Source: Pseudomonadota bacterium (GTDB taxonomy: Bacteria; Pseudomonadota; Gammaproteobacteria; Burkholderiales; Burkholderiaceae_C). From it: 38,760 nt of DNA. The translations under genes were made by a program, and so were the position numbers. Below the pieces are notes generated by a model that was not told where the DNA came from, made no database searches, and worked only from the letters and a program-made list of their open reading frames with translations. Numbering within the stretch: position 1 is the stretch's first letter; the number at the start of each line of letters is the position of its first letter. The stretch lies in NCBI GenBank assembly GCA_020161215.1, contig JAIUOM010000027.1:1-38760 (forward strand), in the 5' to 3' direction. This document shows, one piece after another, positions 1-38,760 of the stretch.

Positions 1-1683
1 GAACTTGGTGACGATGCTGGCGGGGATGCCGGTCTTGTCGAACTTGCCGTCGAGGTTGAGGCCTGGCGTGACCAGGGTGGCCTTGATCGGGTCGAGCATG
101 TTGAAGCCCGGGGCCAGCTTGCCGAAGCCATGCCAGCTCTTGCCCCGGCCACCGTTCTTGATGATCCAGTTGTCCGCTCGGCCGATGCCCTCCTCGGCCA
201 GGGCGTTTGGCCCCCACACCTTGAACCACCAGTCGCCGGCCCCGAATTCGTCCTCGACCTTGCGCATGGCGCGGCGGAAGTCCATGGCCTCGACGATGCT
301 CTCTTCGACCATGGCGGTGCCGCCGGGCGGCTCCATCATGGCGGCGGCCACGTCGCAGCTGGCGATGATGCTGTACTGCGGGCTGGTCGAGGTGTGCATC
401 AGGTACGCCTCGTTGAACAGGTAGCGGTCCAGTTTGACGTTCTGTGAGTCCTGCACCAACACATGGCTGGCCTGACTGATGCCGGCCAGCAGCTTGTGGA
501 TGGACTGGGTCGAGTACACCACCGACTGCTTCGGCCGCGGGCGCTTCTTGCCCATGGCGTGGTAGGTGCCATAGAAAGGGTGGAAGGCCGCGTGCGGCAG
601 CCAAGCTTCGTCAAAGTGCAGGTTGTCGACGTAGCCGTCGAGCATGCCCTTGATGGCTTCGGTGTCGTACAACACACCGTCGTAGGTCGATTGCGTCAGC
701 GTCAGGATGCGCGGCTTGACCTTGTCGGCGTCGACATGCTTTAAGAGCGGGTTGGCGCGGATCTTGGCCTTGATGGTCTCGGGCTCGAACTCCGACTTGT
801 GGATCGGCCCGATGATGCCGAAGTGGTTGCGCGTGGGCTTGAGAAACACCGGGATGGCCCCGGTCATGATGATGGCGTGCAGATTGCTTTTGTGGCAATT
901 GCGGTCCACCAGCACCACGTCGCCCGGCGCCACGGTGTGGTGCCACACCATCTTGTTGCTGGTGGAGGTGCCGTTCGTGACGAAGAAGCAGTGGTCGGCG
1001 TTGAAAATGCGCGCCGCATTGCGTTCGCTCTCGCCGATGGCGCCGTCGTGGTCGAGCAGTTGGCCCAGCTCCTCCACCGCGTTGCACACATCGGCACGCA
1101 GCATGTTTTCACCGTAGAACTGGTGGTACATCTGGCCAATGGGCGACTTCAGAAACGCCACGCCACCCGAATGCCCCGGGCAATGCCACGAGTACGAGCC
1201 GTCCTCGGCGTAGTCGAGCAAGGCCTTGAAGAACGGCGGCTGAATGCCCTCCAGGTAGCTCTTGGCCTCGCGCACGATGTGCTTGGCGACGAACTCCGGC
1301 GTGTCCTCGAACATGTGGATGAAACCGTGCAGCTCGCGCAGGATGTCGTTGGGCAGGTGCTGGCTGGTCTTGGTTTCACCGTAGATATACAACGGCACAT
1401 CCAGGTTCTTGCGGCGCACCTCCTGGATGAAGTGACGCAGGTCCAGCACCACCGGGTCCAGCTCGGGGCCGGAAGTGAACTCTTCGTCGTCGATCGACAG
1501 GATGAAGGCGCTGGCGCGGCTTTGCTGCTGCGCGAACTGGCTCAAGTCGCCGTAGCTGGTGGCACCAACCACCTCGAAGCCCTCGGACGCGATGGCCTCG
1601 GCCAGGGCGCGAATGCCTAGGCCAGAGGTGTTCTCGGCGCGGTAATCTTCGTCGATGATGACAATGGGGAAACGGAATTTCAT
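1..1683 (-). CDS. Orn/Lys/Arg decarboxylase, C-terminus off the left edge
   Basis: The minus-strand frame is open for 561 codons from an ATG at 1683 to the window edge, so the C-terminal part is missing. It matches the large acid-type PLP-dependent decarboxylases (LdcI/AdiA/SpeF fold). An N-terminal response-regulator-like wing domain (about residues 1-130, starting MKFRFPIVIIDED) is followed by the aminotransferase-like core. Seen in the core are WHCPGHSGG, the LHFDEAW segment, and STQSIHK with the probable PLP-binding lysine at about residue 397. The family decarboxylates arginine, lysine or ornithine to polyamines or cadaverine with CO2 release, and serves polyamine synthesis or acid resistance. 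The substrate cannot be told from this sequence. A GGAGGC ribosome site lies 8 nt before the ATG. The gene is divergent from the nfeD-like gene and nothing links it to the hydrogen genes. Confidence 0.9.
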   Translation of the reverse strand, partial: MKFRFPIVIIDEDYRAENTSGLGIRALAEAIASEGFEVVGATSYGDLSQFAQQQSRASAFILSIDDEEFTSGPELDPVVLDLRHFIQEVRRKNLDVPLYIYGETKTSQHLPNDILRELHGFIHMFEDTPEFVAKHIVREAKSYLEGIQPPFFKALLDYAEDGSYSWHCPGHSGGVAFLKSPIGQMYHQFYGENMLRADVCNAVEELGQLLDHDGAIGESERNAARIFNADHCFFVTNGTSTSNKMVWHHTVAPGDVVLVDRNCHKSNLHAIIMTGAIPVFLKPTRNHFGIIGPIHKSEFEPETIKAKIRANPLLKHVDADKVKPRILTLTQSTYDGVLYDTEAIKGMLDGYVDNLHFDEAWLPHAAFHPFYGTYHAMGKKRPRPKQSVVYSTQSIHKLLAGISQASHVLVQDSQNVKLDRYLFNEAYLMHTSTSPQYSIIASCDVAAAMMEPPGGTAMVEESIVEAMDFRRAMRKVEDEFGAGDWWFKVWGPNALAEEGIGRADNWIIKNGGRGKSWHGFGKLAPGFNMLDPIKATLVTPGLNLDGKFDKTGIPASIVTKF

Positions 1684-1832
1684 GCGGGCAGCCTCCGGCC
1701 TGGGTGCGGTGGGCGAAACTGACTTGGAGCGCGCAAGTGTACGGAATTGATGCGGCCAATCCGGGTCAAAGCCTCACTTGTCCCAGAATGTAGGGCGTTC
1801 GTCCTGTCCGCGGGACGGAAATTGGAGCAATC

Positions 1833-2258
1833 ATGGCCGAATCGACAATGTGGTGGATCGTCACTGGGGTGCTGGTGGCCGCCGAGTTGCTGAGCGGCAC
1901 TTTTTACCTGCTGATGTTGGCCATCGGCACCGTGGCCGGGGCGCTGGCGGCCCACCTGGGGGCCAGCCCGACCGTCCAGCTGACCCTGGGCGCCCTGGTG
2001 GGCGGCGTGGCCGCCGCGCTGGGGTACCTGGTGCGCCGTCGTCGTCCCGGCCAGCCTCCGGCGCGCGCCGAGCGCAGCGTCAATCTGGACGTGGGCGAGG
2101 TGGTGCAAGTCGAACACTGGCAGGCCGACGGCACGGCCCTCATCCGCTACCGCGGCGCGCCCTGGACCGCGATGCTGCGCCCGGGCGCCGAAGCGCGCCC
2201 TGGCCCGCAACGCGTGGTCGAGCTCGTGGGCAGCCGGCTGCTGGTCGAGCCGGTCTGA
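1833..2258 (+). CDS. NfeD-like membrane protein
   Basis: This 141-residue protein has two or three hydrophobic helices (about residues 7-65, rich in Gly and Ala) followed by RRRR and a soluble C-terminal segment (about 80-141) of the OB-fold type seen in NfeD family proteins. It is the short NfeD1b form, without the ClpP-like protease domain. Such proteins work with SPFH-domain partners in membrane microdomains or membrane-protein quality control. The SPFH gene follows 27 bp downstream, which is the classic pairing. TTGGAGCAATC before the ATG supports the chosen start. The exact cellular role is not known for this family. Confidence 0.85.
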   Translation: MAESTMWWIVTGVLVAAELLSGTFYLLMLAIGTVAGALAAHLGASPTVQLTLGALVGGVAAALGYLVRRRRPGQPPARAERSVNLDVGEVVQVEHWQADGTALIRYRGAPWTAMLRPGAEARPGPQRVVELVGSRLLVEPV

Positions 2259-2285
2259 ACCTCACCGGATATCAAGGAGAAGTAC

Positions 2286-3203
2286 ATGGAAATCGCCCTC
2301 GTCCTGGTCATCATCGCGGTGTTGTTCATCAGCCGCGCCGTCAAGGTCGTCCCGCAGCAAAACGCCTGGGTGGTCGAGCGCCTGGGCAAATACCACGCCT
2401 CGCTCTCCCCGGGCCTGAACTTCCTGGTGCCATTCGTCGATCGCGTGGCCTACAAGCACAGCCTGAAAGAGATCCCGCTCGACGTACCCAGCCAAGTCTG
2501 TATCACGCGCGACAACACCCAGCTGCAGGTGGACGGTATCCTGTACTTTCAGGTCACCGACCCGATGCGCGCCAGCTATGGCTCCAGCAACTACATCACC
2601 GCCATCACCCAACTGGCGCAGACCACGCTGCGCAGCGTGATTGGCAAGCTGGAGCTGGACAAGACCTTTGAAGAACGCGACATCATCAACGCCAAGGTGG
2701 TCGAGGCCATCGACGAAGCGGCGTTGAATTGGGGCGTGAAAGTGCTGCGCTACGAGATCAAGGACCTGACACCTCCGAACGAAATTCTGCACGCCATGCA
2801 GGCGCAGATCACGGCCGAACGGGAAAAACGGGCCGTGATCGCCACCTCGGAAGGCAAGCGCCAGGAGCAGATCAACCTGGCCGAAGGCATGAAGCAGGCC
2901 GCCATCGCCAAGTCAGAAGGCGAAAAGCAGGCCGCCATCAACACCGCCCAGGGTGAGGCCGCCGCCATTACCGAGGTGGCCAACGCCACCGCCCTGGCAT
3001 TGGCGCGCGTGGGCGCGGCCATCGGCCAACCCGGCGGCGAGCAGGCCGTGCAGCTGAAAGTCGCCGAACAGGCCGTGCACGCCTACGGCAGGCTGGCCCA
3101 GGAATCCAGCACCACGCTGGTGGTGCCCAGCAACATGACCGAGGTGGCCACGCTGATCAGTTCGGCCATGAAGATGGTGCAGGTACAAAAGAACGAAGCG
3201 TGA
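2286..3203 (+). CDS. SPFH/Band 7 (stomatin-like, QmcA-type) protein
   Basis: The 305-residue protein has an N-terminal membrane anchor (about residues 1-17), then the SPFH/prohibitin domain. VVPQQNAWVVERLGKY, the PGLNFLVPFVDRVAY stretch and the ALNWGVKVLRYEIKDL block are visible. A long charged, Ala/Glu-rich coiled coil follows (about 180-240, with repeated AEG and SEGEKQ units), then a short C-terminal region. Length and layout match bacterial QmcA/stomatin homologues that form oligomeric rings on the inner membrane and modulate membrane proteases such as FtsH. It is almost certainly co-transcribed with the NfeD-like gene. GGAGAA precedes the ATG. The gene is followed by tRNA-Ser. Confidence 0.9.
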   Translation: MEIALVLVIIAVLFISRAVKVVPQQNAWVVERLGKYHASLSPGLNFLVPFVDRVAYKHSLKEIPLDVPSQVCITRDNTQLQVDGILYFQVTDPMRASYGSSNYITAITQLAQTTLRSVIGKLELDKTFEERDIINAKVVEAIDEAALNWGVKVLRYEIKDLTPPNEILHAMQAQITAEREKRAVIATSEGKRQEQINLAEGMKQAAIAKSEGEKQAAINTAQGEAAAITEVANATALALARVGAAIGQPGGEQAVQLKVAEQAVHAYGRLAQESSTTLVVPSNMTEVATLISSAMKMVQVQKNEA

Positions 3204-3265
3204 GCCGCGCCCTACCGCGGTTGCCCAGAGATCCGTCCGCTCTCGCGCTACAATGCGCGACTCTC

Positions 3266-3356
<91 letters not shown>

Positions 3357-3361
3357 CACAT

Positions 3362-3396
3362 AAAACCCAAGTCATTTCGGTGACTTGGGTTTTTTC
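3362..3396 (+). terminator. Rho-independent terminator after tRNA-Ser
   Basis: A 13-bp perfect stem, AAAACCCAAGTCA (3362-3374) with TGACTTGGGTTTT (3381-3393), has a 6-nt loop and is followed by a T-run. It separates tRNA-Ser from the hydrogen-sensing cluster. The 127 bp from here to hoxA hold a small GTCTG-N5-CAGAC inverted repeat (3440-3454) of unknown meaning. Confidence 0.9.
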
Positions 3397-3523
3397 TTGC
3401 TGGGCTCACCTTGCGGACGACACTGCCCCATCGCGCCCGGTCTGTCTGTCAGACTGGCCGTTCAACCCTCACGCCGCTATCATCATAAATATTGCCTGAT
3501 TTTCTTACCCAGTTGCCCAAGCC

Positions 3524-4999
3524 GTGGCCCTTTCACGTGACCTGATTCTTGTCGTGGACGACGAGCCGCAGTCCCTGGACGCCATTCGGCGCACCTTGGA
3601 GGAGGATTTCGACGTGGCACTGGCGAGTTCCGCCGACGAGGCGCGGCGCTGTCTGCAGGCGCGGGAAGTCAGCGTGGTCCTGTGCGACCAGCGCATGCCG
3701 GAGCAGACCGGGGTGGAGTTTCTCAAGGAAGTGCGCCAGACTTGGCCCGATTGCGTGCGGATCATCGTCTCGGGCTACACCGACAGTCAGGACATCATCG
3801 AAGGGGTCAACGAGGCCGGGCTGTACCAGTACCTGCTCAAGCCCTGGATGCCGGACCATCTGCTCAACGTGGTGCGCGAGGCGGCACAAGCCCGGCGGTT
3901 GCAGACCGGCATCGCGCACCTGGACATGGAGGTGCGGCGTGCACCCTCGGCCTTGCGCGAGCGTCTGTCCCAGCGCCGAGAGCGGACCGCCACCGCTTTT
4001 GCCTTCGAGCAGATTCTGCGCGCCGAGGGCAGCCCCCTTGACGCGGTGTGCGCCCTGGCCTCGCGCATCGCCGTGCACAACCTCTCGGTGCTGCTGCTGG
4101 GCGAATCGGGCTCCGGCAAGGAGCTGATGGCGCGCGCCATCCACTACGCCAGCCCACGCTTGCAAGGCCCCTTCGTGGTGGAAAACTGCGCGGCGCTGGC
4201 CGACACCCTGCTCGAAAGCGAGTTGTTCGGCCACCGACGTGGCGCCTTCACCGGCGCTTATGACGATCATGTCGGCCTGTTCCAACGCGCCGATGGTGGC
4301 ACCATTTTCCTGGACGAGATCGGTGAAACCTCGCCCCTGTTCCAGGTCAAGTTGTTGCGCGTGCTGGAGGCGCGCGAAGTGCGCCCGGTGGGTTCCACAC
4401 GGGCGATTCAGGTCGACGTGCGTGTGATCTGTGCCACGCACCGCAATCTGGAGGCCGAGGTGCAAAGCGGCCGTTTCCGCGAAGACCTGTACTACCGCAT
4501 CGCCGAGTGCACGCTGCAGCTGCCCCCACTGCGCGAGCGCCTGGGCGACCTGGCGTTGATCGCCCAACGTCTGCTCGACGACGTGGCGCACGCCAACGGC
4601 AAGCCCGCCATGCGCTGGAGCGACGCGGCGCTGCGGTGTTTGCTGGCCTACCCCTGGCCGGGCAACATCCGAGAGCTGCGCAACGAGGTCGGCCGCGCCG
4701 TGGCCCTCAGCGACAGCCTGGTCATCGAGCCCGGAACCTTGTCGCCACGCACCTTGCAGGGCACGTTGGGCGCACCTCCAGCACCGGCCATGGCCCGCGG
4801 CGGGGAGGCACTGCAACTGCCCAGGACCGGCACGCTGCAGGAACGGCTGGACGCCATCGAGGCAGCGATCTTGAAGGAAACCCTGATCCGCCATCGCTGG
4901 AACAAAAGCCAGGCTGCGCTGGAACTGGGCGTCTCGCGCGTCGGCCTGCGTGCCAAGCTGCTGCGCTTCGGGTTGGAAACCAAAGAGGTGCCGACATGA
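3524..4999 (+). CDS. hoxA: HoxA/HupR-type sigma-54-dependent response regulator
   Basis: This 491-residue NtrC-family activator has a receiver domain (about residues 7-122) with phospho-acceptor Asp55 in VVLCDQRMP. An AAA+ domain follows with Walker A GESGSGKE (193-200), GAFTGA (240-245, the sigma-54 contact loop, intact) and Walker B IFLDE (261-265). A Fis-type helix-turn-helix lies near the C-terminus (about 463-485). In hydrogen-oxidising bacteria HoxA switches on hydrogenase operons and is active unphosphorylated; HoxJ phosphorylates and silences it when H2 is absent. The start is a GTG at 3524; no upstream in-frame ATG gives a better receiver start. The stop overlaps the hoxB start (ATGA), so the two genes are translationally coupled. 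Identity rests mainly on the hoxBC-hoxJ context plus the domain layout. Confidence 0.93.
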   Translation: MALSRDLILVVDDEPQSLDAIRRTLEEDFDVALASSADEARRCLQAREVSVVLCDQRMPEQTGVEFLKEVRQTWPDCVRIIVSGYTDSQDIIEGVNEAGLYQYLLKPWMPDHLLNVVREAAQARRLQTGIAHLDMEVRRAPSALRERLSQRRERTATAFAFEQILRAEGSPLDAVCALASRIAVHNLSVLLLGESGSGKELMARAIHYASPRLQGPFVVENCAALADTLLESELFGHRRGAFTGAYDDHVGLFQRADGGTIFLDEIGETSPLFQVKLLRVLEAREVRPVGSTRAIQVDVRVICATHRNLEAEVQSGRFREDLYYRIAECTLQLPPLRERLGDLALIAQRLLDDVAHANGKPAMRWSDAALRCLLAYPWPGNIRELRNEVGRAVALSDSLVIEPGTLSPRTLQGTLGAPPAPAMARGGEALQLPRTGTLQERLDAIEAAILKETLIRHRWNKSQAALELGVSRVGLRAKLLRFGLETKEVPT

Positions 5000-6003
5000 A
5001 CGTGTTGTGGATGCAGTCGGGCGGCTGTGGCGGTTGCACCATGTCGCTGCTGTGTGCCGACGCGCCGGACTTCGCGGCGCAGTTTTCCGCCGCCGGGCTC
5101 AGCTGGTTGTGGCACCCCTCGCTGTCGCCACAGTCGGGCGCCGAGGTCATCCGACTGCTGGAGCGCATTGACGCGGGCGAGCAGCCGCTGGACATTCTGT
5201 GCGTCGAAGGCGCGGTGCTGCGCGGCCCCAACCGCACGGGGCGCTTTCATCTGCTGGCCGGCACCCAGGTGCCCATGATGGATTGGCTGACCCGCCTGGC
5301 GCGCCGCGCACGCCATGTGGTGGCGGTGGGCAGTTGCGCGGCCTGGGGCGGCATCTCGGCCACCGGGGCCAACCTGACCCAGGCCTGCGGTCTGCAGTAC
5401 GAGGACACGCGCCCAGGGGGCCTGCTGGGGCCCGACTTCACCTCGGCCAGTGGGCTGCCCGTGGTCAACGTCGCCGGCTGCCCCACGCACCCTGGCTGGG
5501 TGATGGACACGCTGATGGCCCTGGCCCTCGACCAGCTGCACCGGATTGACCTGGACGAACTGGGCCGCCCACGCTTTTACGCCGACCAGTTGGTGCACCA
5601 TGGCTGCACGCGCAACGAGTTTTACGAATTCAAGGCCAGCGCCGAGAAGCCTTCCGACCTGGGCTGCATGATGGAGCACATGGGCTGCAAGGGCACGCAA
5701 GCACACGCCGACTGCAACACCCGCCTGTGGAATGGCGAGGGCTCGTGCACGCGCGGCGGCTTCGCCTGCATCAGTTGCACCGAACCGGGCTTTCAGGACC
5801 CAGGCCACGCCTACCACCAGACGCCCAAGCTGGCCGGTATTCCCATCGGCCTGCCCACCGACATGCCGAAAGCCTGGTTCGTGGCCCTGGCCTCGTTGTC
5901 CAAAAGCGCCACGCCGCGCCGCGTGCGCGAGAACGCCACCAGCGACCACCCCACCGTGGCACCCACCATCCGGCGCACCGGCTTGCGCCGCCCCTCCGAG
6001 TGA
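4996..6003 (+). CDS. hoxB: Regulatory (H2-sensing) [NiFe]-hydrogenase small subunit
   Basis: This 335-residue small subunit starts directly with MNVLWMQSGGCGGCT and has no Tat signal and no C-terminal membrane helix. Both absences are typical of cytoplasmic HupU/HoxB sensors. Cysteines for the proximal, medial and distal Fe-S clusters are visible: GCGGC, GSCAAWGG, AGCPTHP, HGCTRNEFYEF, and the C-terminal cluster GSCTRGGFACISC. With HoxC it binds H2 and signals to HoxJ rather than feeding respiration. Its ATG overlaps the hoxA stop, and its stop overlaps the hoxC GTG. An Arg/Thr-rich tail of about 35 residues follows the last cluster region and is poorly conserved in appearance. The alternative name is HupU. 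Confidence 0.94.
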   Translation: MNVLWMQSGGCGGCTMSLLCADAPDFAAQFSAAGLSWLWHPSLSPQSGAEVIRLLERIDAGEQPLDILCVEGAVLRGPNRTGRFHLLAGTQVPMMDWLTRLARRARHVVAVGSCAAWGGISATGANLTQACGLQYEDTRPGGLLGPDFTSASGLPVVNVAGCPTHPGWVMDTLMALALDQLHRIDLDELGRPRFYADQLVHHGCTRNEFYEFKASAEKPSDLGCMMEHMGCKGTQAHADCNTRLWNGEGSCTRGGFACISCTEPGFQDPGHAYHQTPKLAGIPIGLPTDMPKAWFVALASLSKSATPRRVRENATSDHPTVAPTIRRTGLRRPSE

Positions 6004-7526
6004 GCCCCTCCCCTCCTCCGCCCGCCGCCGCCCCCGACAGTCCGGCAGGGCGGCGCGTCATCGTCGGCCCGTTCAACCGGGTGGAAGGCGATCTGGAGGT
6101 GCGGCTCACCGTCGCCCAGGGCATGGTGGCCGCGGCCGAGGTCAACGCCACCATGTTCCGCGGCTTCGAAAGCATGCTGGTGGGGCGCCACCCGATGGAC
6201 GCGCTGACCATCGTGCCGCGCATCTGCGGTATTTGCTCGGTATCGCAGTCCATCGCCGCCGCCCGTGCGCTGGCCGATGCGGCGGGCATCGCGCCGCCGC
6301 CCAATGGGCAGCGCATGCACAACCTGATGATCGCCTGCGAGAACCTGGCCGACCACCTGACGCACTTCTACCTGTTCTTCATGCCCGATTTCGCACGGGC
6401 CTGCTACGCCCACCGCCCGTGGCACGCCGAGGCCAGAAAGCGCTACGCCGCCTTGGCCGAGCCCGAACCCGGGGCGCGCAGCGTGGCCGCCACCGCGGCG
6501 CGCGCCCGCTGGTTCGAACTGATGGGCTTGATGGGCGGCCGTTGGCCGCACACCGGCTCGCTGGTGCCCAGCGGCAGCACACGCGCCGTCACGGCGTCCG
6601 AACGCCTGCGCCTGTGGGCCAAGCTGCGCGAAATGCGCGGCTTCCTGGAGTCGCACACCTTTGGCGCCCCGCTGGAGACCGTGGCCGCGCTGTCCGACGC
6701 CACCGCGCTGCTGGCCTGGGCCGACGGCGATGCGCGGCGCGCGCAGAGCGACCTGGCGCTGTGGCTGGAAATTGCCCAGGACCTGACCCTTGAACGACTC
6801 GGTCGCGGCGCCAAGCAGTTGATGAGTTACGGGGCGTTTGCCGCGCCGTCCGGTTTTGGGTTCTCATCCGGTCTTTTCGACCTTGCCACGCAGGCCGTGA
6901 CACCGATCCCCCTGTCCGCCATCACCGAGGACGCGCGCTCGGCCTGGTTCGACAGCGCGACCGGTCCGCTGCACCCCAGCGTCGGCAGCACCGTGCCGGC
7001 ACCCGACAAACCCGGCGCCTACACCTGGAACAAGGCGCCGCGTCTGGACGGCCAGGTGCTCGAGGTCGGCGCGCTGGCCCGTCAAGCCGTGGACGGCCAC
7101 CCACTCGCGCGCGCCCTGCTGCAAGACGGCCCCGCCACGGTGTTCAGCCGGGTCGTCGCCCGTCTGCTGGAAACGGCACGGATTCTGCCCCTGATGGAGC
7201 GTTGGGTCGGTGCACTGGAGTTGGGCGCGCCCTTCGCCAAGCCGCTCCCCACTTTCGGCCGGGCGCATGGCGTGGGCCTGGCCGAGGCCGCGCGCGGCGC
7301 CCTGGGTCACTGGCTGTCCATCGAGGACGGCCGCATCAGCCATTACCAGATCATCGCACCCACCAGTTGGAACTTCTCGCCGCGCGACAGCCAGGGCAGC
7401 CCCGGCGCGCTGGAGTCCGCCCTGGTCGGCACGCCAGTGGACGAGCGGGCCAGCGACGACGCCCACGTGGCGGTGCAACACGTGGTGCGCTCCTTCGACC
7501 CCTGCATGGTCTGCACCGTGCACTGA
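6000..7526 (+). CDS. hoxC: Regulatory (H2-sensing) [NiFe]-hydrogenase large subunit
   Basis: The start is a GTG at 6000, overlapping the hoxB stop as GTGA, and gives 508 residues. A Pro/Ala-rich leader of about 20 residues precedes the conserved core. Active-site motifs are PFNRVEGDLEV, RICGICSVSQS (N-terminal CxxC) and DPCMVCTVH at the extreme C-terminus. The protein ends exactly at that His, so there is no peptide for a maturation endopeptidase to remove. This is the hallmark of HupV/HoxC sensors and separates them from energy-converting hydrogenases. The SVSQS after the first CxxC is also sensor-type. It carries the Ni-Fe(CN)2CO site; maturation (Hyp) genes are not in the window. The nikR gene follows 15 bp downstream. 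Confidence 0.95.
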   Translation: MSPSPPPPAAAPDSPAGRRVIVGPFNRVEGDLEVRLTVAQGMVAAAEVNATMFRGFESMLVGRHPMDALTIVPRICGICSVSQSIAAARALADAAGIAPPPNGQRMHNLMIACENLADHLTHFYLFFMPDFARACYAHRPWHAEARKRYAALAEPEPGARSVAATAARARWFELMGLMGGRWPHTGSLVPSGSTRAVTASERLRLWAKLREMRGFLESHTFGAPLETVAALSDATALLAWADGDARRAQSDLALWLEIAQDLTLERLGRGAKQLMSYGAFAAPSGFGFSSGLFDLATQAVTPIPLSAITEDARSAWFDSATGPLHPSVGSTVPAPDKPGAYTWNKAPRLDGQVLEVGALARQAVDGHPLARALLQDGPATVFSRVVARLLETARILPLMERWVGALELGAPFAKPLPTFGRAHGVGLAEAARGALGHWLSIEDGRISHYQIIAPTSWNFSPRDSQGSPGALESALVGTPVDERASDDAHVAVQHVVRSFDPCMVCTVH

Positions 7527-7541
7527 CCACCCTTTGCACCC

Positions 7542-7952
7542 ATGGAACGCCTGACGATCTCGCTCGACGACCCACTGGCCGCCAGCTTCGACGAATGGCT
7601 GGCCGGGCGCGGCTACACCAACCGGTCCGAGGCCATGCGCGATTTGATCCGCGCCGAGCTGGAACGCTCGCGTCAGCAGGAAGCGCCGCGCCGCCAGGGC
7701 GTGGGCGTGCTGTCCTACGTGTTCCACCACCGTTACCGCGAGCTGGGCGAGCGCATCGTCGGGCTGGAACACGCCTACCACGACACCATCGTGTCGTCGA
7801 TCCACGCCAACCTGGACGCCGAGCGCTCCATCGAGGCGGTGATCCTGCGCGGCGCCATGCGCGACGTGCGCCGCTTCTCCGACGCCGTGTGCGCCCACCG
7901 GGGCGTGCACCACGGTCAGCTCAATATCGTCAGCGCGCAAGACGAGCGCTGA
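7542..7952 (+). CDS. NikR-like ribbon-helix-helix regulator with altered nickel site
   Basis: The 136-residue protein aligns end to end with E. coli NikR (133 residues). The N-terminal ribbon-helix-helix (MERLTISLDD to about residue 42) keeps Arg3 and Thr5, the base-contacting strand residues of E. coli NikR. RGYTNRSEAMRDLIR and the ACT-like domain (GVGVLSYVFHH, RGAMRDVRRFSD, HRGVHHGQL) are also recognisable. Of the four square-planar nickel ligands (E. coli His76, His87, His89, Cys95), the equivalents here are His77, His88, Asn90 and Ser96, so two are lost. It lies between hoxC and hoxJ, 15 bp and 7 bp away, so it is part of the H2-sensing operon. A likely binding site precedes the next transcription unit. 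Its effector is uncertain: weak nickel binding, another metal, or a different ligand set such as His77, His80 and His88. Confidence 0.88.
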   Translation: MERLTISLDDPLAASFDEWLAGRGYTNRSEAMRDLIRAELERSRQQEAPRRQGVGVLSYVFHHRYRELGERIVGLEHAYHDTIVSSIHANLDAERSIEAVILRGAMRDVRRFSDAVCAHRGVHHGQLNIVSAQDER

Positions 7953-7959
7953 ACGCGCC

Positions 7960-9342
7960 GTGAACCCCAACACGCCGCCGCCGCCCGCTCCGCGCCCGCG
8001 CGCCTCCGCGCTGCCCGAGCACATCACGCACGAGCAGCTCACCCACATGGACGAATCCGTGTGGGTGGACGTGATCCAGCAGATGGACGCGGTGTACGCG
8101 CGTCTGGTCGAGGACGAGACCGCGCTGGAAGAGCGCAACACCCAGCTGGAAACCTCGCAGCAGTTCATCTACAGCCTGCTGTCGTCAATGACCGACGTGC
8201 TGGTGGCCTGCCGTGAGGACGGCGCCATCGAGCAGACCAACATGGCCCTGTGCCGCCTGGTCGGCCGCACCGACGACGAACTGCGCGACCAGCCCATCGA
8301 CACCCTGCTGGCCGACGCCGAAAGCGCCGAACGTCTGCGCAACTGCATCGCCTCGCCCGAGGCGCAGCGTGGCGGTGCCTCGGCCGAGGTGAACATGCGC
8401 GACGGCCAGGGCCGCAAGGTGCCGGTGGACCTGAACTGCACGCTGCGGCGCAGCGCCAGCGGTCAGGTGGTCGGTCACGTGCTGGTGGGTCGCCCGATGG
8501 GCGAGCTCAAGCGCGCTTACCACGAACTGCGCGAGGCGCACGAAGCGCTCAAGCGCACGCAAGCGCAGCTGCTGCACTCGGAAAAGCTGGCCTCGTTGGG
8601 GCGTCTGGTGGCGGGCGTCGCGCATGAGCTGAACAACCCGATCAGCTTCGTGCTCGGCAACGTGCATGCGCTCAAGCGCTACGCCGAGCGCCTGGAGCGC
8701 TACCTGAACGCCGTGCACGCGCTGCCGCTCACGCCCGAGGTGCAGGCGCTGCGGCGCGAGCTGCGTGTCGACCACCTGCTGGCCGATCTGCCCTCGCTGA
8801 TGGGCGGCACCATGGAGGGCGCGCAGCGCACCACCGACATCGTCAGTGGCCTGAAGCGCTTCTCGGCCGTGGATCGCGAGGAATACACCCGGTTCGACCT
8901 GTGCGTGGTGATCGAACGGGCCATCCATTGGGTGCAAAAAGGCACCGCGCCGCGCTTTCACATCGCTTTCGCGCCCGATGGACCGGCCGTGATCGTCGGC
9001 CATCCCGGCCAGATGCTGCAGGTGGCGATGAACCTGATCCAGAACGCCTACGACGCCGCCGCGCCCGAAGCCGCGCCACCACCGCGCCTGGATATCCGGC
9101 TGCTGCGCGAGACCGGCGGCCGCCACCTGACGGTCACCTTCGCCGACAACGGCAGCGGCATCGCGCCCGAGCACCTGGGCAGCATCTTCGATCCGTTTTT
9201 CACCACCAAGAGCGCCGGCAAGGGCACCGGCCTAGGCCTGTCGATCAGCTACGGCATCGTCGAGCGGCACGGCGGCACGCTGACGGGCGCCAACCGGCCC
9301 GAGGGCGGCGCCTGCTTCACGCTGCGACTCCCCCTCGCCTGA
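7960..9342 (+). CDS. hoxJ: HoxJ/HupT-type PAS sensor histidine kinase
   Basis: This 460-residue soluble kinase has a Pro-rich N-terminus, then a PAS domain (about residues 68-185) and a helical linker. The phospho-acceptor His222 lies in [14 protein letters not shown] HATPase domain follows with N-box [16 protein letters not shown], and [11 protein letters not shown]. No transmembrane helix is seen, consistent with its partner being the cytoplasmic regulatory hydrogenase. In Cupriavidus and Rhodobacter this kinase phosphorylates HoxA/HupR without H2, and H2-bound HoxBC blocks it. The glycine boxes are intact, so it should be an active kinase. The GTG start at 7960 lies 7 bp after nikR, which implies translational coupling. 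The gene ends 142 bp before the TonB receptor start. Confidence 0.92.
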
Positions 9343-9383
9343 ACGCGGCCTGGCACGGGCGTGCGACAACCATGGGCAGGGGA

Positions 9384-9412
9384 TTGCCTTATTTTATGAA
9401 TATTTTTATATT
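9384..9412 (+). promoter_or_regulatory. Candidate sigma-70 promoter of the TonB-receptor gene
   Basis: TTGCCT (9384-9389) and TATATT (9407-9412) are separated by 17 bp, in an AT-rich pocket of otherwise GC-rich DNA. The predicted start would be near 9419, about 65 nt before the ATG at 9485. The promoter overlaps the inverted repeat at 9395-9419. Confidence 0.6.
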
Positions 9413-9419
9413 GTTCATA
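9395..9419. promoter_or_regulatory. Putative NikR operator (TATGAA-N13-TTCATA)
   Basis: A perfect 6-bp inverted repeat, TATGAA (9395-9400) and TTCATA (9414-9419), carries a C after the right arm, so that arm reads TCATAC. The established E. coli NikR site is GTATGA-N16-TCATAC; here the equivalent is TTATGA-N15-TCATAC. It covers the spacer and -10 box of the promoter at 9384-9412, the position expected for repression. The adjacent NikR-like protein keeps Arg3 and Thr5 of E. coli NikR. The spacer is one base shorter than in E. coli, which is the main reservation. Confidence 0.65.
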
Positions 9420-9484
9420 CTCACGAATCAAACACCGACGTCGAGTTGACACGCACGATCCCTAAGAGTTCGATACCCACCCAC

Positions 9485-11554
9485 ATGCAGCGCGCCGTGC
9501 GCCACGCACGCGCATGGTCGGGCGTTTGGCTGCTTGGCGCTTGTTCGGGCTGGGTTTTGGCGCAGCCGGTACCCGACCATCTGTCCGAGGTGACCGTGCG
9601 TGCGCACTACGACAACGCCGTGGGCAGCACGGACGCGGCGTCACAAGGCCGGGTGCAAGCCGGCCTGCTGGCCGACCGACCTCTGCTCCGGCCGAGCGAC
9701 GCGCTGGAAGCCGTGCCCGGCCTCGTCGTCACTCAGCACTCGGGCGATGGAAAGGCCAACCAATACTTCCTGCGCGGCTTCAACCTGGACCACGGCACCG
9801 ATTTCGCCACCACCGTCAACGGCGTGCCGGTCAACATGCCCACACACGCGCATGGCCAGGGCTACAGCGACCTCAATTTCCTGATCCCCGAGCTGGTGGA
9901 CCACATCGACTACCGCAAGGGGCCGTACTTCGCCCCCTATGGCGACTTTGCCAGCGCCGGGGCGGCCGACATCGCCTACGCCACGCGCCTTGAACGGCCC
10001 TTTGCCAGCCTGACGCTGGGTGCGCACAACTTTCGGCGCGCGCTGCTCGCCGGCTCGGGAGAGCGCTCGGACGGCACGCGCTGGCTGGGTGGACTGGAGC
10101 TGGCGGGCAACGACGGCCCGTGGACCGTGCCGGAGCGCTTGCGCAAGCTCAATGGCGTGCTCAACCTGTCGGGCGGCAGCGCACGCGAGGGTTGGACCGC
10201 CACCGCCATGGGCTACGACGCCCATTGGACGGCCACCGACCAGGTACCCGAGCGCCTGATCGGCCAAGCCTGGCAAGGCAGGCGCTTTGGTCGGTTCGAC
10301 GCTGTGGACCTCACCGATGGCGGGCGCAGCGCGCGCTACAGCCTGTCCGGCGAATGGCACCGGAGCACCGGCAGCACAACCGACCGCCTGGCGGTCTGGG
10401 CGCTGCACAGCCGGCTGACGCTGTTCTCCAACTTCACCTACTTCACCCAAGGTCCACAAGGCGATCAGTTCTCACAGCGGGAGTCGCGCAATGCGCTGGG
10501 CTTTTCGGGCTCACGCAGCTGGGCGCACCGCATGGCCGGTGCGGATGCGCAAACCACTCTGGGCGTGCAGCTGCGCCACGACCAAGTGCAATTGGGCCTG
10601 CTGCGCAGCACCGCCCGCGCGATCACCGACACGGTGCGCGATGACCGCGTGGGGCAGACGCAGGCGGGCCTGTACGCCGAGAACGCCGCTCAATGGACGC
10701 CCTGGCTGCGCACCGTGCTGGGCCTGCGCGCCGACACGCTGATCGCCCGCGTGCGCAGCCACGTGCTGACCGCCAACTCGGGGCACAGCGACGACCTCAC
10801 GCTCTCGCCCAAGGCCAGCCTGGTGCTCGAGCCCTGGGCCCACACCGAGTTTTTCGTCAACGCCGGACGCGGCTTTCACAGCAACGACGCACGCGGCACG
10901 ACCATTCGTGTCGATCCGACAGCGCCCACCCGCGCGGCCGAGCAGGTGCCCGGATTGGTGCCCAACCTGGGTTACGAGCTGGGCCTGCGCGGCCAATGGT
11001 TACCGGGGCTGCAGACCTCACTCGCGCTGTGGTGGCTGCGTTCGCGCTCCGAGTTGGTCTACGTGGGCGATGCCGGTACGACCGAGCCCGGCCAAGCCAG
11101 CCGCCGCCGCGGCGTCGAATGGAACACGCGCTACACCCCCTGGCGCGGCGTGGTGCTGGACGCCGACCTGGCGTGGACGCACGCGCGCTTTGCCGATGGC
11201 TCGCACATCGACAACGCCGTCGATCGCGTGAGCGTGCTCTCGGTCACGTTGGGCCAGGGGCCGGGCTGGTCTGCCACGCTGGGTTGGCGTTACATCGGCT
11301 CGGCGACGCTCACCGGCGACAACAGCCAGCGCTCGCGCCCCAGCCGCACCGCCAACCTGCGCATCGGGTATGCGCCGCAAGGCGCACGCTGGTCGCTGAC
11401 TTTGGATGTGTTCAACCTGTTCAACCGCCGCAACGACGACATCAGCTACTGGTACGCGTCGCGCCTGCCGGGCGAGGCCTCCGACGTCGAAGGCCTGCAC
11501 GTGCACCCCGCAGAACCGCGCACCGCGCGCGTGGTCTGGCGCCTCGCGCTCTGA
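9485..11554 (+). CDS. TonB-dependent outer-membrane receptor, possibly for nickel chelates
   Basis: I start at the ATG at 9485 rather than the upstream TTG because it gives a normal signal peptide (Arg/His-rich n-region, WLLGACSGWVLA core, cleavage near LAQ-PV). The 689-residue protein has a TonB-box-like HLSEVTVRA after the signal, then a plug domain with RPSDALEAVPGLVV, QYFLRGFNLDHGTDF and the VNGVPVNMPTHAHGQGYSD segment. A 22-strand-type beta barrel follows with alternating aromatic residues, and the chain ends VVWRLAL. Such receptors take up scarce metal chelates or cofactors using TonB energy. The substrate cannot be read from sequence. Its position after hoxJ and the NikR-like operator suggest nickel. 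A His-containing plug loop (THAHGQGY) may be relevant. Confidence 0.88.
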   Translation: MQRAVRHARAWSGVWLLGACSGWVLAQPVPDHLSEVTVRAHYDNAVGSTDAASQGRVQAGLLADRPLLRPSDALEAVPGLVVTQHSGDGKANQYFLRGFNLDHGTDFATTVNGVPVNMPTHAHGQGYSDLNFLIPELVDHIDYRKGPYFAPYGDFASAGAADIAYATRLERPFASLTLGAHNFRRALLAGSGERSDGTRWLGGLELAGNDGPWTVPERLRKLNGVLNLSGGSAREGWTATAMGYDAHWTATDQVPERLIGQAWQGRRFGRFDAVDLTDGGRSARYSLSGEWHRSTGSTTDRLAVWALHSRLTLFSNFTYFTQGPQGDQFSQRESRNALGFSGSRSWAHRMAGADAQTTLGVQLRHDQVQLGLLRSTARAITDTVRDDRVGQTQAGLYAENAAQWTPWLRTVLGLRADTLIARVRSHVLTANSGHSDDLTLSPKASLVLEPWAHTEFFVNAGRGFHSNDARGTTIRVDPTAPTRAAEQVPGLVPNLGYELGLRGQWLPGLQTSLALWWLRSRSELVYVGDAGTTEPGQASRRRGVEWNTRYTPWRGVVLDADLAWTHARFADGSHIDNAVDRVSVLSVTLGQGPGWSATLGWRYIGSATLTGDNSQRSRPSRTANLRIGYAPQGARWSLTLDVFNLFNRRNDDISYWYASRLPGEASDVEGLHVHPAEPRTARVVWRLAL

Positions 11555-11585
11555 ACCGATCGTTCCGATCCGGGCCGGCACAGGG

Positions 11586-12515
11586 CTATGGCGGTATCGG
11601 CTGGCCGAACTCGCGCGCCAAAAAACCCTCGCCCTGCTCCAGCACGAAATAGCGAAACGCCTCGGCCGCCGGCGACAGCAACTTCGAAAGCGTGTGCACG
11701 CAGTTCCAGGCCCGCACCACCGGTGCGCCATGCACGTCCAGCACCGCCAGCAGACCGTAGCGCAACTCCATGCCCACGGTGTGCAAGGACAGAAACGAGA
11801 TCCCCATGCCCGCCATCACCGCCTGCTTGATGGTTTCGTTGCTGTCCATCTCCATGGCCGGCTGCACGCTGCTGTGGTGCTTGTCCAAAAACTGCTCCAG
11901 CGCCGCGCGCGTGCCCGAGCCCGGCTCGCGCATCACGAACGGTTGATCGCGCAGTTGCGTCGGCGCCAGCGTGCCTTCGCGCACGAGCGGATGATCGGGC
12001 GGCGCCACAAAGCCGTGCGGGTGCGCGGCAAAGGGCTCGGTGCGGGTGGCCAGCTCCTTGGGGGGGCGGCCCATGATGGCGATGTCGACCTCGCCGCCGT
12101 GCAGCATCCTGACCAGTTGCTCCCGGTTGCCCACCGCCAGGCGAATGTCCACCGCCGGGTGCTCCTCTCGAAAGCGCGCCAGCAGCTTGGGCAAAAAATA
12201 CTTGGCGGTGCTGACCATGCCGATGGTCAGCTGCCCCGCTTCCAGCTTGCGCAGGCGCGCCACGGCGTCCTCGGCGTCCTTCAACCCGGCCAGGATGCGG
12301 CGCGCGTAGACCAGCACGTATTCGCCCGCGGTGGTCAGTTGCACCTGGCGCCCGTGACGCTCGAACAGCGGCAGGCCGACCTGCGACTCCAGCTCCTTCA
12401 TCTGCATCGACACGGCCGGCGGCGTCAGATGCAAAGCCCGGGCGGCCTCGGCAAAGCTTTGGTGGCGCGCGGCCTCGCTGAACACACGCAGTTGCCGAAA
12501 GGTGGCGTTTTTCAT
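11586..12515 (-). CDS. cbbR: LysR-type activator of the CBB operon
   Basis: The 309-residue LysR-family protein has an N-terminal winged helix-turn-helix (FRQLRVFSEAARHQSFAEAA) and a periplasmic-binding-like effector domain (about residues 90-300). It is divergent from cbbL across a 101-bp AT-rich gap, the invariant arrangement for CbbR in chemoautotrophic Proteobacteria. CbbR activates cbb transcription in response to metabolites such as phosphoenolpyruvate or NADPH, depending on species. Its gene converges with the TonB-receptor gene, with a 31-bp gap. The ATG at 12515 is at the right distance from the helix-turn-helix. Assignment as CbbR depends on this context and on overall similarity. 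Confidence 0.93.
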   Translation of the reverse strand: MKNATFRQLRVFSEAARHQSFAEAARALHLTPPAVSMQMKELESQVGLPLFERHGRQVQLTTAGEYVLVYARRILAGLKDAEDAVARLRKLEAGQLTIGMVSTAKYFLPKLLARFREEHPAVDIRLAVGNREQLVRMLHGGEVDIAIMGRPPKELATRTEPFAAHPHGFVAPPDHPLVREGTLAPTQLRDQPFVMREPGSGTRAALEQFLDKHHSSVQPAMEMDSNETIKQAVMAGMGISFLSLHTVGMELRYGLLAVLDVHGAPVVRAWNCVHTLSKLLSPAAEAFRYFVLEQGEGFLAREFGQPIPP

Positions 12516-12526
12516 TCAGAAAAATT

Positions 12527-12539
12527 TAACTGATCATGA
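12527..12539. promoter_or_regulatory. Putative CbbR box 1 (TNA-N7-TNA)
   Basis: TAA (12527-12529), 7 bp, TGA (12537-12539) fits the TNA-N7-TNA core described for CbbR sites, and also the general LysR T-N11-A rule. It lies in the cbbR-cbbL divergent region, nearest cbbR. The motif is short, so alone it is weak. Confidence 0.5.
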
Positions 12540-12547
12540 ATTAAATC

Positions 12548-12560
12548 TGACTTTACCTTA
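12548..12560. promoter_or_regulatory. Putative CbbR box 2 (TNA-N7-TNA)
   Basis: TGA (12548-12550), 7 bp, TTA (12558-12560) repeats the same pattern 21 bp (about two helical turns) from box 1. That fits side-by-side binding of two CbbR dimers upstream of cbbL. Confidence 0.5.
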
Positions 12561-12565
12561 ATTGA

Positions 12566-14089
<1,524 letters not shown>

Positions 14090-14125
14090 AAACAGCCACA
14101 TGCCGGCGCCAACAAACAGCATACA

Positions 14126-14149
14126 GCTATTGATTGAGTAGCAATTCAG
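14126..14149 (+). repeat. 24-nt dispersed repeat, copy A (cbbL-cbbS gap)
   Basis: GCTATTGATTGAGTAGCAAT followed by TCAG. It shares length and the GCTATTGA...AGC...TCAG frame with copies at 18197-18220 and 30170-30193. It sits just before the cbbS ribosome site (AGAAGGA). Confidence 0.7.
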
Positions 14150-14163
14150 AAGGAACCGATGCC

Positions 14164-14598
14164 ATGATGACCAACCCCACCGGCCGCCTGACGCAGGGCC
14201 AGTTCAGCTTTCTGCCCGATCTGAGCGACGCCGAAATCACCGCCCAGATCGCCTACGGCCTGGCCAAGGGCTACGCCTGGAGCGTGGAATACACCGACGA
14301 CCCGCACCCGCGCAACAGCTACTGGGAGATGTACGGCATGCCCATGTTCGACCTGCGCGACGCCGCCGGCGTGCTGGCCGAGCTGAACGACTGCCGCAAG
14401 GCCTTTCCCGGCCACTACATCCGCCTGATGGCTTTTGATTCGACCCGTGGGGTGGAAAGCGTGGCCATGAGCTTCATCGTCAACCGCCCGGCCAAGGAAC
14501 CCGGCTTTGGCCTGGTGCGCCAAGAGATCGATGGCCGCCGCATGCGCTACACGGTGCACAGCTACGCCACCGACCAGCCGGAAGGCGAGCGGTACTGA
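14164..14598 (+). CDS. cbbS: RuBisCO small subunit, form IC (red type)
   Basis: The 144-residue subunit caps the L8S8 holoenzyme. The start of the fold, [16 protein letters not shown], and the core [20 protein letters not shown] are typical. The C-terminal extension ending in [14 protein letters not shown] is the red-type hairpin that fills the central solvent channel. I use ATG 14164, with AGAAGGA about 9 nt upstream; an upstream in-frame TTG would fall in the repeat and is unlikely. Confidence 0.96.
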
Positions 14599-14660
14599 TT
14601 TCACTTTAATTTCGATAGCACACTTCTATTTGTTCACGCCGGCATAAGCCTATTTTTGTC

Positions 14661-15626
14661 ATGAACGCCCCGCTCTACCGCATCCCCGGTGTGCCTGCGG
14701 CCGCTGCGCCCGCCGACACGCCCGCCCCCCAGGCCCCCGTGGCCACGGACGGCGCGCGCAGCATGGGCGAGGTGCTGGCCCAGTCGCAGGTCGAGCCGGT
14801 GCTGGCCGAGTTGGAGCGCGATCTGGTGGGTCTGGCGCCAATCAAAGCCCGCATCCGCGACATCGCCGCCCTGCTGGTGATCGACAAGCTGCGTGCCAAC
14901 CTGGGGCTGACCTCGCAGGCGCCTCCGCTGCACATGTCGTTCACAGGCAACCCCGGCACCGGCAAAACTACGGTGGCGCTGCGCATGGCGCAGATCCTGC
15001 ATCGGCTGGGCTATGTGCGCCAAGGCCATCTGGTGGCCGTGACGCGCGACGACCTGGTGGGCCAGTACATCGGCCACACGGCGCCGAAAACCAAGGAAGT
15101 GCTGAAAAAAGCCATGGGCGGCGTGCTGTTCATTGACGAGGCCTACTACCTCTACCGCCCGGACAACGAGCGCGACTACGGCCAGGAAGCCATCGAAATC
15201 CTGCTGCAGGTGATGGAAAACCAGCGTGACGACCTGGTGGTGATCGTGGCCGGCTACAAAGACCGCATGGACACCTTCTTTCAGTCCAATCCGGGTTTGA
15301 GCAGCCGCATCGCGCACCACCTGGATTTTCCCGATTACAGCGAGGGTGAGCTGATGCAGATCGCCCAAAAGATGCTGACCGAGCAGCACTACCGCTTTGG
15401 CGACGGCACGCATGAGGCCTTTGAGCGCTACCTGGCGCAGCGCCTGACCCAGCCACATTTCGCCAACGCGCGCAGCGTGCGCAACGCCCTCGACCGCGCC
15501 CGCCTGCGCCAGGCCAGCCGCCTGTTTGCCGACCGCGAGCGCGAACTCACGGCGGACGATCTGTGCACACTGGCCCCGCAAGACATTCTGGCCAGCCGCG
15601 TGTTTCGGCAAGGGGGCGCAGCATGA
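14661..15626 (+). CDS. cbbX: Red-type RuBisCO activase
   Basis: The 321-residue AAA+ ATPase strips inhibitory sugar phosphates from red-type RuBisCO by pulling on the CbbL C-terminal tail. Walker A GNPGTGKT is at about residues 96-103. The pore-loop region [11 protein letters not shown], Walker [14 protein letters not shown] and the arginine-finger area [16 protein letters not shown] are visible. The first 35 residues are an Ala/Pro-rich leader, longer than in some homologues. The ATG at 14661 has no strong Shine-Dalgarno. The 62-bp gap after cbbS holds a GATAGCACACTTC segment that may be a decayed copy of the dispersed repeat. The stop overlaps the cbbY start (ATGA). Confidence 0.95.
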
Positions 15627-16357
15627 GCCTGCACGCCCTGATCTTTGACGTGGACGGCACCCTGGCCGACACCGAGGCCGCGCACCTGGCCGCCTTCAAC
15701 CACGCGTTTGACGAGGCCGGCATGGGCTGGCATTGGGACGTGCCGCAGTACACCCGACTGCTCGACATCTCTGGCGGCAAAGAGCGCATCCTGCACCACT
15801 GGCGCCAGGTGCAACCCGATCTCACCGACCTGGGTGGCGGCGTGACCGACACCGTGGCGCGCCTGCACGAGTTGAAAACCGCCGCCTACGAACGCGCCGT
15901 GCGCGACGGCGCGGTGCAATTGCGCCCCGGCGTGCTGGCGCTGATCGACGCCGCCAGCGGCGCCGGTCTGCAGCTGGCAATTGCCACCACCACCTCGCCC
16001 GTCAACATCGCCGCGCTGCTGCGCCAAGCCATTGGGCCCGACTGGCGGCTGCTGTTCACCGTGGTCGAAGACGCCTCCACCGCCCCGCGCAAAAAACCCG
16101 ACCCCATGGTCTATCAGCAAACCCTGGCCCGCATGGGGCTGGCCACGGCCGATGCCCTGGCGTTTGAAGACTCGGCCAACGGCCTGGCTGCCGCGCGTGC
16201 GGCCGGCTTGCTGACGCTGGTGACGCCCAACGGCTTCACGGCCCACCACAACTTTGCCGGGGCCCTGCGCGTGCTGCCCGACCTCGGCGGCATCACCTTG
16301 GCCCAACTGCGCGGCTGGCACGCCCAGGCCTTGGCCAGCGCCGGAGCCCAGGCATGA
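15623..16357 (+). CDS. cbbY: HAD-family CbbY phosphatase
   Basis: The 244-residue haloacid-dehalogenase has nucleophile motif [10 protein letters not shown] near the N-terminus, TTTSPVNI (motif II), KKPDPMVY (motif III lysine) and [15 protein letters not shown] (motif IV). Red-type CbbY proteins hydrolyse xylulose-1,5-bisphosphate, a misfire product that inhibits RuBisCO, so it complements CbbX. A second HAD gene of phosphoglycolate-phosphatase type (cbbZ) lies later in the operon, which supports assigning this one as CbbY. It overlaps cbbX and cbbE by ATGA at both ends. Confidence 0.92.
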
Positions 16358-17055
16358 GCGCGACCACCAACGCCCTGCGCATCGCGCCGTCCATCCTCTC
16401 GGCCGACTTCGCTCGCCTGGGCGAGGAGGTGCGCGCCATCGAAGCCGCGGGCGCCGATTTGGTGCATTTCGACGTGATGGACAACCACTATGTGCCCAAC
16501 CTCACCATCGGCCCGCTGGTCTGCGAGGCGATTCGCCCGCATGTGCAGATACCGATTGACGTGCACCTGATGGTCGAGCCGGTGGACGCGCTGGTGCCCT
16601 TGTTTGCCAAGGCCGGCGCCAAGCTGATCACCTTTCACCCCGAAGCCAGCCGCCACGTCGACCGCACCCTGCAGCTGATCCGCGACCACGGCTGCAAGGC
16701 CGGCATCGTGCTCAACCCCGCCACCCCGCTGGGCTGGATGGACCACGTGATGGACAAGCTCGACGTGCTGCTGCTGATGAGCGTCAACCCCGGCTTTGGC
16801 GGTCAGGCCTTCATCCCCGCCACGCTGGACAAGCTGCGCGCCGCGCGCCAACGCATCGACGCCCACCAGGCCGCCGGCGGCCAGCCGATCTGGCTGGAAG
16901 TGGACGGCGGCGTGAAGGTGGACAACATCGCCCGCATCGTGGCCGCCGGCGCCGACACGCTGGTGGCCGGCAGCGCCGTGTTTGGCGCGCCCGACCCAAG
17001 TGGCGGTTACCGCGGCGTGATGAACGCCCTGCGCCAAGCCGCCGCACCCGCTTGA
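16354..17055 (+). CDS. cbbE: Ribulose-phosphate 3-epimerase
   Basis: This 233-residue TIM-barrel enzyme interconverts ribulose-5-phosphate and xylulose-5-phosphate in the regeneration phase of the cycle. Signature blocks are [35 protein letters not shown] (metal and catalytic Asp), [17 protein letters not shown] and EVDGGVK. Length is normal. The start overlaps the cbbY stop. Confidence 0.97.
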
Positions 17056-17085
17056 AACAGATTTCATTTTTCTCGAAAGCCCGCC

Positions 17086-18195
17086 ATGCCCTTGCCACGC
17101 CGCTACACCCTCACCCAGTACCTGATCGAACAGCGCCGCCGTTTTCCCGGCGCCAGCGGCGACTTCAACGCGCTGCTGCTCGACGTGGCCCTGGCCTGCA
17201 AGGCCATTGCGCGCTCGGTCGCCTTTGGCGAGCTGGGGGGTGTGCTGGGCCACCCCAGCGCCGACGTCGCCACCGCCGTCAACGTGCAGGGCGAGCAGCA
17301 AAAAAAGCTGGACGTGGTCAGCAACGAGTACTTCACGCAGATGACCGAATGGGGCGGCCACCTGGCGGGCATGGCTTCGGAAGAGATGGACGCGCCCTAC
17401 CAGATCGCCGCCCCGCACCAGCGCGGCAAGTACCTGCTGGTGTTCGACCCGCTGGACGGTTCCAGCAACATCGACGTCAACGTCACCGTGGGCAGTATTT
17501 TTTCGATTCTGCGCGCCCCGCAAGAGGTGATCGACTCGGGCCGCGACGTGGTCGAGGCCGATTTTCTGCAACCCGGCACCCGCCAGCTGGCCGCCGGCTA
17601 CGCACTGTACGGGCCCACCACCATGCTGGTGCTGAGCGTGGGCAATGGCGTGGCCGGCTTCACGCTCGACCCGAACCTGGGCCAGTTCATGCTCACCCAC
17701 CCCGACATCCAGGTGCCGCCGGATACGCAGGAGTTCGCCATCAACGCCTCCAACGCGCGCTTTTGGGAAGCGCCCGTCAAGCGCTACGTGGACGAATGCC
17801 TGGCCGGCCAGACCGGCCCGCGCGGCAAGGACTTCAACATGCGCTGGATCGCCTCGATGGTGGCCGAGGCGCACCGCATCCTGATGCGCGGCGGCGTGTT
17901 CATGTACCCGCGCGACAGCAAGGACCCGGCCAAGCCCGGCCGCTTGCGCCTGCTGTACGAAGCCAACCCGATCGGCTTTTTGATGGAGCAGGCCGGCGCG
18001 CGTGTATCGACCGGGCGCGAGCCGCTGCTCGGCGTGGCGCCCACCGCGCTGCACCAGCGCATCGGCCTGATCTTTGGCTCGCGCCACGAGGTCGAGCGCA
18101 TCGAGCGCTACCACGCCGAGCCCAGCCGCACCGAGGAACCCGTGCACCCGCTGTTCGGCGAGCGCGGTTTGTTCCGCGCCGAGGCGCTTTCTTGA
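17086..18195 (+). CDS. cbbF: Fructose-1,6-bisphosphatase, class I
   Basis: The 369-residue enzyme dephosphorylates fructose-1,6-bisphosphate and probably sedoheptulose-1,7-bisphosphate in the Calvin cycle. The metal-binding signature [20 protein letters not shown] is at about residues 119-138. YVDECLAG and the C-terminal GGVFMYPRD substrate region are present. Length fits the proteobacterial CbbF family. It begins 30 bp after cbbE. The stop is immediately followed by copy B of the dispersed repeat. Confidence 0.97.
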
Positions 18196-18196
18196 C

Positions 18197-18220
18197 GCTA
18201 TTGAGTTGATAGCTATTCAG
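18197..18220 (+). repeat. 24-nt dispersed repeat, copy B (cbbF-cbbP gap)
   Basis: GCTATTGAGTTGATAGCTAT followed by TCAG, starting 1 nt after the cbbF stop. It can form a GCTAT/ATAGC 5-bp stem (18197-18201 with 18209-18213). It is the best-preserved dyad among the copies. Confidence 0.75.
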
Positions 18221-18291
18221 GAAGTACCCATGCCGACATACCGCAGATTTCATTGATATTCCCACCCGGGACAGAGTGAAGAGAGAGCCCC

Positions 18292-19170
18292 ATGTCCGAA
18301 CGCCACCCCATCATCGCCATCACCGGCTCGTCCGGCGCCGGCACCTCCACGGTGACCCGCACCTTCCAGAACATCTTTCGGCGCGAGGGCGTCATCGCCG
18401 CCATCGTCGAAGGCGACAGTTTTCACCGCTACGACCGCACCGAGATGAAGCAGCGCCAGGCCGAGGCCGAAGCGCAAGGCAACAAGCACTTCAGTCACTT
18501 TGGCGCCGACAACAACCTGTTTGGCGAACTGGAAGCTCTGTTCAAGGGCTACGGTGACACCGGCCAGGGCCGCGCCCGCAAATACCTGCACAACGACGAA
18601 GAGGCCGCGCCCTACAAGCAACAACCCGGCACCTTCACCCCCTGGGAGCCGCTGCCCGAGGGCACCGACATGCTGTTTTACGAAGGCCTGCACGGCGCGG
18701 TGGTCACGCCCGAGCACAACATCGCCCAGCACGCCGACCTGCGCATCGGGGTGGTGCCGGTGGTGAATCTGGAATGGATTCAAAAGCTCTGGCGCGACAA
18801 GCACCAGCGCGGCTACAGCACCGAGGCGGTGACCGACACCATCTTGCGCCGCATGCCGGATTACGTGAACTACATCGTGCCGCAGTTCGCGCACACGCAC
18901 GTCAACTTTCAGCGTGTGCCGGTGGTGGACACCAGCAACCCCTTCATCGCGCGCGACATCCCCAGCGCCGACGAAAGCATGGTGGTGATCCGCTTCGCCA
19001 CCCCCAAGGGCATCGACTTTCAGTACCTGCTGAACATGATCCACGACTCGTGGATGAGCCGCGCCAACACCATCGTGGTGCCGGGCGGCAAGATGGAACT
19101 GGCGATGCAGCTGATCTTCACGCCGTTTGTGTGGCGGATGCTGGAAAGGCAAAAGAGATCACCCCCCTGA
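18292..19170 (+). CDS. cbbP: Phosphoribulokinase
   Basis: This 292-residue proteobacterial-type kinase phosphorylates ribulose-5-phosphate to the RuBisCO substrate. The P-loop GSSGAGTST is at about residues 12-20, followed by IVEGDSFHRYDR (catalytic Asp) and FYEGLHGAVV. Length (about 290) is typical. A GAAGAGAGAG site precedes the ATG. The last residues and stop codon lie at the edge of a structured intergenic element, so the final RSPP may be element-derived. Confidence 0.97.
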   Translation: MSERHPIIAITGSSGAGTSTVTRTFQNIFRREGVIAAIVEGDSFHRYDRTEMKQRQAEAEAQGNKHFSHFGADNNLFGELEALFKGYGDTGQGRARKYLHNDEEAAPYKQQPGTFTPWEPLPEGTDMLFYEGLHGAVVTPEHNIAQHADLRIGVVPVVNLEWIQKLWRDKHQRGYSTEAVTDTILRRMPDYVNYIVPQFAHTHVNFQRVPVVDTSNPFIARDIPSADESMVVIRFATPKGIDFQYLLNMIHDSWMSRANTIVVPGGKMELAMQLIFTPFVWRMLERQKRSPP

Positions 19171-19250
19171 GGCGCTGACGCGCCTTCCCCCCTCTCTCTT
19201 CGGGAGGGGGGACAACGCCAGTGGGCGGGCCAAGCCCTTCCACGGCGTTC
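19168..19250. repeat. Structured intergenic element between cbbP and cbbT
   Basis: Several nested inverted repeats are seen: GGCGC-TGAC-GCGCC (19171-19184), CCCCCCTC/GAGGGGGG (19187-19194 with 19204-19211), and AACGCC/GGCGTT (19214-19219 with 19244-19249). No T-run follows the G/C stem. It looks like a mobile, palindromic intergenic repeat of the kind common in Comamonadaceae genomes (from memory, not searched). It may stabilise or attenuate the mRNA between cbbP and cbbT. Confidence 0.6.
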
Positions 19251-19327
19251 TCTGAATTGGCCTGCTCCGCGGCCGTCTGACCGATTGATGTTGCGCTCAA
19301 GGATTGAGCGTGATGGAGGAACTTTGC

Positions 19328-21384
19328 ATGAACGCGCCTTTGTCACACCTTGCCGCGCCCGCCACCGACGCGCGGGCCATGGCCAACGCCATCCGCATGC
19401 TGGCGGTGGACGCGGTGCAAGCCGCCAACTCCGGCCACCCGGGTGCGCCCATGGGCATGGCCGACATGGCCCAGGCGCTGTGGCACCGCCACCTCAAGCA
19501 CAACCCGGCCAACCCGCAATGGGCCGACCGCGACCGCTTTGTGCTGTCCAACGGCCACGCCTCCATGCTGCTGTACGCCCTGCTGCACCTGACGGGCTAC
19601 GCCTTGCCCACCGAGCAGTTGCAACGCTTTCGCCAACTGCACAGCCTGACCCCCGGTCACCCAGAGGTCGGGGTCACCCCCGGCGTCGAGACCACCACCG
19701 GCCCGCTCGGCCAAGGCCTGGCCAACGCCGTGGGCATGGCGCTGGCTGAAAAACTGCTGGCGGCCGAGTTCAACCGGCCCGACCACACCGTGGTCGACCA
19801 CCACACCTACGTGTTCATGGGCGACGGTTGCCTGATGGAAGGCATCAGCCACGAAGCCTGTTCGCTGGCCGGTACGCTGCGGCTGTCCAAGCTGATCGCG
19901 CTGTACGACGACAACGGCATCAGCATCGACGGCCACGTCGAGGGCTGGTTCACCGACGACACCCCGGCGCGCTTTGCGGCCTATGGCTGGAACGTGGTGG
20001 CCAGCGTGGACGGGCACGACGCCGACGCGGTGGACCGCGCCATCACCGCCGCGCGCGCGCAAGGTCAGCAAGCCGACGGCCAACCCACCCTGATCTGCTG
20101 CAAAACCGTCATCGGGCAAGGCGCGCCCCACAAGGCCGGTGGGCACGAGGTGCACGGCGCGCCCTTGGGCCAGACCGAAGTTGCCGCCACCCGCGCAGTG
20201 CTCGGCTGGACCGCCGCGCCCTTTGAGGTGCCCGAACCGCTGCGCACCGCCTGGGACGCCCGCAAGCGCGGGCAAGCTGCCGAGCGCGACTGGCGCACCC
20301 GCTTCGAGGCGTACCGCACGGCCTACCCGGGTGAAGCCGCTGAATTCGAGCGGCGCATGGCAGGCGAGCTGCCCGCTGCCTGGGCCGAGCGCCTGCCGAG
20401 CCTGCTGCAAGCCATCGCCGCGCGTCCCGAGGCCGTGGCCACGCGCAAAGCCAGCCAAGGGGCGCTGGACGCTTTGGCGCCGCTGCTGCCCGAGTTGTTT
20501 GGAGGCTCGGCCGACCTCACCGGCTCCAACCTGACCAACTTCAAAGGCTGCGTCGTGGCCGGGCGCGACCGCGCCGGCAACCACCTGAGCTGGGGCGTGC
20601 GCGAATTCGGCATGGCCGCCGCGCTGAATGGCATGGCGCTGCACGGCGGCTTCATTCCCTACGGCGGTACCTTTCTGACCTTCAGCGACTACAGCCGCAA
20701 CGCCATCCGCATGGCCGCGCTGATGAAGCTGCGCGTGATCCACGTCTTCACGCACGATTCGATTGGTCTGGGCGAGGACGGCCCCACCCACCAAAGCGTG
20801 GAGCAGGTACCCAGCCTGCGCCTGATTCCCGGCCTGGACGTGTGGCGCCCGGCCGACGCGCTGGAAACCGCCGTGGCCTGGATCGCTGCGCTGGAGCGCC
20901 AGGACGGCCCAAGCGCGCTGGCCTTGTCGCGGCAAAACCTGCCCAGCGTGACCGACGGCAGCGTCTGCGCCGCCACCATCCGCCACGGCGGCTACGTGCT
21001 GCGCGACATGGAAGGCGCTGCCGCCGTCATTCTCGCCACCGGCTCGGAAGTGGCTCTGGCCCTGACAGCGCAGGCGCTGCTGGCCGGCCAGGGGGTGGCC
21101 ACGCGGGTGGTGTCGATGCCTTCCACCACCGTGTTCGATCGGCAAGGCACGGCCTACCAGGATTCGGTGCTGCCGCCCGAACTGCCGGCCGTGGCGGTGG
21201 AAGCCGCGCACCCCGACTTCTGGCGCAAGTACGTGGGCCGCACCGGGGCCGTGGTCGGCATCGCCAGTTTTGGCGAATCGGCCCCCGCGCCGGAGCTGTT
21301 TGCCCACTTCGGGCTGGTGCCCGAGCGCGTGGCCGACGCGGTGCGCAACGTGCTGGTCCGCCACACCGGTCGCGGGCTGCCGGC

Positions 21385-21388
<4 letters not shown>
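19328..21388 (+). CDS. cbbT: Transketolase
   Basis: This 686-residue thiamine-diphosphate enzyme transfers two-carbon units in the regeneration phase. Seen are [14 protein letters not shown] (substrate His), the ThDP-binding motif [14 protein letters not shown] to [28 protein letters not shown] (catalytic Glu) and [17 protein letters not shown] start at ATG 19328 with GGAGGA 7 nt upstream; an in-frame TTG 24 nt earlier lies before that site and is rejected. The stop overlaps cbbZ (ATGA). Confidence 0.97.
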
Positions 21389-23084
<1,696 letters not shown>

Positions 23085-23150
23085 CCCTTCCTGCACGGCG
23101 CCGCCCGCCCCGAGGCCGACCTGGCCTGAAGGCGCGCTGCACGCCCTCCC

Positions 23151-23179
23151 AGCGGCTGCCACGGCAGCCGCTTTTTTTT
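23151..23179 (+). terminator. Rho-independent terminator of the cbb operon
   Basis: AGCGGCTGCC (23151-23160) pairs with GGCAGCCGCT (23163-23172) and is followed by an uninterrupted T-run. The loop is short (AC), so the stem probably opens by a pair. It lies 66 bp after the cbbG stop. The rest of the 271-bp gap to the protease gene shows nothing else I can name. Confidence 0.9.
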
Positions 23180-23355
23180 ATCGGTCAGCGAACGGGCCGA
23201 GGCCTCCCCTGGACAGGCCACGACAGCCGACTCCGCCAACGCGATGATGGCCTCCCGGTCACCTGGCCTTAAGGTCGCCATCACGCGGTCTCCCCACAAT
23301 GGCCGGTCTCCTGGCAGCTTTCTGAGGTTGCCGCTGTAAAGATGGGAGCGTCGCC

Positions 23356-25221
23356 ATGCGCCTGCATCGTCTTTGGCCTGTCCTGCTTTACTGTTGCCTG
23401 GCGCCGGCCGCGGCACCCGCATCGGCGCAGTCGCCCGCCACCGGGCCACCTTCCCGGGCGGCGCGCGGGTTGATCGTCCACCTCAAGGCCCCCTCGGACA
23501 TCCGCGAATCGGCCCAGGCCACGCGGGAGCGCCTGACCGCCCTGGCCGCCGACACCGGACTGTCGCCAGCCCACCCCCCCATCATCCTGGGCGGCGGCCA
23601 ACACCTGCTGCGCTTCGCGCATCCGCTGTCCGGGGCCGACCTGCAGGCGGTGGAACGCCGCGTGCGCCTGCACCCGTTCGTGGCAACGGCCGAGCCAGAC
23701 CTGCGCCTGAAGCGGCTGGCGGAGCCCCAGGACCCCTACTACGTCAACGGCACCCAGTGGTACCTGCGCCGCCCGGCCGAAGGGGGCGCGGCGGCCATCA
23801 ACCTGCCACCGGCCTGGGATCGCAGCGCCGGCTCGCCGCGGCAGGTGGTGGCGGTGCTGGATTCCGGCGTGCTCTACCACCACCCCGACCTGGCCGGCAG
23901 ACTGCTGCCCGGCTACGACATGGTCAGCGACACAAACACCGCCAACGACGGCGACGGGCGCGACGCCGATGCCTCGGACCCGGGCGACTGGATCAACGCC
24001 GCCGAGGCCGGGACGATGCACTTTGCCGACTGCACGCTAGAAGACAGCAGCTGGCACGGCACCTTCATCGCCGGCGTGATCGCCGCCACCACCAACAACG
24101 GCCAGGGCGTGGCCGGTGTCAGCTGGAACAGCATGGTGCTGCCGGTGCGGGTGGCCGGCAAATGCGGGGCCTGGCTGTCGGATCTGCTGGACGGCATGCG
24201 CTGGGCCGCCGGCCTGCCGGTGGCGGGTGTGCCGGCCAACCCGTACCCGGCCAAGGTCATCAACATCAGCTACGGCGGCAACCGCGCCTGCAGCAGCGCC
24301 TACCAGTTGGCGATTGACGACGTCACGGCCGCCGGCGCCCTGGTGGTCGCCGCGGCCGGCAACAACGACAGCCAGCTGACACGCCCGGCCGATTGCGCCC
24401 AGGTGCTGTCGGTGGGCGCGGTGCGCCAGGATGGCCTGAAAACCGCCTACTCCAATCACAGCCCGGCGCTGGGCATCATGGCGCCGGGCGGCCCGGGTGC
24501 CACCGAGACCGGGCCCGGCATCACCGCCACCTCCAACACCGGCAAGACCGGCCCCGGCGAACACAGCTACGCGACACGCGCCGGCACCAGCTTCGCCACC
24601 CCGCTGGCGGCGGGCGTGGCCTCGCTGATGCTGTCGCTGAATCCGGCGCTGACGCCGGCGCAGCTGATCGCCCGCATCCAGGCCGGGGCGCGCCCCTTTC
24701 CGGCCAACCCGGCTTACGGTCTCTGCCCGGACGAGACCCTGGGCATCGGCGCGTGCAACTGCACCACCGCCAGCTGCGGCCCGGGACTGCTGGACGCCGA
24801 CCGCGCGCTGCAACAAGCCGCCAGCCCCTCGGCGGTGATCGCGCCCCTCGGCGACGTGGCGGCGGGCGGCACGCTGACCCTGGACGGCCGCGGCAGCGCC
24901 GCCCTGCCGGGCCGCACGATTGCGGCCTACCAGTGGAGCCTGGTGTCCGGCCCCGCCGCCGTGAGCGTGCCGAGCACCAATGCGGCGACCGTGAACGTGA
25001 GCCTGCCCAGCGCCGTCGGCACCTGGGTGTTCCGGCTGCTGGTCACCGACTCGGCCGGCGACGCGGCGGACAACTACGTCACGGCAAGCACCACGCCACC
25101 GCCGGAGGTGGGCGCGCGCAGCAGCTCCAGCAGTTCGGGGGGTGGCGGCGCCCTCGGGCCGCTCTGGGGGGCCGGGCTGTGGCTGCTGGCCCTGGCGGCC
25201 TGGGCGCGGCGGCGGCCCTGA
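23356..25221 (+). CDS. Secreted S8 subtilisin-like protease with GlyGly-CTERM-like tail
   Basis: The 621-residue preproprotein has a signal peptide (about residues 1-24, cleavage near ASA-Q) and an inhibitor-like propeptide (about 37-115). The peptidase S8 domain carries the catalytic triad Asp169 (VAVLDSGV), His234 (SSWHGTFIAGV) and Ser412 (GTSFATPLAAG), with oxyanion Asn in AAGNND. Extra Cys residues suggest disulfides. A PKD/Ig-like domain follows (about 485-575). The C-terminus has a Ser-run and GGGGALGPLWG, then a hydrophobic helix and ARRRP. This tripartite end matches the GlyGly-CTERM sorting signal processed by rhombosortase, which implies surface display or release by the type II pathway. 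It is convergent with the next gene. Confidence 0.92.
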   Translation: MRLHRLWPVLLYCCLAPAAAPASAQSPATGPPSRAARGLIVHLKAPSDIRESAQATRERLTALAADTGLSPAHPPIILGGGQHLLRFAHPLSGADLQAVERRVRLHPFVATAEPDLRLKRLAEPQDPYYVNGTQWYLRRPAEGGAAAINLPPAWDRSAGSPRQVVAVLDSGVLYHHPDLAGRLLPGYDMVSDTNTANDGDGRDADASDPGDWINAAEAGTMHFADCTLEDSSWHGTFIAGVIAATTNNGQGVAGVSWNSMVLPVRVAGKCGAWLSDLLDGMRWAAGLPVAGVPANPYPAKVINISYGGNRACSSAYQLAIDDVTAAGALVVAAAGNNDSQLTRPADCAQVLSVGAVRQDGLKTAYSNHSPALGIMAPGGPGATETGPGITATSNTGKTGPGEHSYATRAGTSFATPLAAGVASLMLSLNPALTPAQLIARIQAGARPFPANPAYGLCPDETLGIGACNCTTASCGPGLLDADRALQQAASPSAVIAPLGDVAAGGTLTLDGRGSAALPGRTIAAYQWSLVSGPAAVSVPSTNAATVNVSLPSAVGTWVFRLLVTDSAGDAADNYVTASTTPPPEVGARSSSSSSGGGGALGPLWGAGLWLLALAAWARRRP

Positions 25222-25246
25222 CGACGGCAGCGCCGCGCCAGGTCGC

Positions 25247-25969
25247 TCAGAGCGGCGGCACCCCGCGCGCCAGCCGCTCCGCCGCGCAACCCGGCGCGCC
25301 GCCGCACAGCGCGTCCAAGGTCTCGATCGGTTCGTCGGCGAACACCACCTGCACCGGCTTGCCGGTCAGGGGTTTCCAGGCCGACTGGCCGATCAGCCAC
25401 TTGGCGACGAACTCGGCCACCGTGGCACGCGCGGCCTCGCGCTGGCGCGCCAGCAGGGGCGCGGTGCCGGCCTTGCGGCCCAGCGAATCGGTCAGGCCCT
25501 TTTCCAGCGCCGCCATCTGCTCGGGACCGGTGAACAGCGACCACAAGCCACGCGACTCTTTTTCCATGCGCCCGGTGTCGATCGCCACCGGCAAGGTCGG
25601 CCGCACGCGCGGGGCAATCACCCGCACGCCGCCGTCGGGCAGCACGCGCACCGTCCATTCCGGCGCCAGTTCGACGTGGTAGCGGTAGTGCGCCGGCACC
25701 CGGATGCGCGAGAAGGTGCTGCCCACCGGCACGCCCAGCACCGTGTGGTCGCGCGAGACCTCGAAGCTCTCCAGCTGCTGCAGCTCCGCCACCTCCAGCC
25801 GGCCCCCGGGCGTGCGCAGCACCACCGCCTCGCCCACCGGCAACGCCGGCGGCCCCGGCGCGTGGACCGGCCCGGCGCCCAGCCACAGCAGCCCCAGCAG
25901 GACATTGGCGGCCAGGCTGGCCAGCAGCCAGAAGCGAGAACGGCGCGGTGGGGCGGGTGGGGACGTCAC
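25247..25969 (-). CDS. Membrane-anchored protein of unknown function (possibly DUF4230)
   Basis: I use the GTG at 25969 as start, giving about 240 residues with one N-terminal membrane anchor (RFWLLASLAANVLLGLLWLG, about residues 12-31) and an extracytoplasmic or periplasmic remainder. The pattern of an ELQQLESFEV strand, a central VRVIAPRVRPTLPVAID strand region and an Ala-rich helix with AEFVAKWLIG resembles DUF4230 proteins, but this is a weak resemblance. TTG 26065 and an internal GTG are other possible starts; no clear ribosome site decides. A C-terminal CGGAPGC pair of cysteines could form a disulfide. It ends 25 bp from the protease stop, facing it. Confidence 0.6.
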   Translation of the reverse strand: MTSPPAPPRRSRFWLLASLAANVLLGLLWLGAGPVHAPGPPALPVGEAVVLRTPGGRLEVAELQQLESFEVSRDHTVLGVPVGSTFSRIRVPAHYRYHVELAPEWTVRVLPDGGVRVIAPRVRPTLPVAIDTGRMEKESRGLWSLFTGPEQMAALEKGLTDSLGRKAGTAPLLARQREAARATVAEFVAKWLIGQSAWKPLTGKPVQVVFADEPIETLDALCGGAPGCAAERLARGVPPL

Positions 25970-26169
25970 GGAAGATTTTCTGGCTGAACCTGCCCCCCAT
26001 GCTGCCACGGACGCGGGCGGGCTGCCATGGCGGGCCACCTGGCGTGGCCCGAATCCGATCGCCAATTTTTGGTATTTTCAGGCCAATGTCGGCGTCGATA
26101 CTTCCTGTGCAGCTATATATTCAGGAGTATTTTTCAGGTACTACCCGAGCGCCAACCCGAAGCTTCCGT

Positions 26170-26652
26170 ATGATCAAGCGCGCCATGGACACCCTGCACA
26201 TCTCCGACGTCGAGGCCGCCATCAACCACTGGCGGACCCGACAGCCGTCGAACCCGCCGGGCGCGGCGCTGGCCCCGGCGGTGGCGGCGCTGGCCGAGGT
26301 GTACGCGCTGATGGTGCATTTCGGCCACGACGAGACCGATGTCGCACACCTGCCCGCCGCCGCCCACCGCGCCTGGCTGGACTGGTACGCCACCACCCGC
26401 GACACGCCCTGCATCGCCATCTGCTCGACCAGCCAGGGCGATGCGGTGTGCAAGGGCTGCGGGCGCACCGAGCACGAGGTGCAGCACTGGCCGGCCATGA
26501 GCCCGTACGCCAAGCGCGTCGTCTGGCGGCGCGTCACGCGGGAGAGCACGGCCTGGCGCTTCAACCGCTACGCCGACCGGGTACAACCCGCCCTCCACAA
26601 CGCCCCTGCCACGTCGCGAACGCGACGCCAAGAAACACCGCCCGTTGCCTGA
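26170..26652 (+). CDS. DUF3717-DUF1289 fusion protein
   Basis: The roughly 160-residue cytoplasmic protein has an N-terminal helical DUF3717-like part (HISDVEAAINHWRTRQPS to about residue 60) and a C-terminal DUF1289 module. That module has the CIAICSTSQGDAVCKGCGRT cysteine set (four Cys) and WPAMSPYAKR. DUF1289 proteins carry a small Cys-rich, likely Fe-S or Zn site of unknown function. Starts at ATG 26170 or 26185 are both possible. The AT-rich 5' region (26066-26169) contains two GTATTTTCAGG-like direct repeats (26072-26082 and 26127-26138). The gene ends about 30 bp before the riboswitch. Confidence 0.75.
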   Translation: MIKRAMDTLHISDVEAAINHWRTRQPSNPPGAALAPAVAALAEVYALMVHFGHDETDVAHLPAAAHRAWLDWYATTRDTPCIAICSTSQGDAVCKGCGRTEHEVQHWPAMSPYAKRVVWRRVTRESTAWRFNRYADRVQPALHNAPATSRTRRQETPPVA

Positions 26653-26683
26653 ACACGGCATCCTGTGCTGTAATCGCCAGATG

Positions 26684-26800
26684 TCGATAGGGGAGTAGCT
26701 CCCTCGCCGCGCAGCGTGTTGTCCGGGTTCACGATCTGGCGCGCTGGCGGTTGTCGACGGGTCGTCAATACGAAACCGGGCCTTCGCTGCCCTACGTTTC
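26684..26800 (+). ncRNA. yybP-ykoY (Mn2+) riboswitch aptamer
   Basis: The region upstream of the TerC-family gene holds the conserved GGGGAGTAGC core (26690-26699). The second conserved strand, GTCGTCAATACG (26761-26772), lies across a stem-rich middle. TAGGG (26688-26692) can pair with CCCTA (26790-26794) as the closing stem. This is the layout of the yybP-ykoY family, which binds Mn2+ and controls exporters of the MntP, TerC/Alx and UPF0016 types. Boundaries are approximate because I judged the fold by eye. Confidence 0.75.
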
Positions 26801-26847
26801 CGGCCCGTCGGGTCGCGGCAGGCCGCCCTGGCGACCGTCCGTGACCG

Positions 26848-26905
26848 AGCAAGACCTTCGACCAAGCCCTGCCGATGGGCGGTTGGTCGAAGAGACGGTC
26901 TTGCT
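26848..26905 (+). promoter_or_regulatory. Long hairpin, likely riboswitch expression platform
   Basis: AGCAAGACC (26848-26856) pairs with GGTCTTGCT (26897-26905), and TTCGACCAA (26857-26865) with TTGGTCGAA (26883-26891). An inner GCCC/GGGC extends the stem; GAGAC is a bulge. GACCGTC (26833-26839) is complementary to GACGGTC (26894-26900), so a competing pairing exists. No T-run follows directly, so this may be a Rho-dependent or translational switch rather than an intrinsic terminator. Confidence 0.6.
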
Positions 26906-27041
26906 GTTTCCATGGTCTGGTGTCGCGTGCCTGTCTTGGCGCGAGGCGGACCGCGCAGCCAGATGCGTTGCTCCTTCGCGCCCCTGACCGTCGGTGGAAC
27001 CCACTGAATTGACGGTTTCTTCTTTTCGGAGCTTCGACAAC

Positions 27042-27752
27042 ATGGAATTCATGTCCGCCCCCTGGTGGTCCGCGCTGCTGGCCATCATCTTGATCGATCT
27101 GGTGCTGGCCGGCGACAACGCCATCGTGATCGCGCTGGCCGCGCGCAGTCTGCCCAAGCACCTGCAAGGCAAGGCCATCATCTGGGGCACGGTCGGCGCG
27201 ATCGCCGTGCGCACGGTGATGACGCTGGTCGTGGTGTGGCTGCTCAAAATCCCCGGCCTGATGCTGGTCGGCGGCCTGGGCCTGCTGTGGATCGCCTACA
27301 AGCTGATCGTCGACCAGGGCGGCGAGGAGGACGCGCACGGCCCCGGCGCCAGCACCTTCTGGGGCGCCATGAAGACCATCGTCATCGCCGATGCGCTGAT
27401 GGGCATCGACAACGTGCTGGGCGTGGCCGGTGCCGCGCATGGCGCGATGGACCTGGTGGTGATCGGCCTGCTGATCTCGGTGCCGATCGTGGTGTTTGGC
27501 TCGACCCTGGTGCTGAAGCTGGTCGAGCGCTTCCCCATCATCATCCAGCTCGGCGCGGCGGTGCTGGCCTTCACGGCGGCCTCCATGGTCACCGCCGAGC
27601 CCTTGCTGTCGGATTGGTTCGGCACCCGCGAGGCACCCGAGAGAGCGCTGCGCTGGGCCGTGGCGGCCCTGGCCATCGTCGGCGTGCTGGGCAGCGCCTG
27701 GTGGGCCACGCAGCGCGCCAAGAAAGCCGTGCCGCCGGTCGGTGAGGCCTGA
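27042..27752 (+). CDS. TerC-family integral membrane protein (likely Mn2+ exporter)
   Basis: The 236-residue protein has about seven hydrophobic helices and the two TerC acidic motifs, LVLAGDNAIVIAL (about residues 20-32) and IADALMGIDNVLGVAG (about 120-135). These aspartates are thought to bind metal. Family members such as YkoY/YceF, Alx and MeeF-type proteins export manganese or metallate secreted proteins. The upstream yybP-ykoY riboswitch supports control by Mn2+. CGGAG lies about 11 nt before ATG 27042; ATG 27051 is an alternative start. A charged loop with GGEEDAHGPGAS separates the helix bundles. Confidence 0.9.
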   Translation: MEFMSAPWWSALLAIILIDLVLAGDNAIVIALAARSLPKHLQGKAIIWGTVGAIAVRTVMTLVVVWLLKIPGLMLVGGLGLLWIAYKLIVDQGGEEDAHGPGASTFWGAMKTIVIADALMGIDNVLGVAGAAHGAMDLVVIGLLISVPIVVFGSTLVLKLVERFPIIIQLGAAVLAFTAASMVTAEPLLSDWFGTREAPERALRWAVAALAIVGVLGSAWWATQRAKKAVPPVGEA

Positions 27753-27824
27753 AACCGCGCCAGGCTGGCGTTTGTCGGTGTGCGCCGACAGCCGCCGGCC
27801 TCGCTCTGGCGCTATGCTCACGCC

Positions 27825-28166
27825 ATGAAACTGATCCTGAAATGGTTGCTGCTGGCCGCCGCCCTGCTGGGCGTGGCCTACCTCTATGGCGGTGTGCAGA
27901 TCGCCAGCTTTGGAACCGCCCTGCTGGCGGCCCTGGTGATCGGCCTGCTCAACGTGCTGGTGCGACCGATCCTGGTCGTACTGACCATTCCCATCACCTT
28001 GCTGACGCTGGGGCTGTTCCTGTTCGTCATCAACGCGCTGATGTTCTGGGCCGCCTCGGGCCTGATGAGCGGCTTTCACGTCGACGGCTTCTGGTCGGCG
28101 CTGGTCGGCACGCTGATCTATTCGGTGTTCGGCGTGCTGATCGACGCCCTGCTGGAGCGCGGCTGA
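27825..28166 (+). CDS. Small phage-holin-like (DUF360-type) membrane protein
   Basis: The 113-residue protein has four hydrophobic helices and the conserved LNVLVRPILVVLTIPITLLT segment of the phage holin family IV membrane proteins. These are chromosomal and not prophage-linked as a rule; their function is unknown. The ATG at 27825 gives an N-terminus that begins directly with the first helix (MKLILKWLLLAAALLGVAYL). No phage genes surround it. It is convergent with the M48 protease gene. Confidence 0.8.
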   Translation: MKLILKWLLLAAALLGVAYLYGGVQIASFGTALLAALVIGLLNVLVRPILVVLTIPITLLTLGLFLFVINALMFWAASGLMSGFHVDGFWSALVGTLIYSVFGVLIDALLERG

Positions 28167-28193
28167 CCGTCCCCAACGGCGCGCGGCGGCCTG

Positions 28194-29798
28194 TCAGCGC
28201 CGTTTTTTCTCGTCTTCCTGCTGCTGGCGCAGCGCCTGCCGGGCCACGCGCAGGCGGGTGTCGACGATGCTGATGTCGATCAAATCGGCGCTGCCGCCGG
28301 GGTGCTGCTGCGCGTAGTCCTGGGCCGCGCGCCAGCGGTCGACGGCGCCTGCGTAATCCATGCGCGCCATCGACACCTCGCCTTCGGCGCGCAACGCGCG
28401 CAGCGGCTGGTTTTGCGCACCCCAGGCCTGGGCCAGCGCCTGCCAGGCGCCGGGGTCGTCGGGGTGGTCCACCATCCAGGTCTGCAAGGCCGCGCTGGCC
28501 TGCGGGGCCTGCCCGGTCTGGGTTTGCGCCTGGGCGCGCAGCAGCAGCGCGGCGCGGCCGAGCTGGGCCTTGGGGTCAGTGCCGGTCGGCGTGGGTGCGG
28601 TGGGCAGCCATTCCAGCGCCCGCGCCGGTTGCCCGGCCTGCAAGGCCAGTTCGGCCTGCAGCAGCCGTGCCTGGTGCAAGCCCCGCGCATCCGGCGCCAC
28701 CGCCTGCGCCAGCTGCGCCGCCAGCGCCTGGGCACGCGCCAGGTCGCGCAGCTGGGCCTGGGCCAGGGCAGCGGCGTACAGGGCGGCGGCGCGGCGCGGG
28801 CGTGGCAGCTTGTCAAAGCCGGGGTGATCGGGTTCGTTGGCCCAGGCGCGCAGCACGTCCACGCCCGGGCGACCGAGCACGCGCGCGCGCCCGGCCAGCA
28901 GCAGGGTTTCGTAATCGGCGGGCAGTTCCGCGCCACGCGCCAGGTTCTGCTGGCGTTGCTGCATGTCGGCGATGCGCTGGGAGGTCAGCGGGTGGCTGCG
29001 CAAATACGGCCAGTCGCCGTTGTCGTTGATGCGCGAGGCGGCCTGCAGCTTCTCGAACATGCTGGCGAAGCCCTGCGGTGCGAAACCGGACTGGGTGAGC
29101 ACGCCAAAGCCGATGCGGTCGGCCTCACGCTCCATGTCGCGTGAATAGTTCAGCTGCTGCTGGATCAGGGCCGCCTGCCCGCCCACGGCCAGCGCCGCCC
29201 CCGCCTGCGGGTTGCGCGAGGCGGCCATGGCGCCCAGCACCATGGCGGCGAGCATCAGCGGGGTCATGCGGCCTTCCTGGCCGATCATGCGCGCGATATG
29301 GCGCTGGGTGATGTGCGAAATCTCGTGCGCCAGCACCGAGGCCAGCTCGTCGCGCGAGGCCACCACCCCGACCAACCCGGTCAGCATGCCGAAATAGCCG
29401 CCGGGCAGGGCGAAGGCGTTCACGTTGCGGTCGCGCCCGACCAGCACCTTCCAAGCGTAGCGCTCGTCCAGCTCGGGCGGCAACTCGCCGCGCGCGCGGG
29501 CGCCGACCAGCAGGGCGCGCCAGATGCCGTCGATGTACTCGCCAAGAATCGGGTCGTCCAGGTAGTCCGGGTCGCGGTACAGCTCGCGCGCGATGGCATC
29601 GCCCAGCTTGCGTTCCTCCAGCGGGGTCATGTCGCCGGCGTCGCCCAAGGACGGCAAGCCGCGCGGGGCGGCCACGGGCGCCGCGGGGGTGGCTGGCGCC
29701 TGCGCCCGGCTGGGCAGGGCCAGCAGCGCGGCCCCCAGCGCCAGCGCCGCCGCGCCGGCCGTGAATGCCGGTTTCGGTGGATGCAAGATGGATTTCAT
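28194..29798 (-). CDS. M48 metalloprotease with TPR tail (BepA/YfgC-like)
   Basis: The 534-residue exported protein has a signal peptide (about residues 1-33, cleavage near SRAQA). A zinc protease domain carries HEISH at 158-162, third ligand Glu in MEREADRIG, and the [13 protein letters not shown] segment. An Ala/Leu-rich, TPR-like helical C-terminal half follows (about 320-520). This is the BepA layout. BepA works in the periplasm on outer-membrane protein assembly and LptD quality control. The C-terminus is Arg/Lys-rich. It is divergent from moaC. Confidence 0.92.
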
Positions 29799-29905
29799 GG
29801 GCCTTGCGGTGTTGCGCCGCGCCCGTGGCCAAAAAACCGTGGGGGGCAGATGCTTATGATGCCCGCTCCGGCCCCCGTGTTCCCAGTTTTTCTTGCACCA
29901 CCGCC

Positions 29906-30406
29906 ATGACCGCCCCGAATTCCCCGCTGACCCACTTCGACGCCCAGGGCCAAGCCCACATGGTGGATGTCGGCGCCAAGCCGGCCACGCACCGGGTGGC
30001 GGTGGCCACCGGCCACATCCAGATGCTGCCGGCCACCCTGGCGCTGATCGAGTCCGGCCACGCCAAGAAGGGCGACGTGCTGGGCGTGGCGCGCATCGCC
30101 GGCATCATGGCGGCGAAACGAACCAGCGATCTGATTCCGCTTTGCCACCCCTTGGCTCTGTCCCGGGTTGCTATTGATTTCGAAGCTACTCAGGATGATT
30201 CCACGCCGACCCCGGCTGTTTTTTGCACTGCAACGGTGGAAACCACGGGCCCCACGGGGGTGGAGATGGAGGCGTTGACCGCGGTGCAGATCGCGCTGCT
30301 GACCATCTACGACATGTGCAAGGCGGCCGACCGCGGGATGGTGATTTCCGGCGTGCGCCTGCTGGAAAAGCACGGCGGCAAATCGGGCAGTTTCCTCAAT
30401 CGCTAG
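29906..30406 (+). CDS. moaC: Cyclic pyranopterin monophosphate synthase
   Basis: The 166-residue MoaC acts with MoaA in the first step of molybdenum-cofactor synthesis. Seen are [57 protein letters not shown] (active-site Asp/Lys) and [10 protein letters not shown]. Compared with E. coli MoaC (161 residues), the segment after CHPLALS is a few residues longer. The DNA there, encoding AIDFEATQ, is a copy of the 24-nt dispersed repeat. ATG 29906 fits the family N-terminus. The stop overlaps the stop of the convergent downstream gene by CTAG. Confidence 0.95.
30170..30193 (+). repeat. 24-nt dispersed repeat, copy C (inside moaC)
   Basis: GCTATTGATTTCGAAGCTAC followed by TCAG, in frame within moaC. 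It aligns without gaps to copies A and B. Here it is translated as part of a variable loop of MoaC. Confidence 0.7.
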
Positions 30407-31872
30407 TCCGCTCGGCCGCTGTCGGCCAGCCACTGCGCGTACTCCTGGGGAAAGGCGGCGCGCAGGCGCGCGCGCTGCGCCTCGGCGATGTCCTGGTGGC
30501 CCAGCAGGGCGGCGCTGTCGATGAGCCGGGTGACAACGCGCGGCTCGGGCGAGAAATGCAGGCTCTGCTGTGCCGCGGCCTGCATCCAGGCCGCGTTCTC
30601 CGGGGTCACCGGGTGCGTGGTCAGCTCGGCGAAGCGCACCACGTCCTGGAACACCCAGGAGCGCCGTGCCTGCGCCAGCGCATCGTCCTGGTACGGCGCG
30701 GCGCGCTCGGCCAGCGGCAGGTAGATCTGGCTGACGCGGTGGTAGTCCCAGGCCACGTACCCCACCGTCGCCAGCAGGCCGACGGCCAGGGTCCGCCGCC
30801 CGGTGGCCGAGGCGCCCCATGGGGCGGCGTCCGGGCGCGTGGCCCACAGCAGGGCCAGACTGATCAGGGCGGCGATCTGAAATGGCCCGTACCACAGCGG
30901 GTACTCGACCAGGCTGTGCACGCCGATCACGGCCAGCACGCCCCAGGCCAGCTGGCGCGTGGGCTGGCGCTCGCGCCAGGGTTGGCCTTGCCAGATCAGC
31001 GCCGCCGCCAACGCACAGGCCAGCAGCGCCACCGGCACGCCCAGCTCCACCGCCAGGTGCAGCGGCAGGTTGTGCGCGTTGTCCAGGATGTGACAAAAGC
31101 GCGGGCCGTCGTACAGCGTCATGTAGTGCGCGTAGTCGAGCTCGCCCCAACCCCAGCCGGCCCAGGGCTTGAGCGCGATCAGGTGCAGCACGTTGCGCCA
31201 CAGAATCAGCCGGCTGCCGCAGGTGGATTCGGCGTGCTGCAGCCGATCCACCAAATCGCGCCCGGCGCCGCCGCCGCGCTGCGCCAGCAGCTCGGGCAGG
31301 GCCAGCGCCGCCAGCAGGTACACCGCCAGCACGGCCAGGCCCACGCCCACGGCGCGGTACCGGCTGCGGCCGGCCGGCCGCCACAGCCAGGCCAGCAGCC
31401 CGAGCAGCAACAGCTCCGCCAGGCCCACGCGCGAGGCGGTGGCGGCCAGGGCCGACACCAACACGCCAGCCCAGGCCACGACGGTAAACGCACGCCAGCC
31501 GCGCTCGGCGGCCAGCCAGCGCAGGGCCAACAGGCCTACCGCCAGCAGCGACGCCAACTGGTTGGGTTGACGCAGGTTGCCGAAGGCCTGACCCGGCTCG
31601 GCGATATTGATCCAGGGGTAAAAACGCGCCTCCAGGTCGAAGTACTGCAGCCAGGCGATGACGGCACTGAGGCTGGCCGCCAGCAGCCAGCCCGCCGCCG
31701 CGGACAGCGCCCCGTCGGCGGCGCGCGTCGGCCACAGCCCGAGCAGCAGCGCGGCCAGGCCGGCCGACACCAGGTAGGGCAGCATGGCCGCCATTGGCCC
31801 CGAGGTGAGCGGCCACAGCCATGGCAGGGCGACCAGCAGCGCCAGGGCGGTGGAACGGGCGGTCGGCGGCAT
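30403..31872 (-). CDS. O-antigen ligase / PglL-like membrane glycosyltransferase
   Basis: The roughly 489-residue polytopic protein has about ten to twelve hydrophobic helices and a soluble C-terminal tail (about 400-489). Motifs of the Wzy/WaaL/PglL superfamily are present: [14 protein letters not shown], a periplasmic loop with [35 protein letters not shown] with the catalytic-type His, and [12 protein letters not shown]. The last two are typical of PglL/TfpO oligosaccharyltransferases that glycosylate pilin or other proteins. Ligase versus polymerase cannot be resolved. ATG 31872 is preferred over a TTG 27 nt upstream. Its stop overlaps moaC. Confidence 0.8.
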
Positions 31873-31934
31873 GCGCGCGATTGTGCCAAGCGGACCCAAA
31901 ACGCCCGTGCGGATCGGTCGGCCCAGGCCGCCGC

Positions 31935-34088
31935 TCAGTAGATCGGCGCGAAGCGGCGGATCGCCGCCCGTTCGGCGTCGCCCAGGTGGAAGCCCTCGCC
32001 ATGCCGCTCGGCCAGCTCGGCGCAGCGCCGCTCGAAGGCGCCGATGCCCTGGCCGTGGATGAACTGCCAGGCACCGCCCGTCCAGGCCGGAAAGCCGATG
32101 CCGAAGATGCTGCCGATGTTGGCGTCGTGCGCGCTGGTGAGCACCCCCTCGGCCAGGCAGCGCGCGGTTTCAACCGATTGGCGGTAGAGCAGGCGGTCCT
32201 GGATGTCCGGCACGCTCCAGGCGGTGCCGGGCTTTTCGAACCAAGTTTTCAGCTCGGGCCACAGCCGCTTTTGACCGCTGGCCGAGTAATCGTAGAAGCC
32301 GCCACCGCCGGCGCGGCCCGGGCGCTGCAATGCCTTGACCATGCGCTCGACCAGCAATTCGCCCGGGGAAGCGGCGTAGGTTTTGCCTTCAACGGCGAAG
32401 TCGGCGCGGGTCTGCTCCAGCACGTGCACCGACAGCGACAGCGCGGTTTCGTCCAGCACCGCCAGCGGCCCGACCGGCAGGCCCACCTGAACGGCGGCGT
32501 TCTCGATCACGGCGGCCGGCACGCCCTCGCCGAGCATGGCCGCGCCCTCCATGACGTAGGCGCCGAAGGTCCGGCTGGTGTAAAAGCCCCGCGCGTCGTT
32601 CACCACGATGGGCAGCTTGCCCAGCGCCAGCACGTAGTCGTAGGCGCGCGCCACGGTTTCGTCGTCGGTCTGTGGGCCGCGGACGATCTCGACCAGCTTC
32701 ATCTTGTCCACCGGGCTGAAGAAATGGATGCCGACGAACTTGCATGGCTGGCCGCTGGCCTGGGCCAGGCCCGCTATCGGCAAGGTCGAGGTGTTGCTGG
32801 CCAGAAAGCCCCCTTCGGCCAGCCAGGGTTCGGCCTCGCGCGTGACCCGGGCCTTGAGCTCGCGCTGCTCGAACACCGCTTCGATGATCAGCTCACAGCC
32901 CTTCAAATCGGCCGGCTCGGCGGTCGGCGTGATGTGCGCCAACAGGGCCTGCTGCTCCGGCGGGCTCATGCGGCCCTTGTCGACCCGCTGCTGGGTCAGC
33001 CGCTGGCTGTGCGCCTTGCCGTGCTCGGCCTTGTCCAGTGACACGTCCTTCAGCACGGTGGCGATGCCGCGGCTGGCCTGCGCGTAGGCGATCCCGGCAC
33101 CCATCATCCCGGCACCCAGAATGCCGACTTTGCCCGGCCGGTACCTGGGCACGCCCTGGGGCCGCGACTGGCCGGCCCTGATGGCGTTCAGGTTGAAGAA
33201 GAAGGTGTTCACCATGTTGCGTGCCACCGGGCCGGTCATCAGGCTGGCCAGGTAGCGGCTTTCAATGCGCAAGGCGGTGTCCACATCGACCTGCGCACCC
33301 TCGGCCATGGCCGCCAGGGCGGCCTCGGCGGCGGGGTAGCGGCCGTGCGTCTTGGTTTTCAGCATGGCCGGCGCCACCACCAGGGCGCCAGCGATCTTGG
33401 GGTTGGCCGGCGTGCCACCGGGCAGGCGGTAGTCCTTGGCGTCCCACGGTTGCCGGGACTCGGGGTGCTCGGCGATCCAGGCCAGGGCGCGCGGGCGCAG
33501 CGCGTCGGCGTCGGCCACCAGCTCGTGCACCAGGCCCAGCGCCTGCCCTTCGCGCGGCGAGAACAGGCGGCTTTCCATGATGTAGGGCTGGGCCCCCAGC
33601 AAGCCGAGCAGGCGCGTCATCTTGGTGATGCCGCTGGCGCCGGGGATCAGGCCCAGCGTCAGCTCCGGCAGACCCAGCTGAATGCGGGGGTCGTCCACGG
33701 CGATGCGGTGATGGCCGACCAGCGCCACCTCCCAGCCGCCGCCCAGCGCGCTGCCGTTCAGGCAGGTCACGACCGGAATGCCCAGCGTCTCCAACGCCCG
33801 GAAGCTGCGCTTGACGCGCTCGATCTCGGTGTACACGCGCGGCGCGTCGGCGGCGGTCATGCGCATCACGGCCCGGAGATCGGCGCCAGCGAAGAAGGTT
33901 TTCTTGGCCGAGGCCAGGATCAGGCCCTTGAGCCGCGGCCGGTCGCTCAGCACCTGCTCGGTCACCGCCGCCAGGTCGTCCTGCCACTGCCGGCACATGG
34001 TGTTGACGGGCGAGTCGGCCTCGTCAAAAGTGATCGTGGCGAGCGTGCCGAAGGGCTCCTCGGTCAGGTCGTAGCGCAGGGTCTTCAT
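31935..34088 (-). CDS. Bifunctional enoyl-CoA hydratase / 3-hydroxyacyl-CoA dehydrogenase (FadJ-like)
   Basis: The 717-residue protein has an N-terminal crotonase domain (about residues 1-190) with GADLRAVMRM, GSALGGGWEVALVGHHRIA and PELTLGLIPGASG. A linker follows, then a Rossmann domain (GILGAGMMGAGIAYAQASRG) and the dehydrogenase catalytic region HFFSPVDKMKLVEIVRG. A C-terminal 3HCDH domain completes it. It hydrates enoyl-CoA and oxidises 3-hydroxyacyl-CoA in beta-oxidation. It lies in the same direction as paaK-paaI-paaG (59 bp from paaK), so it may supply the hydration and oxidation steps of phenylacetate breakdown instead of separate PaaF and PaaH. It could equally be a general fatty-acid enzyme. 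Confidence 0.93.
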   Translation of the reverse strand: MKTLRYDLTEEPFGTLATITFDEADSPVNTMCRQWQDDLAAVTEQVLSDRPRLKGLILASAKKTFFAGADLRAVMRMTAADAPRVYTEIERVKRSFRALETLGIPVVTCLNGSALGGGWEVALVGHHRIAVDDPRIQLGLPELTLGLIPGASGITKMTRLLGLLGAQPYIMESRLFSPREGQALGLVHELVADADALRPRALAWIAEHPESRQPWDAKDYRLPGGTPANPKIAGALVVAPAMLKTKTHGRYPAAEAALAAMAEGAQVDVDTALRIESRYLASLMTGPVARNMVNTFFFNLNAIRAGQSRPQGVPRYRPGKVGILGAGMMGAGIAYAQASRGIATVLKDVSLDKAEHGKAHSQRLTQQRVDKGRMSPPEQQALLAHITPTAEPADLKGCELIIEAVFEQRELKARVTREAEPWLAEGGFLASNTSTLPIAGLAQASGQPCKFVGIHFFSPVDKMKLVEIVRGPQTDDETVARAYDYVLALGKLPIVVNDARGFYTSRTFGAYVMEGAAMLGEGVPAAVIENAAVQVGLPVGPLAVLDETALSLSVHVLEQTRADFAVEGKTYAASPGELLVERMVKALQRPGRAGGGGFYDYSASGQKRLWPELKTWFEKPGTAWSVPDIQDRLLYRQSVETARCLAEGVLTSAHDANIGSIFGIGFPAWTGGAWQFIHGQGIGAFERRCAELAERHGEGFHLGDAERAAIRRFAPIY

Positions 34089-34146
34089 GGGCGGGCGGGT
34101 TGGAAGGCAACGAGGCCTCCATCATCGCCCAAGCCGGCTGGCCCGA

Positions 34147-35451
34147 CTACTTGGGCCGCAGATCGACCACGCGGCGCGCCTTGCCGACGCTGCGTTCGAT
34201 GCCGCCCTCGGCCTTCAGCTCAATCTCCACGCTGCTGCCGACGTAGACCTTGATCTCGTGCTGCAGCAGCTTGGCGGCCGAGCGCGCCTCCAGGCTTTCG
34301 ATCGTCACGCCGGGCGCGGTCTCGACGGTGACCTTCAGATTGTCCATCGGGCCTTCGCGCGTGAGCACGCACTGGTAGTGCGGGGACAGCTCGGCGCGCT
34401 TCAAGATCAGCTCCTCGATCTGCGTCGGGAACACGTTCACGCCACGGATGATCATCATGTCGTCGCTGCGGCCGGTGATCTTCTCCATGCGGCGCATGGT
34501 GCGCGCGGTGCCGGGCAGCAGCCGCGTCAGGTCGCGCGTGCGGTAGCGGATGATGGGCAGCGCCTCCTTGGTCAGGCTGGTGAAGACCAGCTCGCCGCTC
34601 TCGCCATCGGGCAGCACCTGGCCGGTCTCGGGGTCGATGATCTCGGGGTAGAAATGGTCTTCCCAGATGGTCGGGCCGTCCTTGGTTTCGACGCATTCGT
34701 TGGCCACGCCGGGGCCCATGACCTCGGACAAACCGTAGATATCGACCGCGTCGATGGCCATGCGCTGCTCGATGGCGCGGCGCATCTCGTTGGTCCAGGG
34801 CTCGGCGCCGAAGATGCCGATGCGCAGGCTGAGTTCGCGCGGGTCCAGCCCCATGCGCTCGACCTCCTCGCACACGGCCAGCATGTAGCTGGGCGTGACC
34901 ATGATGATGTCGGGTCGGAAATCCTGGATCAGCTGGATCTGCTTTTCGGTCTGGCCGCCGCCGAAGGGCACCACCGTCAGGCCGAGCTTCTCGGCGCCGT
35001 AGTGTGCGCCCAGACCGCCGGTGAACAGCCCGTAGCCGTAGCTGACGTGCACCATGTCGCCCTGCCGCGCCCCCGAGGCACGAATCGAGCGCGCCACCAC
35101 GGTGGCCCAAATGTCGATGTCGTTGCGGGTGTAGCCCACCACCGTCGGCTTGCCGGTGGTGCCGCTGGAGGCGTGGATGCGCGAGACCTGCTCACGCGGC
35201 ACGGCGAACATGCCAAAAGGGTAGTTGTCGCGCAGGTCCTGCTTGGTGGTGAACGGAAACTTGGCCAGGTCGGCCAGGCTCTTGCAATCGTCCGGATGCA
35301 CGCCCACCGCGTCGAACTTGGCCTTGTACACCGGCGAGTTGGCGTAGGCATGGGCCAGGGTATGCCGCAACCGTTGGAGTTGCAGAGCCTGCAACTCGTC
35401 CAGGCTGGCTTTCTCGATCGGCTCCAGGGGAAGGCTCTTGGCGCTGCTCAT
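34147..35451 (-). CDS. paaK: Phenylacetate-CoA ligase
   Basis: The 434-residue adenylate-forming ligase activates phenylacetate to phenylacetyl-CoA with ATP. The P-loop-like SSGTTGKPTVVGYT is at about residue 92. GIFGAEPWT, the DIYGLSEVMGPGVA aromatic-substrate region, FYPEIIDPETG and the hinge RTRDLTRLLPG are visible. The C-terminal domain holds RSDDMMIIRGVNVFPTQIEE and VGKARRVVD. Length is typical. Its start overlaps the paaI stop, which indicates one operon. Confidence 0.96.
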   Translation of the reverse strand: MSSAKSLPLEPIEKASLDELQALQLQRLRHTLAHAYANSPVYKAKFDAVGVHPDDCKSLADLAKFPFTTKQDLRDNYPFGMFAVPREQVSRIHASSGTTGKPTVVGYTRNDIDIWATVVARSIRASGARQGDMVHVSYGYGLFTGGLGAHYGAEKLGLTVVPFGGGQTEKQIQLIQDFRPDIIMVTPSYMLAVCEEVERMGLDPRELSLRIGIFGAEPWTNEMRRAIEQRMAIDAVDIYGLSEVMGPGVANECVETKDGPTIWEDHFYPEIIDPETGQVLPDGESGELVFTSLTKEALPIIRYRTRDLTRLLPGTARTMRRMEKITGRSDDMMIIRGVNVFPTQIEELILKRAELSPHYQCVLTREGPMDNLKVTVETAPGVTIESLEARSAAKLLQHEIKVYVGSSVEIELKAEGGIERSVGKARRVVDLRPK

Positions 35452-35942
35452 GCGTGGTTCTCCGTCTTGGATGAGGCGGCGGCATCGTCCGTCGGAATCA
35501 CGGTGCCGCTGATCTGGGTGCTCTTGCCGCGAAACAGGGCCACGGCCTGGCCCTTCTGGTTGGTGATGCGCATGTCGTAGACGCCGTGCCGGCCGCTCAG
35601 GGTCTGCTCGACGCCCTCGCAGGTCAGCTCGTCGCCCTCGTGCGCGGGGCGCAGGAACTCGATGCTGCAGCCACTGGCCACCGTGTTGTGGTTGCGCGAG
35701 TTGCAGGCGTAGGCGAAGGTCGAATCGGCCAGGGTGAACATGAAGCCACCATGGCAAATTTTGTGCCCGTTCAGGTGCAGGGCCTGGACCGCCATGCGCA
35801 TGGTGGCGCGGCCGGGCTCGCAGGACAGCAGTTGCATGCCCAGGGTGTCCTTGGACGCGGTGTCGGCGGCGTACATGGCCTCGCCCACACGCCGCGCCAA
35901 CTCGCGCGCGTCGGCACTGTCGTCGTGCGGATGCGGGCTCAT
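35448..35942 (-). CDS. paaI: Hydroxyphenylacetyl-CoA thioesterase (hotdog fold)
   Basis: The 164-residue hotdog protein carries HLNGHKICHGGFMFTLADST, whose HGG-x(5)-AD block includes the catalytic Asp. PaaI removes stalled hydroxyphenylacetyl-CoA and frees CoA. ATG 35942 overlaps the paaG stop as TGATG; a GTG directly before is an alternative. The order paaG-paaI-paaK is a common beta-proteobacterial arrangement. Confidence 0.93.
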   Translation of the reverse strand: MSPHPHDDSADARELARRVGEAMYAADTASKDTLGMQLLSCEPGRATMRMAVQALHLNGHKICHGGFMFTLADSTFAYACNSRNHNTVASGCSIEFLRPAHEGDELTCEGVEQTLSGRHGVYDMRITNQKGQAVALFRGKSTQISGTVIPTDDAAASSKTENHA

Positions 35943-36745
35943 CACTCGCCCTTGAACCGCGGTGCGCGTTTTTGCAGGAACGCGGTGACGCCTTCGATGT
36001 AATCGTGCGTGAAGCCCAGGCGCGACTGGACGTCGCGCTCCAGATCGAGTTGCTCGTCCAGGCTGTGCGTGTGCGCGCCGCGCAGCAGATGGCGCGTGGC
36101 CACCAGCGCCTTGGTGGGCATGGCCGCCAGGCGTTGCGCCATCGCCGTGGCGGCGGCCAGGGCATCTTCCTGCACGTCCCAGATCATGCCCATGGCCTTG
36201 GCGTCCTGGGCGCCCAGCTTGTCGCCCGTCATCGTCAGCGCCATGGCGCGCGCCAGGCCAATGCGCTGCGGCAACAGCCAGGTGCCGCCGCTGTCAGGCA
36301 CCAACCCGATCTTGCTGAAAGCCTGGATGAAGCTCGCGCCCGGTGCGGCGATGGCGATGTCGCAGGCCATGGCCACCGACGCCCCAGCTCCGGCGGCCAC
36401 CCCGTTGACGGCACACACCGTAGGCACCCGCACCTGGATCAGGCGCCGCGTGGTCGGGTTGAAGGCCTGTTCGATCACCGGACCCGGGTCGGCGCGGTGC
36501 ATGATGTCCGGCCCCTCCCGGAAATCGAACTCCGACAGGTCGGCGCCGGCGCAAAAACCCCGCCCCGCCCCTGTCAGCACCAGCGCCCGGATGGCCCGAT
36601 TGGCCTGCACCTTGTCCAGCGCCACCCCCAGTTCGCGGTGCATTTGCCGGGTGAAGCTGTTCAGTGCCTGCGGGCGATTGAGAGTCAAAATGGCGACGGG
36701 CCCATCTTCGTGGTAGAGGACCGTCGATGCTGTCGATTCACTCAT
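35942..36745 (-). CDS. paaG: Ring-1,2-epoxyphenylacetyl-CoA isomerase
   Basis: The 267-residue crotonase-fold enzyme isomerises the epoxide to an oxepin in phenylacetate degradation. GFCAGADLSEF and NGVAAGAGASVAMACDIAIA form the oxyanion hole, and GLVPDSGGTWLLP carries the PaaG-type Asp in place of the hydratase Glu. CAGGAGACAAGCAGC precedes ATG 36745, which I prefer to an in-frame start 24 nt upstream. Genes for the oxygenase (paaABCDE) and ring hydrolase (paaZ) are not in the window. Confidence 0.92.
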   Translation of the reverse strand: MSESTASTVLYHEDGPVAILTLNRPQALNSFTRQMHRELGVALDKVQANRAIRALVLTGAGRGFCAGADLSEFDFREGPDIMHRADPGPVIEQAFNPTTRRLIQVRVPTVCAVNGVAAGAGASVAMACDIAIAAPGASFIQAFSKIGLVPDSGGTWLLPQRIGLARAMALTMTGDKLGAQDAKAMGMIWDVQEDALAAATAMAQRLAAMPTKALVATRHLLRGAHTHSLDEQLDLERDVQSRLGFTHDYIEGVTAFLQKRAPRFKGE

Positions 36746-36780
36746 GCTGCTTGTCTCCTGAGGCGCCAATTTACCATTGC

Positions 36781-36796
36781 CCGACCCATCGGTCGG
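36781..36796. promoter_or_regulatory. Putative TetR-family operator (PaaR- or FadP-like)
   Basis: CCGACC (36781-36786), 4 bp, GGTCGG (36791-36796) is a perfect 6-bp inverted repeat in the 130-bp divergent gap between paaG and the enoyl-CoA hydratase gene. The form matches sites reported for TetR-type PaaR regulators of phenylacetate genes. No TetR gene is in the window. TATAGT (36832-36837) may be the -10 of the plus-strand gene. Confidence 0.5.
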
Positions 36797-36875
36797 TTAA
36801 TTGAAGCCGCGATCGCGGCGGACTCGCTGGGTATAGTGACATGCTGCATTCTTCAATCATCCTCAGGAGAACCCC

Positions 36876-37655
36876 ATGAGCTACGAATTCATCACGGTGC
36901 GCACCGAAGGGGACAAGGTCGGCATCATCACGCTGAACCGGCCCAAGCAACTGAACGCACTGAGCCCCCAATTGATGGTGGAACTGGGCCAGGCGCTCAA
37001 GGCCTTCGACGCCGACCCGGCCATCGGCTGCCTGATCATCACGGGCAACGAGAAAGCCTTCGCGGCCGGCGCCGACATCGGCGCCATGGCCACCTACGGT
37101 TTCGCCGACGTCTACCGCGACGACTACATCACGCGCGACTGGGAAACCATCCGCTCCATCCGCAAGCCGGTGATCGCCGCCGTGAGCGGTTTTGCGCTGG
37201 GCGGCGGTTGCGAGTTGGCCATGATGTGCGACTTCATCATCGCCGCCGACAACGCGCGTTTTGGCCAGCCCGAGATCAAGCTGGGCATCATCCCCGGCGC
37301 CGGTGGCACGCAGCGCCTGCCGCGCGCGGTCGGCAAATCGAAGGCCATGGACATGGCCCTCACCGGCCGCATGATGGACGTCCGCGAAGCCGAGACGGCT
37401 GGCCTGGTGAGTCGGGTGGTGCCGCTGGACAAGCTGATGGACGAAGCCCTGGGTGCGGCGCTGACCATCTGCGGCTTCGGTCAGTTGGCGGTGATGGCGG
37501 CCAAGGAATGCGTGAACCGCGCCTTCGAAGGCACGCTGGCCGACGGCGTGATGTTCGAGCGGCGCCTGTTCCACGCCCTGTTCGCCACCAGCGATCAGAA
37601 GGAAGGGATGGACGCCTTCGTCAACAAACGGCAGGCCGCCTTCAAGAATCAATGA
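36876..37655 (+). CDS. Enoyl-CoA hydratase (PaaF-like)
   Basis: The 259-residue crotonase has both catalytic glutamates: LGGGCELAMMCD and GQPEIKLGIIPGAGGTQRLP. AAGADIGAMAT completes the oxyanion region. It should hydrate 2,3-enoyl-CoA in short-chain or phenylacetate-derived beta-oxidation. Its divergent position from paaG and the shared operator suggest PaaF, but short-chain fatty-acid hydratases look alike. CAGGAGA lies before the ATG. Confidence 0.9.
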   Translation: MSYEFITVRTEGDKVGIITLNRPKQLNALSPQLMVELGQALKAFDADPAIGCLIITGNEKAFAAGADIGAMATYGFADVYRDDYITRDWETIRSIRKPVIAAVSGFALGGGCELAMMCDFIIAADNARFGQPEIKLGIIPGAGGTQRLPRAVGKSKAMDMALTGRMMDVREAETAGLVSRVVPLDKLMDEALGAALTICGFGQLAVMAAKECVNRAFEGTLADGVMFERRLFHALFATSDQKEGMDAFVNKRQAAFKNQ

Positions 37656-37684
37656 GGCGGATCACCGCAACCGCCAGTTGTCAG

Positions 37685-37714
37685 TTGCCATGCGTGACAA
37701 ACAATCTATATAAT
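37685..37714 (+). promoter_or_regulatory. Promoter of tRNA-Met
   Basis: TTGCCA (37685-37690) and a perfect TATAAT (37709-37714), 18 bp apart. A GC-rich discriminator (GCGCGG) follows, as usual for stable-RNA promoters. Transcription would start a few nt before the tRNA. Confidence 0.8.
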
Positions 37715-37725
37715 GCGCGGTTGCT

Positions 37726-37802
37726 GGTGGTATAGCTCAGACGGTTAGAGCGTGGGATTCATAACCCCAAGGTCGGTGGTTCGATTCCACCTACCACCAC
37801 CA
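37726..37802 (+). tRNA. tRNA-Met (anticodon CAT, elongator type)
   Basis: The acceptor stem GGTGGTA (37726-37732) pairs with TACCACC (37792-37798), followed by A and an encoded CCA (37800-37802). The loop TTCATAA carries CAT at 37760-37762. The acceptor is fully paired, so it is not initiator tRNA-fMet, which has an unpaired first base. Ile-tRNA(CAU) modified at C34 cannot be excluded from sequence alone. The base pair next to the anticodon loop is an A-C mismatch. Confidence 0.93.
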
Positions 37803-37809
37803 AATCCTG

Positions 37810-37848
37810 AACGGCCTGCCTTCTTTGCGACGACAGGCCGTTTGCTTT
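37810..37848 (+). terminator. Probable terminator after tRNA-Met
   Basis: AACGGCCTG (37810-37818) pairs with CAGGCCGTT (37834-37842) and is followed by a short, interrupted T-rich stretch. The 15-nt loop is long, so termination may be weak. Confidence 0.6.
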
Positions 37849-37903
37849 GGCGCAAGCAAAGACGCCACCGTTCCACGGCCGATCGGTCAGTGCTTGCGTC
37901 CTA

Positions 37904-38497
37904 GTGTGCTGTCCCGGTAATAACTGACATTAATCGTGCATGCCTGTGCGGTATCTTTGGAACGGAGATACCACGATGAGAACAGGCAGGCCCAAGGCAG
38001 AATTGACACTGTCGGACGAAGAGCGAGCGCAGCTTGCGTCGTTTGCTCGCAGCCGCTCGCTGCCGGTGGCATTGAGCATGCGAGCGCGCATCGTTCTGAG
38101 CAGCGCCGATGGTGAGGACAACAAGTCCATCGCGCAACGCCTGGAGCTCACGAAGCAGACCGTCGGCAAGTGGCGAGCGCGCTTCATCGAACGACGCATC
38201 GCAGGCTTGTACGACGATATTCGACCGGGCAAGCCGCGCACGATTGGCGACGAGCGGGTCGCTCATCTGGTCAAGACCACGCTGCATACCAAGCCGGACG
38301 ATGGCTCGACTCACTGGAGCGTGCGCTCGGTGGCAGCCGAGACCGGCATCTCCAAAACTAGCGTCGCGCGCTACTTCCAGATGTTCGGGTTGCAGCCGCA
38401 TCGCAGCGAGGGCTTCAAGCTGTCCAACGATCCGTTCTTCATCGAGAAGCTGCGCGATGTGGTGGGCCTGTACCTCAGTCCCCCGGACAACGCGCTA
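37904..38497 (+). mobile_element. IS630-family element, left part only
   Basis: The element probably begins after the TA dinucleotide at 37902-37903 (GTGTGCTGTCCCGGTAATAA as terminal sequence); IS630-family elements target TA. It is interrupted near 38496-38497, also at a TA, where a different IS630-like sequence starts in reverse. The right end is not in the window. Borders are inferred, not proven by a target duplication. Confidence 0.55.
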
Positions 38498-38506
38498 GTC
38501 CACTGA
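37976..38506 (+). pseudogene. IS630-family transposase, truncated N-terminal part
   Basis: The 176 residues cover the N-terminal helix-turn-helix region (SIAQRLELTKQTVGKWRARF, then RSVAAETGISKTSVARYFQM). The reading then stops with SPPDNALVH and a TGA. In complete IS630 transposases the next residues carry the first catalytic Asp (VDEKSQ block), so the whole DDE domain is missing and this cannot be active alone. GGAG lies 9 nt before ATG 37976. The final Val-His and stop are probably read from the inserted sequence. Confidence 0.85.
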
Positions 38507-38760
38507 ATCTGAAGAATCGGATGTGATGCGTCGACTGGGATCGGCGTAGATCCACTTCAACGGCTTTGGGTGCATGTTGTATTGGCGGATGTATCGCATG
38601 AGCTTCTTGTCAAGGTCTTTGATGGATGTGAAAACACCGCGGGTAATGACATCGCGCTGGATGCGGGCGAACCAGTTTTCGACCTGATTCAGCCACGAAG
38701 AGTACGTCGGGGTGTAGTGCATGTGAACGCGACGATGCTTGTCCAGGAACGCTTGCACCA
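38495..38760 (-). CDS. IS630-family transposase, C-terminal part, off the right edge
   Basis: The minus-strand frame is open from the window edge to a TAG at 38495-38497. It encodes the end of an IS630 DDE domain: MHYTPTYSSWLNQVENWF with the catalytic Glu, IQRDVITRGVFTS, and a KPLKWIYADPSRRI tail. The tail style differs from the subfamily of the plus-strand fragment, so I infer a second element, inserted in opposite orientation. Its N-terminal part would lie to the right. Confidence 0.85.
   Translation of the reverse strand, partial: VQAFLDKHRRVHMHYTPTYSSWLNQVENWFARIQRDVITRGVFTSIKDLDKKLMRYIRQYNMHPKPLKWIYADPSRRITSDSSDSVD

Follow-up and report, generated by a model that had tools for sequence, protein, structure and literature searches.

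NikR is a textbook example of a regulator whose metal response is decided by coordination number and by the choice of ligands; the available text of PMC7055735 ties that response to a square-planar His3-Cys site, describes the nickel requirement of known NikRs as strong and gives the Escherichia coli operator as GTATGA-N16-TCATAC. Excerpts of three further papers state that NikR regulation was predicted for NiCoT and hydrogenase (PMC2667541), that a NikR homologue beside a zinc transporter was proposed to be zinc-responsive (PMC3087415) and that, in one analysis, most mutants of Helicobacter pylori NikR (HpNikR) bound DNA more tightly as apo-proteins than the apo-wild type (PMC9860126). In the open-access literature and the few subscription papers that were covered, we found no description of a NikR without its ligands or of a NikR within a hoxBC-hoxJ operon. 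Here we describe a NikR homologue from a Burkholderiaceae_C genome that combines the two. The window is the whole stretch of DNA that was analysed (38,760 nucleotides).

Results

A NikR homologue lies within a hydrogen-sensor operon

The locus reads hoxA, hoxB, hoxC, nikR, hoxJ and then a gene for a TonB-dependent receptor, beyond which a CbbR-like LysR regulator is encoded on the opposite strand and a Calvin-cycle cluster lies further on (Table 1). The first gene we take to be hoxA from gene order and general knowledge. Regulatory hydrogenases are marked by a HoxC with both nickel-binding cysteine motifs and no C-terminal extension, and by a PAS kinase with an H-box. We found each of these hallmarks of a regulatory [NiFe] hydrogenase operon (hoxA-hoxB-hoxC-hoxJ): HoxC contains RICGIC and ends in DPCMVCTVH with nothing after the last histidine, and HoxJ is a PAS kinase with the H-box AHELNNP. 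Upstream of hoxA, a strong stem-loop (3362-3393; 14 pairs) is followed by a T-rich stretch and resembles a terminator. As originally predicted, nikR is separated from hoxC by 15 bp (7527-7541) and from hoxJ by 7 bp (7953-7959).

Table 1. Features of the hydrogen-sensor locus (window coordinates)
Feature	Position	Strand	Basis
hoxA, NtrC-type response regulator	3524..4999	+	Family by NCBIfam
hoxB, regulatory hydrogenase small subunit	4996..6003	+	NCBIfam
hoxC, regulatory hydrogenase large subunit (putative start codon)	6030..7526	+	NCBIfam; motifs
NikR homologue with altered nickel site (HHNS), 136 aa	7542..7952	+	ORF, Pfam/NCBIfam, phmmer, AlphaFold2 model
Ribbon-helix-helix (RHH) DNA-binding domain	7542..7676	+	Pfam; 17/17 conserved columns kept
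NikR_C metal-binding domain	7701..7928	+	2/4 ligands and 7/24 conserved non-ligand columns changed
His77 codon (E. coli His76), kept	7770..7772	+	Alignment
His88 codon (E. coli His87), kept	7803..7805	+	Alignment
AAC codon, Asn90 replacing E. coli His89	7809..7811	+	Alignment
TCC codon, Ser96 replacing E. coli Cys95	7827..7829	+	Alignment
hoxJ, PAS histidine kinase	7960..9342	+	Pfam; AHELNNP box
Sigma-70-like promoter TTGCCT-17-TATATT; second hexamer inside operator	9384..9412	+	Consensus match only
Predicted NikR operator TTATGA-N15-TCATAC, 1/12 mismatches	9394..9420	.	De novo repeat from relatives
TonB-dependent receptor, presumed nickel-uptake target; start possibly ATG 9485	9446..11554	+	Pfam, NCBIfam

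The host genome (4.52 Mb, 250 contigs, 98.13% complete) encodes two NiFe large subunits above cut-off, at this locus and on contig C233, with a third weak match below it. Its one HupE adjoins the second hydrogenase (contig C233), and a profile search of the genome returned no NicO permease. We also considered that a second, normal NikR might free this copy, and set this aside on finding one NikR_C match in the genome, a count that could miss a copy at 98.13% completeness.

Two of four nickel ligands are replaced in an intact protein

The reading frame is uninterrupted from its ATG (7542) to the end of its stop codon (7952) and encodes 136 residues. The protein exceeded the Pfam cut-offs for RHH_1 (36.9 bits; cut-off 20.5) and NikR_C (76.4 bits; cut-off 22), and among NCBIfam models those of NF002815 (NikR; 166.5 bits; cut-off 83) and NF003381 (119.3 bits; cut-off 105), and scored below the cut-off of TIGR02793 (nikR; 127.5 bits; cut-off 175.45). 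Its best solved relative by phmmer is E. coli NikR (1q5v; E=8.2e-31). Across the ligand region the two align without a gap, and this alignment bears out the predicted ligand swap: E. coli His76, His87, His89 and Cys95 correspond to His77, His88, Asn90 and Ser96, giving the ligand set HHNS in place of HHHC. The DNA-contacting Arg3 and Thr5, claimed to be retained, are both present, as is Arg28. Glu30 and Asp34 (E. coli numbers), which we take to be putative K+ site residues, are kept.

The claim that the overall fold is retained held up in an AlphaFold2 model (mean pLDDT 90.2, pTM 0.69), which superposed on the C-terminal domain of nickel-bound E. coli NikR (1q5y_B) at 0.9 A over 82 columns. 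Given this superposition, a shifted alignment that would place other residues at the ligand positions is unlikely. The model is of a monomer, whereas in the NikR tetramer one ligand is contributed by the adjacent subunit. Relative to the consensus of the 128 HHHC NikRs described below, the protein also carries C52G, A54G, Y60F, H63R, L81T, H92A and A112S (E. coli numbering), and His62, His76, His79 and His87 (E. coli numbers) are still present. We rejected two base errors or a misalignment in view of these further nearby changes, the gap-free alignment and the 0.9 A superposition. The HHNS NikR is a real and unusual variant of the NikR family.

Other hox-linked NikRs keep all four ligands

Relatives were collected with PF08753, which matched in 94 of 399 genomes of the order, and with the HHNS NikR as query, which matched in 69 of 399 genomes of the family. 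Within 29 genomes of the genus, the same query found only itself convincingly, the four other hits being weak and partial (E 1e-4 to 6e-4). Fetched relative loci carry L-numbers, and 155 NikR rows were read from their neighbourhoods. Our 141-row set leaves out fragments (L062, L068, L175_1, L204, L207), two proteins whose metal domains have unusual ends (L199, HHHA; L209, QHHC) and seven members of a deep clade (L206, L208, L210, L211, L215, L216, L218); its 141 NikRs represent 136 distinct sequences, five pairs being the same or identical proteins. A further 50 NikRs were chosen partly for low scores, and 3 of them repeat earlier ones. About 40 further order or family hits fall outside these row sets or are covered by short loci alone.

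The ligand sets of the 141 NikRs were HHHC (128), HRRC (4), HRQC (2), HHRC (2) and, once each, HHHR, HHQR, HRHC, HQPC and HHNS. HHNS was thus found in this protein (1/141) and in none of the 50 further NikRs (0/50), counts that speak against Asn/Ser as a frequent variant. Among the 50, Asn at position 89 occurs in three proteins alone, all linked to type III glutamine synthetase (GS-III; L319-L321), and Ser at position 95 in none. A C-terminal tail with at least three histidines, present in 127 of 141 NikRs, is missing from the HHNS NikR.

The original prediction had asked whether Asn/Ser marks a clade tied to hoxBC-hoxJ loci. Of the 155 rows, 22 have hoxB, hoxC or hoxJ no more than 6 kb from nikR, namely 21 HHHC proteins and the HHNS NikR, and the idea of such a clade fails on the 21 of 21 other hox-linked copies that keep HHHC. 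The strict order hoxC-nikR-hoxJ, with both neighbours within ~1 kb, recurs at L141, L142, L182, L183 and L187 and, with hoxJ inverted, at L129. A NikR near hox genes is therefore not peculiar to the host genome. Approaching from the hydrogenase, HoxC is present in 71 of 399 family genomes; nikR was absent from the fetched flanks of the 29 best HoxC relatives among these, and from those of L257, the sole other genus member with a close HoxC, which argues against hoxC-nikR-hoxJ as a fixed arrangement.

Change is concentrated in the metal domain

In a quick tree of 126 rows with the ligand columns removed (few columns, many open forks), the HHNS NikR fell in a starred clade of 13 rows together with the hox-linked L100, L101, L106 and L107, all HHHC. 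Its end branch measures 1.16, against 0-0.84 for the other 12 rows. By this placement it would branch among HHHC proteins, at an exact place that is unsure.

Columns were called conserved where kept in at least 85% of the 128 HHHC NikRs. The HHNS NikR is changed at 0/17 of these in the RHH domain and at 7/24 non-ligand columns of the metal domain (Fisher p=0.029), compared with means of 0.54 (RHH) and 1.41 (metal domain) changes in HHHC proteins. Four distant HHHC NikRs reach 7-10 metal-domain changes, alongside 2-4 RHH changes. Metal-domain identity to nine hox-linked orthologues is 0.41-0.59, below the 0.63-0.76 of 34 pairs among those nine; the RHH ranges overlap (0.56-0.73 and 0.62-0.80 for the same comparisons), and HoxC identity is 0.53-0.59 between this locus and the nine orthologous loci and 0.54-0.71 among the latter. 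Metal-domain codons are still coding-like (GC by codon position 0.73/0.39/0.95). Change in the HHNS NikR is concentrated in the metal domain.

A predicted NikR operator lies between hoxJ and the TonB receptor gene

A blind inverted-repeat search of relatives, upstream of nikR, tonB, hoxA and hoxB, ranked GTATGA-N15-TCATAC first with 17 exact cases (next pattern, 4). Sites with at most one mismatch numbered 78 in the 155 stretches (2.06 Mb; some stretches repeat one another), with spacings of 15 (72 sites), 14 (2) and 16 (4). This operator in relatives, and a near-copy of it between hoxJ and the TonB receptor gene, are newly found here. The near-copy, TTATGAATATTTTTATATTGTTCATAC, matches 11 of 12 half-site bases and places a GTATGA/TCATAC palindrome upstream of the presumed nickel-uptake gene. 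No other site in the host genome comes within one mismatch; chance alone would give ~1.4 such sites genome-wide and 3.6e-5 in the hoxJ-TonB gap (base composition), so only its position is telling and uniqueness is not evidence in itself. A match as good arose in 5 of 20,000 dinucleotide shuffles of the gap. With at most two mismatches, the genome has 16 sites, compared with 5 for a control pattern.

The predicted operator lies 55 bp past the end of the hoxJ match. Among the 15 other hox-linked loci that have a hoxJ match, 9 show an operator 82-144 bp behind hoxJ. In the loci inspected, the gene after the hoxJ-linked operator is a NiCoT permease (Pfam NicO in 3/3: L184, L189, L141), followed by TonB; at the HHNS locus there is no NiCoT permease and the TonB receptor gene comes directly after the operator. 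The module of hoxJ, NikR operator and nickel-uptake genes (NiCoT and TonB where inspected) was seen at L141, L150, L180, L184, L185, L187 and L189, and may couple nickel supply to the hydrogen-sensor locus. Only one sigma-70-like promoter was detected in the interval 3150-9520, and its second hexamer falls within the operator, which suggests repression; the same simple scan seldom returns this arrangement in relatives (10 of 144 oriented operator hits). The original prediction was of a NikR that keeps operator recognition while its metal site changes; the metal site is indeed altered, and recognition is probably kept, judging from the 17 unchanged RHH columns and the operator itself. We suggest that the operator lifts the HHNS NikR above a lone odd sequence.

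Ligands appear to have been lost in several NikR groups

The altered NikRs of the 141-row set form eight groups, which, with open tree forks, would correspond to up to eight independent losses. Besides HHNS, they are HHQR (L111), HRQC (L116, L119), HHHR (L104), HHRC (L173, L176), HRHC (L195), HQPC (L205) and HRRC (L061, L063, L069, L070). All 17 conserved RHH columns are kept in L104, L111, L116, L119, L173, L176 and L195; 2 are changed in the HRRC rows and 3 in L205. An operator stands between nikR and a NiCoT or TonB gene at L195 (0 mismatches), L111 (1, spacing 16), L104 (2) and L116 and L119 (2 each), the last two with both half-sites changed symmetrically to GTAAGA-N15-TCTTAC, and at L173 an operator (2 mismatches) lies 43 bp upstream of nikR. 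No nearby operator was found in L176, L205 or the HRRC group. A two-mismatch site is the best in its stretch in 31 of 128 HHHC rows, so position and symmetry carry the weight for those operators.

Rows with an altered position 89 mostly have position 63 altered as well (10 of 11, against 5 of 130 others), a contrast inflated by related rows, and each of the eight groups has Arg or Lys at one or more of positions 62, 63, 87, 89 and 95. No hox genes were found near the other ligand-altered NikRs in the fetched loci. The genes of the HHQR and HRQC NikRs (L111, L116, L119) are immediately followed by an operator and a NiCoT permease. The HRRC NikRs come from records labelled Beijerinckiaceae, Rhizobium and Rhizobiales MAGs, and also show His62 to Tyr and His63 to Asp/Glu. 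Next to an intact nikR, L175 (G340:C1) carries a further NikR_C frame that is truncated (YHHC, 77 aa); an operator and a TonB gene are also close by.

A deep NikR_C clade lacks the canonical site (YHHT, FHHM, SNNI, YNNT, HHHT and others) and comprises L206, L208, L210, L211, L215, L216, L218, L316, L319-L322, L324, L328-L332 and L336-L338. In 20 of its 21 loci we found type III glutamine synthetase, DUF1989 proteins, creatininase or a biotin-carboxylase-type protein, singly or together; type III glutamine synthetase occurs in 0 of 166 HHHC loci. These proteins probably regulate the use of nitrogen compounds, perhaps guanidine- or urea-like; our search of the open-access literature for NikR linked with guanidine found nothing on topic among the papers listed. 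L336 and L330 pass NCBIfam NikR equivalog cut-offs, so deep-clade proteins are likely to be annotated as nickel regulators. Seven of its members were included in the tree, where a branch of length 3.5 separates them from the rest. We rejected membership of the HHNS NikR, which groups with HHHC NikRs and has hox genes and TonB as neighbours.

Discussion

The square-planar His3-Cys nickel site cannot form once a His and the Cys have given way to Asn and Ser. The reading we favour, at a probability of roughly 0.4, is that the HHNS NikR is a conditional repressor that still binds its operator under a weak or retuned metal trigger. That DNA-binding domain, operator and receptor have been conserved together suggests that the regulator can still switch. 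If the protein were always silent or always bound, nothing would keep the three under joint selection; DNA binding would thus be conditional, on the assumption that selection has acted on the genes ever since the ligands were lost. In such a scheme, the HHNS NikR would repress the TonB receptor by covering its promoter. The trigger might be a weak site of other geometry formed by the remaining His77 and His88, perhaps with His62/His63 (given also as 61/62) and water, and only high nickel, or another divalent metal, would switch the receptor off. A changed metal site fits a host genome with no NiCoT permease and with HupE beside hydrogenase genes. We count against this reading that it concerns one protein in one genome with no HHNS sister found in the relatives, and that the four distant HHHC NikRs also have at least seven metal-domain changes.

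The same losses could instead mark a decaying relic: loss of the NiCoT permease would have made nickel sensing dispensable, and drift would have yet to reach the DNA-binding domain and the operator. The long end branch (1.16 against 0-0.84), the losses at several metal-site positions and of the histidine tail, the lack of NicO in the host genome and the regulatory hydrogenase of L257, in the same genus and without nikR in its fetched flanks, all speak for decay. We nevertheless consider it rather unlikely: the gene has no stop or frameshift, 0/17 conserved RHH columns are changed, the metal domain retains its codon bias and the operator persists at 9394-9420.

A third possibility is a repressor independent of metal, in which side-chain interactions replace the metal and the operator is occupied according to how much protein is made, and hence to expression of the hydrogen-sensor operon that contains nikR. 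Consistent with this are the loss of two ligands while RHH domain and operator were kept, the retained Glu30 and Asp34, the Arg or Lys that entered at 62, 63, 87, 89 or 95 in all eight altered groups, and, from the excerpt on HpNikR mutants, the point that apo affinity can shift (PMC9860126). Arg is no proof, however, since one base change is enough to turn a His or a Cys into Arg; the known NikRs covered in the available text of PMC7055735 strongly need nickel; and the hoxC-nikR-hoxJ position is common to HHHC loci, so it did not arrive with the ligand loss. We regard metal independence as improbable. We give still less credence to its extension to further NikRs, by which ligand loss would be a recurring rewiring of NikR (in up to eight groups, most of them with an unchanged DNA-binding domain and a retained nickel-uptake operator), a side-chain cation replacing nickel and holding the DNA-binding form so that protein amount sets occupancy; if true, the amount of HHNS NikR would be tied to the hydrogen-sensor operon.

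Least probable is another input, whether a metal other than nickel (Zn, Co, Cu) bound at a His-rich, Cys-free site or the signal from the hydrogenase machinery once proposed, which found no backing beyond gene order: His62, His76, His79 and His87 remain, a homologue by a zinc transporter was proposed to respond to zinc (PMC3087415, excerpt) and the deep clade without a nickel site in non-nickel operons implies that the fold can serve other inputs, yet the kept target is the TonB receptor of a nickel module and we found no physical link between the HHNS NikR and hydrogenase proteins.

The HHNS NikR, for which we retain the weak or retuned trigger as the preferred reading, is a natural experiment on whether a NikR can act without its square-planar site. 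It also bears on annotation: the HHNS NikR, L111, L116 and L061 all pass a NikR equivalog cut-off, and since ligand-altered proteins do so, the label 'nickel-responsive regulator NikR' needs a ligand check.

Among described proteins, Helicobacter pylori NikR shares the fold of the HHNS NikR and, by PDB titles, has the canonical site. It uses His74/His75 (E. coli 62/63) in accessory sites. E. coli NikR (1q5v, 2hza, 2hzv) is a colinear two-domain protein of the same fold with 42-44% identity to the HHNS NikR, and Arg3, Thr5 and Arg28 are shared; two of its four ligands (His76, His87, His89, Cys95) are replaced here by Asn90 and Ser96, and the equivalents of His92 and Tyr60 are changed. Its target is nikABCDE, whereas the presumed target here is the TonB receptor, and in the available text of PMC7055735 its operator has nearly the same half-sites at a spacing of 16 rather than 15. 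The other ligand-altered NikRs have likewise lost one or two ligands, to different residues, but keep the histidine tail that the HHNS NikR lacks. The hox-linked HHHC NikRs of other Burkholderiales (L100, L101, L106, L107, L141, L182, L187 and others) share the hoxBC/hoxJ gene order, operator and TonB target. Unlike the HHNS NikR, they keep HHHC and, where the 3' end is covered, the His-rich tail, and several of their loci carry between operator and TonB the NiCoT permease that is absent at the HHNS locus.
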